Shown here: in pieces, positions 1-64,000 of the stretch
Position numbering within the stretch: the first letter of the stretch is position 1
Layout of the letters: each line of letters starts with the position of its first letter
Source: Planctomycetaceae bacterium
Lineage (GTDB): Bacteria; Planctomycetota; Planctomycetia; Planctomycetales; Planctomycetaceae
DNA length: 64,000 nt
Direction of reading: 5' to 3'
Assembly: GCA_019636285.1 (NCBI GenBank)
Contig: JAHBXV010000013.1
Span: forward strand, 1-64,000
Notes under the pieces: model-generated
The model's input: the letters and a program-made list of their open reading frames with translations, nothing else
Database searches by the model: none
Told to the model about the DNA's origin: nothing
Program-made: the position numbers and the translations under genes

Positions 1-623
1 GTTTCGCTTTTGCCAACGCGATCGAGCCGATCCGCGAGAATCACCGCGAGCGCAGCCATGACGACCGTCGTCGACAGGCCCAGAACCGGCCCCAGTGTCA
101 CAACGCAAATGACCGCGCCGATGCATGCGGAAAGGCTCGCGATAAGTCCTTCCGCCTCCGAATTTCGATTAAAGAGTGAGCGCCCAGCCGTGGCCAGCAC
201 GACGGTCCAGGGAATGAGCGTGAGTATCGTGGCCGGTAAGACGACGGACCAGAGTGGCGCGGACCAACCGCGAGCGAGCGCTTCGACCAGCGCCGTGGAG
301 GCTCCCAGCCACCACGGAAAACAGACAGCGACCGCCGCCGAGACGAGCATCGAGAACCGTAGCGGAAGCGGGACGAGCCCCTGACAGCGGACGGCTGCGA
401 CGAGGCCGATCAAAATTGTCGCCACGGCAAACGAGAAGACTTCCGGCCCGCGACCCCAGGTGTTGACGAATTGCAGCCAGCCGGCGGTCAGAAATGTCCC
501 CCAGGCGGCTCCCCGGCAGACGGAAACCGTCACGCGGCTTACTGCCGAGAGAGGCAGACGTTTCCGGAACTGCCGCCAGGCTTCCCACCAATCCGCTCGT
601 CGTGCGACCGAAGTAGCTGACAC
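1..623 (-). CDS. Multi-pass membrane protein, 5' part (runs off the window)
   Basis: The minus frame is open from a GTG at 623 to the window edge, giving 207 codons without a stop. An AAGAAGG Shine-Dalgarno-like run lies just upstream of the GTG. The first 35 residues are basic and amphipathic. Several hydrophobic stretches follow, for example around WLQFVNTWG, ATILIGLVAAV, SAAVAVCFPWWLG, VVLPATILTLIPWTVVLA and LIASLSACIGAVICVVTLG. It is therefore an integral membrane protein with at least five segments. I do not recognise a family, and the C-terminus, which might hold a soluble domain, is missing. The repeats at 688-980 separate it from the next gene. I am confident that the frame codes but not about the exact start. 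Confidence 0.6.
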   Translation of the reverse strand, partial: MSATSVARRADWWEAWRQFRKRLPLSAVSRVTVSVCRGAAWGTFLTAGWLQFVNTWGRGPEVFSFAVATILIGLVAAVRCQGLVPLPLRFSMLVSAAVAVCFPWWLGASTALVEALARGWSAPLWSVVLPATILTLIPWTVVLATAGRSLFNRNSEAEGLIASLSACIGAVICVVTLGPVLGLSTTVVMAALAVILADRLDRVGKSE

Positions 624-687
624 TCGGAATCCCTTCTTCAGGACTAGCCGGACGCGAGCTGCCGTCGACGGCAGATTATCAAATGAG

Positions 688-763
688 GTTTCAAAACCCT
701 CTGGCCGACGGAGGCTCTCAACGATTTTTTGAGATCTTCGAGACGCCAACCGGGTTTTGAAAC
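688..763. repeat. 76-bp palindromic repeat, family 3, copy 1
   Basis: Perfect 12-bp terminal inverted repeats, GTTTCAAAACCC and GGGTTTTGAAAC, bound a 76-bp element. Copy 2 at 63307-63382 has the same length and, on the opposite strand, the same inner borders: CAAAACCCTCTGG at one end and GCCAACCGGGTTTTG at the other. The middle differs. There is no coding capacity. Confidence 0.75.
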
Positions 764-812
764 GTGCCGTTGCTCCGGTAACACGGACGGGCAAGGCGGG
801 CGGACGGAACAC

Positions 813-850
813 AACGATCCGGCGCGGGCTCGGTGACGCGCCGGATCGTT
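813..850. other. Perfect 14-bp hairpin
   Basis: AACGATCCGGCGCG at 813-826 pairs perfectly with CGCGCCGGATCGTT at 837-850 across a 10-base loop. It lies past the 3' end of the PpiC gene on the minus strand. No T-run follows on either strand, so a classical intrinsic terminator is not supported, though it could still stall polymerase or protect an mRNA end. Confidence 0.6.
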
Positions 851-902
851 CATGCACTCAAAGAATTCGGGCTTGTTTCAGGCCCCGACACGGCCTGATT
901 TT

Positions 903-980
903 CGTGTGCCACTGGCTCCGCCAGTGTGTCTTTTCATGAATGAAAGATTTAAGGCACACTGGCGGAGCCAGTGGCACACG
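903..980. repeat. 78-bp palindromic repeat, family 1, copy A
   Basis: The outer 26 bases at each end are perfect reverse complements. Each arm contains its own palindrome, CACTGGCTCCGCCAGTG. Copies C (9736), D (47184) and E (60703) are also exactly 78 bp. The loop sequence TCTTTT...ATGAAAGA...TTAAG is recognisable in the reverse complement of copy D, and similarity continues 20-30 bases outside the core. With the hairpin and the 76-bp repeat it fills the 624-1007 gap. Confidence 0.85.
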
Positions 981-1007
981 CCCGAAATCATTGACAATCA
1001 CAGAGCA

Positions 1008-2096
1008 TTAGCGACGGGCAGGAGCCGTCCCGCCAGCGTTGGTCACGCCACCATTCCCCAGGCGAACGGCCCCAGCGGGTTCCACCTTGCCATCACGGGC
1101 TGGAGGAGCGGCCCGTTCCGGACCGGTGGCGGTCTGCGTCAGGTAGTTGTCGACACGTGTCTGCGTCTTGACCTTCTCGAAGACGGTCGCCACGAGCTGC
1201 TGGGTCTTCTGTTCCTTCAGTTCGTCGTACAGGCCGTCTTTCACATCTTCGATGCTCTGCACGATCTGCTCGGTTCGGCCTTCGCACTTCAGGATGACAT
1301 AGCGTCCGCTCTCGATCTGGACGATTCCCGAGATTTCACCAGCCTTCAACTTGAACGCGGCGGTTTCCAGGTTGTCGCTGCCGGAGAACCGCGGAATCGG
1401 CGGCACCTGGCCACCCAGCGAGCGGCTGCCCGGATCGATCGAGTACTGCTGAGCAAATTTTTCGAACTCGTCCGGAGCGCGGCTGACCTTTTCCCAGACT
1501 TCCTGAGCACGGCGGGGATTGTCGAGCATGATGACGCGGGCTTTCACGCGCGAACCATAGTTCCGGACGAACGCCCGTTCCATTTCTTCTTCGGTGATAT
1601 CGACCTGCTCGCCCGCGAGCTTGCGCAGGGCCAACATGGGCCAGATCACGCTGTCGCGATACTGCTGCGGCGAAATGTTCCGCTCGGATTGCAGCATCTG
1701 ATACCAGCCCTGCGTATCGAGGCCGAATCGCTGCGCGACGCGGGCGATTTCCGCGTCGACTTCGCCCTGGCTCACCGTCTGGCCGGCCTTCGCGCAGGCC
1801 TGCTGAATGACCAGCCGGCTGATGAGATCTTCGAGGACTTCCTTGCCATGGCGAGCCACACATTCCTGAGCCAGGAGGTCGTACGTGATCGCGTCGCGTT
1901 CGACGCGGGCCACGATTTCACCCTGGTTGCCGGAGGCACCGCGGCCTGGTTCCACGGCCGCTTCGCCGCTGGGTGCCCGCCACGACTGCATCATCAGGCC
2001 GCCGACGACGACCGCCGCCAGCGTTCCGCCCGCCACCAACATCCATTTTCGCTGTCGATTGCCGCTCTCGGCGGTCAGATGCGTCCCTGCATCCAT
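1008..2096 (-). CDS. Membrane-anchored parvulin-type peptidyl-prolyl isomerase (PpiC/SurA-like)
   Basis: The protein has a short basic N-terminus, one membrane segment (WMLVAGGTLAAVVVGGLMM), a SurA-like helical region with GQTVSQGEVDAEIARVAQRFG, and a parvulin domain. The domain shows RARVIMLDNPRRAQEVW-like and FAQQYSIDPGSRSLGGQVPPI motifs followed by FKLKAGEISGIVQIESGRYVILKC. Such proteins isomerise prolyl bonds and chaperone exported proteins in the periplasm. I chose the ATG at 2096 (362 aa) because GGAG lies about 10 bases upstream. The frame stays open to a GTG at 2171, which has no good ribosome-binding site. A low-complexity Ala/Pro/Gly tail closes the protein. The family is clear and the client proteins are unknown. 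Confidence 0.88.
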   Translation of the reverse strand: MDAGTHLTAESGNRQRKWMLVAGGTLAAVVVGGLMMQSWRAPSGEAAVEPGRGASGNQGEIVARVERDAITYDLLAQECVARHGKEVLEDLISRLVIQQACAKAGQTVSQGEVDAEIARVAQRFGLDTQGWYQMLQSERNISPQQYRDSVIWPMLALRKLAGEQVDITEEEMERAFVRNYGSRVKARVIMLDNPRRAQEVWEKVSRAPDEFEKFAQQYSIDPGSRSLGGQVPPIPRFSGSDNLETAAFKLKAGEISGIVQIESGRYVILKCEGRTEQIVQSIEDVKDGLYDELKEQKTQQLVATVFEKVKTQTRVDNYLTQTATGPERAAPPARDGKVEPAGAVRLGNGGVTNAGGTAPARR

Positions 2097-2284
2097 GGTC
2101 ACGGTACTCCGAACCTGTTGGCTGTCTCCGAACTTGATAGGCCCGCCCGCCGCGGAACCGAACCGTTTCACGGCGGTTTGTAGGTTTTTCCAAAAAACGG
2201 GTCAAGTTCGATTGGCGAATTGCCGACAGCCGAGGCTTGCACAACCCCGACAAGCCGGAAGACATTCTCTGGAAAACAGTTATG

Positions 2285-3469
2285 TCACTCAGGCTTCCAG
2301 CCCGGAACGGTCGCGCGAGCGACTTCGCGGGTCACAACGGCCTCCGCGTCTCCCGACTCCGCGAGTTTCGCATCGATCTGGTCGAGGAGCGACTCTCGCA
2401 GCCGTGTCGGGAGCTTCTGAAAGGGCCCCCCCGTGAGCATGGGAGACAACCGATAACGAAACAGCCGGGTTTGAAGGTCGAGGTCACGCAGCGAGCGGCC
2501 GCGTGGATCGCGAATTCCCTGCTGCTGATACTCCGCCGCGAACAGGCCGCTGGAGACTACCGGCCCTGGCAGCGGCGCTTCCTCGGTCATCAGGACATAG
2601 TCGATAAACGCCTGAATGGTTGCCTCGTTGAGTCGGTCCAACCGGTGTTCCAGCAGCAGGCGGTTGACCAGGTTTCGGAATTCCATCTGGTGATTGAAAA
2701 CCAGATGCGCCACGAGATCGCTCCCTTCGGCCAGTCGCGGGCTGGCGATGGTTGGCGGTTCGTGAACAGGTTCGTCCGTCAAAGAAATTCGATCGGCCGG
2801 GCCGTTGGCCAGAATGCGATTTCCCAGGTGCCGCCCCTGTTCCATCCGCCCGGTCACCATCCACCCGCCCCAGCGCTTTTCAAACGGGGTCGCATGGGTC
2901 ATCCCGGAATAGCCTTCCAGGGGATGTCCGGCGGCATCGGTCACGAACGATTTCAGCAGATGTCCGGGGACATTCAGGCTGAGTCTGCTGACATGGCAAC
3001 TCGTGCAGTTCCGGGGCCGACTGAAAATTTGCGGGGCGTCATCCTGCTGGGAAACCAGGTAAAAGACCGTTCCTTTCCGCGAGTCGTGAGCCGTCACTTC
3101 CAGATCCGGCCCTCCCGCGACATACGCCACCGTGATGTCGTCGCGGAAGTAAAGGGCGCGCGGCGAGGACGGGGAGATCCGATGCTGCTGGACGGAAGTC
3201 TTTGACATGACCAGCAGTTGCGACGAAACGGGGATTTCCAGCTCGCGCAAGAGCGCCGGGAGTCGGCCGAATTGGGGGTCGAGGGCCGGTCTCGTGCCGG
3301 GAATTTCCCACCGCGAGGCCAGTTCGGCAATCGGATCGTGGGCCTCGTCGGAGAAGTAATCGATGGGCGGCGCGCCATACGGCAGCGGCGGAAAATCTTC
3401 GGCACGCAGCGTGCGCACCGCGGTCGCCAGAAGTAGAAGAATCGCCAGGGTCGCGCGGCACATGTTCAT
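2285..3469 (-). CDS. Secreted mono-haem cytochrome-like protein
   Basis: 394 aa. A signal peptide (MNMCRATLAILLLLATAVRTLRA) is followed by a soluble protein with a single haem-binding motif CTSCH (NCTSCHVSRLSLNVPGHLL). I recognise no other domain. Aromatic and His-rich stretches such as RWGGWMVTGRMEQGRHLG could form a haem pocket, but that is inference. The protein should sit in the periplasm and carry covalent haem. It is transcribed divergently from the DsbD-like gene at 3712. DsbD-like proteins supply reductant for haem attachment in some bacteria, so the pairing is suggestive. An alternative start is the ATG at 3463. Confidence 0.75.
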   Translation of the reverse strand: MNMCRATLAILLLLATAVRTLRAEDFPPLPYGAPPIDYFSDEAHDPIAELASRWEIPGTRPALDPQFGRLPALLRELEIPVSSQLLVMSKTSVQQHRISPSSPRALYFRDDITVAYVAGGPDLEVTAHDSRKGTVFYLVSQQDDAPQIFSRPRNCTSCHVSRLSLNVPGHLLKSFVTDAAGHPLEGYSGMTHATPFEKRWGGWMVTGRMEQGRHLGNRILANGPADRISLTDEPVHEPPTIASPRLAEGSDLVAHLVFNHQMEFRNLVNRLLLEHRLDRLNEATIQAFIDYVLMTEEAPLPGPVVSSGLFAAEYQQQGIRDPRGRSLRDLDLQTRLFRYRLSPMLTGGPFQKLPTRLRESLLDQIDAKLAESGDAEAVVTREVARATVPGWKPE

Positions 3470-3711
3470 GACATCGCGTGGTTTGTGAGGTCGCCCACAG
3501 TTCCGGGCTTACAGCCGCGCAACACTTTTTCTACGATACGAAAAGCGCCAACGCCGCACCAACGGCGGGCGTCAAAAGCTCGTGGACCGACGATCTGGCA
3601 CCGACTGACCGGGGTCGAAGGGACGCCAACCGGTTGTCGGTCCGCGTACCACGGCTCCGTAAGACCTGTGCCGCTCACCTGCCTTGACCCGCCTTTGATG
3701 AGAACTTGCCC

Positions 3712-6330
3712 ATGCCATCTCTTTCCGGGCTGACACGTAAATTCCTTGTGGCCATGTTCCTGGTTTCCGCGGCGTTCGGCGGACGCATGGCCCTCGCGCA
3801 GGATGGTTCGGGGGCGGGTTTCAAGCTCGATGATCTGCTCGGAACGAAGCCCGGACGAGCCGGCAGGACGCCTAAGCCTCAATTCGACGTGTCGCTTGAA
3901 CCGGCGCAAGTCGCGCCGGGGGGCGTCGTGACCCTGACTGTCGGCGTGAAGCTCCCCGCCGGGTTCTACATCTATGGAACCGACGGCGAATTCGGCGGAC
4001 GAACGAAGATTGAACTCGCCAGCCAGGCCCTCAGCCCGGTCGATCCCGATTTCGTTCCCAATCATCCCCCCAAACGATCGTTCGACCAGTTGTTCAACGT
4101 CGAGATCTCGAAATTCCACGACGGCGTCGTCTGGAAACGGCGGTATCGCGTGGCCCCCGAGACGCCCGCCGGGATGCTTGACATCACCGGGACGCTGGAA
4201 GGCCAGTATTGCAGCGGCGGGGAAGGCGACATCGGCGGGCAGTGTATTCCAATCCTGCCGCCACACGAATTCGCTGCGGCGTTGAGGGTGACCGATGAAC
4301 CTCCCGTCACACCCGGACCGGCCGCCCCTGCTGTCTTCGAGCAGACAGTTCGTCCCGAGCGCGGCAAAGACAGCCCCGTCGAGTGGACGTTCCGCCTGAC
4401 GCCCGAGAACGCGAAGCCAGGTGACAAAGTCACGCTCGCACTTACCGCGAAGCTCGATTCCCACTGGCACACATTCTCCCTGACCCATGAAGGTTTGGGC
4501 GGAACGGCTACCGAAATCGCGATCGATGCGGTCTCGGGGCTCAAACCTGTTGGCAACGGATTCGTAGCCGACAAGCCGTTCAAAGTCGATAAGCCGCTGG
4601 ATGACCTGGTGCTCGAGATTCATGAAGGCGAAGTCACCTGGAGCCAGCAGTTTGAAGTGCTGCCGAATGCGGCCAGCTACGGCGTCGTGGGAAGCGTCGC
4701 CTACCAGGTCTGCAAGAATGTCTGCCTGCCAGTGCATGTGCAAGAATTCGTTCTGGGAACCGTCGCGGCCAATGCGGCCCCTCCGGCGGAACCGGCAGAC
4801 GTGGCAGCGGCCCCAGGCAACAAAGAGGCAGCGAAGCCTGAAGAAGCGGTCCCCGTTGCCCGTCCTCAGGATCGGGGTCTGATCCCGTTTCTGCTGACGG
4901 CGATCGGTTTCGGGTTCGTCTCGCTGCTCACGCCGTGCGTCTTCCCGATGGTTCCCATCACGGTCAGTTTCTTCCTGAAACAAGCCGAGAAGCAGCACCA
5001 TCGTCCGCTCGCGATGGCCATCGTCTACTGCGTGGCGATCGTGCTGACTTTCACGATTCTGGGCGTCGGCATCTCGGCGATCTTTGGAGCAGGGAAACTC
5101 AATACGCTGGCTAACAACCCGTGGCTGAACGTCGCCATCGGCGGGGTGTTTGTCATCTTCGCGCTCAATATGCTTGGGATGTTTGAGATCCGCGTCCCAG
5201 GCTGGGTTTTGACGTTCACCGCAACAAAAGAATCGACCGGCGGGTTCGTTGGCGCGATCTTCATGGCCCTGACTTTCACACTGACGTCCTTTACATGCAC
5301 CTTCGCGTTTGCTGGTTCCCTGCTGATGATGGCTTCACAGGGAGAGTACTACTGGCCGATCATTGGCATGCTGGCCTTCGGGACTGCGTTCGCCCTGCCG
5401 TTCTTCGTGCTGGCCCTCATGCCGAGCCTGTTGAAGAAACTTCCCAAAAGCGGCGGCTGGATGAACGCGGTGAAGGTGGTCATGGGGCTGGTCGAAATCG
5501 GGGCGGCGGTGAAGTTCTTTTCCGTGGCCGACCTGGCGTTCAACCCGGCCGGACCGGTCCTGTTCGACTATGTGATCGTCCTGGTGTTGTGGATGGTCCT
5601 GTGCCTGGCGATTGGACTGTATCTGCTGGGGGTGTATCGATTCTCGCACGATTCACCCGTTGACACGATTTCCGTCCCTCGGGGGATGTTGGCCCTGGGT
5701 TCTCTGAGCTTTGCTGGGCTGCTGGCCGTGGCGGTTCTCAATCCGCGAGCGGGCGGGGGCTGGCTGATGGATCAGGTGATCGCCTTCGCGCCGCCGAATT
5801 TTGCGAACCACGAAGCCGTCCCGGGAGCGCCGCTCCTAGGGCTGGCCCAGGAGGCGGATGGTCCGAAAATGAATCACCACGGTCTGGTGTTTTCGCTCGA
5901 CATCGATAAAGCAATTGCCACGTCGACCAAGCTCAACGAGCCGCTGTTCATCGACTTCACCGGGGTGAACTGCGTGAACTGTCGGCTGATGGAAAAACGG
6001 ATGTCCGACCCGGCCTGGAAAGAGGCGCTCGCGAAGTTTGTCGGCGCGCAGCTGTATGTCGACGTTGACGGAATTCCGACGATCGCCGATGCCGACTATG
6101 CGAAGACCCTGAGGAAGCGTAACGTCGCCTTGCAGCAGAACTGGTTCGGCGACGTCAGCATGCCGTCGTACGTGGTGGCGACGCCCGACGGGAAGACGAT
6201 CCTGTCGACCTATGTGGGGCTGGAACGGGAATCGGGCGAGTTTCTCAAGTTCCTGAACGACGGCATGGCGAAGTGGGAAGCCCTGCAACAGGCGCAGGCG
6301 AGGGCTGATAAACCGGTCGTGGTGCGGTAG
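3712..6330 (+). CDS. DsbD-like thiol:disulfide interchange protein
   Basis: 872 aa. Order of parts: signal peptide; two DsbD-alpha-like immunoglobulin-fold domains in tandem, with YCSGG...GQCIP near residue 170 and YQVCKNVCLPV near residue 340; a CcdA-type membrane core with LLTPCVFPM (Cys about 409) and FTCTFAFAG (Cys about 529); and a C-terminal thioredoxin domain with CVNC (Cys 754 and 757). The family moves electrons from cytoplasmic thioredoxin through the membrane to periplasmic disulfides. E. coli DsbD has one alpha domain, and this protein carries two. The start is the ATG at 3712, while a TTG lies two codons upstream. It ends about 5 bases before repeat copy B. Symbol withheld because dsbD and scsB types are not separable by eye. 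Confidence 0.93.
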   Translation: MPSLSGLTRKFLVAMFLVSAAFGGRMALAQDGSGAGFKLDDLLGTKPGRAGRTPKPQFDVSLEPAQVAPGGVVTLTVGVKLPAGFYIYGTDGEFGGRTKIELASQALSPVDPDFVPNHPPKRSFDQLFNVEISKFHDGVVWKRRYRVAPETPAGMLDITGTLEGQYCSGGEGDIGGQCIPILPPHEFAAALRVTDEPPVTPGPAAPAVFEQTVRPERGKDSPVEWTFRLTPENAKPGDKVTLALTAKLDSHWHTFSLTHEGLGGTATEIAIDAVSGLKPVGNGFVADKPFKVDKPLDDLVLEIHEGEVTWSQQFEVLPNAASYGVVGSVAYQVCKNVCLPVHVQEFVLGTVAANAAPPAEPADVAAAPGNKEAAKPEEAVPVARPQDRGLIPFLLTAIGFGFVSLLTPCVFPMVPITVSFFLKQAEKQHHRPLAMAIVYCVAIVLTFTILGVGISAIFGAGKLNTLANNPWLNVAIGGVFVIFALNMLGMFEIRVPGWVLTFTATKESTGGFVGAIFMALTFTLTSFTCTFAFAGSLLMMASQGEYYWPIIGMLAFGTAFALPFFVLALMPSLLKKLPKSGGWMNAVKVVMGLVEIGAAVKFFSVADLAFNPAGPVLFDYVIVLVLWMVLCLAIGLYLLGVYRFSHDSPVDTISVPRGMLALGSLSFAGLLAVAVLNPRAGGGWLMDQVIAFAPPNFANHEAVPGAPLLGLAQEADGPKMNHHGLVFSLDIDKAIATSTKLNEPLFIDFTGVNCVNCRLMEKRMSDPAWKEALAKFVGAQLYVDVDGIPTIADADYAKTLRKRNVALQQNWFGDVSMPSYVVATPDGKTILSTYVGLERESGEFLKFLNDGMAKWEALQQAQARADKPVVVR

Positions 6331-6335
6331 ATCTG

Positions 6336-6414
6336 CGTGTGCCACGGCTCTGCGAGCCGTGCAGCATTCCACAATCAGTCTCATGGACGCTCGGCTCGCA
6401 GAGTCGTGGCACAC
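6336..6414. repeat. 78-80-bp palindromic repeat, family 1 variant, copy B
   Basis: It has the same outer arms as family 1 (GTGTGCCAC and GTGGCACAC) and about the same length, but the inner palindrome is CACGGCTCTGCGAGCCGTG instead of CACTGGCTCCGCCAGTG. The arms differ at two positions. It sits between convergent genes, where it could also end transcription. Confidence 0.7.
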
Positions 6415-6430
6415 TGCACACTGGCGAATC

Positions 6431-6928
6431 TCAGTTCGCGCCGCGGACGAACGCGGTGTAGTAGAACATCAGCCCGGTGATGGAGGTTGCCGTCAGGACC
6501 AGCGCGCTGGCCCAGCCGAGCGGTTTGTGCCAGCGACTGTGGGCGTTCGGTACTGGTGGATTGGGAAACTTGGTGAGTGCCAGCGTCAGCGTGAGCGCCC
6601 ACAAAATGGGGGTGCTGATGGCGAAGACCAGGTGAATGCCGAGCATCCGCTGGACGAACGCCATCTCTTCGGACGTGAACGGCGGGTCGCGCTTCGCCAC
6701 CACATTCCGCCACCCCCCTTGGATGTAGTGCAGGTCGACTTCAAAGGCCAGCACGGCCACCAGCAGGACGGCTGCCAGCAGCAATTGCAGGTTACGGTGG
6801 AGGGGAAACCGCTTCTGGAATTTCGCGGCGGCCAGGCTGTACAGCAGAATCGGCACAACCACCACGAGGGCGACAACCACGAAATCCAGCATGAACGACG
6901 TGCGAAAACCGAGGAATCCGTCCCGCAT
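6431..6928 (-). CDS. DUF420 family membrane protein
   Basis: 165 aa with about five hydrophobic helices: FMLDFVVVALVVVVPILLYSL, LLLAAVLLVAVLAFEVDL, an amphipathic linker, LGIHLVFAISTPILWALTLTLAL and GWASALVLTATSITGLMFYYTAFV. The conserved features are LHRNLQ and the H...IHLVFA and HKPLGW histidines. DUF420 proteins often accompany haem-copper oxidase genes and may help their assembly, but no oxidase genes are in view. The ATG at 6928 is preceded by AGGTGG at good spacing. The longer open frame up to 7282 is Arg/Pro-rich and not membrane-like, so I rejected it as N-terminus. Confidence 0.85.
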   Translation of the reverse strand: MRDGFLGFRTSFMLDFVVVALVVVVPILLYSLAAAKFQKRFPLHRNLQLLLAAVLLVAVLAFEVDLHYIQGGWRNVVAKRDPPFTSEEMAFVQRMLGIHLVFAISTPILWALTLTLALTKFPNPPVPNAHSRWHKPLGWASALVLTATSITGLMFYYTAFVRGAN

Positions 6929-7259
6929 TTCTGGCCCACCTCTTACAGGTTCCCGCGGCCGACGTGGTCCGCTCCAGCAAATCCGGTCGTCGGCGCGCGG
7001 CTGTACTGTTCCAAGTCTTGCGAGTCTCGGCAAGTGGTTGAATGCGGATTGTGGCGATTTGACCACGCGCCGGTTGTGACCTAGCTTTCCGACGAAGCTT
7101 GTTCTCGCGATCGCGAATCGACGCCGTGCGAAGTGCGCGCGGTCTGGCCAGTCGACGGAGCGTAATGGGAGCAAGCTGACCAGTCGTCGGGGCAGACGCT
7201 CACCGCGCGTTGGCGGATGGCCGCGCTGTCCTCCAGCGAAGCTTGTCGGAAATTGCACC
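6929..7259. other. Divergent intergenic region with a short direct repeat
   Basis: These 331 bases separate the divergent DUF420 and AAA ATPase genes and must hold both promoters. I see no clear -35/-10 pair. Two near-identical 15-base words, CTGGCCAGTCGACGG at 7144 and CTGACCAGTCGTCGG at 7176, lie 32 bases (about three helical turns) apart. They could be an operator, but nothing else supports that. Confidence 0.3.
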
Positions 7260-8840
7260 ATGACGGGCAAAGATCGCGGCATGACGCCCGCCGAACTGCT
7301 GGCCGAGCTTAAGGCTCAGGCCAAGGCGAAACCGCGTCCGCCCGCGAAGACAATCGACGACACGCTTCAGGAACTCGACGAGCTCAATCTCGATTTTTCC
7401 GACCTCAAAGGAACCAAGTCCGGCGACGAGTCGGCAGCCAGCGACGAGTCTGCCGCCGTCGACGAAGTCAATCACTTTCCTCGCCGGGCCCTGCCGGGAA
7501 TCATCGAGTCCGATGCCCATCTGTCGGATCTGTTCGAACGCGTCCAGGGACTGCTCAGCGGCAAGCTGACCGATGACGACGGCCTGTACGTCCCCCGCGC
7601 TCCCGAAGATCTCGATGACACCGGGCTGGGAGCCGAGGAAGTCGAACGGCTGATTCTCAAGTTTCTCCTGGTCAAGGGGAGCGCTTCGGGCCGGCAGATC
7701 TGTCAGCAGGTGCGGCTGCCGTTCGGCATCATCGATCCGCTCTTGCGGCAGCTCAAGAGCGATCAACTGCTGTTCTACGTCAGCACGGCCGAGATGGCGG
7801 ACTATGTCTACGGCATCACGGATCTGGGCCGCGAGCGAGCCCGCCGGTTCGTCGAGGAATGCACGTACTTTGGAGCAGCGCCGGTCATCCTGAAGGACTA
7901 CCTGAAAGCGATGGAGGCGCAAAGCATCGCGAAGCAGGTGGTGACCGAAGGCGACTTGCAACATGCGTTTCAGGATCTGCTCATCAATCAGGACATGATT
8001 GACCGCCTGGGGCCAGCCATCAATTCCGGTCGCGGCATGTTCCTGTTCGGCGCGCCCGGCAACGGCAAGACGAGTATCGCCGAGCGAATCACCCGCTGTT
8101 TTGGCTCAACCATCTGGATTCCCCGCGCGCTCAACATCGACGGCGACATCATTCGGATCTTTGATCCTGGCGTGCACGAAGAAGTGCCGCTCCCGCAGAC
8201 CGAGGGATTGTTCGACCTCTCCGGCGTCGACCAGCGCTGGATTCAGATTGTCCGCCCAACCGTGATCGCCGGGGGCGAACTGACCATGGACGAACTGGAA
8301 GTGACGCAGAATCTCGCAACGCGAATCTGCGAGGCGCCGCTCCAGTTGAAAAGCAACTGCGGCACGCTCGTGATCGACGACTTCGGCCGCCAGCGAATGC
8401 CGGTGCAGGATCTGCTCAACCGCTGGATCGTGCCGCTTGAAAAGCGTTACGACTTCCTGAACCTGCCCAGCGGCAAGAAAATCCAGGTGCCGTTCGATCA
8501 GCTCATCATCTTTTCGACGAACCTGGAACCTCGCGATCTGGTGGACGGGGCGTTTCTGCGGCGAATCCCTTACAAGCTCCAGGTTCCCGATCCGACTCCT
8601 GACGAATTCCGCGAGATTCTGCGACGGATCTCTCCGAAGATTGGCTTCCAATACGACGACGAGGCCGTCGACTACCTGATCCAGAAGCATTACCTCGATG
8701 TCGACCGGCCATTCCGATCCTGCCAACCGCGCGACCTCCTGTTGCAGGTCCGTAACTTCTGCATTTTCAAAGCCCAGCCGAAACGCATGACCCCCGAGGC
8801 GTTCGACTTCGCCGTCGAGAACTACTTCTCGGTGATGTAA
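7260..8840 (+). CDS. AAA-type ATPase with winged-helix-like N-terminal region
   Basis: 526 aa, cytoplasmic. Residues 1-80 are Lys/Asp/Glu-rich and probably flexible. Residues about 120-200 look like a winged-helix module ([20 protein letters not shown]...[13 protein letters not shown]). The ATPase core has Walker [10 protein letters not shown] near residue 264, Walker [15 protein letters not shown], a sensor-1-like FSTNLEP and an arginine-rich FLRRIPYK. The FEILRRIS-type helical lid and a C-terminal domain follow. Predicted ATPases of this build occur widely in Planctomycetota and relatives, but I know no assigned substrate. larB follows after a 95-base structured gap, so the two could share a transcript. 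An alternative start is Met8 at 7281. Family confidence is high and function unknown. Confidence 0.85.
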
Positions 8841-8857
8841 CGCATTCGCCGCAATAA

Positions 8858-8929
8858 GCCGCTCCCTGCTACACTCGCCAGTTCTGGAATTGAGTGTCGC
8901 GACCTGGCATTGGTCGCAGAGGGAGCGGC
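8858..8929 (+). promoter_or_regulatory. Possible three-way-junction leader sequestering the larB ribosome-binding site
   Basis: An outer stem P1 pairs GCCGCTCCCT (8858-8867) with AGGGAGCGGC (8920-8929). It encloses P2, ACACTC (8871-8876) with GAGTGT (8892-8897) plus an inner CCA/TGG, and P3, GCGACC (8899-8904) with GGTCGC (8912-8917). The 3' strand of P1 contains the larB Shine-Dalgarno GGGAG, and the larB ATG follows at 8936. The pairings are exact in the sequence. Regulation by this structure is inference. Confidence 0.45.
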
Positions 8930-8935
8930 GTATCT

Positions 8936-9700
<765 letters not shown>

Positions 9701-9735
9701 CTGCGAATAGTCAGTCTCTTATCACGGCCTGCTTC

Positions 9736-9813
9736 AGTATGCCACTGGCTCTGCCGGTGCGATTGGAGCCCTTTTTCGCTCATGAATACCACTGGCGGAG
9801 CCAGTGGCACACG
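9736..9813. repeat. 78-bp palindromic repeat, family 1, copy C
   Basis: Exactly 78 bp, with an imperfect left arm (CACTGGCTCTGCCGGTG) and a canonical right arm (CACTGGCGGAGCCAGTG). It fills the gap between the convergent larB and exbB-like genes, where it could serve as a bidirectional transcription stop. Confidence 0.8.
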
Positions 9814-9840
9814 ATCCCCGATCTTGACCGCGATAACTCT

Positions 9841-10692
9841 CTACACGGCTTTGCGTGTGGTTTCGACGGATTTCACTCCCGTAGGGGCGCGGGGATTTGC
9901 CCGCTGTTCTGCAATCGCTTCGGACGAAATCTGATCGACGAGTTGCTGGGCGAGGCGGTCCATCTCGATGATCAGACCGTCGACGCGCCCGGCAAGATAC
10001 ATGTAGAGAATGAGTGCCGGAATCGCGATTAACAGTCCGACAGCGGTTGTCAGCAGTGCCAGGCCGATCCCGGCCGCGAGTTCCTCGGTACGCCCCCCGC
10101 CCTTCTGGACGGCGAGTTGATTGAACGATTCGATCATCCCCACCACGGTCCCCAACAGACCAATCAGGGGAGCGACTGTCGCCGCGCCGTTGAGCACGCG
10201 CAGGTGCTTTCGCAACTGGCTGACCTGGCGTTCGCCGCCGTCAATGATCGCCTGCTCGACCTCCACGCTGGGCTTGCCCCACTTTCTGAGGCCATGCAGA
10301 AAGATGCTGGCGATGGGGCTGTTGTTCTCTTCGCACAACCGAATGCCCGACTTGGCATCAAGCTGCCCCTGCTCCAACTGGTCGAGAAATCGTTTGACGA
10401 AATGCCGCGGAATCACACGACTGGACCGCAGCACCACGAGGCGTTCGATCGAAAACCAGACCACGATGATCGACGTGATGCCCAGCGGATAGACGAAAAC
10501 GCCCAGCGCCAGGAGGACTTCCATGGGCTCGCGCGGAATGCTTTTCGGCGCGCCTGCTTTGGCAGCGTCAACCACTGGGACCGGTTCATCCTGCGCGCCG
10601 ACGTGTATCGCGGTCGCGAGAAAGACCGCCACGGCAAGACAAGCCGACGACACCACACCCAGGTACTTCCGCTGGCCGCGTTCGTCGGACAT
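9841..10692 (-). CDS. MotA/TolQ/ExbB proton channel family protein (orphan)
   Basis: 283 aa. A signal-peptide-like N-terminus ([19 protein letters not shown]) precedes the ExbB core. Its three helices are [45 protein letters not shown] with the family hallmark [13 protein letters not shown], and [26 protein letters not shown]. ExbB/TolQ proteins form the pentameric channel that uses proton flow with ExbD/TolR to drive envelope machines. No ExbD gene is adjacent. Upstream on the same strand is a lipoprotein gene ending 89 bases away, so the two may form a unit. The ATG at 10692 is preceded by GGGAG. Another ExbB is encoded at 49417. Confidence 0.9.
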
Positions 10693-10781
10693 GACACTCT
10701 CCCTCGCTGACCCGGTCGCCGCGTGAAGCCCATGGCTTCAGATTCAGGCCTCCGCCCTGGTCAGAATTGTAACGTGACAGT

Positions 10782-11474
10782 CTAGGTTCCCAAGTCCGTC
10801 ACGCCCGGGAGCGCGGGAAAGGAAGGCACCGTCAGACCTTTCGGACTGGGCTCGACCTCGGCTTCGGTCAACGGCTTTTCGGGAAGTTCAATCGGGCTCG
10901 GCACGACAACATCGACGCCGGCGTCCGCGGCATTCTCTGGCTTTACGACGGCCGGGACTGATTCGCGATGTGCCGGAACGATGACCGGCATCTGAAAGTC
11001 GCCCACCGACGAAGCTGGCAAAGGCGAGGACTTCGAGCTCTCGATGACGACAGCGCTCCGTGGTTCAAACTGACGCCATGTCGCGGATTTTGCGGGCTTT
11101 TCGGCGACAGCCTTCTTTTCGGCTGGCGACACGACTGGACTCGCGACCGCGACGCCCTCACGCTGGCCACCCTTCGAGTGGTCGCCGTATTCCACGATTT
11201 CCCCCGTCAACTGCACGAGGAATTCGTCGACCGGCTCCGAAACATCCGAAGTCAGCAGCAGAAACGGGTCGATCATGGTGTGCAGGCGTTCCCCATTCGC
11301 CACTTTTCTGGTGTCTTGCTGGCTCAGGTCGGTCTCTGCGTCCACCTGATCCGCATGCGGCAGCGACTTCTGAGTTCCCACACCGGCGGTCTGTCCAACC
11401 GGCACCTGGCGACACCCGAAGACACTTCCCATCGCGAGGGAAGCCAATAGGCAGGCAACTGGGGGGAACTTCAT
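10782..11474 (-). CDS. Predicted lipoprotein of unknown function
   Basis: 230 aa. The ATG at 11474 has GGAGG ten bases upstream. A lipoprotein signal with lipobox-like SVFGC ends at Cys21. The mature chain is low in aromatic residues and rich in Pro, Val, Ala and Ser, so much of it is likely extended or disordered. One more regular segment (THTMIDPF-like, DVSEPVDEFLVQLTGEIVEYG) may fold. I recognise no domain. It lies directly upstream of the orphan ExbB gene in the same direction, which suggests but does not prove a link with an envelope machine. Confidence 0.65.
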   Translation of the reverse strand: MKFPPVACLLASLAMGSVFGCRQVPVGQTAGVGTQKSLPHADQVDAETDLSQQDTRKVANGERLHTMIDPFLLLTSDVSEPVDEFLVQLTGEIVEYGDHSKGGQREGVAVASPVVSPAEKKAVAEKPAKSATWRQFEPRSAVVIESSKSSPLPASSVGDFQMPVIVPAHRESVPAVVKPENAADAGVDVVVPSPIELPEKPLTEAEVEPSPKGLTVPSFPALPGVTDLGT

Positions 11475-11744
11475 GCGCTGCAACCTCCGTGCGGCCCGCA
11501 ATCCGTGAGCGACTCCATTCACATCGAGAGATCGACCTCACCATCAGCGCGGTTCCAGCCTTCCGGAAGATTCGGCCGGTGCCAGGTGGAGTCGCCGCGC
11601 AACGAAACGGCCCGGAAGAGTTTGCAGGTCACGCAAACTCGTCCAGGCCGGAAAGCGGTATCAGTTGATCGGGCCAAACACGAGGCAGATTGGCTTGGAA
11701 CAACCGCCCAATGCTTCTAACTCAACTGCCCGAGTTTGAATCAA

Positions 11745-12305
11745 TCAATGTTCCATGATGTCTTTTTCCTTGGCTTCCACCAGGCTGTTGACCTGACCTT
11801 CGTAGTTCTTGGTCAGATTCTGGATGTCTTCCTTGGAACTCTCGCAAATGTCTTCGCTGATGAGCTTGTCTTTGAGGGCCGTGTCGATGTGTTTGTTGGC
11901 ATCGCGGCGGATGTTACGGATGGAGACGCGTGCATCTTCCGCGAGTTCCTTGGCTCGCGAAACGAGTTGCCGGCGGCGTTCGGTCGACAGCGGCGGGACA
12001 TTCAGCCGAATGACACGACCATCAGAATTGGGCGCCAGGCCAACATCGCTCGACTGAATGGCCTTGGCAATGTCGTTGAGCGTTCCCGCGTCGAATGGAC
12101 GGATGAGAATCTGCTGCGGTTCCGGAACGCTGATGGTCGCGAGCTGCTTCAGCGGAGTGGGAGATCCGTAGTAATCGACGCGGATCGAATCGACCAGGCC
12201 AGCGTTGGCCCGCCCGGTGCGCAGGCCCCCCAACTGGTCGCGAACGACCTCCACGGCCTTTTCCATTCGCTCTTCCGCGTCGAGTAAAATTTCATCCGGA
12301 TCCAT
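11745..12305 (-). CDS. frr: Ribosome recycling factor
   Basis: 186 aa, the usual length. RRF splits post-termination ribosomes together with EF-G. Landmarks are the N-terminal MEKAVEVVRDQLGGLRTGRAN (helix 1 with the GRA motif), YYGSPTPLKQLATISVPEPQ, IRPFD, NDIAKAIQSSDVGLAPNSDG, IRLNVPPLSTERRRQL and the C-terminal helices with AKELAEDARVSIRNIRRDAN. The ATG at 12305 follows AAGGGG. The open frame continues upstream to 12470 but is not RRF-like. It is the last gene of the rpsB-tsf-pyrH-frr series, 276 bases after pyrH. Confidence 0.97.
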   Translation of the reverse strand: MDPDEILLDAEERMEKAVEVVRDQLGGLRTGRANAGLVDSIRVDYYGSPTPLKQLATISVPEPQQILIRPFDAGTLNDIAKAIQSSDVGLAPNSDGRVIRLNVPPLSTERRRQLVSRAKELAEDARVSIRNIRRDANKHIDTALKDKLISEDICESSKEDIQNLTKNYEGQVNSLVEAKEKDIMEH

Positions 12306-12581
12306 GCCTGTTTCCCCTTTGCTGCGCGACGGAGCCGTCGCCAAAGTCCACTGACTCGAAGCTGCGCCCAGACCCGCCGAGCGACCTGCCGCTCCAAGGA
12401 GAGAGCGGATCCCCGTCAAGCCGCGTGGGTGCCTGGCGCTGGCATCCGGCGTCGCCGAAGCCATCGCCACTAGCCTATCGCGACCAGCGCGTCGCTCCTA
12501 GTGGTACGGCTGCCGAGTTCCGATTCCGGAGTCGAGATTCGACCTTGTTGACGCTTTGGCTAGCGCCACAACGTCGGCAAT

Positions 12582-13331
12582 TCAGCCCTTCGCGACCTCG
12601 TCGCTGACGCGCGTGCCGAGTCGTTCGCCGGCAATGGCCCGCTGAATGTTCCCCGGCTTCTGATAGTTGAGCACGACGATGGGGATTCGCTGCTCCATGC
12701 AGTGATGAATGGCCTGCGCGTCCATCACCTGAAGATTCTGCGAAAGGACGTCGCGATAGGTGATTTCCGAATAGCGAACCGCGTGCGGGTTCTTGAGGGG
12801 ATCGTCCGAATAGACGCCGTCAACACGAGTCGCCTTGACCAGGAGCCCCGCATCAATTTCACGGGCTCGCAATGCCGCGGCGGTATCCGTCGTGACGAAC
12901 GGGCTTCCGGTCCCCGCCGCCAGGATCACGACACGGCCTTTTTCAAGGTGCCGAATACAGCGTCGGCGAATGAAGGGTTCCGCAACGCCTTCCATGCGGA
13001 TCGCGCTCTGCACGCGTGTCGGTACACCGGCGTGCTCCAGCGCGTCTTGAAGCGCGAGGGCATTTACCACGGTGGCGAGCATTCCCATGTAGTGGGCGGT
13101 CGACGGGAGCACCACCGAATTCGATGCCGAGAATTCGCGGCCACGCAGAATGTTTCCGCCGCCGCAGACGATCGCCAGTTGCACGCCCTGGGACGTCACA
13201 TCCTTGATCTGCTCGCAGATGCCGGTCAGTTCCGAGAGACTGATGCCTCCTTCACCGGGCCGCGCGAAGCTTTCTCCGCTCAGCTTGAGAAGGACTCGTC
13301 GGTATTTCGGTTCGACCGTGCCAGCGCTCAT
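12582..13331 (-). CDS. pyrH: UMP kinase
   Basis: 249 aa, the expected size. The enzyme phosphorylates UMP to UDP as the first committed step to UTP and CTP. Landmarks are [11 protein letters not shown] at the N-terminus, [10 protein letters not shown], the [19 protein letters not shown] helix, [21 protein letters not shown] (phosphate and nucleotide contacts), [16 protein letters not shown] and [15 protein letters not shown] near the end. It lies 135 bases after tsf and 276 bases before frr on the same strand, the normal gene order. Confidence 0.97.
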
Positions 13332-13466
13332 GGAGTGACGCCTTTCAGCAACAATGAGTCGGGAAATAAGACCGCCCGCGTCAATTGCTTGCCGCGGGCG
13401 ATCGGAATCTCAGGCCAGTTGCGACAGGTTGATCTCAACTCATCGCAACCGGAGATTTAGCAAGGA

Positions 13467-14303
13467 CTACGTTCCCAGCAGCCAGCGATGGAAGCCAGTC
13501 GCTTCGAGTCCCTTTTCGGACAACGCCGCGCCAACGGTCTTGCTGTCGTCCTTGGCGAAAAGCTGGTGGATCAGGACGCCCTGATCGGCGAAGAACGTCT
13601 TCATTCGACCGTCAACAATCTTCTCGACAATATTCGCCGGCTTGCCGGATGCGGCGGCTTCGGCCGTCAACCGGGCCTTTTCGGCATCGACCGTTTCCTG
13701 CGGCAGTTCGCAGGGAGTGGTCACCTGCGGCTTGAGGGCGGCGATGTGCATGGCGACGTCGCGCAGGATGTCCTGCTTGGCGTTTTCGCCCTTGGCAACG
13801 AACAGAACGCCGGTCTTGCCATCGTGGTGGACGTATCCGCCAGCTGGTCCTTCCACCTTCAGGACTCGGGCGAGCACCATCTTTTCACGAATCTTGTTGA
13901 CGACTTCTTCCAGCACCTGGGCGAGCGTCATGCCAGGCCGACGCGGCGCGGGCTGCGCCAGCAGTTCTTCGGGAGTCGAAGCACCGGGGCCCTTCAGAAG
14001 CTGCTCGGCGCATTGTTCGGCCAGAGCGATGAAATCGTCGGCCTTGGCAACCGGAGCCGATTCGCACTGGAGTTCGATCATCGCGGCCGATTTGCCGTCA
14101 TCGGAGACCACGACGCGAATCAGGCCTTCGGACGTCGCGTTGTCGGCTCGCTTGAGCGAGACCTTCTTGCCCCATTCCTTGAGCAGACCAATTGCCTTTT
14201 CCTGGTCGCCGCCGGCCTCGGTGAGGGCCTTCTTGCAATCCATCATCGGCAGGTCGGTCAGTTCCCGCAGGGCCTTGACAGCCTGGGCCGTAATCTCCGC
14301 CAT
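13467..14303 (-). CDS. tsf: Elongation factor Ts
   Basis: 278 aa. EF-Ts recycles EF-Tu by promoting GDP release. It has the N-terminal UBA-like domain (AQAVKALRELTDLPMMDCKKAL, AGGDQEKAIGLLKEWG), then SEGLIRVVVSDDGKSAAMIEL, and VHHDGKTGVLFVAKGENAKQD with DVAMHIAALKP, which corresponds to the EF-Tu-contacting core. The C-terminal half includes GRMKTFFADQGVLIHQLFAKDDSKTVG. GGGGAG precedes the ATG at 14303. It lies 239 bases after rpsB. Confidence 0.97.
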   Translation of the reverse strand: MAEITAQAVKALRELTDLPMMDCKKALTEAGGDQEKAIGLLKEWGKKVSLKRADNATSEGLIRVVVSDDGKSAAMIELQCESAPVAKADDFIALAEQCAEQLLKGPGASTPEELLAQPAPRRPGMTLAQVLEEVVNKIREKMVLARVLKVEGPAGGYVHHDGKTGVLFVAKGENAKQDILRDVAMHIAALKPQVTTPCELPQETVDAEKARLTAEAAASGKPANIVEKIVDGRMKTFFADQGVLIHQLFAKDDSKTVGAALSEKGLEATGFHRWLLGT

Positions 14304-14542
14304 CGCTCAATCTCCCCTGAATCGAACCTGTCTTGCGAGAGGGTGACGCATGCCCGGAAACGAGCTGGCCGCCCCGAATGCGCTTTGTTTCCGCCGGCGC
14401 GGAGACAACCGGAATCCTCCGGTTTCCACAACCCGTACGACGGTTTGCGTCGATGCGACGAAGCATGTCGGCTGGACAGCGCGAACTGCCAGCCGCCCGA
14501 CATCCAGCCAACTCTCGATAATGTCTTTCCGTCCGAAAAGCC

Positions 14543-15295
14543 CTACGACTGGATGGACGGAATGGCTTTGTATTGTTCTTCCATCGACGGCTCGGCCACA
14601 TCTTTTGTCGGCAGCATCCCCTTACCTTCCATGATGGCCGCAGCCAGATGGTGCAGCACCAGCTGGATGGAGCGGATGCTGTCGTCGTTGCCGGGAATTG
14701 GCAGGTCGACCATGTCCGGATTGCAGTCGGTATCCAAGAGCGCCAGCACCTTCACGCCGGTCAACCGCGCTTCGTGAACGCAGTTCTTTTCCTTGCGGGG
14801 GTCGATGATGACGACGCACTCGGGCAGGCGATTGAGCGACCGCAGACCGTTCAGGTTGCGGTGCATCTTCGTTCGCTCGCGGGTCAGGGCCGACTGCCGC
14901 TTCTTCGAGTAGTTCTCGATTTCGCCCGATTCGAAAATCTGGTCGATCTCTTCGAGCCGCTTCATGCGGTTACGAATCGTGCGGAAGTTCGTGAACGTTC
15001 CACCGAGCCACCGGTAGTCGACATAAGGCATGCCGGTCTGTTCGGCGATTTCACGAACCGCTTCGGCGGCCTGCTTCTTGGTGCCGACCAGGAGAACGAG
15101 GCTTCCCTGGGAAACGACCTTCTGCAGGTAACGCTTCGCCCGCAAAAGGCCGCGAATCGTTTCCTTAATGTCGATGATGTGAATGAGATTCCGCTTGCCG
15201 TAAATGTACGGCCGCATCCGCGGGTTCCACCGGCTCGTCCGGTGTCCGAAATGAATGCCCGCTTCCAGGAAATCCTTCACCACGATCTCTGCCAC
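14543..15295 (-). CDS. rpsB: 30S ribosomal protein S2
   Basis: 250 aa. S2 is a structural protein of the small subunit. Landmarks are [87 protein letters not shown] and [25 protein letters not shown]. The start is a GTG at 15295 with AGGAG upstream. It begins the ribosomal and nucleotide gene series. About 300 bases separate it from the upstream beta-RFAP synthase gene; I found no distinct promoter or regulatory structure there. Confidence 0.97.
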
Positions 15296-15594
15296 GGAAT
15301 TTCTCCTGCCCCGTCCTTTTTGTCGCGGAGCCGTCTCTGCTTTCGATCTCGTTCAGTTGAAGCTTCAAAAAACGCTATGGGCTGGATGCTCGCGACAATG
15401 GTCGCAGCACCCGGTTCACATTGGGATCATCCTCACGACCGCGATGCAGGAATCGTGGCGAAGCGGGAGGCAGTCAGCCCATCGTGATTGTGACGACGAC
15501 GGACCCTCTCCCACCGGATGAGGAATCGAGTAGAATAGTCGCCGACGCGAAACCCGTCAAACGAAACCGAATTTCGTCACCGCGCTGCGAGAAA

Positions 15595-16560
15595 TCAACT
15601 CGCCTCGAGCAATGCCCCCCGGTTCAGCGGACGAGTCATTAAACACTCGATGTCAAACGTCTCACCGAGCCGTCTCGCGAGTTCGCGGGCGGCGGCTTCG
15701 TCCGGCAAGATGATTGCCAGCGTTGGCCCCCAGGACGACTGCGCGAATGCATAAGATGTTTCTTGCCAGAGACTTTCAGCAAGGTCTCGCATCGACGGAT
15801 GAACCCAGGCTCCATCCTGAAAGCGGGCAAAGAAGTCGCCCACCGTTCTTCCATAAGTCCTGAGCCCCCTTGCGAATTGGTCGTAGTCGCGTTCCAGGAG
15901 CGCGGGGACGATTTGGAGAAACGCCAGATACGACAGAGCCTGTGTTGTCGCGAGGGGCATTTCTGGCATGGCATGAAAGACCGATCGCTCCTCCGCGCCG
16001 GAGAGGCCCGTTTCCCGGCGTTTCATGCACAGCAAAACGGGCCAGGACTCGGGAACATCGAGACGCTGCGAAATCAACCCCATGTTCTGATTGGGTTTGC
16101 GTCCTGCATCCACCAGAAACCCGCCGTTTGTAAATCCGCCAATCCCGATGGCGGAGCGTCCACCCCGCACGGTTCGTTCCGCCAGCTCTCGGACATTCGG
16201 GCAATCCTCCCCGATCTGCCAGGCATGAAGGCGGGCCAGTGCGAGTTCGAGCTGCGTCCCGGAACCCAACCCCGTATGGGGCGGTATCTGTTTGACCACT
16301 GTCAGCCGGCCTCGAAGCGGATGCCCGGTGGACGCCTTGAGGCGGCTCAGGGTGGTCGTAATCCGTTCGACCAATTCAGCGGGGGCGTTGATCGAGGTGG
16401 GTTCGTTCGTCTCGACGGTCAGCTCAACGCCGGGATCGGCGATCATCATGCCGAGACCGCCAAAATACCGGCAACTGGCGTTGGAAAGGGCCAGCGGACC
16501 GAAATGCAGCCGGGCGCCGGTCGTAATGCGACAGCGAGTCATCGAGTCCCGTAAGTCCAT
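15595..16560 (-). CDS. Beta-ribofuranosylaminobenzene 5'-phosphate synthase (GHMP fold)
   Basis: 321 aa. This enzyme condenses PRPP with 4-aminobenzoate (or 4-hydroxybenzoate) at the start of tetrahydromethanopterin biosynthesis. Landmarks are ITTGARLHFGPLAL near residue 13, GGLGMMI, the GHMP-type loop QIPPHTGLGSGTQLELA (residues 92-107), TVRGGRSAIGIGGFTNGGFLVDAG, LSGAEERSVF and a C-terminal AFAQSSWGPTLAIILPDE. The ATG at 16560 was chosen because the codons upstream (to 16668) are not family-like and the length fits. H4MPT-linked C1 genes are known in Planctomycetota. No other pathway gene is adjacent. Confidence 0.9.
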   Translation of the reverse strand: MDLRDSMTRCRITTGARLHFGPLALSNASCRYFGGLGMMIADPGVELTVETNEPTSINAPAELVERITTTLSRLKASTGHPLRGRLTVVKQIPPHTGLGSGTQLELALARLHAWQIGEDCPNVRELAERTVRGGRSAIGIGGFTNGGFLVDAGRKPNQNMGLISQRLDVPESWPVLLCMKRRETGLSGAEERSVFHAMPEMPLATTQALSYLAFLQIVPALLERDYDQFARGLRTYGRTVGDFFARFQDGAWVHPSMRDLAESLWQETSYAFAQSSWGPTLAIILPDEAAARELARRLGETFDIECLMTRPLNRGALLEAS

Positions 16561-16995
16561 GGTCCGATTCCGTTCTCGTCCGGAATTCCAAATTGATAAT
16601 CCCTGGTCGCGGCCAAAACAGGCAGCATGCCGGTTCGCGCCGAATCGGGCAATCGGCCGAAACATCAATTTTCGATGATTCAGGAATGGGATTCGCTCGT
16701 CGCAAGATTCCGGAAGGCATGTTGATTCGAGTGTCCGGTTTGACCGATATCCCCCGGACCTGAAGACGGCGTGAACTCTGCACAGTCAACCCTTGCGGGC
16801 CAAAGCTGCCGAGTCCATGAAAACACCGTAAAGCCCGAGGTTCCGCTCATTGACACCCATCAACGATCGCTTTCTAATTGCCAATCTCGGGCGGTGGTCA
16901 TGAATCAGAGGGGATCGCCTTGTCCGGGCCCGGCGTGAAGTGGCGGGCCCCACCGTCGACTCGCGTAGACGTAAACAATGTTCGGAGGATGTTTC
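16561..16995. other. Divergent intergenic region, nothing distinct seen
   Basis: These 435 bases lie between the divergent beta-RFAP synthase and small haem-protein genes and should contain both promoters. I find no repeat, RNA gene or convincing hexamer pair. The only clear signal is GGAGG just before the start at 16996. Confidence 0.4.
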
Positions 16996-17352
16996 ATGCG
17001 GAAGTCTCTTTGGTCGGTTGGCGCCGTGGCGCTGGCGATGTCGGTCATGTCGGCTGGTCAGAATGTTGATGCCCGCCCGGGCTACGCCAAGGTGTTCAAG
17101 GACACCTACGCGAATCTCGCCGAGAAGGCGGATGAAGCCAAGTGCGGCGTCTGTCACTTCGGCAGCAAGAAGACGGACCGCAACGACTACGGCGTTGCGA
17201 TGTCGAAGGCCTTTGGCGATATCAAGAACTGCAAGGATGACGCCAAGATCAAGGAAGTCCTGACCAAGATCGAAGCTGACAAGAGCTCGACCGAAGGCAA
17301 GACGTTTGGCGATCTGATCAAGGCTGGCGAACTGCCCGGCAAGGCTCCTTAA
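16996..17352 (+). CDS. Small exported mono-haem protein
   Basis: 118 aa. A signal peptide (RKSLWSVGAVALAMSVMSAG) precedes a compact Lys-rich domain with one haem motif, CGVCH, in a KCGVCHFGSKKTDRNDYG context. A second Cys follows at KNCKDD. The size and single CXXCH resemble class I c-type cytochromes, but I see no clear distal methionine. GGAGG stands eight bases before the ATG at 16996. A strong terminator follows at 17386-17425, so the gene is probably transcribed alone. Its role is likely periplasmic electron transfer, which is inference from the haem motif. Confidence 0.75.
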   Translation: MRKSLWSVGAVALAMSVMSAGQNVDARPGYAKVFKDTYANLAEKADEAKCGVCHFGSKKTDRNDYGVAMSKAFGDIKNCKDDAKIKEVLTKIEADKSSTEGKTFGDLIKAGELPGKAP

Positions 17353-17385
17353 TCGTCTTTCCGAGCTGATGTTCACAGACATCGG

Positions 17386-17425
17386 AACGAGGCCGTTTTC
17401 GTCGTGGAAACGGCCTCGTTTTTTG
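17386..17425 (+). terminator. Intrinsic terminator
   Basis: AACGAGGCCGTTT (17386-17398) pairs with AAACGGCCTCGTT (17408-17420), and a run of T follows directly on the plus strand. This is a textbook intrinsic terminator for the small haem-protein gene. Confidence 0.92.
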
Positions 17426-17463
17426 TTTCCGGCCCATCGACGTGCAGTGCCAAGGCCCCCGCT

Positions 17464-17937
17464 GTGCTCCGTTATTGGCTGTTCAAGTCCGAGCCTTCCG
17501 CCTTCTCCATCGACACTCTGGCGGACTCGCCGAGCCAGACAGCCCCGTGGGACGGCGTTCGCAACTACCAGGCCCGCAATTTCCTGCGGGACGAAGTTCG
17601 CGTGGGCGACCGGGTTCTCTTTTATCACAGCCGCGAAGCCCCGCTGGGGGTGTTCGGAACCATGTCCGTGGTTCGGGCGGCTTACCCCGATCACACCAGT
17701 TGGAACCCCAACAGCCCTTATTACGATCCGGGGTCGACTCCGGAGTCGCCGCGCTGGTACATGGTCGATGTGCAACTTTTACAGAAGTTTCCGCAACCGG
17801 TGACGCGCGAGCAGCTTCAGGACGATCCCGTGACGAGCGAAATGATGGTCATGCGACGGGGAATGCGACTGTCCATCCAACCCGTCACGGCCGCGGAGTG
17901 GAAGGCGGTTCATCGGCTTGCTGGAGTCAAGCCGTGA
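17464..17937 (+). CDS. EVE domain-containing protein
   Basis: 157 aa. The whole chain is an EVE domain of the PUA-like fold: RYWLFKSEPSAFSIDTL, WDGVRNYQARNFLRDEVRVGDRVLFYHS, GVFGTMSVV, YYDPGS, PRWYMVDVQLL and a C-terminal MVMRRGMRLSIQPVTAAEW. EVE proteins are thought to bind modified nucleobases or RNA. The start is a GTG at 17464; upstream in-frame codons run into the terminator at 17386-17425, so an earlier start is unlikely. The stop overlaps the start of the next gene (GTGA), which indicates translational coupling. Confidence 0.88.
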   Translation: MLRYWLFKSEPSAFSIDTLADSPSQTAPWDGVRNYQARNFLRDEVRVGDRVLFYHSREAPLGVFGTMSVVRAAYPDHTSWNPNSPYYDPGSTPESPRWYMVDVQLLQKFPQPVTREQLQDDPVTSEMMVMRRGMRLSIQPVTAAEWKAVHRLAGVKP

Positions 17938-19037
17938 CGGCGCCCCCTTCAAAACGATCCAGTTGGCTGCACCACCGTGGCGTGCAATTGGCCTTCGGGA
18001 TCAGCGTCTCGCTCGCCTGCTTGTGGTTTGCCCTGAGCGACCTGTTGTCGGATCGCGACAGTCTGTCGCAACTTCGCGGCGCGTTCGTGAAGGCCGACTA
18101 CCGCACGCTGGTGCCGATGTGGATTTCGCTGGCCTTGTTTTATTGGCTGAAGGCCTGGCGGTGGCGACTGCTGCTGAAGCCTGTTGGAGATTTTCAACCC
18201 GTTCGCGACCTGATTCCGCCGACGATGATCGGGTTCGCGTTTAACAATCTGCTGCCCGCTCACCTCGGCGACTTCGTCCGCGTCTTTGTTTTCGCGCGCC
18301 AGCACGGGCTGACAAAAACCGCGGTTCTTTCGAGCGTTGTCCTCGAACGCGTGTTCGACATTGTGGCCATTCTTTTGTTCCTGGGGTTGGGACTGGTCTT
18401 TGTCCCGGATATGCCCGAATCGGTCCGGAAGTCGGCTTATGTCTTCGGAGCCGGAGCCGGTGCGATGGTGCTGGGCGGATTGGTCTACGTCGTCTGGACG
18501 AAGCCGTTCGTTCGCCTGTTTGAAGCGGTTTTGAAGCGCGTCCCCGGCGTACCCGAGGGGCTTCGCGGCAAGGTCGCCGGCATGCTGGAGACGGGAGCCG
18601 AGGGCTTGGCTTCTCTCAAATCGCCGACGCTGATCGCCGGGATCCTGTTCACGTCCATCCTGCAATGGGCTCTTAACGGCGTGCAGGTCCATCTCGCGCT
18701 CTGGAGTTTCGGCGTTGAGGTCAGCCCGCTCGTCTCGTGCATTGTCCTGGGGGTCGTCGCGTTCGGCGTCACGGTGCCCTCGTCGCCGGGCTACTTCGGG
18801 GTCATTCAGCTCTGCTTCATGACGGTGCTGGCGCTGTTCACCACGGATCAGGCAAGCGTTTTCGGAGCCTCGGTCTACTATCACATGTCGCAATACATTC
18901 CCGTCACGCTGATCGGGTTGTACTATTTCAATGCGACGGGATTGAAAGTGCGCGAGGTCGAGGAAACGGCTGAGCATGAGCGCGAAGCGGTCCCCCTCGC
19001 AGCGACAGAAGCGAACATCATTGAGCCGCAAGTCTAG
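17934..19037 (+). CDS. UPF0104/LPG synthase-like transmembrane protein
   Basis: 367 aa with about eight hydrophobic helices. Typical family signatures are LFYWLKAWRWRLLLKP, MIGFAFNNLLPAHLGDFVRVFVFARQ, SSVVLERVFDIVAILLFL and GVTVPSSPGYFGVIQLC. The family includes the flippase domain of lysylphosphatidylglycerol synthases and many stand-alone proteins of unknown substrate; here no catalytic synthase domain is attached. The GTG at 17934 overlaps the EVE stop and has GGAG upstream. It is followed directly by pdxA, so it belongs to a four-gene chain. Confidence 0.88.
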   Translation: MTAPPSKRSSWLHHRGVQLAFGISVSLACLWFALSDLLSDRDSLSQLRGAFVKADYRTLVPMWISLALFYWLKAWRWRLLLKPVGDFQPVRDLIPPTMIGFAFNNLLPAHLGDFVRVFVFARQHGLTKTAVLSSVVLERVFDIVAILLFLGLGLVFVPDMPESVRKSAYVFGAGAGAMVLGGLVYVVWTKPFVRLFEAVLKRVPGVPEGLRGKVAGMLETGAEGLASLKSPTLIAGILFTSILQWALNGVQVHLALWSFGVEVSPLVSCIVLGVVAFGVTVPSSPGYFGVIQLCFMTVLALFTTDQASVFGASVYYHMSQYIPVTLIGLYYFNATGLKVREVEETAEHEREAVPLAATEANIIEPQV

Positions 19038-19055
19038 TTGCGGAAAGAGGCCGTC

Positions 19056-20099
19056 TTGGCGCCGAATCCCGCAAGTTCCGACCGGCCAACGATCGCCCTC
19101 ACCATGGGCGATCCGGCAGGAGTCGGTCCCGAAATCTGTCTGCTCGCGCTGGCCAATGCCGAACTGAACCAGGCATGTCGGCTCGTCGTCTTCGGCGACA
19201 TCCGCATTCTCGAGCGCTGCGCCCAGAAATTGCAGCGTCCTTATCCAGTGAAGCATTGGTCGGTCGACGAATGGCAGAGCGCGGGTCGCCACTCAGCCGA
19301 GTCGGGTATTGTCCATTTGCCAATTCTGGATGAAGCGACCTTCGTACCCGCGACGTGCGACGCCAACACGGGCCGGGCATCGTTTGCCTACATCGAGGCC
19401 GCCATTGAAGCGGCTCAACGAGGCGAAATCGCGGGCGTCGCCACGGGGCCCATCAGCAAAGAGGCCCTGCATCTGGCGGGCATCGAGTTTCCCGGCCACA
19501 CCGAAATCTTCGCCGAGCGAACCAATGCGGCGAAGTGGTGCATGATGCAGTTCGCGCCGGAACTGGTCTGCACGTTCGCCACCGTCCATATCGGGTATGC
19601 CGATGTGCCCAAGCAACTGACCAGCGAGCGCGTTCTGGATGTCATTCGATTGACCGACGCGGCGATGCGACGACTCAAGTCTCGCAACCCCACGATCGTG
19701 GTCTGCGGGCTCAATCCTCATGCGGGCGAGAACGGCCTCTTCGGCAACCGCGAAGAAGAGCACCTCGTCGTTCCGGCTATCGAAGCAGCACGAGCCGAGG
19801 GGCTCAACATCGTCGGCCCCTTGCCGGCAGACACCGCCTTTATCCCGCAGCGGCGGCAGACGACCGACGCATTCGTCTGCCTCTATCACGACCAGGGTCA
19901 TATCCCCATCAAGGCACTGGCCTTTGATTCGGCGGTCAACACGACACTCGGGCTGCCCATCGTGCGGACCAGTGTCGACCACGGCACCGCCTGCGACATT
20001 GCCTGGCAGGGAATTGCCCGCCCCGACAGCCTGTTCGCGGCGATTCGCCTGGCGGCACGACTCTCCAGGCGGCAAGACGAGAATGGAGCCAACCCGTGA
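19056..20099 (+). CDS. pdxA: 4-hydroxythreonine-4-phosphate dehydrogenase
   Basis: 347 aa. PdxA oxidises 4-phosphohydroxy-threonine in the DXP-dependent route to pyridoxal phosphate. Landmarks are IALTMGDPAGVGPEI, a TGPISKEALHLAG loop, FPGHTEIFAE, VCTFATVHIGYADVPKQL, CGLNPHAGENGLFG, GPLPADTAFIP, FVCLYHDQGHIPIKALAFDSAVNTTLG and the metal-site His in SVDHGTACDIA. A TTG at 19056 with AAGAGG five bases upstream looks the best start; a TTG at 19038 is the alternative. The stop overlaps the next start. Pyridoxal phosphate is the cofactor of the aminotransferase encoded next. Confidence 0.95.
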   Translation: MAPNPASSDRPTIALTMGDPAGVGPEICLLALANAELNQACRLVVFGDIRILERCAQKLQRPYPVKHWSVDEWQSAGRHSAESGIVHLPILDEATFVPATCDANTGRASFAYIEAAIEAAQRGEIAGVATGPISKEALHLAGIEFPGHTEIFAERTNAAKWCMMQFAPELVCTFATVHIGYADVPKQLTSERVLDVIRLTDAAMRRLKSRNPTIVVCGLNPHAGENGLFGNREEEHLVVPAIEAARAEGLNIVGPLPADTAFIPQRRQTTDAFVCLYHDQGHIPIKALAFDSAVNTTLGLPIVRTSVDHGTACDIAWQGIARPDSLFAAIRLAARLSRRQDENGANP

Positions 20100-21001
20100 C
20101 TGAACCATTGGCTTGGCTCAACGGCGAATACGTGCCGTTTCAGTCGGCCGGGTTGCCACTCTCCGACCTTGGCGTCGTTGGAGGGCTGGCTGTCGCAGAA
20201 ATGATCCGCACATTTGGCGGACAGCCGTTTCGATTGGATGAGCACCTTACACGACTGCGGTTGTCTTGCCAGCGAGTGGGCTTTGAAACCCCTCTTGCTC
20301 ATCAGTCCTGGGTCGAGGTCGTTGAGCACCTGGTACAACACAACATGCCGCTGGTTCCGCTGGGTGGGGATCTCGGCATTATTCTGTTCGTGACCGCTGG
20401 TCCGAACCCGACGTATGTCGGAGCGGGCTCGCATGGCTGCACGCACGGAGCGCATACGTTTTCGCTGCCGTTTGCGAACTGGGCCAGTCGGCTCACATCG
20501 GGAGTCTCACTGGTGACGGTCGACGCCCCGGCTGTCGATTCGCCGCTTCTGGATTTCCAGGTCAAGTCGCGAAGCCGCATGCTCTGGCATCTCGCGGATC
20601 GAATCGCGCGCGAATCGGACCCAGGCGCGGTTGCGTTACTCGTCGATAGCAATGGCTGCGTCAGCGAGACGGCCACGTCGAACATCGTGGCCGTCCGCGG
20701 CAGCCGACTGTCGACGCCGCGGCGAAACCATGTTCTCGACGGGATCAGCCTGCGAATGGTGGCCGATCTCGCAAAAGTGGCCGGATTTGAGTTTACCGAA
20801 GCAGACATAACCGTGGACGACCTGATCGCGTCCGAGGAAGTTCTGCTCACCTCGACACCGACCTGCCTCCTGCCAGCCAAGTCGGTCAACGGCATCCCGC
20901 TCAAGGAGTCGGTTCCCGGTCCGGTCTTGACTCGGCTCCAAGAACTCTGGAGCGAAGCCGTCGGCATCGACATTGTTCGGCAGTTAACAGCCGCCCCGTA
21001 G
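20096..21001 (+). CDS. Class IV aminotransferase
   Basis: 301 aa. A PLP enzyme of the fold shared by branched-chain aminotransferases, D-amino-acid aminotransferases and aminodeoxychorismate lyase. Landmarks are WLNGEYVPFQSAGLPLSDLG, a FRLDEHLTRLRLS helix, the probable Schiff-base lysine in FQVKSRSRM, and SNGCVSETATSNIVAVRG with TPRRNHVLDGISL, which bind the cofactor. Eye inspection cannot separate the family's activities. The GTG at 20096 overlaps the pdxA stop by four bases, so expression is probably coupled to PLP synthesis. Confidence 0.9.
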   Translation: MTEPLAWLNGEYVPFQSAGLPLSDLGVVGGLAVAEMIRTFGGQPFRLDEHLTRLRLSCQRVGFETPLAHQSWVEVVEHLVQHNMPLVPLGGDLGIILFVTAGPNPTYVGAGSHGCTHGAHTFSLPFANWASRLTSGVSLVTVDAPAVDSPLLDFQVKSRSRMLWHLADRIARESDPGAVALLVDSNGCVSETATSNIVAVRGSRLSTPRRNHVLDGISLRMVADLAKVAGFEFTEADITVDDLIASEEVLLTSTPTCLLPAKSVNGIPLKESVPGPVLTRLQELWSEAVGIDIVRQLTAAP

Positions 21002-21009
21002 CCGAGCCT

Positions 21010-22158
21010 TTACGGCGCGAAGCCGGCCTTCAGTTCCTGCGGAGAAATCCCGCCGTCCTTGTTCGTGTCCAGTTGTTCGAAGCGGGCTCGCAGGCGCTCG
21101 CTGACTTCGTCGCGACCGAGTTTGCCGTCACCATTCTTATCCAGGCGCCGGAAGAATTCGCCCGGCTGAGAGCCACCCGATCCCTCGGACTTTGGTTCCG
21201 GCTTCTTTTCGGGGCTCGGCTCGGACGTGGGTTTTGCGGTCTCCGGTTCGCCGCGCGGCTGTCCGAACGGAGGACGTCCCGTCATTCCGGCTGGGGGAGC
21301 ACCAAACAGTTCCGGCGGACTCAGTTGTCCGTCGCCGTCACGGTCCAGCTTCGCCAGCCGATCCGCGGCGGCCCGCAATTCCTCGGAGGAAAGTTTTCCG
21401 TTCTGGTCCTGGTCAAGCATTCCGAAGAAGAGAGGCATCGGGCCGCGCGGGCCTTCCATACCAGGTTGGCCTTCCGGACTGCCGGGCGGACGACCTTCCG
21501 GCGGTCGTCCCGTGAAATTGCCGGCGATTCGGACAAACTCCTCTTTGCCAACCTCGTCCTGACCAACGACGTCAAAGAGACGGCCGAGACGCGGACGCAA
21601 TTCTTCGGGAATTTCGTCGCGGGCCAGTTTCCCATCGCCATTGCGATCAAGCCGATCGAACATCGTGGCCGGATCCGGCATCCCGCCGGGCCGATTGAAG
21701 CGTGCGAACTCGTCGAAATTTAGCGAGTCCTTCCCCAGCCGCGACAAGGCATCCTTGATGCGCTGGCGGAATTCTTCGGGCACTTCGCCCTCGGTAACGC
21801 TTCCATCCTTGTTCGCGTCGAGCATCTCGAACCGGCGGCGCAGCTCCGCGCGCATCTGTTCCATGTTCGGGCCGCCCCCCGCCCCAAATCCCATCGGAAG
21901 GACCGCTTGCGGGGCAGGTTCCGGTTGCTGCGCGGCGATGAATTCGTCGAGCGTCAGCTTCTTATCGCCGTTCTTGTCACCCAAACGGATGAGCCGCTCC
22001 AGAAACCGTTGTTTCGATTCGTCGACTTCGTCCAACTCCAGAACGTCGTCGCCGTTCTTATTGAGGGCAGTGAACAGAGCCTTGGGATCGTCGCCGTCAG
22101 CCGCGAGCAAGAAAGTCGACGGTATCAGCATCGCCAGTGGAAGAATCAGACGTCGCAT
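21010..22158 (-). CDS. Secreted multi-EF-hand protein
   Basis: 382 aa. A signal peptide (RRLILPLAMLIPSTFLLA) precedes a chain of about nine EF-hand-like loops, with acidic DxNxDG cores such as DKNGDKKLTLDEF, DANKDGSVTEGE, DRNGDGKLARDE, DQDQNGKLSSEE, DRDGDGQLSPPE, DKNGDGKLGRDE and DTNKDGGISPQE. A Pro/Gly-rich linker lies before the last pair. It should bind calcium in the periplasm or outside. Secreted EF-hand proteins are abundant in Planctomycetota, with unknown partners. The ATG at 22158 is preferred because the signal peptide begins there, while the frame opens at 22239. It converges with the aminotransferase gene eight bases away. Confidence 0.88.
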   Translation of the reverse strand: MRRLILPLAMLIPSTFLLAADGDDPKALFTALNKNGDDVLELDEVDESKQRFLERLIRLGDKNGDKKLTLDEFIAAQQPEPAPQAVLPMGFGAGGGPNMEQMRAELRRRFEMLDANKDGSVTEGEVPEEFRQRIKDALSRLGKDSLNFDEFARFNRPGGMPDPATMFDRLDRNGDGKLARDEIPEELRPRLGRLFDVVGQDEVGKEEFVRIAGNFTGRPPEGRPPGSPEGQPGMEGPRGPMPLFFGMLDQDQNGKLSSEELRAAADRLAKLDRDGDGQLSPPELFGAPPAGMTGRPPFGQPRGEPETAKPTSEPSPEKKPEPKSEGSGGSQPGEFFRRLDKNGDGKLGRDEVSERLRARFEQLDTNKDGGISPQELKAGFAP

Positions 22159-22275
22159 GGGAATCTCGCTTGTGTGGCACAGATCGAAGTGCAGGTTGTG
22201 CCAGCTGGATTGGGGAGCCCGAGTCAGACAGGCGGACACTGGAAATTGAACCCCAACTTTTCAGAATCCGACCGC

Positions 22276-22320
22276 CCAAAAACACACAAAGCCAGCCCGG
22301 AGGTGATCCTCCAGGCTGGC
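22276..22320 (-). terminator. Intrinsic terminator of the peroxiredoxin gene
   Basis: Read on the minus strand, GCCAGCCTGGAGG pairs with CCTCCGGGCTGGC (one mismatch, four-base loop), and a T-rich run TTTGTGTGTTTTT follows. It lies 75 bases past the peroxiredoxin stop. Confidence 0.8.
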
Positions 22321-22394
22321 CAGTGTGAAAACGCAATTCTCGCGGAAGGCCCGGCGAGCAGCTCACTGCACAGAGGTTATGTGAGACCTCGGCG

Positions 22395-22937
22395 TTAGTT
22401 GAGGGTCTTGTCGCCCTTCTTCCAGCCGCAGGGGGTCAGCTTGTCGGTCTGCAAGGCATCGAGAACGCGAAGAACTTCGTTGACGTCACGGCCGACGGGC
22501 AGGTCGTTCATGCAAGCCCAGCGAACGACGCCGTTCGGGTCGATCAGGAAGGTGCCGCGGAACGCGATCCCCGCATCGTCCTTCAGCACGCCATAAGCGG
22601 TCGAGAGGGCGTGCGACGTATCGGCGAGCATGGGATGCTGCATCTTCTTGAGGTCCGGATGCGATTCGCACCAGGCCTTGTGGGAGAAAACGCTGTCGGT
22701 GCTGGCCGTCAGGACGACGCAATTGCGGGACGTAAATTCGCTCAGCGACTCGTTGAAACGCACGATTTCGGTCGGGCAGACAAACGTGAAGTCGAGCGGA
22801 TAGAAGTACAGACAGACCCACTTGCCTCGGTAATCTCCCAGGCTGATCTGCGTGAACTGCTGGTCAGTATTGTTCTTGGAGCAATCAAATGCCTGAACGG
22901 AAAAGTCGGGAGCGAGGTAGCCGACGCGGGCGGTCAT
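22395..22937 (-). CDS. Typical 2-Cys peroxiredoxin (AhpC/Prx1 type)
   Basis: 180 aa. It reduces peroxides with thiol help in the cytoplasm. The peroxidatic Cys54 lies in FTFVCPTE, the resolving Cys170 in TPCGWK. Other landmarks are APDFSVQAFD, YFYPLDF, DSVFSHKAW, FLIDPNGVVRW and GRDVNEVLRVLDALQ. The ATG at 22937 has AAGGA eight bases upstream; the longer open frame to 23030 adds unrelated residues. The C-terminus is short (about ten residues after the resolving Cys), as in robust bacterial forms that resist over-oxidation. No ahpF-like reductase gene lies next to it. Confidence 0.95.
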   Translation of the reverse strand: MTARVGYLAPDFSVQAFDCSKNNTDQQFTQISLGDYRGKWVCLYFYPLDFTFVCPTEIVRFNESLSEFTSRNCVVLTASTDSVFSHKAWCESHPDLKKMQHPMLADTSHALSTAYGVLKDDAGIAFRGTFLIDPNGVVRWACMNDLPVGRDVNEVLRVLDALQTDKLTPCGWKKGDKTLN

Positions 22938-23208
22938 GCGAGAGGATCCTTCTTGCAAAGGGGAGGGAGGCAATCTCAGCGGAAAATTGGCTGACCAACT
23001 CCGCGAATCTCGTTCCGCGCCGCCGGTCACCTGCCCGGAAGTATATCTGCCCGCCCCACTCGGGCAAGCGTCGCCCGCAAGTCTGTCGCGAGCGCCCGAC
23101 CGGGCGCTCGGTTCTCTGGATGGACCAATTGCCGTATCGGAGCCAAACGATCACCCTATTGTGAACGTCCGATTCAACTCGTTTCCCGAAACTGGTGCAG
23201 GTGCTTTC

Positions 23209-24552
23209 ATGCCGTGCGATGTACGAATTGCTCGCCCCATCGACATTCGATGGACTACCGCCGACCTCTCTCTCGTCTTCGCGCTGTGCTGTTCTTGTCT
23301 TTTGCCTTCATCGGGATGGGGAGCCGACCCGCTTCCCCTGACCGCTGCCGAGGCGGCGAAGCGGCTTGACCTGCGAACGCTTGCCGTCCCGGCCGACGCC
23401 GGAGACTCCCGGCAGCGCACGATGGCGTCGCTGTCTTACGAGACATCGGGAACGATCGACACCGTCTATCCCGCGCTGAAAGCTGAGTTGCAAAAGCGAG
23501 GCTGGAAGGAACTGCCGGAAGCGATGGTCACTCCGGCGTACGCCTCGGCAACCTACCAGAACAAAGACTCTCGGCTGTCGATCACGTTGAGCCCAGCGGG
23601 TGACAAAGTCACCGTCATGATGAATCAGCATGGCAACGTGGCGCTCGACAAACTTCCCATGCCCAAAGGCGTGCAGACGCTTTACGCAGGCCCCGCCAGC
23701 CTGCTGCTCACCGCGAGCGACACGCCCGAGAAGACTCACGAAGCTGTTGCCAAACTTCTCTTGGCCAAAGGCTGGCAGCCCTATGGTTCCGCAGGGGATA
23801 CGCGGTTCTATCGCCAGAACGCTGTCCGACTGGGTGTGACCGCCTCGTCCGCCCCGGCTCAGGGCGGCAAGACGATGATTCAACTTGAGTCGACGCTGAT
23901 GTCGGTCGAATTGCCGGCTCCCCAGTCGGCGGAAGGTCTCAGCTATGCCGATGTGACCACGACGATCTCGTTCGATTCGGCTGAACCACTCGAAGCGATC
24001 GACGCCTTCTACCGGAAGACGCTGGCACCAGCCGGTTGGCAGGCGACCACGGAAAAACCGATCAAGGTCTCGATCTACGACACGGTCATCTTTCGCAACC
24101 CCGCGAAGGATCTGATCGAACTTCGCATGCAGACGGTCGAGGGCAAGTCGCGCGCGATGGTCATTCATCAGTCCGCCGCGGAAGTGGCCGAGATTGAAGC
24201 CGCCGCCGAAAGGGCCGCGAAGAAGAAAACAGCCCCCATGGAAAAAGGAAAACTGGCGATCACACTTCCCGCAGGAGCCATGTCGGTTGAGGCGTCGGCC
24301 GCGACGATTGAATTCGCCATGAAGTCGGGGGCTGCGAAGTCAGCGGTCGCGGAAATGATCGCCGCCTGGAAGAAAGACGGCTGGACGGCCGAAGCGACCG
24401 TGAATGAAGCCCAGGTCGGCCAGTGGACCCTCAAGAAAGGCGACCAGGAACTGAGCGTGAACTACGTGGACCCCGGGTTCATTCCCGGCGAAATCACGAT
24501 TCAGGCCACCGGCGTCACATTGAGCATTGCGGGGAAGCCGGAAGGCAAGTAG
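23209..24552 (+). CDS. Exported protein with four GW-containing modules, function unknown
   Basis: 447 aa. A signal peptide with a long basic lead (hydrophobic part LVFALCCSCLLP) precedes the mature chain. Four helix-plus-strands modules share a helix ending in a Gly-Trp turn: QKRGWK (98-99), LAKGWQ (188-189), APAGWQ (276-277) and KKDGWT (391-392). In each, a strand with paired charged residues follows (for example FYRQNAVRLGVT and VIFRNPAKDLIELRM). An Ala/Glu/Lys linker (325-345) splits modules 3 and 4. The ATG at 23209 has AGGTG at good spacing. I recognise no Pfam family. The gene is divergent from the peroxiredoxin gene; a role in the periplasm is all that can be said. Confidence 0.7.
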   Translation: MPCDVRIARPIDIRWTTADLSLVFALCCSCLLPSSGWGADPLPLTAAEAAKRLDLRTLAVPADAGDSRQRTMASLSYETSGTIDTVYPALKAELQKRGWKELPEAMVTPAYASATYQNKDSRLSITLSPAGDKVTVMMNQHGNVALDKLPMPKGVQTLYAGPASLLLTASDTPEKTHEAVAKLLLAKGWQPYGSAGDTRFYRQNAVRLGVTASSAPAQGGKTMIQLESTLMSVELPAPQSAEGLSYADVTTTISFDSAEPLEAIDAFYRKTLAPAGWQATTEKPIKVSIYDTVIFRNPAKDLIELRMQTVEGKSRAMVIHQSAAEVAEIEAAAERAAKKKTAPMEKGKLAITLPAGAMSVEASAATIEFAMKSGAAKSAVAEMIAAWKKDGWTAEATVNEAQVGQWTLKKGDQELSVNYVDPGFIPGEITIQATGVTLSIAGKPEGK

Positions 24553-24643
24553 GCAAGATTGCTCGTCATTCGAAATTGCCTTCCGTCACAGGTCATCAAA
24601 CACTCCCGAGCAATGGGGGCTGATGTCGTGTCGCTCAAAGACA

Positions 24644-24754
24644 AGGTTTCTCACTGAGACACAAAGGCACGAAGAATACAAAGAAGGACTTTTCAGCAAG
24701 GGCTGTAACGACCTGGCTGCCTTTCTCCGTGACTTTGTGACTTTGTGAGAACCT
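24644..24754. repeat. Imperfect inverted repeat of the CACAAAG/CTTTGTG type
   Basis: AGGTTTCTCAC...CACAAAGGCACGAAG on the left matches the reverse complement of CTCCGTGACTTTGTG...GTGAGAACCTC on the right, with several mismatches, over 111 bases. Internal short direct repeats (GACTTTGTGACTTTGTG) are visible. Similar decayed words are common between genes of environmental bacteria. Confidence 0.55.
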
Positions 24755-24808
24755 CAAAAAGAGAGTCAACGACTTTCTTAGAGTGAACCAAGCGGTCCAA
24801 GCACTACC

Positions 24809-24890
24809 CGCCTCCGTGTCCTTCGCATCCTCCTCGGTGAATTCGCCCGAGTACCGACCGCCGAGAACGCTGAGACACACGGAGATGAGG
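24809..24890. repeat. Imperfect inverted repeat with CCTCCGTGTC arms
   Basis: CCTCCGTGTCCTTCGCATC and the reverse complement of the region around GAGACACACGGAG share a CTCCGTGT core and a CTCGGYGGT-like second block. It looks like a relative of the element 55 bases upstream, more decayed. Confidence 0.45.
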
Positions 24891-25105
24891 GAGGAACTGC
24901 GAATGATGGTTCGCGGGCGGAGAACTGCTCGGCCGCATGCCCGATTTCAGGAACTCCCGCTGCGGAAGCGATTCTGTTCCCCACTGCCGGAAACGCGCGT
25001 CTCGAACATCCCATCCAGACCGCTTGCGTTGCCCCGGCGCGGCGATCACCATGGAGGACTCTTCTCGAATGATTCACTGAGATGGTCACCCTGGAGCCGC
25101 CTTTC

Positions 25106-26155
25106 ATGTCGCACGAGACTTCCACGCGCCGCGCGTTTCTGGAGCGGCTGGGTCTGGGGACTGTTGCCGCGACGTCGCTCGCCGGTTGCGGTCAGCCGAA
25201 TGCCGGTGGTAGTGGGGACAGCGGGACGGCCGGTGGCTCGCGACCATTGCGGGCCTGCTTTTCCAATGCAGGGCTGCAAAGTACCTGGTGTGCCCTCGGC
25301 AAGACGACGGCCGAGTTGTGGGGCAAGCTGCTGAATGTCGAGATTGAGTGGGTCGACGGCGAATTCGACCCCGAGAAGCAGCGGAACAAGATCGACCTCG
25401 TGACCACCCGCGATTGGGACTTCTGCGCGTTTCAAGCCGTGCAGATTGACTCACTGGCCGAACCGGTGAAGCGGCTCAAGGAACGGGGAATCCCGGTCAT
25501 CTCGATGGATACGCTATTGGTCGCGATGGACCAGATGCGGGACACCGGTGTCTGGTGCGAGGTCACTCCCGATCACGTCAACATGGCCGAGATGAGCGGC
25601 GGCTACCTCCTGGAAAAGATCGGCGGCAAGGGGAAGGTCATTCACATTGGCGGCCTCAGCTCGCACAGCGGGGCGATCGGCCGGCGCGACGGCTTCGAAA
25701 AGGTGGCGGCTAAATATCCCGATGTGGAAGTCATCGGCGGCGGCGTTCGCTGGTGCGACTGGAAGAAGCAGAAAGCGCGCGACACGTTTGAAGCCCTGTT
25801 GCAGCAGGAAAAAGAACCCATCGCCGGGGCCTTTTTCCACAGCGACGACATGGCATTGGCCTGCACGCCGGCCCTCGACGGAACCATTCACAAGGACATG
25901 GTCATCACGGCCGTGGACGGCCAGCGAGATGGGCTGGATGCCGTCGCGAAGGGCGTGCTGGCGGCGACAGCCGTCAATCCGGTTTGCCTCATCCATCAGA
26001 CGGCCCTGGTCGTGGGCCAGTTCATCGTCCGGAACAAAGAAGCGGTCGACACCGTTCCGCTGGAAATCATCACGCCGGGACCGCTGGTGACGAAAGACAA
26101 CCCGCGCGCGCTGGAAGCCATGCTTTATCTGGCCGATCCGGCGCATTGCATGGTG
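25106..26155 (+). CDS. Sugar-type ABC transporter substrate-binding lipoprotein
   Basis: 349 aa plus stop. The N-terminus carries a twin-arginine-like motif (RRAFLERLGLG) and a lipobox ending at Cys (SLAGCGQ). The mature chain is a type I periplasmic-binding fold (Peripla_BP_4): FSNAGLQSTWCALGKTT, NKIDLVTTRDWDFCAFQAV, GIPVISMDTLL, GKGKVIHIGGLSSHSGAIGRRDGF, FFHSDDMALACTPALDG and ITAVDGQRDGLDAVAKG. These match ribose- or xylose-type binders, though the true ligand cannot be read. ATPase and permease genes follow, which completes a typical importer. GGAG lies about ten bases before the ATG at 25106. Confidence 0.9.
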
Positions 26156-26220
26156 TAGTCATTCGTGGCGGCTAACAGTCACGACTAGTGTCTCTCCGGA
26201 CCCATCAGGAATCGGGCCGC

Positions 26221-27726
26221 GTGTCGAACGATTCGCCCCTGCTGCTGTCGGCTCGTCGGATCACCGTCCGATACGGCGGCGTGGCGGCCTTGTCGGAGGT
26301 CGATTTCGAACTGGCTCCCGGTGAGATTCACGGGCTCGTCGGCTGCAACGGGGCCGGCAAAAGCACGCTGATGAAGGTGCTGGCCGGTGCGGTTCCGCAT
26401 TACGAGGGAGACATTTCGCTCGATGGAACTCCCATCCGTCTCGATTCGCCGCACGGAGCGCTCTCGCGCGGCATCGCGATGGTCTACCAGGAACTGTCGG
26501 GAGTCGGTTCCCTGTCGGTCGCCGAGAATATCTGTCTGGGTCGCCAGCCGCGGACTCGTTTGGGAACCGTCGACTGGCGACGGATGGCCCGCGAGGCCCG
26601 CGCTTCGCTCGCGGAGCTGAATGTCGATATCGATGTCACGAAGCGACTCGATCGCTATCCGCTGGTGACTCGACAATTGGTCGAAATCGCACGCGGCCTG
26701 CATTCGGGCGCGAGAATTCTGATTCTCGACGAGCCGACGAGCGCGCTGAGCCCGCCGGAAGCCGGACGGCTGTTCGACCTGATGCGTCAACTGCGGCGAC
26801 GCGGTGTCTCGATGATCTTCATCAGCCATTTTCTGGAAGACGTGCTGGCGATTTGCGATCGAGTCAGCGTGTTCCGGGATGGTCGTCACGTTGCCACGCG
26901 AGCGGTGAGCGTGTTCGATCGCTCGACCATGTTGCGGCAGATGATTGGTGACGAACGGGACGCCAGTGGCGCGGATGTTCTGGAAGCCACGCTGCCGCCA
27001 CGAACGTCCGATCCGCCGCGACTGCGAATCGACGGGCTGAGCCAGCCGGGATTGTTCGAGAGTATTTCGCTTACGGCGGCGTCTGGCGAATGCCTGGGCT
27101 TGTTTGGATTCGTGGGAGCCGGACATCAGGACTTCGTCTGGAGCCTGTCCGGGGCGGCTCGGCCCGCCACAGGAACCGTGACGCTGGATGGCACACCCGT
27201 CTCGCTGACGAATGTTCGCGACGCCGTTCGCCGGGGGATCGTGTTCGTGGCCGCCGATCGAGCGAGGACGCTGGTTCGAGGGGCATCGATTTCGCGAAAT
27301 CTCACGCTGGCGCATCTGCGGAGCGTTCTGGGAGCATGGCTGCGACGACGCCGCGAAGTGGCCGTCTCCAAACCGATGCTGGAAACGATTGGCTGCCGTC
27401 CGCCAAACCCGTCGCTGCGAGCGGGCTCGCTCTCCGGGGGTAACCAGCAGAAAGTGGTCTTCGGCAAGTGGTTGTTTGGGCCGATTGACGTCTTGCTCCT
27501 CGAAGAACCGACGCGCGGCATGGATGTGCATGCCAAGTCCGAAATCATGGCGCTGATCGCGAAGCAGCGTGAGAGCGGCGCGATCGTGCTTCTGGCGTCC
27601 ACGGAACCCGAGCTCTTGCTCGCGCATGCCACGCGGATTGTCGTGTTCAGCCGGGGACGCATCGTGAGTGAACTACAGGGGCAGACTGTCACCAAGTCCG
27701 ATCTCATGCGACTCGCCGAGGGTTGA
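26221..27726 (+). CDS. Sugar ABC transporter, double ATP-binding protein (RbsA/MglA type)
   Basis: 501 aa with two nucleotide-binding domains, the family's usual size. Domain 1 has Walker A GCNGAGKST (about residues 40-48), MVYQEL and Walker B RILILDEPTSAL. Domain 2 has LSGGNQQK (about 404) and LLLEEPTRGMD, but its Walker A is GFVGAGHQD without lysine. The domain 1 signature is also degenerate: YPLVTRQLVEIA stands where LS[IV]GxxQxVEIA is expected. Only one composite ATP site then seems complete. The start is the GTG at 26221, with AGGA upstream; a GTG at 26188 is in frame. It follows the binding-protein gene by 65 bases. Confidence 0.93.
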   Translation: MSNDSPLLLSARRITVRYGGVAALSEVDFELAPGEIHGLVGCNGAGKSTLMKVLAGAVPHYEGDISLDGTPIRLDSPHGALSRGIAMVYQELSGVGSLSVAENICLGRQPRTRLGTVDWRRMAREARASLAELNVDIDVTKRLDRYPLVTRQLVEIARGLHSGARILILDEPTSALSPPEAGRLFDLMRQLRRRGVSMIFISHFLEDVLAICDRVSVFRDGRHVATRAVSVFDRSTMLRQMIGDERDASGADVLEATLPPRTSDPPRLRIDGLSQPGLFESISLTAASGECLGLFGFVGAGHQDFVWSLSGAARPATGTVTLDGTPVSLTNVRDAVRRGIVFVAADRARTLVRGASISRNLTLAHLRSVLGAWLRRRREVAVSKPMLETIGCRPPNPSLRAGSLSGGNQQKVVFGKWLFGPIDVLLLEEPTRGMDVHAKSEIMALIAKQRESGAIVLLASTEPELLLAHATRIVVFSRGRIVSELQGQTVTKSDLMRLAEG

Positions 27727-27825
27727 TCCGGCTCTCAGAAATAACACGCGAGCCCATTCGGCTTTGTGGATCGTCCGGACGGACCAGCCATCACATTCGC
27801 ACCGCCTCGCCAAGAAAAACCTTCC

Positions 27826-28902
27826 ATGAAGCTGCTGACCGAACGATTCCACGCCGCCGACATCGCGCCGCTGGTCACCCTGGCGCTTGTTCTCTTCCTG
27901 TTCGCCGTATTCGTTGACGGATTTCTCACGATGGGAACGCTGTCGCTGATCCTCCAGCAGGGAGCGGTCCTGGCGATCGTCGCGGCCGGTCTGACATTCG
28001 TTCTGCTGACCGCCGAGATTGACTTGTCCGTGGGGATGGTGGCCCTGCTGGCGGCGTGCGTGTGCGGGGTGTTGTGGGAGCAGGACTGGGCGGCGGGCGC
28101 GAAAGCAGTGCGAGCGAAAGAGGTCGGCTCGCTGACAACCATCATTGTCCTCGGAGTCCCGTTTCTCCTGGCATTGGGCCTGGGCCTATTGTCCGGAATG
28201 TTGACTGTTTCATCCGGGTTGCCGAGTTTCATCATTACGCTGGCCATGATGAATATCGCCATCGGCCTCGCGCGGTTTCTGACGCTCAGCGAGAAGTTCG
28301 CGGTTCCCCCTCTTCTCGCGACGCTGGGTAACGGAAGCTGGCCGCTGTTTGGCGGATTTCGCCTGCCATACTCCGCGATGGTCGCGGCAGGCGTTCTCGG
28401 ACTTTCCCATCTGGTGCTGGAGCACACCCGATTCGGCCGCTACGTCTTCATGACCGGGGGCAATCGCGAGGCGGCCCACCTTTCCGGCGTCAGAACGAAT
28501 CGCGTGATCGTGGGCTGCCTGGCCATCTCGGCCATGACAGCTGCTCTGGGCGGCCTGGTCAATGCGGGGCGGCTCAACAGCGTGAGCCTCGATCAGAATG
28601 CCGATCTGCTCCTGGATGCCGTCGCGTGCGTCGTGCTCGGTGGCACCAGCCTGTTTGGCGGCGAAGGGGGGATTGGCCGAACGCTGATCGGCGTGTTGAC
28701 GTTTACGTCGCTGAAGGTGGGCCTCAACCTGATGAACGTCCAGCAGCTGATTCGCCAATCGCCGCTGCCGCAAAGCTGGAAAGAAAGCTGGCTGGATGCA
28801 ACCTGGGTAACGCAATTCGATCTGTTGCGGCCGTTCCTGTTGGGGGTGGTCCTGCTGCTCGCCCTGGTCATTCACGGGCGACTGGCGTCCAAGCGGCCGT
28901 AG
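27826..28902 (+). CDS. Sugar ABC transporter permease (RbsC type)
   Basis: 358 aa with about eight to nine membrane helices. Family signatures are VLAIVAAGLTFVLLTAEIDLSVGMVALLAA, LPSFIITLAMMNIAIGLA, GRYVFMTGGNREAAHLSGVRTNRV and VACVVLGGTSLFGGEGGIGRTLIG. The extra segment after LWEQDW (WAAGAKAVRAKEV) is longer than usual. It forms the membrane channel with the ATPase at 26221. An ATG at 27826 is the likely start (a GTG at 27766 is possible). A terminator follows the gene, so the importer is a three-gene operon. Confidence 0.92.
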   Translation: MKLLTERFHAADIAPLVTLALVLFLFAVFVDGFLTMGTLSLILQQGAVLAIVAAGLTFVLLTAEIDLSVGMVALLAACVCGVLWEQDWAAGAKAVRAKEVGSLTTIIVLGVPFLLALGLGLLSGMLTVSSGLPSFIITLAMMNIAIGLARFLTLSEKFAVPPLLATLGNGSWPLFGGFRLPYSAMVAAGVLGLSHLVLEHTRFGRYVFMTGGNREAAHLSGVRTNRVIVGCLAISAMTAALGGLVNAGRLNSVSLDQNADLLLDAVACVVLGGTSLFGGEGGIGRTLIGVLTFTSLKVGLNLMNVQQLIRQSPLPQSWKESWLDATWVTQFDLLRPFLLGVVLLLALVIHGRLASKRP

Positions 28903-28916
28903 GTCACCGGTGCATG

Positions 28917-28948
28917 AAAAAACCCGGGACGTTTCCATCCCGGGTTTC
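28917..28948. terminator. Bidirectional intrinsic terminator
   Basis: AAAAAACCCGGGA pairs with TCCCGGGTTT around an 8-base loop. An A-run on the left serves the minus-strand gene at 28981, and the T-run on the right serves the permease. The stem is short but GC-rich. Confidence 0.75.
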
Positions 28949-28980
28949 TCACGCGATTGATGCCGTGAAGCTCGCCGCGA

Positions 28981-29460
28981 CTACTTCGCCTTCTTCTTCG
29001 GCGTCGGCGTCAGCTTCTTCAGTTGCTCGGGAGTCAGGACTTTACCCATGACTTCCAATTTCAGAGCCGTAATTTCCTTCTGCACCTTCGCCTGCTTTTC
29101 CTTCTGCTCGGCGGTCAGGTTCAGCGCGGCATCGACGGTCTCGCGCAGCTCCTTGCCCTTCTTGCCTTCTTCTTTTGCCTTGGCGGTTACTTCCTTCCGC
29201 GTCGCCTTTTGTTCGGCCGTCAAAATCTCATTCATCTGCTTGGCCAGACCCGCGGCTTTTTCGCCGTATTCCTTCTTCAGACCTTCAAGCTTTTCCTTCT
29301 GCTCCGCCGACAGTTCGATCGTGTCCGGCACCGCGAAGACCTGCTCGCCGGGCTTCGGCCCCTGGCCCTTTTTCGGCTTGGCACTTTCGTCCGCGGCGTT
29401 CAACACGCCGACGCCCAAAACCAGCATTCCCGTCAAAACCCAGGTTGTCAGTCTCTGCAT
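28981..29460 (-). CDS. Exported Lys/Glu-rich helical protein
   Basis: 159 aa. A signal peptide (LTTWVLTGMLVLGVGVLNA) precedes a strongly charged helical chain with heptad-like patterns, such as LSAEQKEKLEGLKKEYG, ILTAEQKATRKEV, NLTAEQKEKQAKVQ and VLTPEQLKKL. The repeated L(T/S)xEQKxK phrase is reminiscent of Spy/CpxP-type periplasmic proteins, but I do not see the LTxxQ motif pairs well enough to assign it. The ATG at 29460 has GGAG eight bases upstream. A terminator lies 33 bases past the stop. Confidence 0.75.
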   Translation of the reverse strand: MQRLTTWVLTGMLVLGVGVLNAADESAKPKKGQGPKPGEQVFAVPDTIELSAEQKEKLEGLKKEYGEKAAGLAKQMNEILTAEQKATRKEVTAKAKEEGKKGKELRETVDAALNLTAEQKEKQAKVQKEITALKLEVMGKVLTPEQLKKLTPTPKKKAK

Positions 29461-29682
29461 TTCCACAACTCCTGCCTATAACATTCGCGCGGCCAGACAC
29501 ATCGTCCAGACCGCCCCCTCGAATGATTCTTACTTGCGTTCAAGCGGCAAACGGCATGCCGCCGTTGAATCGCTGAGTTTTAGGTCGATTTCGCAAACGG
29601 TGTTGAGCCCCCGCCGTTATCGAGTCCGGCCAGTTCCGGCCACCGTGAAATCCCACGGTCTTCCTGTCCGAAAACCCGCACG

Positions 29683-29721
29683 AAAAAACGGACTGGCCGC
29701 CAGGTGGCGACGCAGTCCGTT
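29683..29721 (-). terminator. Intrinsic terminator of the DUF1501 gene
   Basis: On the minus strand AACGGACTG pairs with CAGTCCGTT around a GC-rich nested loop, followed by TTTT. It lies about 125 bases past the stop of the gene ending at 29845, with the repeat at 29745-29818 in between. Confidence 0.75.
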
Positions 29722-29744
29722 GGCCCGCGGACTCTTAGATGTTC

Positions 29745-29818
29745 TAACACAACCTCTGTGCGATGAAGTGTCTGCCCGGTGTTCCGCGGGTTTCTGACAG
29801 GCACAACCGGTTGTGTTA
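29745..29818. repeat. 74-bp palindromic repeat, family 2, copy 1
   Basis: TAACACAACC and GGTTGTGTTA bound the element perfectly. Copy 2 at 51494-51564 shares CACAACCTCTG at the left and ACAGGCACAACCGGTTGTGT at the right, with an unrelated middle. The right border contains the perfect palindrome ACAACCGGTTGT. Confidence 0.75.
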
Positions 29819-29844
29819 AGGCTAACACCGATGTAGTCAACTTG

Positions 29845-31143
29845 TTACGCAAACAACTGCGGCATGACCTGGCCATCGCGGACGATCATCATCGGGCGGC
29901 CCGTGTTGGTGTGATATTCCTTCTTCGGATCGATCCCCAGGGCCGTGTAGAACGAAGCGGCCACGTCGTCGGGCTTGAAGCCTTCATTCGCTGGCCCCAG
30001 GCCCTTCTCGTCGCTGGCTCCCACGACCTGGCCGCCTTTGATGCCCCCGCCGCCCAGCAGCATGAACATCGCGCGGGCATAGTGATCGCGGCCATTGCGC
30101 GTGGTGTTGATCTTCGGTGTCCGGCCGAATTCCCCGGTGATGTAGACGATCGTCGAGTCGAGCAGCCCCTTCTCGGCCAAACCTTGGAAGAGGCCGGAAA
30201 GCCCCTGGTCGAGCGGGGGAAGCTGCTTCGTCTTCAAAACATTCCAGTTGTCGTTGTGAGTATCCCAGCCGCCGTTGGAAATGGTGACGAAGCGGACACC
30301 CGATTCGACCAGCCGCGTCGCCAAGAGGCAACTCTGGCCAAACGGCGTTTCGCCAAACTTTTGCGAGTACGCGGGCGACTCCTTGCTGGTGTCGAACGCT
30401 TCTTTCGCTCGTGGCGAGGTAATCACCGAATACGCCTGTTCGGCGAAACGATCAAGGCCGTCGACCAGTTGCGTTTCCTTTTCGTAGCCGCGGAATGTGG
30501 TGTCGAGCGACTTGAGCAGGTTGGTCCGCTTCTCGACATCGGTCACGGTCAGCCCGCCTTGCAGCGAGACACCACGCACGCTGAACGGCTGGCCGGCCTT
30601 GGGAGTGGCACCGGTATTCAGTGCGGCGTAGCGAACCCCCAGAAAACCCGGCTTCTGCTGGCTGTTGGGAACGGCCACGAATGGCGGCAAGTCTTCCGGC
30701 CCGCCCAGTTCCTTGGTCACGACCGCGCCGTACGCGGGATACTCCAGCGAGGGAATCGGCCGGTTGCCCGTGTTGACGTACTGCGTTCCCAGTTCGTGCG
30801 CCGCCAGCGTATGCGAAACCCCACGAACCAGGCAGATCTTGTCCATCGTCTGGGCCAACAGCGGCAGGTGCTCGGAGATCTCCAGGCCAGGGACATTGGT
30901 CTTGATCGGGCTGAATTCGCCGCGATACTCGCTGGGTGAATCGGGCTTCATATCGAACGTATCGAGGTGCGTCGGCCCACCCTGCAAATTGATGAAAATG
31001 GCCGACTTCGCCGTCGCTCCGGATGACAGACCCGACGCCTCCGCGCGCAGGTAGTTCGACAGCGTGAGCGACGAAGCGCCCAGGACGCCCACCTTCAGGA
31101 AATCACGACGGGCAACGCCGTCACAGGTTCGATGCAGGGCCAT
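29845..31143 (-). CDS. DUF1501 family exported protein
   Basis: 432 aa. The N-terminus has a twin-arginine motif (RRDFLKVGVLGASSLTLS). The rest follows DUF1501: FINLQGGPTHLDTFDMKP, LVRGVSHTLAAHELGTQYVNTG, GESGVRFVT-like ESGVRFVTISNGGWDTHNDN, VYITGEFGRTPKI, GRDHYARAMFMLLGGGGIKGGQVVG. The fold is that of alkaline phosphatases and sulfatases, and activity is unproven. Proteins like this are nearly always next to DUF1549/DUF1553 cytochrome-domain proteins, as here (105 bases downstream of one). AGGAAA precedes the ATG at 31143. Confidence 0.93.
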   Translation of the reverse strand: MALHRTCDGVARRDFLKVGVLGASSLTLSNYLRAEASGLSSGATAKSAIFINLQGGPTHLDTFDMKPDSPSEYRGEFSPIKTNVPGLEISEHLPLLAQTMDKICLVRGVSHTLAAHELGTQYVNTGNRPIPSLEYPAYGAVVTKELGGPEDLPPFVAVPNSQQKPGFLGVRYAALNTGATPKAGQPFSVRGVSLQGGLTVTDVEKRTNLLKSLDTTFRGYEKETQLVDGLDRFAEQAYSVITSPRAKEAFDTSKESPAYSQKFGETPFGQSCLLATRLVESGVRFVTISNGGWDTHNDNWNVLKTKQLPPLDQGLSGLFQGLAEKGLLDSTIVYITGEFGRTPKINTTRNGRDHYARAMFMLLGGGGIKGGQVVGASDEKGLGPANEGFKPDDVAASFYTALGIDPKKEYHTNTGRPMMIVRDGQVMPQLFA

Positions 31144-31248
31144 GGGGTTTCCTAAGAAGTGGTTGGTAGTTAGTGGGTAGTGGTTAAGCAAGACACGAAA
31201 ACGATGGGTTGATTCGATCGACCATCAACCCTCAACCATCGACCAATC

Positions 31249-33975
31249 TCAGTGATTGATCACGAATTCCTTGGTGTTGATGAGCGCCCAAAGGAGATCG
31301 CGGACGCCTGTCCGCAAATCGTCGCTGGCGTTCAGGTAGGCGAGTGCCGTGACGCGCTCGTCGTCGCTGGGCAGTCGCGACAGGCTGCGGAGATACGCGC
31401 CTTCAATAATCTGTTCGACTTCGGTCGGCGCGGCGGGAGTGTCTTTGGAGTCGCTTACCGATTCACCTTCCGTCATGGCCAGTTGCTTCAGCTTCTCTTC
31501 GACGGCCGCTCCTTCTTCGCGAAGCTTGCGGGCTAAATCTTTGTCGCCGCCAGCTCTTGCCTTGCGGGCTTTCTCCTTGAGGGCGGCCAATTGTCGATCC
31601 AGATCCTTGCGTTCCGCGACCACGTCCTTCTGGCTCGCCGGCGTCCCGGCACGGACGATCTGGTCGACCCAGCCGCCTCGGCGTTCGATCATCTGCAGCG
31701 TCTCGTTGTCGTTCTGCAGGAAGACCGTCTGCAGCAAGCTCGCTTCCATCGAACGGTCGCAATCGCAATTGCTTTCGCGGATCGAGCGGCCGAAGACCGT
31801 CAGGGCGAAACCGAATTTTCCACCGTTGCCGCGAGCATCAACATTCGTGTCGGCAATGGCTCGCGAGGAACACTCGGAAACGAGCTTCGCCGCTTCAGGG
31901 TCACTGGCCGTTGCTGAACGGATCGCGTCGTAGGCGATTTCCGCCGGGAGCCGACGGGGAATCTGGTGGCTGAAATTGCGATCATCCAGCCGGTTCGTGT
32001 CGTTCGATTTCCACGACCGCTGATAGGTGTCAGAATTGCAGATTTCCCGGTGCAGCCACTTGATGTCGTAATCGTGGGCCACGAACTCGCGAGCCAGATA
32101 GTCGAATAGTTCCTGGTTGCTCGGCGGATTCGCGAGACTCAGATCGTCCGTTGGTTCGACGATGCCGCGATGGAAGTACGTCGCCCAGACCCGGTTGACG
32201 AACGCCTTCGCGAAGTAGGGGTTCTCTTCTTCCAGCAACCAGTCCATCAGGGCTTCCCGCGGGTCATCCATTTCCGCGATGGCGAGCTCTTCGCCACCCA
32301 GAATCTTGGCGGTGCGGCCGCCGACCACGCGCGGGTTCTTTTTGTTTTTGTTCTTGTCGGCGTTTTTGCCTTTGGGCTCGTTGGCGGGCGGAAGAACGAA
32401 TGTTTCCAAGAACGGAATGGCCTTCCCGTCGCCGAGGGCGGCCTTCAACTCGCGGGCAAGCTGGTTCTGATTCTTCCCCTTTGAATCGAGGCCAATGTTC
32501 TCATACAGACCGATCATCGCATCGCGATCCTCGCGCGGCGTTCCGTACTGCACGCGGGTGAAAAAGTTCTTGAACCGATCGAAGTCATCCTTGGTCCACT
32601 GGTCAAACGGGTGCTTGTGGCACTGGGCGCACTGGATGCGAATCCCCAGAAAGCTGTAGGCGAATCCGAGCGATCGCTCTTCCGGACTACGGAAATTGGT
32701 TCGCGACCAGTACTGCGGCAGGCAGGGCTGATCCGCGAATGTTTGGTTGGAATCCTTCATGTAATACGACGACATCCGCTTCGAGTAATCTTCGAGGCTT
32801 TCGCCTTCCAGCCGGCTGGTCGCCAAGATGACCCCTCGGGCGATTTCGTCATAAGGCATATTCTTTTCGAAGCGGGCCCGGAACCAGGCGTACCAGTCAT
32901 CCATCGCCTGCTGGTTGCCAAGAGTGATATTGTTGAGATACCGGCGATTCGCACCGGTGAAGTCGCTCATCTTGGTGGCCCACCAGGCGGCGTAGCCGGG
33001 GCGTTCCAGGAGTTCGTCGATCTTCTTCGCTCGCTTGCTGGACGATTCGTCCGCGAGGAAGGCTTTCACTTCGTCGGCGGTCGGCAGGGTTCCGGTGATG
33101 TCGAGCGACACCCGGCGCAGAAACTCCGCATCGGTGCAGATGTCGGAAGGCACGACACCCAGCTTTTTGAGCTTGTCGACGACGAGTGAGTCGACCGGTG
33201 TCGTCGTCTTCACCTGGGGATACTTGTCCGCGACCAGTTCGCTGACCGGCCGGATCACGGGGACGGGGACAACGCCGTTGTCGTAAAACGCGACGACATG
33301 GCTGTCGCCGGGTTCCATGGCGGTCACTTTGCCAGTTTCGTCGATCGTCGCGATCTGATCGTTGTTCGACTGGAACCGGCAGAGCGGCGTGACATCTTCG
33401 CGGCTGCCATCGGACCAGACGGCGACGGCCTTCAGCGTGAAGGTTTCGCCCTGCTGTTTCGCGACGATTTCGGACGGCGTCACTTCCAGGCGGACGAACT
33501 CAGGCGTCGACTTATCAACCGGCTTCGCACCGGCCGCGATCCATCCGTGCAGGACGCGATACTGCCACGAATCGGCCTTGAGGCGCTCGCCCCCTTCGTG
33601 GGGAATAATCATCAGCGGTTTGGTTAGAACGAGCGACTCGGCGGGTTTCTCCAAATTCATACGCGGCTCGTCGCCGGCAAGGATGTTCTGGTGATCGACC
33701 TTGAAGTCGTAGCCGAATAGCGAGAGCTGGAAGCCCCCCTGCCCCTGGAAAGAACCATGGCAGGCGCGGCCGTTGCAGCCCAGCTTGCCGAGCAGCGGAA
33801 CGATGTGCTTGCGAAACTCGGGGACTTCCTCGACGGCTGACGCGAACCGCTGATCAATGCGTGAGACCTCGGGAGATTCGTCTTGACCGGGCTTGGATTC
33901 GCCAAGACCGACGGCGGTCGAACACGCCAGGATCCCGAACATCATTCCGCGAGCGAACAAGAATCCGTGCCGCAT
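31249..33975 (-). CDS. DUF1549/DUF1553 cytochrome-domain protein with Ig-like domain
   Basis: 908 aa. A signal peptide is followed by a haem-like motif with an unusual spacing, CNGRACH (residues 67-73), an Ig-like (Big_2) segment near residues 150-240 (RLEVTPSEIVAKQQGETFTLKAVAVWSDGS), a DUF1549 domain (FLRRVSLDITGTLPTADEV, AQCHKHPFDQW with a second motif CAQCH), a Lys/Asn-rich linker near 530-545, and DUF1553 (WATYFHRGIVEPTDDLSLANPPSN, YQRSWKSNDTN, LRTGVRDLLWALINTKEFV). The family is a Planctomycetota hallmark, role not settled. GGAG precedes the ATG at 33975; a GTG lies two codons upstream. Confidence 0.93.
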   Translation of the reverse strand: MRHGFLFARGMMFGILACSTAVGLGESKPGQDESPEVSRIDQRFASAVEEVPEFRKHIVPLLGKLGCNGRACHGSFQGQGGFQLSLFGYDFKVDHQNILAGDEPRMNLEKPAESLVLTKPLMIIPHEGGERLKADSWQYRVLHGWIAAGAKPVDKSTPEFVRLEVTPSEIVAKQQGETFTLKAVAVWSDGSREDVTPLCRFQSNNDQIATIDETGKVTAMEPGDSHVVAFYDNGVVPVPVIRPVSELVADKYPQVKTTTPVDSLVVDKLKKLGVVPSDICTDAEFLRRVSLDITGTLPTADEVKAFLADESSSKRAKKIDELLERPGYAAWWATKMSDFTGANRRYLNNITLGNQQAMDDWYAWFRARFEKNMPYDEIARGVILATSRLEGESLEDYSKRMSSYYMKDSNQTFADQPCLPQYWSRTNFRSPEERSLGFAYSFLGIRIQCAQCHKHPFDQWTKDDFDRFKNFFTRVQYGTPREDRDAMIGLYENIGLDSKGKNQNQLARELKAALGDGKAIPFLETFVLPPANEPKGKNADKNKNKKNPRVVGGRTAKILGGEELAIAEMDDPREALMDWLLEEENPYFAKAFVNRVWATYFHRGIVEPTDDLSLANPPSNQELFDYLAREFVAHDYDIKWLHREICNSDTYQRSWKSNDTNRLDDRNFSHQIPRRLPAEIAYDAIRSATASDPEAAKLVSECSSRAIADTNVDARGNGGKFGFALTVFGRSIRESNCDCDRSMEASLLQTVFLQNDNETLQMIERRGGWVDQIVRAGTPASQKDVVAERKDLDRQLAALKEKARKARAGGDKDLARKLREEGAAVEEKLKQLAMTEGESVSDSKDTPAAPTEVEQIIEGAYLRSLSRLPSDDERVTALAYLNASDDLRTGVRDLLWALINTKEFVINH

Positions 33976-34117
33976 ATCCACTTCTCCGCAGTCCTATTCG
34001 ATGCCGCCAAATTTTATTTTGAGCGGTCTCGATCGCAGGTTTGGGGTCTTTATTCGGTCATTCAGCCGTTTTCGCGCGCTGTGAAGTCTCCCGAGAGAGA
34101 TGCCGCGCCGGCTCAAC

Positions 34118-34774
34118 TTATTCTTTCTTCGGCGCCACAACTTTCTTGGCGTCGGAAGTTGTTTGTGCACCGGGCTTTACCGGTTTCTTTGCATTCCCGC
34201 CGCCCGATTTCCCGCCTCCCAGTGCCGATTTGCGCAGGGTCGCGAGTTCCGTGTCTATGGACCCGTCGGACGACTTCTCCAGAGCTTCCAGTTGACGGTC
34301 GATGCGTTCCAATCGATCGCGCAGCCGGGCTTCCTCGTGCTTGAGAAGTTTCACCCGGATTTCGCGGCGTTCCTTCAGGGCCTTCCGAATCTGGTCTTCC
34401 AGCCCGTCGTCGCTTCCCATCGCCATGCGAGCCGCCAGGAGGCGTATACGCGATTCGAGTTGCCATTCCTTGAGTTCCAGCGGATAGCGATCGGGGGTCC
34501 GCTCCTTGGAACGAACGAGACGATCCCGCGTTTTGTTCAGATCGTTGATCGCCGACCGAAACTCCTTTGGCTGTGAGTCTTCGAGCGTCCGCAGGAGCTT
34601 TCCAAGTTCCGGATGATGCTTGTCGGCGAACGCCAGAACGTCTTTTCGGACTTCGCCGTCGACGTCACTCTCTCCCTGGGCCACGCCGGAAGATGTCCCG
34701 AACAGGCTGGCCAGCAGGGCCAGACAAACAACACGCACGAGGCGGCGGCACGGATTCCGTTGAGGCAGGACCAC
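34118..34774 (-). CDS. Exported coiled-coil protein
   Basis: 218 aa. A signal peptide (RRLVRVVCLALLASLFGTSSGVAQG) leads into an Arg/Lys/Glu-rich helical region with long heptads (LRTLEDSQPKEFRSAINDL, LVRSKERTPDRYPLELKEW, RKALKERREIRVKLLKHEE, LRDRLERIDRQLEALEK) and a Gly/Lys tail. It looks like an extended coiled coil in the periplasm. I favour the GTG at 34774 because GGAGGA sits nine bases upstream; an ATG at 34792 overlaps the gene before it. It directly follows the anti-sigma-like gene and is probably cotranscribed with it. No known family recognised. Confidence 0.7.
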   Translation of the reverse strand: MVLPQRNPCRRLVRVVCLALLASLFGTSSGVAQGESDVDGEVRKDVLAFADKHHPELGKLLRTLEDSQPKEFRSAINDLNKTRDRLVRSKERTPDRYPLELKEWQLESRIRLLAARMAMGSDDGLEDQIRKALKERREIRVKLLKHEEARLRDRLERIDRQLEALEKSSDGSIDTELATLRKSALGGGKSGGGNAKKPVKPGAQTTSDAKKVVAPKKE

Positions 34775-34776
34775 GA

Positions 34777-35322
34777 TCAGTTGTCCTCCCATTCATCGTC
34801 GTTATGTTCCCCGTCGACGCGACGGGAGTCACTCTCGACGGCGGCCATCAACCAACTGGGAACGGTGATTTCGCCATCGAATGCGGCAGCGTCGTCTTCG
34901 GTCGCCAACTCGACCCGTACATCGGTCGCCCGCCACATTCGCAACAGTTCGGCCGCCTGGTCGGGAGAGTGTGTCGGCCGCAGCGACTGCGACAGAACGA
35001 TCGCGAAAAGCCCAAGACCGGCAATCGACAGAGGCAGCAGCCATGTACCGCGACGACGGCGAGACCGGCGCCCCGATTGACCGCCGGCCGGTTGGACAAC
35101 AGCCGTCCGCTCGCTGACAAGGATCGGGGCAAGGTTTGCAAACAGCACCGTGGCGGACGCGACCGCGGCACAGGCGCGTTCGTCCGTTTCCAGGCGGCGC
35201 TCAAACAGTTCCCGATCAGCGGGCGACAGCTCGTCGAGCACATAGCGTGCGGCCAGCCACTCGATGTCCCTCGCTTCGCGGTCTGTCTTCTCGGTCAACA
35301 TGGCAAATTCTTTCGGCGTCAT
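34777..35322 (-). CDS. Anti-sigma-factor-like membrane protein
   Basis: 181 aa with one membrane helix (TWLLPLSIAGLGLFAIVLSQSL, after an RRSRRRRG stop-transfer). The N-terminal 75 residues resemble anti-sigma domains (REARDIEWLAARYVLDELSPADRELFERRLETDERACAAVA), but I see no HxxxCxxC zinc motif, so it is the zinc-less type. The outer part is acidic and short. It starts ten bases after the ECF sigma gene, which fits membrane control of that factor; such pairs usually release the sigma factor on an envelope signal. That it inhibits this sigma is inferred from context. Confidence 0.75.
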   Translation of the reverse strand: MTPKEFAMLTEKTDREARDIEWLAARYVLDELSPADRELFERRLETDERACAAVASATVLFANLAPILVSERTAVVQPAGGQSGRRSRRRRGTWLLPLSIAGLGLFAIVLSQSLRPTHSPDQAAELLRMWRATDVRVELATEDDAAAFDGEITVPSWLMAAVESDSRRVDGEHNDDEWEDN

Positions 35323-35331
35323 CTGTCAGCG

Positions 35332-35844
35332 TTATTCCGCGAGTTGCTTCCGCAACTTTTCGAGCGCAAGACGCATTCGGGTCAACACGGTTCCAATCGG
35401 AAGATTTAGGTCGCTGGCGATTTCCGCAAACGTCTGGCCGTCGTGAATTCGGCGGCGAACAACTTCCTGCTGCTCGGGGGGGAGCGTTCCAACACTGGCC
35501 CGCAACCGGGCGGCCATTTCCTCGCTCACGAGTGGATCGTTTTTAAACTCCTCGACGGTCGATTGATTCCGCCGTTCCCACCACCGACGGCGAGTTCGCT
35601 CCGCGGCGGCCTGTTTGCGTCGCAACTGCAGCGCTTCGCGGTACGCGACCTGGAACAACCAGCCCCGCCAGGACTCTCCACGGACGCTCGTGCCGTGTTC
35701 GAGAACCTGGCGAAATGTCGACTGCAGCGCGTCGGCGGCCGCGTCGCGGTCGCGTAGTACGCCCAGGAGGAAAGCGAACAACTCCTGCGAGTGCGCGCGG
35801 TAAAGTTCATCGGCGGTCTGATCTTTGGCGGAAGGGTCCGTCAC
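35332..35844 (-). CDS. ECF-type RNA polymerase sigma factor
   Basis: 170 aa from the chosen start. Region 2 is LYRAHSQELFAFLLGVLRDRDAAADALQSTFRQVLEH with the following WRGWLFQVAYREALQLRRKQAAAERTRR; region 4 is LRASVGTLPPEQQEVVRRRIHDGQTFAEIASDLNLPIGTVLTRMRLALEKLRKQL. The start is uncertain: a GTG at 35844 gives a normal-length factor, but the frame stays open to a GTG at 36063. I preferred the shorter because the upstream segment does not look like part of the family. It lies between a FlgG-like gene and an anti-sigma-like gene. Confidence 0.85.
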   Translation of the reverse strand: MTDPSAKDQTADELYRAHSQELFAFLLGVLRDRDAAADALQSTFRQVLEHGTSVRGESWRGWLFQVAYREALQLRRKQAAAERTRRRWWERRNQSTVEEFKNDPLVSEEMAARLRASVGTLPPEQQEVVRRRIHDGQTFAEIASDLNLPIGTVLTRMRLALEKLRKQLAE

Positions 35845-36075
35845 TGCAAGATCCGCGTCGGCGCCGTCAAATGCTCGCGAGTCAGTGGTCGTCCTTGGCC
35901 GGCCGAATACCCGATGAGGCTGGTCCGTGACGACGATAGCCAGATTGGTCGCGATGTCCCTCAGGGAAACCCGCCGCAGTTCTCGACACTTCAAGATGCC
36001 GAGCGCCCGCCGATTATTTTCCCACAACCAGTCTCTGGCAGACAGAAATACCGCAAACGACACCCAGAGAACAGC

Positions 36076-37275
36076 TTACGGGTTTCCGCGAGATCCCGGT
36101 CGCGTCTGATTTTCGGCGGGAATCGATCGCCGGATCGGCTGAATCGAGCGGAGTTTCGCGGGACGTTCCTCGCTCTTCGGGCTTTCGAACTGGTTGAGCA
36201 GCTCGCGGAGTTCCGAAATCCGGGCCCGTTCTTCATCAGCGTTGACGTTGCTGCGTTCGAGTGCCCCGGTCCGAATTTTTCCATATCCAGGCTGCCCCGG
36301 CGCTCCGTACACCGGTTCGCCAGACGCTTCCGAGGGTCGATACAGACCGCCGCCAACGGGGGTCAATAGACCCGGCGCGGCAAAAATGGCGAGTTGCAAC
36401 TTACCGACTTCGCGCGGTTCCTTCGACTCAACCTGGGAGACAGCGATCTGACCTACAGGCGAAATCGCCACTTCCGAGGCATCCAGCGGAAGACTGAGGG
36501 CTGGCTTCAGACACGATTCGGGACCGGCCGTGATGAGGTAAAGGCAACCGTCCGCGTTGAGACCCAGGCTGCCCGAGCGGGTGAAGCAGACGCCGGTATC
36601 ATGCAACACCGGCAGCCAACCCGCCCCTTCGATGGCGATATCCAAAGGCAGCCCGGTTTCCTGGAGGGAACCCGGACGCGGATCGATCGTTAGCGGCCCC
36701 AGTTCACAGCCGAGACTTTCAGATTCGTTTTCCGAGCGCGGACGGTCGACCAGGAAAATCCGCAGGCGGCGAAATCCGGGTGTGTGAGCATTTGCCAGAT
36801 TGTGCGCGTGCCAGCGAACGGCCTGTTCGATGGCGTGGCGGCTGTCAGGCAGGGTCAATTCGGCGGGAGCGATATTGGCTTCGCGTGGCTGATCAATTTC
36901 TTCCGGCGTTGGCAGGACGCGAAACCCGCCGAGCGGAACCCGCATTTCGCGGCGAACGGATAACAAATCTCGCACGATGCCAGCCGGGAGTTCCTTGAGC
37001 TGCTCGTACCAGATCTGCCGTTCTTCCTTCGAGGCGTCGTGCAGAACCTCGTCGATGACCGCCCGCACATCATCGACTGCGGAGGTGGGCTGAAGGGGAC
37101 GCGGCGAAACACCCTGGGGAATCTTGCCGGGAGACTCTGTCGCCGTCGGGTTCGGCTGGGCCGCTGCCATCGTGATGCTAGAAAACGTCACGATAAACGC
37201 GAGGCCGGCCCGCAACATTCCCGATCGACCGAAATCCAGTCGGACAACCCGAGCATCGTCTCGGCGGCTCTCCAT
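36076..37275 (-). CDS. Exported FlgG-like rod/hook-fold protein
   Basis: 399 aa. A signal peptide ends near residue 39 (FIVTFSSITMAAA). After about 100 residues of unknown sequence comes a match to flagellar basal-body rod proteins: HNLANAHTPGFRR (159-170, the NLANxxTPGF signature), then GPLTIDPRPGSLQETGLPLDIAIEGAGWL, CFTRSGSLGLNADGCL, LPLDASEVAISPVGQI, LFAIFAAPG-type LQLAIFAAPGLLTPVG and the terminal GALERSNVNADEERARISELRELL. Real FlgG lacks a cleaved signal peptide and goes through the flagellar secretion system. No flagellar genes are near, and an ECF sigma factor follows 230 bases on. I read it as a repurposed or accessory paralogue. Confidence 0.8.
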   Translation of the reverse strand: MESRRDDARVVRLDFGRSGMLRAGLAFIVTFSSITMAAAQPNPTATESPGKIPQGVSPRPLQPTSAVDDVRAVIDEVLHDASKEERQIWYEQLKELPAGIVRDLLSVRREMRVPLGGFRVLPTPEEIDQPREANIAPAELTLPDSRHAIEQAVRWHAHNLANAHTPGFRRLRIFLVDRPRSENESESLGCELGPLTIDPRPGSLQETGLPLDIAIEGAGWLPVLHDTGVCFTRSGSLGLNADGCLYLITAGPESCLKPALSLPLDASEVAISPVGQIAVSQVESKEPREVGKLQLAIFAAPGLLTPVGGGLYRPSEASGEPVYGAPGQPGYGKIRTGALERSNVNADEERARISELRELLNQFESPKSEERPAKLRSIQPIRRSIPAENQTRPGSRGNP

Positions 37276-37433
37276 AACCGTCTTCTTTCCACTGCAAATC
37301 AGAAAGGCGTTCCAAGAGACTTCGGCTGACGAATTCGCGCCACCGCTGTCGCCGCCTCCGTGACAATCCCTGTTCGGACAGCGGAAACCCTATCGGAAGC
37401 TACGAGTTACGACAAGCTCCATTCCCGAACGAC

Positions 37434-38864
37434 TCACGCGACAATGTCGTGAACCACGTGCCCGAAGACGTCGGTCAGCCGCATATCGCGGCCGCCGAAC
37501 CGGACTGTCAGCCGGGTGTGGTCCATACCCAGGAGATGCAACATCGTGGCATGGAGATCATGCATTTCCAGGCGGTTTTCGATCGCGTGGTAACCGTATT
37601 CGTCGGTGGCGCCGTAGGTCATTCCCCCCTTGACGCCGCCGCCAGCCAGCCAGACGGAAAACCCGAACGGATTGTGATCGCGGCCATCTGCTCCCTGGGC
37701 CATGGGCGTTCGGCCAAACTCGCCCGCGAAGACGAGCAATGTTTCGCTCAATAATCCACGGGATTTGAGATCGGAGAGGAGCGCGGCGATCGGCTGGTCG
37801 ACCGCGAGGCAATTGTCGGTATGACCCTTGACCAGATTGCCATGCTGATCCCAGCGGTCGTGGCCAACACCGGGACAGGTCAGTTCGATGAAACGAACGC
37901 CGCGCTCGATCATCCGCCGGGCAATCAGGCAGTTGCGACCGTAAATGGCCGTCCCGCGATTGTCGGAATGAACCCCGTACAGGTCCTGCGTGGCCTTCGA
38001 TTCGGTCGAAATGTCGGCCAGACCGGGGATGACCGTCTGCATGCGGAAGGCGAGTTCATAGTTCGCGACCGCCGACTCGAGAGCATCGGGTGAACCCAGG
38101 CGCTTCACGTTCTGCCGGTCGAGCCCCCGCAGCAGCGAGAGTTTGCGCTGCTGAAGTTCCACGGTCGGCTCGGTGCGGGCGAGGTCAGCAACCGGAATCG
38201 CCCCCGACTTGAAGACTGACCCCTGATGGGTGGCGGGAAGAAACCCGTTGTGAAAACAGTCGAGCCCGCCCGGCGGAATCAAACCGCCATTGAGAACGAT
38301 AAACCCGGGCAGGTCGTGGCTTTCGGTCCCCAAACCATACGAGCACCACGACCCCATGCTGGGCCGGCCCTGGAGTCCATGCCCCGTGTGCAGGAAGTAA
38401 TTGGCGTTCGTGTGTTCGGAAAACGCACTGGTCATCGAGCGAACGACGCAAATGTCATCGGCACACTTGGCGATGTGTGGGATGAGTTCGCTGAACCACA
38501 GCCCGCTTTCGCCGTGTTGCTTGAACTTCCAGGGGGACTTGAGAACGGTCCCCACGTTGTCGAACTGCGTCGGCTGAACCTTCATCTTGATCGGCTGGCC
38601 GTGCTCCTTTTCGAGCAGCGGCTTCGGATCGAAGAGGTCCATGGACGACGGTCCGCCGTCCATGTACAGAAACACGATGTGCTTGGCCCGCGCGGGAAAA
38701 TGGGTTTCGCGCGGGACCAGCGAGCCAGCCTCAATCGCAGCGGGTGGCGACTCGGCCGCTCCCGCCATGGCTGCCAGCGCGGTCATCCCAAATCCACAGC
38801 CGGTCCGCGAGAGAAAATCGCGACGCGAAACGGGGGGAGGCAGCAAGTGTCGACAGGCGGACAT
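37434..38864 (-). CDS. DUF1501 family exported protein
   Basis: 476 aa. The N-terminus has a twin-arginine motif (RRDFLSRTGCGFGMTALA). DUF1501 landmarks are IVFLYMDGGPSSMDLFDPKP, CVVRSMTSAFSEHTNANYFLHTG, GRPSMGSWCSYGLGTES, ERGVRFIELTCPG, VFAGEFGRTPM and GRDHNPFGFSVWLAGGGVKGG. It has the alkaline phosphatase-like fold as inferred for the family. It is the partner of the PSD1 gene at 38926, 61 bases away on the same strand. The ATG at 38864 is preferred; a TTG at 38876 is in frame. Relative to the DUF1501 protein at 29845 it is longer in the middle. Confidence 0.93.
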   Translation of the reverse strand: MSACRHLLPPPVSRRDFLSRTGCGFGMTALAAMAGAAESPPAAIEAGSLVPRETHFPARAKHIVFLYMDGGPSSMDLFDPKPLLEKEHGQPIKMKVQPTQFDNVGTVLKSPWKFKQHGESGLWFSELIPHIAKCADDICVVRSMTSAFSEHTNANYFLHTGHGLQGRPSMGSWCSYGLGTESHDLPGFIVLNGGLIPPGGLDCFHNGFLPATHQGSVFKSGAIPVADLARTEPTVELQQRKLSLLRGLDRQNVKRLGSPDALESAVANYELAFRMQTVIPGLADISTESKATQDLYGVHSDNRGTAIYGRNCLIARRMIERGVRFIELTCPGVGHDRWDQHGNLVKGHTDNCLAVDQPIAALLSDLKSRGLLSETLLVFAGEFGRTPMAQGADGRDHNPFGFSVWLAGGGVKGGMTYGATDEYGYHAIENRLEMHDLHATMLHLLGMDHTRLTVRFGGRDMRLTDVFGHVVHDIVA

Positions 38865-38925
38865 GGAAGATCTCAATGCAGTAATAAACCTGTGCAGGGT
38901 CGCATAACGCTAATGGCTGCCGCTT

Positions 38926-41900
38926 TCATTCGATGAACACGAACTCCTTGGCGTTCCATAGCACATGGCAGAGGTCGGCCCACGCCCGTGATTGTTCGTC
39001 CCCCTGGTAACTGGCCAGGAAGTCTTTCACCATTTGTGTTTCTTCAGCCATGGGCGGACGTCCATACGCTTCTTCGTAGAGGGCCGATAGACGATCGGGC
39101 GAAGCGGCAGAACGCGAGGCCCACTGGGCCGCCTGATCGACCACGAATGGATTATTCATCAACGTGAGCGCCTGAGCCGGGACGTTGGAACTTGACCGGC
39201 GGCCCATGGTTGTGAAGGGGGTCGGAAAGTCAAACGCCAGGAAGAAGGGCGAAAGGAAGTTCCGCCGGACCCCGATATACAGGCTGCGTCGACCGTCGCC
39301 GTTCAAAGGACCAGATGCTCCCGGCCGGCCGCGGCCCTCCATGAACGGCGTGAGATGCGGCGGAATGCTCGGGCCGCCGATCCGCTGATCGAGCTGGCCC
39401 GACAATGCGAGCATCTGGTCGCGAATCGCTTCAGCCTCCAGCCGTCGAATGTTTTGCCGATGCAGCAGAATGTTTTGCGGATCCCGCGCGGCAGCAGCGG
39501 CGTCCGTCGAGGAACTCGACTGCCGATAGGTGGCCGACGTGACAATCAGCCGTTGAATCCGCTTCAGCGACCATTCGCCGCGAATCAGTTCGGCAGCCAG
39601 CCAGTCGAGCAGTTCCGGATGCGAGGGTGGCTGGCCCATGTGACCAAAGTCATCCGACGTCGGCACGATTCCCCGTCCGAAATGGTGCTGCCAGAGCCGA
39701 TTCACGATCACCCGCGCGGCGAGGGGATTCTTCTCGCTGGCGATGGCATTCGCGAGATGCTCGCGGCCACTGTTCTGACTGTCGGCTTTTGCGGGCTGAT
39801 TGCCTTCGAAGACCTCCAGGAATCGCCGTGCGACGACGGCCCCTCGTTTCGTCGGATTGCCGCGAATCAGGATCGTTTCGTTTTCTCCCGTCCCATCGAC
39901 CATCGCGAGCGTCCGGACGGGTGTCGGCAAACGGCTTTCCAACTGTGCCCGTTCCTGGGCCCAGGCGGCAAGGCTTGGGTCATCGGGTAAAGACAATCGG
40001 GCTATGAGCGGGTTCACGAATTCCGCGCTCGCACCGGATGGCGAATGGCCCTCGCGCCACTTTCCAGCAATCTCGCGAACTCGGGCCGCGAACTGGTCGA
40101 CCAGTTCCGGGAATGACGCCGCACGATCGGACTCCAGCAGTTGCAGGACAACCTCATTCGGCTGCCGGGGTGGCACGGGTCCGTCGGTCAGTTGAGCCGC
40201 CAGAAGACTGACCGAACCGTCGTCAAAATCTTCGATCTCGAGATAAGCCGACTGCCCCTGAAACTTGGCGAGATCGAAACGCCGCCATTCCGGTGCTTCG
40301 GTGCGCGGGAGGTTCTGCGAGAGATGCCCGTAGAGCGGATTCCGGATGATCTGGAATCCATCGACGATGACGTTGACCAGCCCCGACTTGTAATTGCGGC
40401 GCGGGCTGTGTTCTTCGCCGCCGACTTTCCGCGCGAGGACATCCAGGTAGCGATGCGTGATGGGAAATGTCGGAGAACGCAGCGTTCCCTGCAATCGCCC
40501 GGCTTCGCGCCCGCTGTGTGCCGAGGGCTTGGGAATGAGTTCGCGGATCGGCCGATGCGGATCGGCTTGCAGCACGATTTCGCCGCCATTTGCGTGATGG
40601 TTGCCGAAAGCCTGTTCGTGAACGAACCAGCCATTCCAGTCGGGTTGCGTGAAATCGATGAGCGATTGGGCTTGTTCTGTCGCGGCTTGACTGGTTTTCG
40701 CCTGATGCAGCAGCCGCTCGCGGAGAGCATCCCGCTGGCGGACAAACTCGGCCGGGTCGGCAAAGTTTGCGAGCGACGCTAACGGATGCCAGGGGTGCGC
40801 GGCGTTCTGAACCGCGTCGCCCATCTCGGCAGTGATCTGGGTGAGCCGACCGGCGGATTGAATCAGGCCGTCTGCCGTGCGAGTTTCGAGAATCGATTTG
40901 GACGCCTGATCGCAGGCGGCGATGTCCGCCAGAATCGTTCGCGTGACCTCAGGGGGATTGCGATCGGCCAGGTGCTGGCGAGAACTTTGGAGGTAACCCG
41001 CAATCGCGTAGTAGTCGGCTGTCGTGATCGCGTCGAACTTATGGTCGTGGCAGCGGGCACAGGCAATCGTCAGGCCGAGAAAGGTTTTGCCCAGAACGTC
41101 AATCTGATTGTCGACCGTGTCGCATTCTTCCAGCCGGATATCGACGGGAGAGTGCTTGCCCTGGCCAAACCACCAGAAAGCCGTTCCCTGGACCGATTCC
41201 TGCAAGCCTGTGACCGGGTCGAGCCGCGGCGAGGGAAGCAGATCGCCAGCCACATGCTCGCGGACAAACAGGTCGTACGGTACGTCCTGATTCCAGGCTC
41301 GAATCACGTAGTCGCGATAGGGCGTCGGCGATTCGATGTCGAAGTCGAACTCATGCCCGTATGACTCGGCGTAGCGCACCAGGTCGAGCCAATGCCGAGC
41401 CCAGCGTTCGCCGTAGGCTGGCGAGTCGAGCAGACGGTCGACCAGCCGTTCGTAGGCATCGGGACGCGTATCTTCGACAAAGGCGGTGACTTCGTCGGTT
41501 GTCGGAGGTAGCCCAATCAGGTCAAAGGTCAATCGGCGGATCAACCGTCGGCGATCGGCTTCGGCGGCCGACGTCAGCCCGGCCTCGCGAAGTCGGCTGG
41601 CGACAAAGCGATCGATGGGATTTCGAGACCAGGTATCGCTCGCGTCATACGGCGGCACTTGCGGCTGAATAGGCTGAAATGACCAGTGCAAGGCTCGTGC
41701 GGCAAGGTCGAACCCCGTTTCGCCATCAGCGGGCTCTCGGTCCGATCCCGGCCAGGGAGACCCCAGTTCCACCCACTTCGTGAGAATGGCGATGGCCTCA
41801 TCCGAAAGCTTTCCGGAAGGCGGCATCTGGTATCCGCTGGGGTCGTAATTGATCGCTTCGACCAGGAGGCTTTCACGCGGCTTGTCGGCCGAGAACAGTG

Positions 41901-42162
41901 GGCCCGTATCGCCGCCGCGCAGAACGGCGCTGCGACTGTCGAGCCGGAGCCCTCCCTCCTGTTTTTCGGAGCCGTGGCACTTCTGGCAGTGCTCGACCAG
42001 GAGCGGACGAACCTGCTTCTCGAAGAACTCGATCTTTTCCGGTGAGAGTTCCTCAGCCGCACGGGATGGTGCGTTTGAGACCAGAACCGCCGCGAACAGG
42101 AACGCGGGCGTTGTGAAGACTGTCCATCCTCTGAGAAAGCGCTGGCCCGAATCTGAAGACAT
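38926..42162 (-). CDS. PSD1 and cytochrome-domain (PSCyt1/DUF1549/DUF1553) protein
   Basis: 1078 aa. A signal peptide (VFTTPAFLFAAVLVSNA) is followed by PSCyt1 with haem motif CQKCH (about 59-63), GSEKQEGGLRLDSRSAVLRGGDTGP, DUF1549 (LRRLTFDLIGLPPTTDEV-like RLIRRLTFDLIGLPPT, and CARCHDHKFDAI with a second CXXCH), a central beta-sandwich-like insert (RDALRERLL...) and DUF1553 (VNRLWQHHFGRGIVPTSDDFGHMGQPPSHPELLDWLA, ending VLWNAKEFVFIE). Members with the PSCyt1 domain are a hallmark of Planctomycetota. GGAGGA sits ten bases before the ATG at 42162; an ATG at 42180 is in frame. Function unknown; a role in breakdown of polymers or electron transfer is only conjecture. Confidence 0.94.
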   Translation of the reverse strand: MSSDSGQRFLRGWTVFTTPAFLFAAVLVSNAPSRAAEELSPEKIEFFEKQVRPLLVEHCQKCHGSEKQEGGLRLDSRSAVLRGGDTGPLFSADKPRESLLVEAINYDPSGYQMPPSGKLSDEAIAILTKWVELGSPWPGSDREPADGETGFDLAARALHWSFQPIQPQVPPYDASDTWSRNPIDRFVASRLREAGLTSAAEADRRRLIRRLTFDLIGLPPTTDEVTAFVEDTRPDAYERLVDRLLDSPAYGERWARHWLDLVRYAESYGHEFDFDIESPTPYRDYVIRAWNQDVPYDLFVREHVAGDLLPSPRLDPVTGLQESVQGTAFWWFGQGKHSPVDIRLEECDTVDNQIDVLGKTFLGLTIACARCHDHKFDAITTADYYAIAGYLQSSRQHLADRNPPEVTRTILADIAACDQASKSILETRTADGLIQSAGRLTQITAEMGDAVQNAAHPWHPLASLANFADPAEFVRQRDALRERLLHQAKTSQAATEQAQSLIDFTQPDWNGWFVHEQAFGNHHANGGEIVLQADPHRPIRELIPKPSAHSGREAGRLQGTLRSPTFPITHRYLDVLARKVGGEEHSPRRNYKSGLVNVIVDGFQIIRNPLYGHLSQNLPRTEAPEWRRFDLAKFQGQSAYLEIEDFDDGSVSLLAAQLTDGPVPPRQPNEVVLQLLESDRAASFPELVDQFAARVREIAGKWREGHSPSGASAEFVNPLIARLSLPDDPSLAAWAQERAQLESRLPTPVRTLAMVDGTGENETILIRGNPTKRGAVVARRFLEVFEGNQPAKADSQNSGREHLANAIASEKNPLAARVIVNRLWQHHFGRGIVPTSDDFGHMGQPPSHPELLDWLAAELIRGEWSLKRIQRLIVTSATYRQSSSSTDAAAAARDPQNILLHRQNIRRLEAEAIRDQMLALSGQLDQRIGGPSIPPHLTPFMEGRGRPGASGPLNGDGRRSLYIGVRRNFLSPFFLAFDFPTPFTTMGRRSSSNVPAQALTLMNNPFVVDQAAQWASRSAASPDRLSALYEEAYGRPPMAEETQMVKDFLASYQGDEQSRAWADLCHVLWNAKEFVFIE

Positions 42163-42381
42163 GCCGGATCGATCCTCCATTGAATACCAGTTTTCCGAGG
42201 CGTCTTGCGACGAGTTCTGACAAGCCGTGTCGGGAAACTGTCCCCGGCTGGCCGATCGACGACAGAACCGCCATTATAGGATTTTGAACGGTCGGGCGGA
42301 ATTCCCGATTCGCCGCGAATCGGGGCGAGAGTGAATTCTTGTTCCGGCGGAAGCTGACTGGCTCAACAACGCGGGACCATC

Positions 42382-42759
42382 ATGGCGCGCTGCGATCAGG
42401 GTTATCTGTGCGAAGTTTGCGGCGATGAAGTCGAAGACATCACGCAAAGCGATCTGTATTTGCGGTACGTGATCGGCGAACTGGAAGCGAGAGCCCTCCT
42501 GACAGCTCCCGAGCGGCATATCACCTGTCATCCGTTCGTGGCCCAGTTCATCCTCGACGAGCGTTTTCCGGCACAGACTTGTGAAGGGGCGTTTCACAAA
42601 GGATCGCTCGACGATGCAGAACGGCAGCGACTGGAGGATCTCTACACGCGCGGCTGGCAGCGCTTGCAGGTGGTTCGCGAACAGGGAGTGCCGATCAGCG
42701 AATATCCGCTCGAAGACTGCCGACGGCCGCGACCTGCCGCCGATGTTGCCCGCGATTGA
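42382..42759 (+). CDS. Small Cys-containing protein of unknown function
   Basis: 125 aa, no signal peptide or membrane segment. Cysteines cluster near the N-terminus (MARCDQGYLCEVCGDEVEDI, a CXXC pair) with more at HITCHPFVAQF and AQTCEG, which could bind zinc. The rest is helical and acidic, with KGSLDDAERQRLEDLYTRGWQRLQVV. The protein resembles conserved hypotheticals of Planctomycetota, but I cannot name a family. GGGA is the only weak ribosome-binding signal. It precedes the sigma-kinase pair by 65 bases and might be cotranscribed. Confidence 0.7.
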   Translation: MARCDQGYLCEVCGDEVEDITQSDLYLRYVIGELEARALLTAPERHITCHPFVAQFILDERFPAQTCEGAFHKGSLDDAERQRLEDLYTRGWQRLQVVREQGVPISEYPLEDCRRPRPAADVARD

Positions 42760-42824
42760 CTCATTTTCTAACTCAGGCTTAGCGATCGAGAATCTGCCAC
42801 TCACTGCCATCCGGAACGCCTCGA

Positions 42825-43454
42825 ATGTGGCCGCAAGAGGATGACACCCAACAGCTACTTGCCAACGCGCGCGGCGGCGATGCGGTCGCCGTCAATCAAC
42901 TGCTCGACCGGCATCGCGAGGCCCTCCGCCGGATGGTGTCGCTGCGGCTCGATCGAATGGTGGCTCGGCGTGTCGACGCCAGCGACGTCGTGCAGGACGT
43001 GCTGCTCGAGGCGAACAGTCGTCTGAGCGACTATCTGCGTGATCCCCGTATGCCATTTCATCTGTGGCTGCGACACCTCGCGCGGGATCGCGTGATTGAA
43101 ATGCACCGCCAGCACCGCGGCGCGCAACGTCGCAGCGTTGAGCGGGAAGTCGATGCAGGCCCCGCGGCTCCCGATGCCTCGGCTGTCGACTTCGCCGCGC
43201 GGCTGGTGGATCGCGAGCTGACTCCGGCGGCGGAGAACATGCGGCGGGAACTGCACCGCACGTTTCTGGAGGCGCTCGAGAAACTCGATGAAGACGACCG
43301 GGATATCATCCTGATGAGGCATGTCGAGCAACTGGGGAATGGCGAAGTGGCGCTGGCCCTGGGTCTGAGTCCGGCCGCAGCGGGAATGCGGCACCTGCGT
43401 GCCCTCCGCAAGTTGCGGGCATCGCTGGGAGCGCCTGACCTGCCTGTCGACTGA
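42825..43454 (+). CDS. Sigma-70 family (ECF-like) sigma factor
   Basis: 209 aa. Region 2 is LDRHREALRRMVSLRLDRMVARRVDASDVVQDVLLEANSRL with RMPFHLWLRHLARDRVIEMHRQHRGAQRRSV; region 4 is LEALEKLDEDDRDIILMRHVEQLGNGEVALALGLSPAAAGMRHLRALRKLRASL. The long insert between them (about 40 residues) is typical of the Planctomycetota kinds with Ser/Thr kinase partners. The kinase gene starts 25 bases after the stop, which suggests a phosphorylation-controlled sigma factor in place of a separate anti-sigma protein. Target genes unknown. Confidence 0.92.
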   Translation: MWPQEDDTQQLLANARGGDAVAVNQLLDRHREALRRMVSLRLDRMVARRVDASDVVQDVLLEANSRLSDYLRDPRMPFHLWLRHLARDRVIEMHRQHRGAQRRSVEREVDAGPAAPDASAVDFAARLVDRELTPAAENMRRELHRTFLEALEKLDEDDRDIILMRHVEQLGNGEVALALGLSPAAAGMRHLRALRKLRASLGAPDLPVD

Positions 43455-43479
43455 CGATACGCCAAAACAGGATCGCAAC

Positions 43480-45276
43480 GTGACCGGCAGCCCGTCCAAC
43501 GTCGAAGATCGCGAGACCTTGCTCGCCCAGTTGCTGGAGGACGCCCTGGCGCGTGCGCGGCAAGGCGATGCAAGGGTTTGCGAAGACGTCGCGAGGCAGC
43601 ATCCCGAACTCGCGGAAGACTTTCGCGCCCTCTTCGCGCTGGCGAGCCTGGCCGACGACTTTGGCAGCGAAGTGATGACGCTGTCGGAGACACTTGGTTC
43701 GGCGCAAACCAGTTCCCCGCAGTCCGATCCCGGTCCCGCAGTCGCGCTGGGAACGGTGATCGGCGCTTATGAGACGATCGAAGAACTCGGACGCGGGGGT
43801 ATGGGGGTCGTTTATCGAGCCCGGCAGCGCAACCTCGGCCGTACGGTCGCCCTGAAGATGATTTTGCGCGGTGACCTGGCCTCGAGCAGCGACATCGCCC
43901 GGTTTCGCACGGAAGCCGAAGCGGCGGCCCGGCTGAATCACCCCAATATCGTACCGGTTTACGAGGTTGGTGAGAGCGAGGGCCGTCCCTATTTCAGCAT
44001 GCAACTGATAGAAGGGACAACGCTCGCCCAGCGACTCGCGGATGGTCCGCTAAACTCGCGAGAAGCGGCCGAGATCCTGTTACCGATCGCTCGGGCCGTC
44101 GCAGAGGCGCACCGGCATGGAGTCCTCCATCGCGACTTGAAGCCTTCGAACATTCTGATCGACCGGGCTGGACGCCCTTGGGTCAGCGACTTCGGCCTGG
44201 CCAAGCGCACCGACCATGATTCGGAAGGGGCGGCCAGCCTGACGAACAGCGGCGCCATTCTGGGGACGCCCGGATACATGGCCCCCGAGCAGGCCGGCGG
44301 AAGACGTGGCGACGTGGGGCCCGGCACCGACGTCTACAGCCTCGGCGCGCTGTTGTACGCGAGCCTGACCGGACGTCCGCCGTTTCAGGCGGCGACGGCG
44401 CTCGACACGGTCTTTCTGGTTCTCGAGCAAGACCCCGTCCCGCCGCGCATCTTACAGCCCAGGATTGACGCCGACCTGGAGATGATCGCACTCAAGTGTC
44501 TGCAAAAGCCAATCGACCTCCGGTACGCCTCGGCCGATGCGCTAGCCGACGACCTCCAAGCCTGGCTGGCGAATGAGCCGATCGCGGCTCGGTCGTCGCA
44601 TTTCTCGCAGATCGTAACGCGGGCGTTTCGCGAGACCCACCACGCCGGAGTACTTGAGAATTGGGGGCTGCTGTGGATTCTGCACAGCCTCGTGGTGCTG
44701 CTGCTGTGCGTGGTGACGAACATCATGCACCTGGACGGCATTGAGTCGCGATGGCCGTATGCGGCCCTCTGGTCGGTCGGGGTCGGGGCGTGGGCCATGG
44801 TCTTCTGGGAACTGCGTCGCCGAAGCGGGCCGATTACATTCGTCGAACGGCAGATCGCTCATATCTGGGCGGGAAGCTCCGTGGCCAGCGCATTACTGTT
44901 CTTGCTCGAAGCGATTCTGGCCCTGCCGGTCCTCACTCTTTCGCCCGTTCTCGCACTGATTGCCGGGAGCACGTTTCTGGCGAAGGCGGGCATCCTGTCT
45001 GGCAAGTTTTATGTGCAGGCCGCTTGCCTCTACCTGACGTCGTTCGCCATGGCGATGTTGCAGGCGTGGTCGCCGTACGATTTTGGACAAACGCTGTTTG
45101 GCGTCGTGCTGGGGGGCTCGTTTTTCCTGCCGGGGCTGAAATACTATCGACAGCGGCAGAGCACCCGTGAAAGGAACAGCCCGACCTCCGCCGGCCGCAA
45201 GGTGGCACAGGAACCGGCCAGCCCCGCGCATGATCTGTCTTCTGAAAGAGAAACCGTTATGTCGCCAGGTTCTTAA
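43480..45276 (+). CDS. Membrane Ser/Thr protein kinase (Hanks type)
   Basis: 598 aa. A 100-residue N-terminal helical region (LLAQLLEDALARARQGDARVCEDVA) is followed by a complete kinase domain: GRGGMGVVYRA (about 104), VALKMIL, HRDLKPSNIL (His about 217), DFGLAKR, GTPGYMAPEQAGG and a C-lobe. The C-terminal part (about 390-560) has six hydrophobic helices (LWILHSLVVLLLCVVTNIM, YAALWSVGVGAWAMVFW, SSVASALLFLLEAILALP, LSPVLALIAGSTFLAKAG, FYVQAACLYLTSFAMAML, TLFGVVLGGSFFLPG). The GTG at 43480 with AGGA upstream fits the sigma-kinase pair. All catalytic motifs are intact, so it should be active. Confidence 0.95.
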   Translation: MTGSPSNVEDRETLLAQLLEDALARARQGDARVCEDVARQHPELAEDFRALFALASLADDFGSEVMTLSETLGSAQTSSPQSDPGPAVALGTVIGAYETIEELGRGGMGVVYRARQRNLGRTVALKMILRGDLASSSDIARFRTEAEAAARLNHPNIVPVYEVGESEGRPYFSMQLIEGTTLAQRLADGPLNSREAAEILLPIARAVAEAHRHGVLHRDLKPSNILIDRAGRPWVSDFGLAKRTDHDSEGAASLTNSGAILGTPGYMAPEQAGGRRGDVGPGTDVYSLGALLYASLTGRPPFQAATALDTVFLVLEQDPVPPRILQPRIDADLEMIALKCLQKPIDLRYASADALADDLQAWLANEPIAARSSHFSQIVTRAFRETHHAGVLENWGLLWILHSLVVLLLCVVTNIMHLDGIESRWPYAALWSVGVGAWAMVFWELRRRSGPITFVERQIAHIWAGSSVASALLFLLEAILALPVLTLSPVLALIAGSTFLAKAGILSGKFYVQAACLYLTSFAMAMLQAWSPYDFGQTLFGVVLGGSFFLPGLKYYRQRQSTRERNSPTSAGRKVAQEPASPAHDLSSERETVMSPGS

Positions 45277-45343
45277 AGTTCAACGACGTTCGTGACTCTC
45301 CCCGCCACTATCCTCCCTCCCGCAGATTTGAAGCACACAAACC

Positions 45344-46624
45344 ATGCACGTGGCCATCATCACCGCCGGCGGCGCCGGGATGTTTTGCGGTTCGTGCATG
45401 CATGACAATGCCTGGGCTCGCGCGCTGCGACACGCCGGGGTCGAAGTCTCGCTGATTCCGCTGTATACGCCGCTGACGCTCGACGAAGAGAATCTTGCCG
45501 AGTCGCGAATTTACCTGGGGGGCATCAATGTCTATCTGCATTCCCGCTATCGCTGGTGGCAGTCACTACCCCGGTTCGTGAAGCGCGTGGTCGATAGTCC
45601 CGGTCTGTTGCGCTGGGCAACCCGCCATGGGGTGAGCAGCGACGCCAGCGAACTGGGTGAATTGACCATCGCGACACTCGCGGGTTCGGACGGCCCCCTG
45701 AAATCGGCGATTAACGACTTACGCTCACACATCTCCCAGTTGAAGCCGGATGTCGTCTGCTTCAGCAACGTCATGATCGCCGTGGCGCTGCGCGGCATCC
45801 GCTCGGCATTCACGGGCCCGGCCATTGGCGTCTTGCAGGGAGACGACGTCTTTCTGGATGGCCTGATCGAACCATATCGCTCGCGATCGCTCGATCTGAT
45901 TCGCGGACACATGGGCGAATTCGACGGGTTCATCAGCCATAGCGAATACAATCGCCAGCACATGGCGAACATGCTGCAGTTCGACCCGTCCCGCTGCCGG
46001 CTCCTGCCGCTGGCCATCGACTGTGACCTGCACACCGGCCATCCCCATCCTCGCGGAAAAGCCCCTCCCACAATCGGGTACTTCGCCCGCATTGCCCCCG
46101 AAAAGGGGCTTCTGCAGCTGGTTGATGCCGCGGTTGCCCTGCAACAGCGCATTCCGGATTTGCATCTGATCGCGGGGGGCTACCTGGGAGCCGCGTATCG
46201 CGACTACTACGACGAAGTCTGTCGGCGAGCCGCCCCGTTGGGCGAGCGGTTCAAATACCTCGGCAGCCCGAGTTCGCATGCCGAAAAAGTCGCCATCATT
46301 CAGTCGAGCCATGTCTTCTCGGTCCCCACGCCGTACCAGGAACCGAAGGGGCTCTATGTTCTGGAGGCAAACGCGAACGGCGTTCCGGTCGTCCAGCCGC
46401 GGCACGGGTCGTTTCCTGAGCTGATCGAATCAACCGGCGGCGGGCTGCTCGTGGAGCCGGACAATCAAAGCGCTTTGTGCGATGGTCTGGAACGCCTGCT
46501 CTTAAATGACGAAGAGCGACTGGCACTGGGGCGTGAAGGACACCGCCGCGTGCGGCAGACGCACCATATTCCCCTGCTGGCCGAACAAACCCGCACGCTG
46601 TTCGGGGAATGGCAGAAGTCGTAA
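45344..46624 (+). CDS. Family 4-type glycosyltransferase
   Basis: 426 aa, GT-B fold. The N-terminal domain begins IITAGGAGMFCGSCMHDNAWARALRHAG (a CXXC pair in the glycine loop is unusual). The C-terminal domain has TIGYFARIAPEKGLLQLVDAA, LHLIAGGYLG, FKYLGSPSSHAEKVAIIQSSHVFSVPTPYQEPKGLYVLEANANGVPVVQPRHGSFPELI, where the nucleotide-sugar sites (EPKG, EANA) lie. No signal peptide: cytoplasmic, making a glycan or glycolipid of unknown kind. It stands alone between the kinase and YjbQ genes, so no pathway can be inferred. ATG at 45344 is the only plausible start. Confidence 0.9.
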   Translation: MHVAIITAGGAGMFCGSCMHDNAWARALRHAGVEVSLIPLYTPLTLDEENLAESRIYLGGINVYLHSRYRWWQSLPRFVKRVVDSPGLLRWATRHGVSSDASELGELTIATLAGSDGPLKSAINDLRSHISQLKPDVVCFSNVMIAVALRGIRSAFTGPAIGVLQGDDVFLDGLIEPYRSRSLDLIRGHMGEFDGFISHSEYNRQHMANMLQFDPSRCRLLPLAIDCDLHTGHPHPRGKAPPTIGYFARIAPEKGLLQLVDAAVALQQRIPDLHLIAGGYLGAAYRDYYDEVCRRAAPLGERFKYLGSPSSHAEKVAIIQSSHVFSVPTPYQEPKGLYVLEANANGVPVVQPRHGSFPELIESTGGGLLVEPDNQSALCDGLERLLLNDEERLALGREGHRRVRQTHHIPLLAEQTRTLFGEWQKS

Positions 46625-46658
46625 ATCGATCCACGGCGACACCAGGAAGGGACATTCC

Positions 46659-47096
46659 ATGCGCTGGTTTCAGAAACAAATCACCCTGAAGGCAAGGCCG
46701 CGCGGGTGCCATCTCGTGACGCGGGACATCCTCGCCGAACTGCCGGAACTGTCGGAAATCCGTACCGGAATCTGCCAGCTCTTCTTGCAGCACACCTCGG
46801 CGTCGCTCTCCATCAACGAGAATGCCGATCGCGATGTCCGGACCGATCTGGAAGCGTCGCTCAACGCGATCGCGCCGGAAGATTTTCCCTACGTTCACAC
46901 GCTCGAAGGCCCGGATGACATGCCCGCCCATGTCAAGAGTTCGCTGCTGGGGTGCTCACTCAACATTCCGGTTGGACGCGGCCAGTTGCTGCTGGGGACG
47001 TGGCAGGGGATTTACCTGTGCGAGCATCGCAACCACGGGGGACCGCGGCATGTGGTGGCGACCATCTGGGGTGAAACCGCGACCGAAGATGGGTAG
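46659..47096 (+). CDS. YjbQ/UPF0047 family protein
   Basis: 145 aa. The whole chain matches UPF0047: LKARPRGCHLVTRDILAEL, GICQLFLQHTSASLSINENADRDVRTDLEASLNAIAPE, HTLEGPDDMPAHVKSSLLG, IPVGRGQLLLGTWQGIYLCEHRNHGGPRHVVATIWGE. YjbQ proteins have been linked to thiamine-phosphate synthesis by complementation; the true role is not settled. AGGAAGG lies just upstream of ATG 46659. The gene is followed by a large palindrome and by the M3 peptidase gene on the same strand. Confidence 0.92.
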   Translation: MRWFQKQITLKARPRGCHLVTRDILAELPELSEIRTGICQLFLQHTSASLSINENADRDVRTDLEASLNAIAPEDFPYVHTLEGPDDMPAHVKSSLLGCSLNIPVGRGQLLLGTWQGIYLCEHRNHGGPRHVVATIWGETATEDG

Positions 47097-47110
47097 AAAG
47101 ACGAGCGGAA

Positions 47111-47316
47111 TGCGGAAAGCCCAAAGCTGAGAGCCAGAAAAGGCTCGCAATTGCCAGTGCTCCGTCAATGTCAAAGATTCGGGTGTGTGCGACTGGCTCC
47201 GCCAGTGCGTCTTAAGTCTTTCATCCACAAAAAGATGCACTGGCGGAGCCAGTGGCACACGAAAAATCAAGCCCTGACGGAACACTGGTCTGGCTCTCAG
47301 CTCTTGGCTTTCCGCA
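47111..47316. repeat. 206-bp nested palindrome containing family 1 copy D
   Basis: The core is a 78-bp family 1 repeat (47184-47261). Outside it, further arms pair: TGCGGAAAGCCCAAAGCTGA at 47111 with the reverse complement of the segment ending at 47316 (2 mismatches over 28 bases), and CCAGTGCTCCGTCA at 47154 with TGACGGAACACTGG at 47275 (1 mismatch over 14 bases). Confidence 0.8.
47184..47261. repeat. 78-bp palindromic repeat, family 1, copy D
   Basis: Exactly 78 bp. The left arm has a one-base change (GCGACTGGC for GCCACTGGC), and the right arm is canonical. The loop matches copy A on the opposite strand. Confidence 0.85.
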
Positions 47317-47348
47317 GCAACTCTTCGATCTCATGCGGGGAACTGGGA

Positions 47349-49181
47349 ATGGCCGCGCGGTATCCGCTGGTTTGGAACTTGAAGGGCGAACTTCCTCATC
47401 CGGAGGCCCCGGAGTTTGAAGCGGTCTTTCGAGAGACGATTCAGCGGCTGACATCGCTGGCCGATCGGGCTGATTCGCTTCCCCCGGCGACACTCGACGA
47501 TGACGCACTCTCGACCTGGGAGGCATTTCTGGGCGATTGGCAGCAAATCGAAGAGCGTGTAGTCGACCTCAATGCCTATATGAGTTGCTACGCCGCCGAG
47601 CAGGCGGAGAACAAGACTTTTCAGAAGTGGGAAGCACAGCTTTCGACCCTGGATCCCCTGCGGGAACGGATCGATACCGATGTCGAATTCCTGCTGCGCG
47701 ATCTCGGGGACGAAGAGTTCGCGACCTGGTCAACGGCACGCCCGGCTTTGCGCGACGTCGCCTACATCCTGAAGATTCGCCGGCGTAACGCCGCCCTGCG
47801 GCTGCCGCGCGAGCAGGAGAATCTCGCGGCGGAATTGGCGGTCGACGGACTGCATGCCTGGGGCCGGCTCTATGACCGGCTGAGCGGCAAGCTGAAGGTT
47901 GAGATCCTGGAAGATGGGGAACTCGTCAAGAAATCACCCGGGCAGGTGACGTTCGATGCGCCGGAGCGACAGATCCGCGAGCACCGATTTCGCGCGGCCG
48001 ACAAAGCGTGGGAGACGTTGTCGCTTCCCTGCGCCGAGGCACTGAACCACATTGCCGGCGTGCGGCTGACGCGGTATCGGCGATTGGGACTTCGCGACCA
48101 CTTGGAGGCACCACTCGCCGCGAATCGCATGTCGCGGGAAACGCTGGAGACCATGTGGGGCTGCATCACGGACCGCAAGCCGATGCTGCTCGACTACATG
48201 AATCGCAAAGCGAATCTGCTGGGCATTGAACGCATGGCCTGGTTCGATCAGTCGGCTCCGCTCCCGAGCGTTCCGGGCCTCACGAGCGATCGAATCCCCT
48301 ATGCCGAGGGGTGCGATCAGATCATTGAAGCGCTAACCGCCTTCGACCCGGAATTCGGCGAGTTCGCGGGGATGGCCCTTCGCGAGGGCTGGATCGAGGC
48401 GGAAAATCGCGGCGGCAAGCGACAGGGAGGTTTCTGCACGTTTCTTCCCGGCTGGAAGCAGTCGCGAATTTTCATGACGTATCTCGACTCGCCGGACAGC
48501 CTGTCGACGCTGGTGCATGAACTGGGGCACGCCTATCACAGCTGGGTGTTGCGCGATGAACCCGTGTTCCAGCAGGACTACCCCATGAACCTCGCGGAGA
48601 CGGCTTCGACCTTCGCGGAGGCGGTTCTCGCGGAATGGCGGCTGTCGCGCACGACATCGAGTTGGAAACAGCTTCAGCTACTCGACGACGTCTTGGGCGA
48701 TTCAGTCGCGTTTCTCATGAATATCCACGCTCGTTTTCTGTTCGAGGACGAATTTCACCGCGAACGAGCAACTGGCGAAGTCTCGTCGGATCGTCTGGAT
48801 GAGTTGATGTCAGCGGCTCAGAAAACCGCGTATCTCGACGCATTTGGCGAAAATGGCTGGAATCCTCGTTTCTGGATTTCGAAGCTCCATTTCTACATCA
48901 CCCGTCTCCCGTTCTATAACTTTCCCTACACGTTTGGATACCTGCTGTCGCTGGGCCTGTATGCGATTGGTCAGCAGTCTGGACGAGAGTTTCCAGCCCG
49001 GTACCGGAAATTCCTCCAAGCGACCGGTTCGGCCGATGCGGAAGATGCCGTTCGTGACGCGTTTGGCTTTGACCTGCGAAAGCCGGAATTCTGGAATCTG
49101 GGCCTCGATTTTGTCGCCAGTCGCGTGACCCGATTCGGCGAATTGTCGGACCGTCTGGCGCAGGACACGGCCAGGATGTGA
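47349..49181 (+). CDS. M3 family metallopeptidase (oligoendopeptidase-like)
   Basis: 610 aa, cytoplasmic. The zinc motif is HELGHAYHS (His about 389), with the third ligand likely in NLAETASTFAEAV. The peptidase F-like fold includes GFCTFLPGWKQSRIFMTYLDSPDSLSTLVHELGH, FLMNIHARFLFEDEFHRE and SKLHFYITRLPFYNFPYTFGYLLSLGLYAIG. Such enzymes cut short peptides. The start is the ATG at 47349 because GGGGAACTGGGA stands before it and the family begins there; upstream codons to 47151 run through the repeat and are not protein. It lies 32 bases after the palindrome. Confidence 0.93.
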   Translation: MAARYPLVWNLKGELPHPEAPEFEAVFRETIQRLTSLADRADSLPPATLDDDALSTWEAFLGDWQQIEERVVDLNAYMSCYAAEQAENKTFQKWEAQLSTLDPLRERIDTDVEFLLRDLGDEEFATWSTARPALRDVAYILKIRRRNAALRLPREQENLAAELAVDGLHAWGRLYDRLSGKLKVEILEDGELVKKSPGQVTFDAPERQIREHRFRAADKAWETLSLPCAEALNHIAGVRLTRYRRLGLRDHLEAPLAANRMSRETLETMWGCITDRKPMLLDYMNRKANLLGIERMAWFDQSAPLPSVPGLTSDRIPYAEGCDQIIEALTAFDPEFGEFAGMALREGWIEAENRGGKRQGGFCTFLPGWKQSRIFMTYLDSPDSLSTLVHELGHAYHSWVLRDEPVFQQDYPMNLAETASTFAEAVLAEWRLSRTTSSWKQLQLLDDVLGDSVAFLMNIHARFLFEDEFHRERATGEVSSDRLDELMSAAQKTAYLDAFGENGWNPRFWISKLHFYITRLPFYNFPYTFGYLLSLGLYAIGQQSGREFPARYRKFLQATGSADAEDAVRDAFGFDLRKPEFWNLGLDFVASRVTRFGELSDRLAQDTARM

Positions 49182-49201
49182 AAATGATATGAAAACAATC
49201 G

Positions 49202-49287
49202 AGGGTGGCACGCCCTGACGGCTTTGCGGAAGAGCGTGGGAGTTGTACATTCGCCACGCTCTTCGAAAACTCAAGACGTACCACCCT
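49202..49287. repeat. 86-bp nested palindrome
   Basis: The inner stem GAAGAGCGTGG (49229-49239) pairs perfectly with CCACGCTCTTC (49254-49264). The outer AGGGTGG (49202-49208) pairs with CCACCCT (49281-49287), and an ACG/CGT pair follows a one-base mismatch. One copy here; it could be an attenuator or a repeat element after the M3 peptidase gene. Confidence 0.55.
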
Positions 49288-49416
49288 GCCGATGTTCCAC
49301 TGTCAACTCAGTCCCGGCTCGATCGCCAGCCGGCTTTTTGAATAGTTCCCGTCTTCAACAGCCGAGCTTTCCCTGCGGCGATCCGTTGTTCCGCTTCGGT
49401 GTCGTGAGAGAAGACC

Positions 49417-50100
49417 ATGCTTGAGATGTCTCCGCTGCTGGACGGACTGGGAACCGCCATTTATGCCATGCAGGCCTACACGGCCATCCATGGATTGTTC
49501 CTGGTCGTGCTGACGATCCGCCGCGTGGCCCAGAAGCGGTTTGGCAGCAACGCGGCGGCGAACGGGTTCCTGGCGGAAGTGGGCGAACCCCTCCAGACCG
49601 GCCAGCTTGAGGCCGCCGCGGAAATCTGCGATTCCCCCGCCTACTGGGCCAAAGCGACGCCGCAACTGCTCCTTGTCGCGATTCAGAACCGGACGCTGCC
49701 GGGGCCGAAACTGCGGGAACTGGTGGCCGAACGGTTCGACCGCGAAATTCTGGCCGACCTCGACTACCGCATGGCGTGGATGAACACCCTCGTCAAAACC
49801 GCCCCCATGCTCGGACTTCTGGGAACAGTCGTGGGGATGATCGCCGCGTTCGGAAAAATTGCCACCAGTTCACGAACCGGCGTCGACCCGACAACGCTCG
49901 CGAACGACATCAGCTTCGCCCTGTTGACGACCGCGATCGGACTGACAATCGCCATTCCTCTCGTCATCGCGGGGGCCGCGATTCAGGTACGGATTGGCCG
50001 GTTGCAGGACAGCGTTCAGGACCAGCTTGCGTGGTTGCTGCCGCGCGTGGAACTCGCCGCCCGTGCTGGAAACCGTCCCGTCGCGACATCCGATCGCTGA
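49417..50100 (+). CDS. ExbB/TolQ-type proton channel protein
   Basis: 227 aa. It has the three-helix ExbB/TolQ core: the N-terminal helix (AIYAMQAYTAIHGLFLVVLTI), the second ([23 protein letters not shown], with the GLLGTVVGM hallmark) and the third (ISFALLTTAIGLTIAIPLVIAGAAI with a conserved threonine). No signal peptide is added, unlike the orphan at 9841. It begins the seven-gene cluster with an ExbD gene 29 bases after its stop. AGAGAAG lies before ATG 49417. Confidence 0.94.
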   Translation: MLEMSPLLDGLGTAIYAMQAYTAIHGLFLVVLTIRRVAQKRFGSNAAANGFLAEVGEPLQTGQLEAAAEICDSPAYWAKATPQLLLVAIQNRTLPGPKLRELVAERFDREILADLDYRMAWMNTLVKTAPMLGLLGTVVGMIAAFGKIATSSRTGVDPTTLANDISFALLTTAIGLTIAIPLVIAGAAIQVRIGRLQDSVQDQLAWLLPRVELAARAGNRPVATSDR

Positions 50101-50129
50101 TTATCTAATCTGCACGAGGTCTCACGGAC

Positions 50130-50588
50130 ATGCCTGTCACACGGCGAACCGGTGAAATGACTGGAGCGGCCGCGCGCAGGCGTCGTCTGTCGGGAGGGGA
50201 ACTTGACCTGACACCGATGATCGACGTGACGTTTCTCCTCCTGATTTTCTTCATGGTGGCGTCGACGATGCAGAGCACGCCGAGCCTCGATCTTCCTCCG
50301 GCCGAGAACTCGCGAGGCGTGGAGTCGGCCGGGGCCATCGTGATCACCGTGTTGGACGGAGGGGCGGGTCCGGCGCGACTCATTCTGGGCGATGGGCGAG
50401 GAGCGGAAGGGACGTTGGAACAGATTTCGGACTACGTCGCAGAGGGTGTGGCAGCCGGAAAGCGCCGGGTCATCCTGAAAGTCGAGGGAGACGTTCCTTC
50501 TGGAACGGTTCAGGAGGTGACCCGTCGCGTGACAAAAATTGATGGGATTGATCTCTACCTGGGAGTTGGCGAAGCCCGTCAGAGATAG
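50130..50588 (+). CDS. ExbD/TolR-type protein
   Basis: 152 aa. A short basic cytoplasmic head is followed by one membrane helix with the key aspartate (Asp32 in PMIDVTFLLLIFFMVAS) and a periplasmic domain ending in VTRRVTKIDGIDLYLGVGEA. ExbD couples proton passage through ExbB to conformational work in the periplasm. It follows ExbB directly. A second ExbD-like protein is encoded 138 bases later. Confidence 0.95.
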   Translation: MPVTRRTGEMTGAAARRRRLSGGELDLTPMIDVTFLLLIFFMVASTMQSTPSLDLPPAENSRGVESAGAIVITVLDGGAGPARLILGDGRGAEGTLEQISDYVAEGVAAGKRRVILKVEGDVPSGTVQEVTRRVTKIDGIDLYLGVGEARQR

Positions 50589-50725
50589 ACTGACCGAGAC
50601 ATTTTCGTTTCCGATTCGCGATTTCGGCCTTTCGGCCCAGACAATGATTTTCATGCAACTGAACTGACAGATGGAGTGAACGAAGGACCGCCGCATGTCG
50701 TGATGGTCCTTCCGGGAAGTGGTTC

Positions 50726-51484
50726 ATGCCGATTCGATTTCGCTGCGAAGACTGCGGAAGCCTGATGAGCATCTCGCGACGCAAGTCGGGGCAGTTCATC
50801 CCTTGCCCGGCGTGCGGCGCCCAGACTCGTGTTCCTGATCGGCAGATGCCATCGCCCGACGAGGCTGACGATGAGCGTTCCCCAGATATTCCGCCACAAG
50901 TCGAAGCCGACAGCCCCCACCTCGACGATTCGGATGCTGCTGAACGAGCAAATAAAATCGCTCTCGTCGCGGATACTGTCGATCCCCAAGCGACGGATTG
51001 GCCCGAGTCAGCGTCCGACACGGACGATGAAGATAGCGACCAGATTCCTTGGCGACGGCGGCGCCAGCCCGAAGAGGATCTCGACCTGACAGCGATGGTC
51101 GACGTGGTGTTCCAGTTGCTGATTTTCTTCATGGTCACCGCCTCGTTTACCATGCAGAAGTCGATTGAAATGCCGTCCTCGGATGAGCCGCGGCAGGGGG
51201 CTGCGCCCGTCCTGGTGACTCTGGATGAACTGGAATCGCGCGCCTCGATCGTGCGGATTGAGGCGAGCGGTCAGATTTTGGTCGATGATGATCCTCTGCC
51301 CCCGGGACAATCGCTTAAGGAGTTTCTCGAGGTAAAGATGTCGGGAAGCGGTCGCCGCGAGCTGATTGTCGCCGCCCACGACGCGTCTCCGCACTACCTG
51401 ACTGTCGAAGTCGTCGATACGGGGAATTCGATCGGCGTCGAGCGAATTCGCCTGGCTCGTTTCCAAGCCACCGCGGATCAATAA
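50726..51484 (+). CDS. Zinc-ribbon-ExbD fusion
   Basis: 252 aa. The first 31 residues form a zinc ribbon with Cys7-X2-Cys10 and Cys27-X2-Cys30 (RCEDCGSLMSIS, FIPCPACG). An acidic linker of about 80 residues (DEADDERSPDIPP..., DTDDEDSDQ) leads to a basic patch RRRRQPEEDLDLTAM, then the ExbD helix with Asp126 (MVDVVFQLLIFFMVTASF) and a periplasmic domain (DDPLPPGQSLKEFLEVKM). The zinc end would be cytoplasmic. Planctomycetota commonly put such zinc ribbons before membrane domains, but joined to ExbD it is unusual. GGGAAG precedes ATG 50726. Stop lies 114 bases before the FHA gene. Confidence 0.9.
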   Translation: MPIRFRCEDCGSLMSISRRKSGQFIPCPACGAQTRVPDRQMPSPDEADDERSPDIPPQVEADSPHLDDSDAAERANKIALVADTVDPQATDWPESASDTDDEDSDQIPWRRRRQPEEDLDLTAMVDVVFQLLIFFMVTASFTMQKSIEMPSSDEPRQGAAPVLVTLDELESRASIVRIEASGQILVDDDPLPPGQSLKEFLEVKMSGSGRRELIVAAHDASPHYLTVEVVDTGNSIGVERIRLARFQATADQ

Positions 51485-51493
51485 AGGTTTCAA

Positions 51494-51564
51494 ACACAAC
51501 CTCTGCGCAACGAGTGAGCTGTCCGGTTCTCCATAGATTTTTTTACAGGCACAACCGGTTGTGT
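51494..51564. repeat. 71-bp palindromic repeat, family 2, copy 2
   Basis: ACACAACC at the left and GGTTGTGT at the right are perfect inverted arms. The left CACAACCTCTG and the right ACAGGCACAACCGGTTGTGT are shared with copy 1 at 29745. It lies between the second exbD-like gene and the FHA gene. Confidence 0.7.
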
Positions 51565-51598
51565 CAGGGGCTTTGAGGCTGCTGGAGCAACGTTCGTC

Positions 51599-54500
51599 AT
51601 GGCGAGACTGGAAGTTCTGCGAGCGGGACAAGCGGCTCAGTTCCTCGAGCTGACCAAGTCGCAGTCCGTCTCGATTGGCAGCCAGTCGTTCAATGACATC
51701 GTTGTCAGCGACCCCTCGGTCGGACCGATGCATTGCCGCATCATCTGGATGCTTACGGCCTATGAAGCCGCGGCGGCCACTCCGGCGGGAATCGATGTCA
51801 ATGGGCATCTCATCCAGTCGCGCAAGTTGGAAGATCGCGACGTCCTCCGCGTCGGCAATGTGGATGTGGTGTTTCACGCTCGTCGCGCGAGTGAACCTCC
51901 CGCCCCAGTCCCCGCGGAAGCCGCGCCGGTCCGATCGAAATCGCGCGGGGAAGCAAAACCGGCAGAGCCAGCACCGGCCGACGAACCGTCGCTCTACGAT
52001 GGTCCGGTCTGGAGTGATGCCGAGTTACCGGCCCTGCCGCAACGTCGCGGCGAACGACCTCCGCCGCCTCCGAAACGATCGGAGATCCTCCAAACGATCG
52101 ATCGAGAGCTTTCCGCGGGTCGATCGCGTCCGGGCGAACAACAGGCCTTTCGTTCCAAGCTGGTCCTCGGGCTTGGCATTCTGGCCGTGTCACTGATGGT
52201 CGCCGCGGCGACGTTCGCCTTCCTCGTGTCGCGGCAATCTGCCGACAAGCTGTTCGCCCGGGCGGAGGAAGAAGCCGGCGCGGGCCAATGGACGACCTCC
52301 GCCACCAGCTTCGAAGAGTTTCTGAAACGCTACCCGCGCGAATCCCGGAGGGCCGTCGCCGAACGACGACTGGGCGAACTGGAAGTTCTGCGGGAGATTC
52401 GAGGTTCGGTACCCGCCTGGGAACGTGGGTTCTCGCGTCTCCAGGCCCATATGGCCGATCGCCGCGCCGCGAACGATCTGACGGCCGCCGGCCCACGGAT
52501 CGCCGAGTTTGCCGAAGAAATCGCGCTGGGAGCCGCACGCGCCGCCGAGGTCAATGAATCCTCCGAACTGCTGGAAATCGCCGAGCGGGCCCGCGTGCTG
52601 CTCCAGCGGCAATTGACGGCCAGCGACCAAACATCGACGGCCGACCAGCGAATCGCCGCCGCGGTACTCAAGGCGGAGCGCGCCATCGTTCGTCGGAAGA
52701 CGCTCGACGAATCACTGGAGGAGATGCGCGCGGCTCTCGCGGACAAGGATCCCTATCGCGCCTTGCAAATCCGTCTGGATCTGCTGACACGCTATCCCGC
52801 GTTGTCGACGAACAAGGATTTGACAGGGCTCGTCGAGGAAGCGATGACGGCGGCTCGCACCTCCATCGAAACGACTCCCGATTTCAAGCTGGAGCAGCTT
52901 GAAGTCAGCGAAGCATCGTCGACACCGGGCTCCTCCTGGATGACGCCGGTCCTGGTGGCCCGTGTGCGGAGCGATCAGGCTTCGGAGGGTCGGGTCGTGC
53001 TCGGAAGCGCGGCCGATCAGATTCTGGCCATCGATAGCGAAACGGCCCGACCGCTCTGGAAGCACAGCGTTGGAGAAGCCGGCCTCCCATTTCCGGCAGT
53101 CATCCCGACCGTCGATGGGAACGACGTCCTGCTGTTTCATGCGGGCGAGGCAATGCTGTCGCGCGTCCGAGGGCTGGATGGTCAAGCACTCTGGCGCAGC
53201 CAGCTAACATCACGCCCGCGGGGACGACCCGTGGTCTATCGCGAAACGGTCTACCTGGTAACCGATCAACGAGAACTCCTGGCCATCGATGCGTCCTCGG
53301 GCAAACTCGTGCAGCGGCTGGTCTTTCCGGTCAACCTGGTGGGAGAGCCCGCCATCGACTCCGACGGTGAAGGGCTGTTCGTGGTCGCCGAGTCGTCCGT
53401 GGTCTATTCGCTACGGCGAACTCCCCTGGAAGCGACGGCCGTCACGTTCACCGCCCATGCCGCTGGTTCGGTCAGCGTCAGCGCGCTTCCGATGGGGGCG
53501 CTAGTCTTACTCTGCGAGAACGATCGCCTGGAAAGTTGTCGGCTGCGCGTGTTACGGCGAGAGTCTCTTGAAACACCACTGAAGGAAGAAACCGGCATTC
53601 GCGTGCGGGGGCAGGTGCGCGAACCGCCTGTTCTGCGCGGCCGCCAGTTGGTGCTCTCGGCTGGCGAAGAACGACTCTATGCGTTTGCGGTCACCGATGA
53701 CCCGGGGAGCACCGGACTCGTGGAGACGGGCCGCTATCAACTTCCCAGTGCCGCGAACCTGCCGACGAATTTGTCCCTGGGGCCGGACGACCAGTTCTGG
53801 TTTCAAAGCAATGGACTGCGGCGTTTCCGGCAAGAGGGCAATAGTCTCGCGGTCGTGTCCGACCCCATCGCCCCCGGAATCGCGGTGCAACCCCTGCAAA
53901 TGGCGGGCGAGCGGTACTATGTGGGCCGACGTCCGCCCCATTCCTCGGGAATCATTCTGTCGCAGGTCGAGCGCGACGCGATGATTAGCCCCTGGCGGGT
54001 TGCTTTCGGCAGCCGCATCACGGCGTGGCTCCCGGCGGCCAATGGCGGCATCCTCACCATCAACGATCAGGGGCTGCTGACGGTCCTGAGCGAGACGCAT
54101 CTGGAACGGAGAGGTTTTGACACAACGTCGATTCGCGAGCTGAGTCTTCCGGAAGAAATGATCGGAATGCTCGCCGCCTGCCCGACCAGCCCCGGCAGCC
54201 TCGCGCTCTGGTTTCCGTCAGCCAGGCAGTCGCGGGTCGATGTCTTCGACACGACGGGACGCGTGACGGCGTCGCACATCCTGAAAGAACCGGCCCGTGT
54301 TCCGCCAGTGGTTCACGAGAGTGGCATCTGGATCCCCACCAAAGAGGGGCTCACGCTTCAATTGCCGTCGGGAGCCACCCCCGTCCTGCCTTGGGCCGCG
54401 CCGCCGGGCGCGGACGGTGAGGCGTGGTCCTGGCAGTCGCTGGGTCGAGCGGGTGAAGGAGTCCTCGCGATTAACAACCAGGGCCTGATGATTCGCCTCG

Positions 54501-55039
54501 GCCTGGCGAAGGACGAACCTCAACGGCTGTTTGAAACCGCTCGATTTGACGGCAATGAGCGTGTTGTCGACGTTCATCAAACCGACGACAGCGTCATTCT
54601 CCAACTTGCCGACGGAACCGTCCATCTGCTTGACAAAACCTCTCTGCAACGGGTCGGGGGACGCTCCTCGGAAAAGCCGGCTCGGCAAACCTGGATCGTC
54701 GGCGATTGGCTCCTCGTCCGGACCGATGAGGAACTGGAACTCTGGCAGCGGGGTCAGGAGCTCCTCCCCGGTTGGATTCAGCCCTGGTCGGCCCACGACA
54801 TTCGCCCGAATCCGGTGATTCATGGCCAATCTCTGCTGATCGGGTTGGGAGATGGCCGCGTCATGGCGGTTCGCCTCGATACGGGAGAACCAGTTCCCGA
54901 GTCGTCGCGATCGCTGGGTCAGAAAATCGACAGCCTCGTGGAAATCACACCAGGCAACGTGCTCGCGATCGGACTTGATGGAGCCGTCCTGCGATTGCCC
55001 CTTGCCCCGCGGGCCACCCAGCCGGAGGTCCAGCAATGA
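51599..55039 (+). CDS. FHA-domain membrane protein with large periplasmic beta-propeller
   Basis: 1146 aa. Residues 1-95 form an FHA-like domain (VSIGSQSFNDIVVSDPSVGPMHCRI, then VNGHLIQSRKLEDRDVLRVG). Two phosphothreonine contacts look lost (Arg of GR is Ser28, Ser of SxxH is Gly42). A Pro-rich linker leads to one membrane helix (VLGLGILAVSLMVAAATFAFLVSR, near 200) and about 900 periplasmic residues. These include a helical segment (FARAEEEAGAGQWTTSATSFEEFLKRYPRE) and PQQ-like propeller repeats (VLGSAADQILAIDSETARPLWKHSVG, LLAIDASSGKLVQRLVFP, YAFAVTDDPG...). A tyrosine- or cysteine-free active site is not visible. Stop overlaps the next start (ATGA). Confidence 0.85.
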   Translation: MARLEVLRAGQAAQFLELTKSQSVSIGSQSFNDIVVSDPSVGPMHCRIIWMLTAYEAAAATPAGIDVNGHLIQSRKLEDRDVLRVGNVDVVFHARRASEPPAPVPAEAAPVRSKSRGEAKPAEPAPADEPSLYDGPVWSDAELPALPQRRGERPPPPPKRSEILQTIDRELSAGRSRPGEQQAFRSKLVLGLGILAVSLMVAAATFAFLVSRQSADKLFARAEEEAGAGQWTTSATSFEEFLKRYPRESRRAVAERRLGELEVLREIRGSVPAWERGFSRLQAHMADRRAANDLTAAGPRIAEFAEEIALGAARAAEVNESSELLEIAERARVLLQRQLTASDQTSTADQRIAAAVLKAERAIVRRKTLDESLEEMRAALADKDPYRALQIRLDLLTRYPALSTNKDLTGLVEEAMTAARTSIETTPDFKLEQLEVSEASSTPGSSWMTPVLVARVRSDQASEGRVVLGSAADQILAIDSETARPLWKHSVGEAGLPFPAVIPTVDGNDVLLFHAGEAMLSRVRGLDGQALWRSQLTSRPRGRPVVYRETVYLVTDQRELLAIDASSGKLVQRLVFPVNLVGEPAIDSDGEGLFVVAESSVVYSLRRTPLEATAVTFTAHAAGSVSVSALPMGALVLLCENDRLESCRLRVLRRESLETPLKEETGIRVRGQVREPPVLRGRQLVLSAGEERLYAFAVTDDPGSTGLVETGRYQLPSAANLPTNLSLGPDDQFWFQSNGLRRFRQEGNSLAVVSDPIAPGIAVQPLQMAGERYYVGRRPPHSSGIILSQVERDAMISPWRVAFGSRITAWLPAANGGILTINDQGLLTVLSETHLERRGFDTTSIRELSLPEEMIGMLAACPTSPGSLALWFPSARQSRVDVFDTTGRVTASHILKEPARVPPVVHESGIWIPTKEGLTLQLPSGATPVLPWAAPPGADGEAWSWQSLGRAGEGVLAINNQGLMIRLGLAKDEPQRLFETARFDGNERVVDVHQTDDSVILQLADGTVHLLDKTSLQRVGGRSSEKPARQTWIVGDWLLVRTDEELELWQRGQELLPGWIQPWSAHDIRPNPVIHGQSLLIGLGDGRVMAVRLDTGEPVPESSRSLGQKIDSLVEITPGNVLAIGLDGAVLRLPLAPRATQPEVQQ

Positions 55040-57447
55040 AAGCCCTGCGACCGTATTGCGGGATGCTCGTGCTCCTCGGCCTGGCGCGGATTGTCGCGGC
55101 CCAGCAGCAGGAGCCCGCGCCCAATGAAGTTCCGGGCGTTCCCATTTCAAATGAAGAACAGGGTTCGGCCCCCAAATTCGAGTCGCTGTCGCTTCCCTCG
55201 GCGGAAGTGCTGCTCGCGGAGCCGCCGGTCGACTGGGTGGTTCTCATCAATAGCGATACCCACTTCGTGGAACCCGTGCAGCCACGACCCGACACCGTGG
55301 CAAAGATGCAAGCCGCGCACGAGGCCAGCCTCCAGTGGCCCAAGCCTCCCAACGAAGCCGACGCTCGCGAACAGCAGCGTCGGCGCACGCAACTCCTCAA
55401 GCTCCCCATCACGCTCCTGGCGGCGGATATCGACCCCGAGTACCAGGTCGATATCAAGTACGTGCAAAAGATCGTTCATTACGAAGACCTGATTCTGCAA
55501 CGAGTGGACGAACGAATCGCCGCGGCGGATACGGCCACGACGTATCGCCTGTTGCGCGTGATCGAAGAGCGCGATTCGAACTGGCCGGGCGCGGAAGACC
55601 GGCGCCGCGCCCTGATCTCGCTCGAAGCCGATCTGGCCCTGCGAAACGGCCGACTGGAAGACGCGCTGCGATGGCTGGAGGTTCTAGCCGAGCGCGATCG
55701 CGAGTACAGAAACCTGAAGGAACGTGCCGGGACCGTCGCGGACAGCCTGATCGCGGCGGCCGTCGCGGAGAATGACTTTCGCCGCGCTCGACACTTCCTG
55801 GCTCGCTTGTCAGCGATCTTTCCTTCTCATTCGGTTGTGGAACAATGGACGGCCCGCCTTTTGGGACAGACCCGTGCCCTGCTGGACGACGCCTCGCGAG
55901 CCACGGAGGCCAGTGATTGGCGCGCAGCCGCCGACCTGGCGTTTCGCGCGAGCCGAATCTGGCCGGCGACACCGGGACTCATGGAGAGGCATCGCGCGGC
56001 CGCCAATCGTTGGCCGGTCTTGCGAGTCGGCGTGGTCGATCATCCTTCGGCCGATCGAGATTTGGAACGTTGGGCGCGATTGCGGGAAGTTCGGCTGTTC
56101 GAGCCCGTGGCATTCGCCGATGGCCGGTTGCGATACCGAAGTCGCGTCGTCGCCGACTGGGAACCGCTTGATCTCGGGCGACGACTGGATTTACGTCTGC
56201 GCGCTACACCAGCGCCGTGGGAGTCCAGGGATTCGCTCACGGCCCTCGATGTGGCCACGACCATCCGATCAGCCGCCAATGGATCGACATCCGAAAGTTC
56301 TGTCTCGGGTCCATGGATCGACGGTCGAGTCTCGGAAGTCGTTTCGAGCATCGAGGTCTCATCCGTGGATTCGGTCTCGATCCGCTTTCGCCGCGCGCCG
56401 TTTCGGCCCGAGGTCATGCTGGGCCTCCCCGTCATCGATCATACCGGCGCTCGCATCAGTCAGTCGTGGCTGGCTTCGACGGCAATCTCCGGGCAACCGG
56501 CCTTCATGAGAACGGTTCCCGAATCGCCCGCCGACGGAAACCGACATGTGGCCGAAGTCATCGAGACCAGCTACCCGGAAACCGACGCGCTTTTGCAGGC
56601 ACTGACACGCGGCGACATCGACATGGCGGCAACCCCCGCCTGGAAAGATTTACCCCGGCTGGAAGAGGACTCGCGTTATTACCGGGTTCAACTCGCCGTC
56701 CCGGCGGTGCATGTCGTCGTGTTTCATCCCGAGAGCGTGCCATTGGGAAATATCCTGCTGCGAAAATCGCTGCAAATGTCGGTTCCCCGGGGAGAGGTCT
56801 TGCGGGACGCCCTGCTGGCCGACGCGAACCCCGCGTACGGTCGCCTCGTCAACGGTCCGTTGCCGCGTCAGCATGCGGCCTATCATCGTGTGCTGGAGAT
56901 GCCAACTTACGACCCGCTGGTGGCCGCCGCGCTGGCTCTCACCGCGAAGAAAGAACTCGGAGAAGCCTGGCGACCGCTACGGCTGGAAGTCCCGCACGAT
57001 CCACGACTGAGGGGTGTCTTCGAACAGTTGCAGGAGAATTGGAAGCGCGTCGGGATTGAGGTAACCCTGTCAGAGTCTGGCGCTGCGGGCGAACCCCCGG
57101 ACATTTCGTATCGAGTCTTACGGACCTGGGAACCATTGATCGACTTCGCACGACTGCTGACGTTCGATCCCTCCGTCAGTCCCGCCGGCCTGTCACGGCT
57201 GCCGGAGGCGCTGCGAACGCCCTTGCGGCAACTGGAATTGGACGCTGACTGGGCGGGCGCGGTCCGCACTCTGCAATTCATTCAGGAAGCCGCCCTCGCG
57301 GATGCCCGTTACCTGCCGTTGTGGGAAGTCGACGAATTCCTGGTTGTCCGGCGGAATGTCTTCAATCTGCGAAGCCCGCCGCTCTGGACCTATGACGGCG
57401 TCGAGCAATGGCTGATCCGTCCCTGGTATCCGACGGAGACGCCATGA
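55036..57447 (+). CDS. Family 5 solute-binding-like protein with helical N-terminal extension
   Basis: 803 aa. A signal peptide (CGMLVLLGLARIVAA) is followed by about 330 residues of helical, TPR-like sequence (RRALISLEADLALRNGRLEDALRWLEVLAERDREYRNLKE, FLARLSAIFPSHSVVEQW). The rest follows the SBP_bac_5 fold (RVGVVDHPSADRDLERW, TRGDIDMAATPAWKDL, VVFHPESVPLGNILLRKSLQMSVPRGEVLR, GVFEQLQENWKRVGIEVTL, ARYLPLWEVDEFLVV). Usual family members are 500-600 aa and work with permease and ATPase genes, which are missing here. Start ATG 55036 overlaps the FHA stop; the end overlaps the next start. It should be a periplasmic or surface protein. Confidence 0.8.
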   Translation: MKALRPYCGMLVLLGLARIVAAQQQEPAPNEVPGVPISNEEQGSAPKFESLSLPSAEVLLAEPPVDWVVLINSDTHFVEPVQPRPDTVAKMQAAHEASLQWPKPPNEADAREQQRRRTQLLKLPITLLAADIDPEYQVDIKYVQKIVHYEDLILQRVDERIAAADTATTYRLLRVIEERDSNWPGAEDRRRALISLEADLALRNGRLEDALRWLEVLAERDREYRNLKERAGTVADSLIAAAVAENDFRRARHFLARLSAIFPSHSVVEQWTARLLGQTRALLDDASRATEASDWRAAADLAFRASRIWPATPGLMERHRAAANRWPVLRVGVVDHPSADRDLERWARLREVRLFEPVAFADGRLRYRSRVVADWEPLDLGRRLDLRLRATPAPWESRDSLTALDVATTIRSAANGSTSESSVSGPWIDGRVSEVVSSIEVSSVDSVSIRFRRAPFRPEVMLGLPVIDHTGARISQSWLASTAISGQPAFMRTVPESPADGNRHVAEVIETSYPETDALLQALTRGDIDMAATPAWKDLPRLEEDSRYYRVQLAVPAVHVVVFHPESVPLGNILLRKSLQMSVPRGEVLRDALLADANPAYGRLVNGPLPRQHAAYHRVLEMPTYDPLVAAALALTAKKELGEAWRPLRLEVPHDPRLRGVFEQLQENWKRVGIEVTLSESGAAGEPPDISYRVLRTWEPLIDFARLLTFDPSVSPAGLSRLPEALRTPLRQLELDADWAGAVRTLQFIQEAALADARYLPLWEVDEFLVVRRNVFNLRSPPLWTYDGVEQWLIRPWYPTETP

Positions 57448-58859
57448 TGACGGGTCATATCCTCGGGACTTTCAGAATCGCGGCGCTGTTGGCCATCTCC
57501 CTCGAACCAGCCACGACATCCGCCGCGGAATTTGGCCTCACGCCGGTTTCACTCGCGGTGGAATGGTCCTGGGAGGGAATGAGAGAAATTCCCGAATCGC
57601 GGCGACGTGAGTTGGAAGCCGATTTCCGGCAACTGGCCCGGCGCACTGGCGGACCAGCCATTTCGTGGCATGAAGGACCGATCGAAGACGCGAGTGATGA
57701 ACTAGTCCTGTTTCACATTTCCGTGTCGCCCGCCGATGTCGGCGTGTCGTTCCAACTGACACTCAACGATCGGCTGACGCCAGCGAATCGTCCCGTGCTG
57801 ATCGAGCATGTCGGAGACCTCGCGGATCTGCCGCGAAAGGCCATGCGGAAGATGCTGCGGCTGATGCCGCTTCGCGCCAGACTCAGCGAACTGTTTGACG
57901 AGCGTGCGGTGCTCGAACTTCAGGCCGGAGAACTGGCCTGGGGCGATCCGGAACTGGATCCCCTGCCCAAAGGAGGCTATCTCCAGCCATTTCTCGTGCT
58001 CCGCGATCGCGACGGTGTGCTGAAATCGACCCGGCCGATTCCCTGGACGTGGTTGCGCGTGGAAAGCCGCGATGGCGGACAACTGACCTGCGAGATTCTG
58101 TCGGGCATTCGCCAGTCACTTAACGCCCGACAGCGGGGACGCGTCGAAGTTCTGGCCGTTCGCGTCGACCCGACGTGGTGGCCCGGTGGGACAGTCGTCC
58201 ATGCTTGGCGCCTCTCCGATCCGCCGCGTCCCTGGGGCCTCCTGGCGGTCGACCTCCGGCAAGACGAACCGGCGAGCGACTCCGAAAACCCGGCCTCTCC
58301 GCCACGGAGTTTTCTGGCCGATCGCGATGGTCGCATCTCAATCTCTGCCGCATCGGGAGGCATTGTCTGGCTGACGGCCCAGAGCGGCGCGCAGAAACTT
58401 GCCCGTGTGCCGGTTCTCGCGGGGAGCATTGACGAACTGCGACTGGAACTGCCCGATGACAGTCCGCGGCTCGCCGTCGAAGTGGCCGTTAAATCGCTCG
58501 AACAAGATCTCGTTGTGACAGTCGCCACCCGCGCGAGCCTCGTGGCGGCAGCCAGGCTGGCCGCCAAGGCCGAACGCTGGACCGACGTCGATCGCCTGCT
58601 TGATCGCCTTTCAAAACTGCCGACGGCCAAGGTCTACCGAGACCGCCTGAACGGACTGCGAGTGAATGGCTTGCAAGTCGCCGACGATCGTAAAGATCGA
58701 CTGGGTCGCGCGCGGATCGAAGCCCTGTGCCGCCAGATGGGCGAGACGATCGACCGCTACCTCAATGACGATCCACTCCGTCAGTTGCGCGAGGAGCTGA
58801 GCGAATTGCGGGCAGCCAGTTCCAACGAAACGCCGGCCAAGGCACCGCCAAAGCCCTGA
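57444..58859 (+). CDS. Exported protein of unknown function in the ExbBD cluster
   Basis: 471 aa. A signal peptide (TFRIAALLAISLEPATTSAAE) precedes a mixed alpha/beta chain. Motif-like stretches are VEWSWEGMREIPESRRRELEADF, PADVGVSFQLTLNDRL, LELQAGELAWGDPELDPLPKGGYLQPFLVLRDRDG and LAVDLRQDEPASD. The last 120 residues are helical with LLDRLSKLPTAKVYRDRLNGL. I recognise no family. Its ATG at 57444 overlaps the preceding stop (ATGA), so it belongs to the same translational chain; a second ATG at 57447 is equally placed relative to GGAG. The gene ends 143 bases before the DUF11-like gene. Confidence 0.7.
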   Translation: MMTGHILGTFRIAALLAISLEPATTSAAEFGLTPVSLAVEWSWEGMREIPESRRRELEADFRQLARRTGGPAISWHEGPIEDASDELVLFHISVSPADVGVSFQLTLNDRLTPANRPVLIEHVGDLADLPRKAMRKMLRLMPLRARLSELFDERAVLELQAGELAWGDPELDPLPKGGYLQPFLVLRDRDGVLKSTRPIPWTWLRVESRDGGQLTCEILSGIRQSLNARQRGRVEVLAVRVDPTWWPGGTVVHAWRLSDPPRPWGLLAVDLRQDEPASDSENPASPPRSFLADRDGRISISAASGGIVWLTAQSGAQKLARVPVLAGSIDELRLELPDDSPRLAVEVAVKSLEQDLVVTVATRASLVAAARLAAKAERWTDVDRLLDRLSKLPTAKVYRDRLNGLRVNGLQVADDRKDRLGRARIEALCRQMGETIDRYLNDDPLRQLREELSELRAASSNETPAKAPPKP

Positions 58860-59002
58860 TCGAAAGGAATAACGGCTCCCCCTGAACCGGCGAAATCGGC
58901 CTTCGCGCGATTTGCCGAACCTGCTAAATCTGGGAGACCTTGGAGGGGAGCGGGGGGACTCATGGTCGCCTCGCCGTTAGTTGTGCATGGAAGGCACCAG
59001 GC

Positions 59003-60676
59003 GTGAAGTCCCGGTTTCTGCGGCTGATGTGGCGCGAAATTCGTCGCGATCTCCCGCGGCCGTTCCGGCAATTCTGGGACGATGTGGCCGGTTTTTTCGG
59101 CTGGATCACGCTTCACTGGCTGCGTTTCCGCCGCGCGCTCCGCAACTCTCCGGAATGGTACTTTGCCGTCAGCTTCGGCTTTCTGGGCCTGGTTCTGACG
59201 CTGCTTCTGTTTCTGTCGCTGCCGAGCGATCCGCCGGTTGAACAGGCGGCTCTCGTCACCCTGGTCGATCTGGCTCCCCCCCCGAACCCCGACGACATCG
59301 ACAGCCGACTGGCTCATTGGGAAGCAGCCCTCGTTTCCGTCGATCGTTCGATCCCCATCGAAGTCCTGGACGGCCCATCGATGCTGGCTCGCGATTACTC
59401 GCGAGAACGAGTCTCGCCATTTGAGAACTGGGCTCCCGAACCGGAACGTCTCAGGCCGACCCCTGTCGACGATGACCCCTTCGCGAACTGGCAAGTTCAG
59501 CAACCTGCAACGAGTCCCGATCTCGACTTTCTTGCGGAATACGTGGGGCTCAAGTCTCTGCCGGCCATCCCTCGACTCGGTGCGCCGTCCACGCAAACTG
59601 CTGCCAGCAGTCTGACCCAGCCATCGGGCATCACGTCCGTCGGAAGAGAAGAACTGGCGGATCTCGGTAACTGGAGCGCCACCCGCTTCGTCGCTCGTCC
59701 CGCCACGGTTCAGCCCATTGGCTATGCGGAACGAAACTTCGCCAAGTCCGGCGAACTGGCTCCCGGCTGGGACGACGACGCGGCCACCGACATTCCTGGC
59801 TCGCAACCGTCGCACGCGGAAATGGCGCTCCGCATTCAGGTCGATGCTCCCTCTCAGGCCAACCAGTTTTCCCGACACCGTTCAAAGGTGCTGATTGAGA
59901 ACCGCGGCGACACGCCGCTGAGCACGGTCCGCATTCTCGAACCTCTCGCCCATCTGGAAACCGTCGTCGACGCCGTTCCCCCCGCGCGTGTGACCGACCA
60001 GTCTCTTGAGCGGGAACTCTGGAACGTCGCCCCGGATGCCACGGAAGATGTCGAACTGGAATGGATCCCCCAGCGGGACCAATCGCTGATGCACTCGGTC
60101 CTCGTGGCGGCCAGCACTCAGGTATCAACGACGACTCAAGTCGGACCGGCGGACCCCATCGCGGCTCGCGAACCCGAGCCCGTTCGCGTCCCACAGCCTC
60201 TTCCCGACCTGCAACCACGGCAATTGCTACCCGGCCTCGCTTGTCGGCCCGAGTACACGGCGCGCGTGCCGCTGAACGGCGTTTGGGAAATGAACATCCT
60301 CGTGTCCAATACTGGTGAGGTGGAATTGACTGATGTCCGAGTCCTGGCCGCGGTCCCTAACTCGCTGCTCCATCGCCACGGCGCGCTGGTGGAATGCCCC
60401 GTCGGCCGACTGAGTCCTGGAGAGTCGCGAACGGTCAAGTTTCGGGCATTGGCAGACCGTGTCGGAATGGCCGTCAGCCAGTTGGTCGTGATCTGTGCCG
60501 AAAACGTCTCGGCTGTCGAAAGTGCCTCGACCGAGATCGTCACTTCAATGGCTCAGCCGTCTCGCGGGGGGCTCTCGCAGGACGGCTGGATCCCGCGCCG
60601 CGTCTCACGCCGCACGTTGCCCGCCGACTCATCGGGCCTCCTAGTCGACTCGCGACCGGTCGTCCATCGGCCGTAG
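59003..60676 (+). CDS. Membrane protein with DUF11-like domains
   Basis: 557 aa. A basic cytoplasmic head of about 50 residues (FLRLMWREIRRDLPRPFRQF) leads to one membrane helix (WYFAVSFGFLGLVLTLLLFLSLP) and a long periplasmic part. A Pro/Asp-rich stalk (residues 80-300) precedes two Ig-like domains: LRIQVDAPSQANQFSRHRSKVLIENRGDTPLSTVRILEPL and GVWEMNILVSNTGEVELTDVRVLAAVPNSLLH, with GRLSPGESRTVKFRALA, the DUF11-type signature. Such domains occur in cell-surface proteins. GGAAGG lies eight bases before GTG 59003. It closes the cluster. Confidence 0.82.
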   Translation: MKSRFLRLMWREIRRDLPRPFRQFWDDVAGFFGWITLHWLRFRRALRNSPEWYFAVSFGFLGLVLTLLLFLSLPSDPPVEQAALVTLVDLAPPPNPDDIDSRLAHWEAALVSVDRSIPIEVLDGPSMLARDYSRERVSPFENWAPEPERLRPTPVDDDPFANWQVQQPATSPDLDFLAEYVGLKSLPAIPRLGAPSTQTAASSLTQPSGITSVGREELADLGNWSATRFVARPATVQPIGYAERNFAKSGELAPGWDDDAATDIPGSQPSHAEMALRIQVDAPSQANQFSRHRSKVLIENRGDTPLSTVRILEPLAHLETVVDAVPPARVTDQSLERELWNVAPDATEDVELEWIPQRDQSLMHSVLVAASTQVSTTTQVGPADPIAAREPEPVRVPQPLPDLQPRQLLPGLACRPEYTARVPLNGVWEMNILVSNTGEVELTDVRVLAAVPNSLLHRHGALVECPVGRLSPGESRTVKFRALADRVGMAVSQLVVICAENVSAVESASTEIVTSMAQPSRGGLSQDGWIPRRVSRRTLPADSSGLLVDSRPVVHRP

Positions 60677-60702
60677 TACTCTGTCAATCTAAAAGACACG
60701 GG

Positions 60703-60780
60703 TGCGTGCCACTGGCTCTGCCAGTGCATCTGTTTGTGGCTGGTCAATTCAAGGGACACTGGCGGAGCCAGTGGCACACG
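60703..60780. repeat. 78-bp palindromic repeat, family 1, copy E
   Basis: Exactly 78 bp. The right arm is canonical (CACTGGCGGAGCCAGTG) and the left has one change. The 25 bases before it (CTGTCAATCT..., ACACGGGTG) resemble those before copy D. The Shine-Dalgarno of the next gene lies right after its end. Confidence 0.85.
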
Positions 60781-60795
60781 ACAGGAGCCCGAACG

Positions 60796-61131
60796 ATGTC
60801 GCCAGCCGACTGGTTATGGCATCGCGAATGGCGGCGCTTTGATCCAGCCGCTGGCCTGCTCGCCAACTGGGCAACGTGGTTCAACCTGGTGGAGGCCGGC
60901 TGCTGGTTTGTTCTCGCCGGGTTGGTTCTGCGGCGATTCACAATGTTTCGCCGCTCCGCCTGGGAGCCCGTCTACGCCGCCACATTCGTGCTGTTCGGCC
61001 TGACGGACATCTATGAAGCCTGGCGGCTGACGTCGTGGCTGCTCTGGGTGAAGGCCCTCGTCTGTGCTGCACTGCTCCTCCAGCGAAGGTGGCTGCACGT
61101 GCATCACTATCCCGGCTGGAAGACGTATTGA
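60796..61131 (+). CDS. Small membrane protein
   Basis: 111 aa with about three hydrophobic helices (WFNLVEAGCWFVLAGLVLR, PVYAATFVLFGLTDIYEAW, LLWVKALVCAALLLQRRW) and a conserved-looking His-rich end (LHVHHYPGWKTY). Homologues could be found only by search, since I do not recognise a family. AGGAG lies eight bases before the ATG at 60796, directly past the family 1 repeat. It converges with mog, ten bases away. Confidence 0.75.
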   Translation: MSPADWLWHREWRRFDPAAGLLANWATWFNLVEAGCWFVLAGLVLRRFTMFRRSAWEPVYAATFVLFGLTDIYEAWRLTSWLLWVKALVCAALLLQRRWLHVHHYPGWKTY

Positions 61132-61140
61132 ACCAGATTC

Positions 61141-61683
61141 TCACTTCTTCTTCGGCCGAAACGCCTGAATGCGGGCTTCGTCGGTTGTGAGGTACGGGCC
61201 TTCCAGCAGGTCGATGCAGTAGGGGATCGCCGGGAAGACTGCGTCCAGGCATTCGCGAATCGCTCGGGGCTGTCCGGGGAGATTCACGATCAACGCGTTC
61301 CCGCGAATCCCGGCTGTCTGACGCGAGAGAATGGCCGTCGGCACCTTCTGCAATGAGACCGCGCGCATCAACTCGCCGAATCCCGGCATCATTTTGTCGC
61401 AGACCGATTCGGTTGCTTCTGGCGTGACGTCGCGCGCGGCGGGCCCAGTGCCGCCGGTTGTCACGACGAGGCAACAGCCCTCGACATCACAGAGTTCGAT
61501 CAGCGTCTGCTCGATGATCGCGAAGTCGTCGGGAATGCAGCGATAGATCGGCTCAAACTCCGACGTGAGGACCTCGCGGTAATACGCCTCGATGGCGGGC
61601 CCCCCGAGGTCTTCATAGTCACCCCGGCTCGCCCGATCGGAAACCGTCAGAATCCCCAGCTTCGCCGGGATCGATGAAATCAT
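61141..61683 (-). CDS. mog: Molybdopterin adenylyltransferase (MogA/MoaB fold)
   Basis: 180 aa, the normal length for the enzyme that adenylylates molybdopterin before molybdenum insertion. Landmarks are KLGILTVSDRASRGDYEDLGG at the N-terminus, VVTTGGTGPAARDVTPEATE, FGELMRAVSLQKVPTAILSRQTAGIRGNALIVNLPGQPRAIRECLDAVFPAIPYCIDLL. The TTGGTG and PGxP loops bind the pterin and nucleotide. GGAG lies seven bases before the ATG at 61683. No other moa or moe genes are near. Confidence 0.93.
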   Translation of the reverse strand: MISSIPAKLGILTVSDRASRGDYEDLGGPAIEAYYREVLTSEFEPIYRCIPDDFAIIEQTLIELCDVEGCCLVVTTGGTGPAARDVTPEATESVCDKMMPGFGELMRAVSLQKVPTAILSRQTAGIRGNALIVNLPGQPRAIRECLDAVFPAIPYCIDLLEGPYLTTDEARIQAFRPKKK

Positions 61684-61742
61684 CTCTTCGCTCCGTCACT
61701 CACAATTCCCGGCGAATTCGCCGTCGCGAACACTCCGTCGGT

Positions 61743-62327
61743 TCACGGAAGTCTTTGTAGAAAAGCCTCGATAGGCTGTCGGGGCTGGCCGGGGACCACA
61801 TCCGGAAAACCATACCAGATCAGTCCAATCGGCCGTTCCTCGGCGGGATCGATTCCCAGAATCTCAAACGCCTCGGGATGGCGAATGACCGCGCCGGTCG
61901 CCCATTTGCTTCCCACGCCGCGGGCCCACAAGGCCAGCAACAGATTCTGCACCGCGCAGTGGCAGGCGGCAACATCTTCTTCGTCCTGAAGCGGGTCGCT
62001 GGACCGTCGGCACGTGACGAACAGCCATCCCGGAACGCGATTCCACGACTGCCGCTTCTTCTCGGCCGCGTCTTCCCCTTTCGAGGCTGCGACAAGTTTT
62101 GCATTCAGATCAACCAAGCGGGCCTTGGTCTCGGGCCCCAGCCAGCGAACTCGCCAGGGTTCCGTCTTGTGATGATTGGGGGCCCAGCGGAACTGATCGA
62201 GCGCCCAGAGCACGAGATCATCCGGCGGACACTCTGGACGAAACGCCCCGATGGTGCGCCGGTCCTGAAACAGTCGTTCGACCTGTTGAACATCGAAACC
62301 CGTGTCGAATGGCGTACTTGCGGACAT
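61743..62327 (-). CDS. Nitroreductase family protein
   Basis: 194 aa. FMN-dependent fold: QQVERLFQDRRTIGAFRP, LDQFRWAPNHHKTEPWRVRWLG, KARLVDLNAKLVAAS, QSWNRVPGWLFVTCRRS, QNLLLALWARGVGSKWATGAVIRHPEAFEILGI and PIGLIWYGFPD. These mark the flavin-binding and dimer segments. Substrate not inferable; the family ranges from nitroaromatic reduction to flavin recycling. The start ATG 62327 is chosen over an in-frame ATG at 62414 because the extra residues do not look like the family. It lies 59 bases upstream of mog on the same strand. Confidence 0.88.
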   Translation of the reverse strand: MSASTPFDTGFDVQQVERLFQDRRTIGAFRPECPPDDLVLWALDQFRWAPNHHKTEPWRVRWLGPETKARLVDLNAKLVAASKGEDAAEKKRQSWNRVPGWLFVTCRRSSDPLQDEEDVAACHCAVQNLLLALWARGVGSKWATGAVIRHPEAFEILGIDPAEERPIGLIWYGFPDVVPGQPRQPIEAFLQRLP

Positions 62328-62473
62328 GGAAGTGGCAGTTTCCGTTGGGATGAATCTGATTGATTCTTTCACGGACGAAGGCGCTAGCGAACGGCCGCGA
62401 GTTTGTGGGCACACGGCTGGATTCGCTCATTGCGAAGCTGTGGAGTAGGCCCGCGTGACCACCGCATGGTTCG

Positions 62474-63271
62474 TCAGGGAAGTTTGACCTCGAACAACGT
62501 CGGCCAGTTCTTTCCCGTGACAAACAGCCGTTTTGCCTGCGGATCCCAGGCAATCCCGTTCAGCACATGTTCCCGGTTACGCCGCAAGCGGGGATAGAGC
62601 TGTCCGGCGTCCAGCCAGCCCAGGACCCGGCCATCGCTCGGATCGATGCGGACGATGCGGTCGTTGTACCAGATGTTCGCGAGAATCTCGCCGTTGACGT
62701 ATTCCAGTTCGTTCAGCTTCTCGACGTTCCCCCGCAAGCCATGCACGGTGATCCGGCGGACGGTTTCAAACGTCTTGGGATCGATAAATCGCAGCGTCGC
62801 CGATCCGTCACTTTGAATGAGGTGAGTGCCGTCCGAGGTCAGCCCCCAGCCCTCGCCGCTGTAGCGATAGTGTCCAAGCGGTTGGAACTCGCGAGCGTCG
62901 TAGACAAGAGCTACCCGTTCCTTCCAAGTCAGCTGATAAATGCGGCCATCATGGATGGCGATCCCTTCACCGAAGAGTTCCTTGTCAAGCGGCCGCGATC
63001 GCAGAACTTTCCCGGTTGCCAGTTCGACTTCCCGCAACTCCGAAGTTCCATACTGCCCGGTCCCTTCAATCAACCGTCCTTCATAAAAGGCCAGCCCTTG
63101 TGTAAAGGCTTCCCTGTCGTGTGGGAACTGGCCGATCGCTTCCAGAACCACAACCGGCTCGGTGGGTCGACGCAGAAACGGAGCGGCGGCCAGCCAGCCG
63201 ACGGAAATCGCTCCGACCGCGATGATGAGGGCGACGAGCGGCAACAGGCGTCGACGCAAAGACAAAGCCAT
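62474..63271 (-). CDS. Glutaminyl-peptide cyclotransferase (plant-type beta-propeller)
   Basis: 265 aa. An N-terminal membrane anchor or signal (RRRLLPLVALIIAVGAISVGWLA) is followed by a propeller of the kind seen in plant-type glutaminyl cyclases: FPHDREAFTQGLAFYEGRLIEGTGQYGTSELREVELATGKVL, FGEGIAIHDGRIYQLTWKE, GEGWGLTSDGTHLIQSDGSATL, KLNELEYVNGEILANIWYNDRIVRIDP, EHVLNGIAWDPQAKRLFVTGK. The enzyme makes N-terminal pyroglutamate on exported peptides. AGGAAGG precedes the ATG at 63271. The family 3 repeat follows upstream. Confidence 0.92.
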   Translation of the reverse strand: MALSLRRRLLPLVALIIAVGAISVGWLAAAPFLRRPTEPVVVLEAIGQFPHDREAFTQGLAFYEGRLIEGTGQYGTSELREVELATGKVLRSRPLDKELFGEGIAIHDGRIYQLTWKERVALVYDAREFQPLGHYRYSGEGWGLTSDGTHLIQSDGSATLRFIDPKTFETVRRITVHGLRGNVEKLNELEYVNGEILANIWYNDRIVRIDPSDGRVLGWLDAGQLYPRLRRNREHVLNGIAWDPQAKRLFVTGKNWPTLFEVKLP

Positions 63272-63306
63272 GTGAACAGCCTTCCTGGCTCCAAACAGAT
63301 GAGCCT

Positions 63307-63382
63307 CCGTCAAAACCCGGTTGGCGGCCCGGAAACCTCTACAAACTCAGGAGTATCTTGGACGTCCAGAGGGTTTTGACGG
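63307..63382. repeat. 76-bp palindromic repeat, family 3, copy 2
   Basis: CCGTCAAAACCC and GGGTTTTGACGG are perfect 12-bp arms. Length and inner borders match copy 1 at 688-763 (read on the opposite strand). It lies between the cyclotransferase gene and the SGNH-like gene. Confidence 0.75.
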
Positions 63383-63473
63383 TACGACAGATGTCAAACT
63401 GCGGCAATCATTGCTACGTTCCAGAGCTTGGGGGTCGATCCGAACGAGCCCGGGAATAAGCGGCAAATCTCGT

Positions 63474-64000
63474 TTACTGTGCCAGCTCGTCGGGACCGCG
63501 TCCAGACGCGTTTGGCGTTTGCCACAAATCGGCCAGCAACCCGTTTTTCAAGGCATCCGCCGCGATCGCATGCGCTCGCGCATTCGGGTGCGCGTCGAAC
63601 CGGTTGACCACCAGTCCCTCGTCGCGATGTGGCAGCAGGGCGTCGGTCAAGTCCTGAAAGGGGATCCCTCGTTCGGCGCTAAACTTCGCAACCACCGATC
63701 TCGCGTCGTCAAAAGTGGTGTCTTCACCAAGCTGCTGCAGAAATGGGAACAGAACGACGCGCAGCTCGATCTGGTGCTTTTCGCACAAAGACTGGAGTTT
63801 CTGTAGGTCCGCCGCCATTCGCTGCCAGGGTTCGCCCTGATAGTAATCCGCCAGAAATCCGTAGTAGTCGCGGGCCTCGGGAATCGAAGCAATGCTCGCG
63901 CGGTAGTACAGCATGTTCGGAAAGTAGGTCGACCGCAGGAGAGCCGTTCGCGGTTCCAGGCCGGCCAGTTGCTCGTACATTTTCATGTGGTTGGAATGGT
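63474..64000 (-). CDS. SGNH-hydrolase-like protein, C-terminal part (5' end outside the window)
   Basis: The minus frame is open from the stop at 63474 to the window edge, so only the C-terminal 174 residues or so are visible. The visible part has HMKMYEQLAGLEPRTALLRSTYFPNMLYYR, LRVVLFPFLQQLGEDTTFDD, FQDLTDALLPHRDEGLVVNRFDAHPNARAHAIAADAL. The DAHPNARAH segment fits the Asp-X-X-His block of SGNH/GDSL esterases, with His following a short gap. Active-site Ser and the first blocks lie outside the window. An ATG at 63986 is internal, not the start. Confidence 0.65.
   Translation of the reverse strand, partial: HSNHMKMYEQLAGLEPRTALLRSTYFPNMLYYRASIASIPEARDYYGFLADYYQGEPWQRMAADLQKLQSLCEKHQIELRVVLFPFLQQLGEDTTFDDARSVVAKFSAERGIPFQDLTDALLPHRDEGLVVNRFDAHPNARAHAIAADALKNGLLADLWQTPNASGRGPDELAQ

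Follow-up and report, generated by a model that had tools for sequence, protein, structure and literature searches.

How do planctomycetes energise and organise their cell envelope? They have an outer membrane and no FtsZ (PMC5147048, in excerpt), and TolB is unrecognisable in the 19 genomes that we tested. The question takes concrete form in a gene cluster within a 64,000-nucleotide stretch of Planctomycetaceae DNA (contig JAHBXV010000013.1; hereafter the window), where genes for an ExbB–ExbD motor are followed by genes for an FHA/propeller protein, a solute-binding-like protein (SBP) and a protein named UNK. We consider it likely that the cluster encodes a Tol/Ton-type proton-driven trans-envelope force machine under phospho-signalling control. 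The gene unit and the motor are well supported; the role of an additional protein, c4, the phospho-control and the job of the machine we infer.

Architecture of the cluster

The first-pass annotation described seven open reading frames on one strand, and an ORF check confirmed their sizes and positions. Its domain calls (ExbB, two ExbDs, FHA/propeller, SBP) were borne out by a Pfam search.

49417..50100, plus strand: ExbB/TolQ-type proton-channel subunit, 227 aa (PF01618, MotA_ExbB, E 5.5e-22)
50130..50588, plus strand: ExbD1, 152 aa (PF02472, E 9.7e-15)
50726..51484, plus strand: ExbD2, 252 aa, with a zinc-ribbon head (PF02472, E 6.7e-21)
50744..50815, plus strand: zinc ribbon CxxC...CxxC of ExbD2, residues 7-30 (sequence pattern)
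51599..55039, plus strand: protein of 1146 aa with FHA domain, membrane helix, weak TPR-like region and BamB-like beta-propeller (Pfam)
51668..51856, plus strand: FHA domain of that protein, residues 24-86 (Pfam)
55036..57447, plus strand: SBP, 803 aa (Pfam SBP_bac_5, E 1.1e-15)
55036..55039, plus strand: ATGA stop/start overlap, FHA gene to SBP gene (sequence)
57444..58859, plus strand: UNK, 471 aa from ATG 57444 (AlphaFold2 model, mean pLDDT 88.7)
57444..57447, plus strand: ATGA stop/start overlap, SBP gene to UNK gene (sequence)
58940..60676, plus strand: DUF11/DUF7507-like membrane protein, at most 578 aa (sub-threshold DUF7507 match only, Pfam)

Three ATGA overlaps had been claimed, of which the two listed are present. 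The third, from UNK to the DUF11-like gene, is rejected because UNK stops at 58859 and the next start lies at 58940 or beyond. Overlaps of this kind (ATGA, GTGA or TTGA) recur at 31 of 75 distinct homologous FHA/SBP junctions, in the right frame, and at 38 of 70 distinct SBP/UNK junctions. The gap between exbD2 and the FHA gene is 114 bases in the window, and a sigma-70 promoter scan was uninformative (1 site, 1.6 expected). Open reading frames of the relatives were opened at the first start codon, and the N-termini of UNK, SBP, FHA and some ExbD2 proteins may be overlong. The terms cytoplasmic, secreted and periplasmic are used on the basis of sequence inspection and family knowledge.

The system had been proposed to comprise seven genes. 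Six of them, exbB to UNK, hold together; the DUF11-like gene does not belong, because it was not found in the other SBP loci and its best homologues lie far from the cluster. By tblastn none of 32 other SBP loci contained it, although several of these loci stop shortly downstream of UNK, and near-full-length homologues in two genomes (G001, G024) are located away from the cluster. The earliest start of this frame is TTG 58940; GTG 59003 or ATG 59028 looks likelier.

The motor retains its proton path

In the three motor subunits the residues of the proton path are conserved, and their genes occur together. The channel threonines of ExbB, T137 and T172, are each kept in 78/78 distinct homologues, and the transmembrane aspartate of ExbD1 (D32) in 81/81. 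The corresponding aspartate of ExbD2 (D126) is present in 74 of the 75 distinct homologues that have a residue there, with 3 more gapped. ExbB fails the cut-offs of both curated profiles, with 44.2 bits against the ExbB equivalog TIGR02797 (cut-off 206.2) and 60 bits against the TolQ profile TIGR02796 (cut-off 221).

The zinc-ribbon head of ExbD2 is predicted to lie in the cytoplasm. Each of its cysteines is found in 66 of the 75 distinct homologues with a residue at that position, and the Pfam zinc-ribbon matches fall below the Pfam cut-off (best E 6.1e-4).

Six genes recur in a fixed order

The SBP gene was found in 24/25 genomes of the window's family and in 9/15 others of the class; it was not found in 7 of the 40 relatives, including 4/4 of family f3 and 2/3 of family f4. 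The system has so far been found in one planctomycete class, through much of that class. A second set of loci was anchored on c4, a protein of about 300 residues with a predicted TonB-like layout that the first-pass annotation had not noticed; this set is the best 80 of 104 loci, and its counts lean to conserved cases. The two sets share some genomes (for example L055 and L137). Duplicates were removed by sequence identity only for the residue, head and junction-overlap counts.

All six genes from exbB to UNK are present in 20 of the 32 non-window SBP loci and in 39/80 c4-anchored loci (best 80 of 104). Of the remaining 12 SBP loci, contig ends truncate five (L042, L051, L056, L058, L061), exbBD does not adjoin FHA in six (L041, L062, L063, L065-L067), and UNK is absent from one (L054). 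For every neighbouring pair of the six genes, adjacency holds in 91-100% of the testable loci, as follows (SBP-anchored; c4-anchored, best 80 of 104 loci):

ExbB to ExbD1: 21/21; 59/59
ExbD1 to ExbD2: 21/21; 58/58
ExbD2 to FHA, with room downstream: 21/21; 50/52
FHA to SBP: 29/31; 49/50
SBP to UNK: 29/30 to 29/32; 44/45

The misses include artefacts, which were left in the counts: frame breaks (L046, L097), overlong frames (L065, L053) and tandem c4 genes (L127, L172, L175). Since the six-gene order recurs in many other genomes, it is not due to chance.

The FHA/propeller, SBP and UNK genes form a second tight block. Co-occurrence of the last four genes with exbBD, on which the seven-gene proposal depended, was found for FHA (21/27 SBP-anchored loci and 50/57 c4-anchored loci, best 80 of 104), with SBP and UNK almost always following FHA, and not for the seventh gene. 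The loci in which FHA stands without exbBD alongside (6/27 SBP-anchored; 7/57 c4-anchored, best 80 of 104) are real exceptions. In four genomes of family f2, c4, FHA, SBP and UNK lie together (L062, L063, L065, L066), and an ExbB of this type is found elsewhere with ExbD1 in 4/4 and with ExbD2 alongside in 3/4 (L198-L201). In one genome of family f4 (G036), c4, ExbB, ExbD1 and ExbD2 share a contig (L089) and FHA, SBP and UNK lie on another (L067). The exb block of L140 is divergent.

Exchange of the predicted cytoplasmic heads

The FHA gene product combines an FHA domain (Pfam E 1.2e-6) with a PQQ_2/BamB-like propeller (E 9.8e-17). Its strongest hydropathy window begins at residue 192, and residues 219-263 match ybgF weakly (E 0.025); Pfam and curated profile searches returned no TonB motif or family match. 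After the conserved glycine, at what we take to be the usual phosphothreonine-binding position, occupied by arginine, the window's FHA domain has serine, and it is probably degenerate there, judged from sequence. Among the 49 distinct homologues whose sequence covers this position, 12 have arginine; 38 more are gapped. Because most FHA domains in these clusters do not have the arginine, phospho-binding may be lost.

ExbD2 and the propeller protein vary in their heads, which are swapped among zinc ribbon, FHA, kinase-associated domain and full Ser/Thr kinase. A zinc ribbon is paired with FHA in 32 of 69 distinct loci and with a domain also found on kinases in 19/69. In 7 distinct loci a Ser/Thr kinase is fused to ExbD2, and the FHA domain is absent from all 7; both FHA and the kinase-associated domain are missing from 7/7 of these loci, against 7/62 of the others. 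Within this count, the ExbD2 of L043 is probably in the wrong frame, and L146, scored as 'other', has a zinc ribbon further in. The natural kinase–ExbD fusions point to phosphorylation as a possible means of regulating proton-driven stators, a form of control that is biochemically testable. The portions of the open-access literature searched held no description of this cluster or of a kinase–ExbD fusion. The ExbD2 proteins of families f2 and f4 carry a hint of a GYF_2-like head, below the Pfam cut-off.

SBP and UNK

Both SBP and UNK begin, by eye, with a signal-peptide-like sequence. The family-5 domain of SBP lies in its C-terminal half, and a search with the profile of the SBP family hits NikA (2noo) at positions 379-791 of the profile (E 2.9e-23). 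The N-terminal part of about 330 residues is conserved, has no confident Pfam match and is missing from ordinary SBPs.

UNK has no Pfam match, a PDB sequence search gave nothing convincing, and a PHROGs search with UNK and the DUF11-like gene gave nothing useful. The model comprises a TolB-N-like alpha/beta domain (residues 34-143), a beta-barrel (143-242), a CnaB-like sandwich (248-337) and C-terminal helices. The best Foldseek match is FlgT of the Vibrio flagellar H ring (3w1e, E 9.7e-7, TM-score 0.19), followed by TolB (7mx5, E 4.2e-4). With VIA-align, residues 31-241 align with chain 0 of 8z5n from the LPHT ring, presumably FlgT (Z 8.4, 192 residues, 8.9 Å), and UNK aligns with TolB 6pnv (Z 8.2, 106 residues, 2.9 Å). 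UNK is therefore predicted to hold a TolB-N/FlgT-like fold; with TM-scores of about 0.2 and rmsd values of 8.9-11 Å, it is comparable to FlgT in domain order only. In contrast to FlgT, UNK adds the CnaB-like domain and the helical C-terminus, and no flagellar family occurs among the seven open reading frames. Kinase open reading frames lie 3' of UNK in 7 loci, a raw count that carries no weight in our reading.

A candidate force transducer

The structural model of c4 shows a membrane helix (residues 13-41), a linker of low confidence and an ordered domain (149-293). Viewed from exbB, c4 lies upstream in 19/21 SBP-anchored and 57/59 c4-anchored loci (best 80 of 104); viewed from c4, exbB follows in 19/24 and 57/78 (best 80 of 104). 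The loci in which exbB is not next (5/24 and 21/78, best 80 of 104) include a few contig ends or tandem c4 genes. Thus c4 neighbours exbB in most loci and adjoins the FHA block in loci that lack exbBD; in split clusters it accompanies either half. The genome that contains the window has its c4 outside the window, on a separate contig, where exbB does not follow it. A further gene, c8, lies directly upstream of c4 in 12/13 SBP-anchored and 38/40 c4-anchored loci (best 80 of 104).

Three c4 proteins matched no Pfam family at E <= 0.5, hence neither TonB_C nor vWA, and the C-terminal domain found no match in Pfam and PDB searches. The fold search gave a best Foldseek E of 0.11 and a best Z of 3.4, a search in which the disordered linker may have masked the domain. 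TolA and TonB use a conserved histidine in their helix, and the c4 helix has no conserved histidine in the window's family. Because of these two negative results, docking of c4 on the motor is put forward as a suggestion. We regard c4 as a likely effector and a candidate force transducer. The first-pass annotation had envisaged the two ExbD heads pushing on the propeller scaffold, perhaps so as to transport or anchor a large substrate; a separate transducer is likelier, since the TonB-shaped c4 precedes exbB in most loci.

Proposed mechanism

We hypothesize that five ExbB subunits would surround an ExbD1–ExbD2 heterodimer, and that proton flow would turn or tilt this pair. The membrane helix of c4 would dock on the motor, and its flexible linker would carry force over the periplasm to the C-terminal domain. 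The FHA gene product may serve as inner-membrane scaffold, whose propeller, together with SBP, UNK and c8, would form the receiving complex, and the cytoplasmic heads may switch the motor on or off according to protein phosphorylation. With the motor cluster in 24/25 family genomes and a candidate transducer, there is a concrete gene set to delete.

More specifically, and tentatively, the cluster could be an undescribed planctomycete rotary or force machine, driven by protons, in which Ser/Thr phosphorylation would gate the stator directly, through a complete kinase within ExbD in some lineages and, in others, through a scaffold head of the FHA or kinase-associated type; c4, as a new kind of transducer, and the binding-protein/propeller complex would then energise the outer envelope. 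As to its job, the likeliest candidate, on which we speculate with still more reserve, is energised maintenance of the outer membrane or cell wall in cells without a recognisable TolB, with a fragment of wall or envelope as the ligand of SBP. We have downgraded this job because the SBP gene is missing in some relatives and the absence of TolB is not tied to the cluster.

Known systems and alternative explanations

A TolB-N-like domain and a beta-propeller are the two folds of TolB. Both are predicted here in separate proteins, UNK and the FHA protein, beside a TolQ/R-type motor and the transducer-shaped c4, which together resemble Tol-Pal. In contrast to Tol-Pal, the cluster has two different ExbD/TolR genes, signalling heads and an SBP component, and c4 has no recognisable TolA/TonB C-terminal domain. 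TolB_N (PF04052) was found in 0/10 genomes with the cluster and in 0/9 others (7 of them without the SBP gene), with a control positive in 3/14 including E. coli; since TolB is missing with or without the cluster, its absence lends weak support to a Tol-Pal substitute. OmpA-domain genes are present in 9/10 genomes, and the region up to 40 kb from the SBP gene gave no OmpA match of the kind that a linked Pal-like gene would show.

The likeness to TonB–ExbB–ExbD consists of the ExbB and ExbD families, the proton-path threonines and aspartate, and the predicted layout of c4; it differs in that c4 has no TonB_C match and the cluster has no receptor. The earlier statement that TonB and a receptor are absent holds within the cluster and not for the whole genome, which has 1 TonB_C gene and 1 TonB-dependent receptor, both on other contigs. 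Six of 10 genomes lack both. A Ton-type uptake system, in which the ExbBD–c4 motor opens an outer-membrane gate and SBP captures a periplasmic ligand (peptide, wall fragment or metal chelate), would fit the similarity of the SBP profile, along most of the domain, to binding proteins of the NikA/DppA type and the overlap of the SBP gene with its neighbours; another gate would be needed, because a classical receptor occurs in only 4/10 genomes. However, no outer-membrane channel, ABC permease or ATPase occurs among the seven open reading frames, c4 and c8, and the conserved N-terminal part of SBP is foreign to ordinary SBPs. We therefore consider uptake unlikely.

AglRQS of Myxococcus xanthus has, as here, one TolQ-like and two TolR-like subunits, and AglR has an FHA-containing membrane protein, GltG, as an interaction partner (PMC3169522, in excerpt). 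A drive for surface motility or adhesion, in which TolQ and two TolR would make the FHA-membrane protein pull envelope-anchored complexes, is nonetheless improbable: GltG ends in a TonB motif, whereas the FHA protein ends in a propeller and has no such motif in the Pfam and curated profile searches, and the spread of the SBP gene (24/25 and 9/15) is one that we would not expect for gliding. Least probable of all is that the ExbBD motor and an FHA/propeller–SBP–UNK complex with c4 are separate units and neighbours by chance, as the split f2 and G036 clusters, the FHA loci without exbBD, the divergent L140 and the 114-base gap might suggest, since ExbD2 and FHA adjoin in 21/21 and 50/52 loci (the latter from the best 80 of 104), c4 goes with either block, and a kinase head on ExbD2 coincides with loss of the head of the propeller protein.

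For the preferred force machine, a further parallel is found in the PVC group, where vWA force transducers lie beside a tolQ and tolR pair; the excerpted description shares a heterologous tolR pair motor, a transducer built of membrane helix, linker and C-terminal domain, and a nearby TPR protein (PMC12204202). There, FHA or kinase heads, SBP and UNK do not figure in the excerpt, and here the three c4 proteins, with predicted helix and linker, have no vWA Pfam match. The excerpted main text of the Planctopirus limnophila essential-gene paper mentions no ExbB, ExbD, Tol, biopolymer or FHA (PMC10632474). In the Rhodopirellula baltica array, an exbB (RB12053) and an exbD (RB12055), not mapped to this cluster, are salt-induced (PMC2754498, in excerpt).

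A conserved six-gene unit with an ExbBD-type motor

The cluster at 49417-60676 comprises seven open reading frames, all on the plus strand, as the first-pass annotation had stated, and its domain assignments are backed by Pfam: ExbB, two ExbDs (ExbD1 and ExbD2), a protein with an FHA domain and a BamB-like propeller (FHA), and a family-5 solute-binding domain (in SBP). The secreted-type protein after SBP (UNK) has no Pfam match, and the last gene, P0007, has only a sub-threshold match to DUF7507. Of three claimed ATGA overlaps, two are present (55036-55039 and 57444-57447) and the third is not: UNK stops at 58859 and the next frame begins no earlier than 58940. ExbB scores 44.2 bits against a curated ExbB cut-off of 206.2, and 60 bits against a TolQ cut-off of 221. 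Because both scores are far below the cut-offs, ExbB can be placed in the superfamily but in neither of the named systems; the view that this is a real, unusual ExbBD system is borne out.

SBP is matched in 33 of 40 genomes, counting the window's, at one place each: 24 of 25 genomes of the window's family (f1) and nine of 15 other genomes of the class. The genomes with no match found were all four of f3, two of the three in f4, and G016. Up to 20 kb around each of the 33 loci was taken for neighbour analysis, and adjacency was counted over loci in which the gene had either its neighbour or no less than 1 kb of sequence beyond it. Among the 32 non-window loci, ExbB is followed by ExbD1, ExbD1 by ExbD2, and ExbD2 by FHA in 21/21 cases each, FHA by SBP in 29/31, and SBP by UNK in 29/32. 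In a phylum-wide sample the SBP profile matches 119 of 149 genomes; among the matches listed, near-full-length ones occur only in eight genomes of the same class, which we infer to be Planctomycetia (E 1.4e-186 or better), and those outside the eight begin at position 263 at least, corresponding to the ordinary SBP domain.

The proposed seven-gene unit, with conserved co-occurrence and order in other planctomycetes, stands for ExbB through UNK and falls for P0007. P0007 has matches in 21 of the 40 genomes, most of them covering residues around 430-545, and two near-full-length homologues. In G001 the homologue is at 7.265 Mb and the cluster at 0.43 Mb of 7.276 Mb, some 0.43 Mb away if the chromosome is circular; in G024 they lie on contigs C27 and C37, respectively. 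With both homologues distant from their genomes' clusters, we rejected P0007 as a member and read it as a bystander.

T137 and T172 of ExbB are each conserved in 78/78 homologues, D32 of ExbD1 in 81/81 and D126 of ExbD2 in 74/75. From knowledge of ExbBD, TolQR and MotAB, we take these residues to form the proton path. The presence of one ExbB and two different ExbDs suggests a putative ExbD1-ExbD2 heterodimer within an ExbB pentamer. The gene unit from ExbB to UNK and its motor are strongly supported.

The cluster is flanked by two identical 25-base sequences in direct orientation (47238-47262 and 60757-60781, 13.5 kb apart), each with a palindrome inside; they may belong to a dispersed repeat element. 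A terminator-like stem is found at 60710, in the region of the second copy.

A candidate transducer encoded upstream of exbB

Neighbour clustering yielded two further recurrent families upstream of exbB, c4 (24/33 loci) and c8 (14/33); these, like the head exchanges described below, are beyond what the window sequence could show. Two c8 members scanned have weak squalene-cyclase-like and HEAT matches. The c4 proteins are about 300 residues long, with no Pfam family in three members scanned. The AlphaFold2 model of c4 from the window's genome (contig C30, 39790-40668; mean pLDDT 77) consists of a helix (13-41), a low-confidence linker (block means 41-62 over residues 51-140) and an ordered alpha/beta domain (149-293). 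This predicted helix-linker-domain architecture is the one used to recognize TolA/TonB-like transducers in PMC12204202. Sequence (PDB) and fold searches with c4 gave no convincing match for the C-terminal domain, which the disordered linker may have masked. A distant c4 homologue in f3 (L090, L091 and L093) has a histidine within the helix, similar to the SHLS motif of PMC12204202; c4 of the window's family has no conserved histidine there. We consider a transducer role for c4 plausible.

A c4 scan of the genome collection gave 104 loci, of which the best 80 were retained; all but three titles among these name planctomycetes, including Blastopirellula marina DSM 3645 (L155) and Thalassoglobus neptunius (L117). 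Within this set c4 precedes ExbB in 57 of 59 loci (19 of 21 in the SBP-anchored set), and, counted from c4, ExbB follows in 57/78. The remaining adjacencies are ExbB-ExbD1 59/59, ExbD1-ExbD2 58/58, ExbD2-FHA 50/52, FHA-SBP 49/50 and SBP-UNK 44/45.

ExbD2 precedes FHA in 50 of 57 of these c4-anchored loci and 21 of 27 SBP-anchored ones, the six SBP-anchored exceptions being L041, four from f2 and one from f4. Four f2 genomes and an Isosphaeraceae record (L157) have c4-FHA-SBP-UNK without exbBD; in the f2 genomes, ExbB of the cluster type is located elsewhere, with ExbD1 in 4/4 and ExbD2 in 3/4. In f4, G036 has c4-ExbB-ExbD1-ExbD2 and FHA-SBP-UNK on two separate contigs, and G032 has the former block and no SBP match. 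L145 and L146 hold c4-ExbD1-ExbD2 and lack ExbB. In L140 (7687-9749) the exbB-exbD block is divergent from c4-FHA-SBP-UNK, hence separate transcription of the two blocks is possible. Thus c4 goes with either half, as a link between the motor and a putative receiving complex would.

Four loci titled Schlesneria (L124, L131, L133 and L134; L123 is cut) have c8-c4 without other cluster genes. c4 stands by itself in G001, G024 and the window's genome (L084), there with no c8 found beside it. Tandem c4 pairs precede exbB in L127 (5743-7620), L172 (7389-9215) and L175 (5490-7301). One contig whose title reads Alphaproteobacteria MarineAlpha3_Bin4 carries a c4 fragment (L138, 2-556); this contig may be of planctomycete origin and misbinned.

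Exchangeable heads

In most loci ExbD2 has a zinc ribbon as its N-terminal part. Seven distinct loci instead encode a protein kinase there, in a single open frame with ExbD; querying with the kinase gene of the window recovered all seven.

Kinase-ExbD2 fusions
L054 9661-11088
L055 5092-6711
L125 3762-5489
L127 8882-10396
L139 8798-10438
L144 11187-12827
L150 12141-13730

Pfam Pkinase matches have E-values of 1.3e-49 (L055) and 2.2e-44 (L054). HRDxKxxN and DFG occur in 7/7 and the VAxK lysine in 6/7, the L054 frame opening past that point; we take these to be kinase motifs. Mapping the kinase label onto an ExbB tree (67 rows) takes two changes and is compatible with a single origin, so the seven loci are not independent events.

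The propeller protein bears an FHA head in f1 and f2, and in Pirellulales a different, small domain (labelled LTKYQA; about the first 65 residues of L155 12808-16149), whose profile also matches three Ser/Thr kinases (L048 13095-14669, L069 12472-13869 and L088 11505-12554). Among 69 distinct loci with both genes, the ExbD2 and propeller heads pair as zinc ribbon with FHA (32), LTKYQA (19) or neither (6), kinase with neither (7), and other with LTKYQA (4) or neither (1). In the main lineages the heads are apparently tied to Ser/Thr phosphorylation, which is suggestive of phospho-control of the motor. Against this stand the six zinc-ribbon loci without such a head, and the window's FHA domain, which has Ser where we would expect Arg, a residue present in just 12/49 homologues.

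Ser/Thr kinase genes also occur shortly downstream of UNK in seven loci, for example L063 13185-15557, L048 13095-14669, L068 3530-4939 and L069 12472-13869.

The periplasmic side and a possible Tol-like role

The UNK model (pLDDT 88.7) predicts a TolB-N-like domain (34-143; TolB 6pnv, Z 8.2, 106 aligned, 2.9 Å), a barrel (143-242), a CnaB-like sandwich (248-337; 3e8v, Z 9.7, 80 aligned, 2.3 Å) and a helical C-terminal end. The first two in series resemble FlgT, but the Foldseek match to 3w1e (E 9.7e-7) has a TM-score of 0.19, and the structural alignment with 8z5n chain 0, presumably FlgT (Z 8.4 across 192 residues), deviates by 8.9 Å; by the tool's own caution, Z near 8 may reflect a common arrangement. 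SBP aligns with NikA at profile positions 379-791 (E 2.9e-23), preceded by a conserved stretch of some 330 residues with no confident family.

Ten SBP-carrying genomes (the window's and nine others) were scanned for Tol and Ton genes. TolB_N was found in 0/10, TonB_C in 3/10, a TonB-dependent receptor in 4/10, neither of the latter two in 6/10, and OmpA domains in 9/10. TolB_N was likewise found in none of nine additional genomes, seven of which lack an SBP match, so its absence does not follow the presence of the cluster. The cluster resembles Tol in its TolB-N-like domain, propeller, TolQR-type motor and transducer-shaped protein. From these sequence and model likenesses, we speculate that it may play a Tol-like role, a guess worth testing.

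In the open-access literature searched, we found neither this cluster nor any kinase-ExbD fusion described; the systems that come nearest are AglRQS-Glt (PMC3169522) and the transducers with vWA domains (PMC12204202). In the window's genome a single TonB_C gene (contig C33, 62032-62268) and a single TonB-dependent receptor gene (C26, 31629-32972) were found, on separate contigs.
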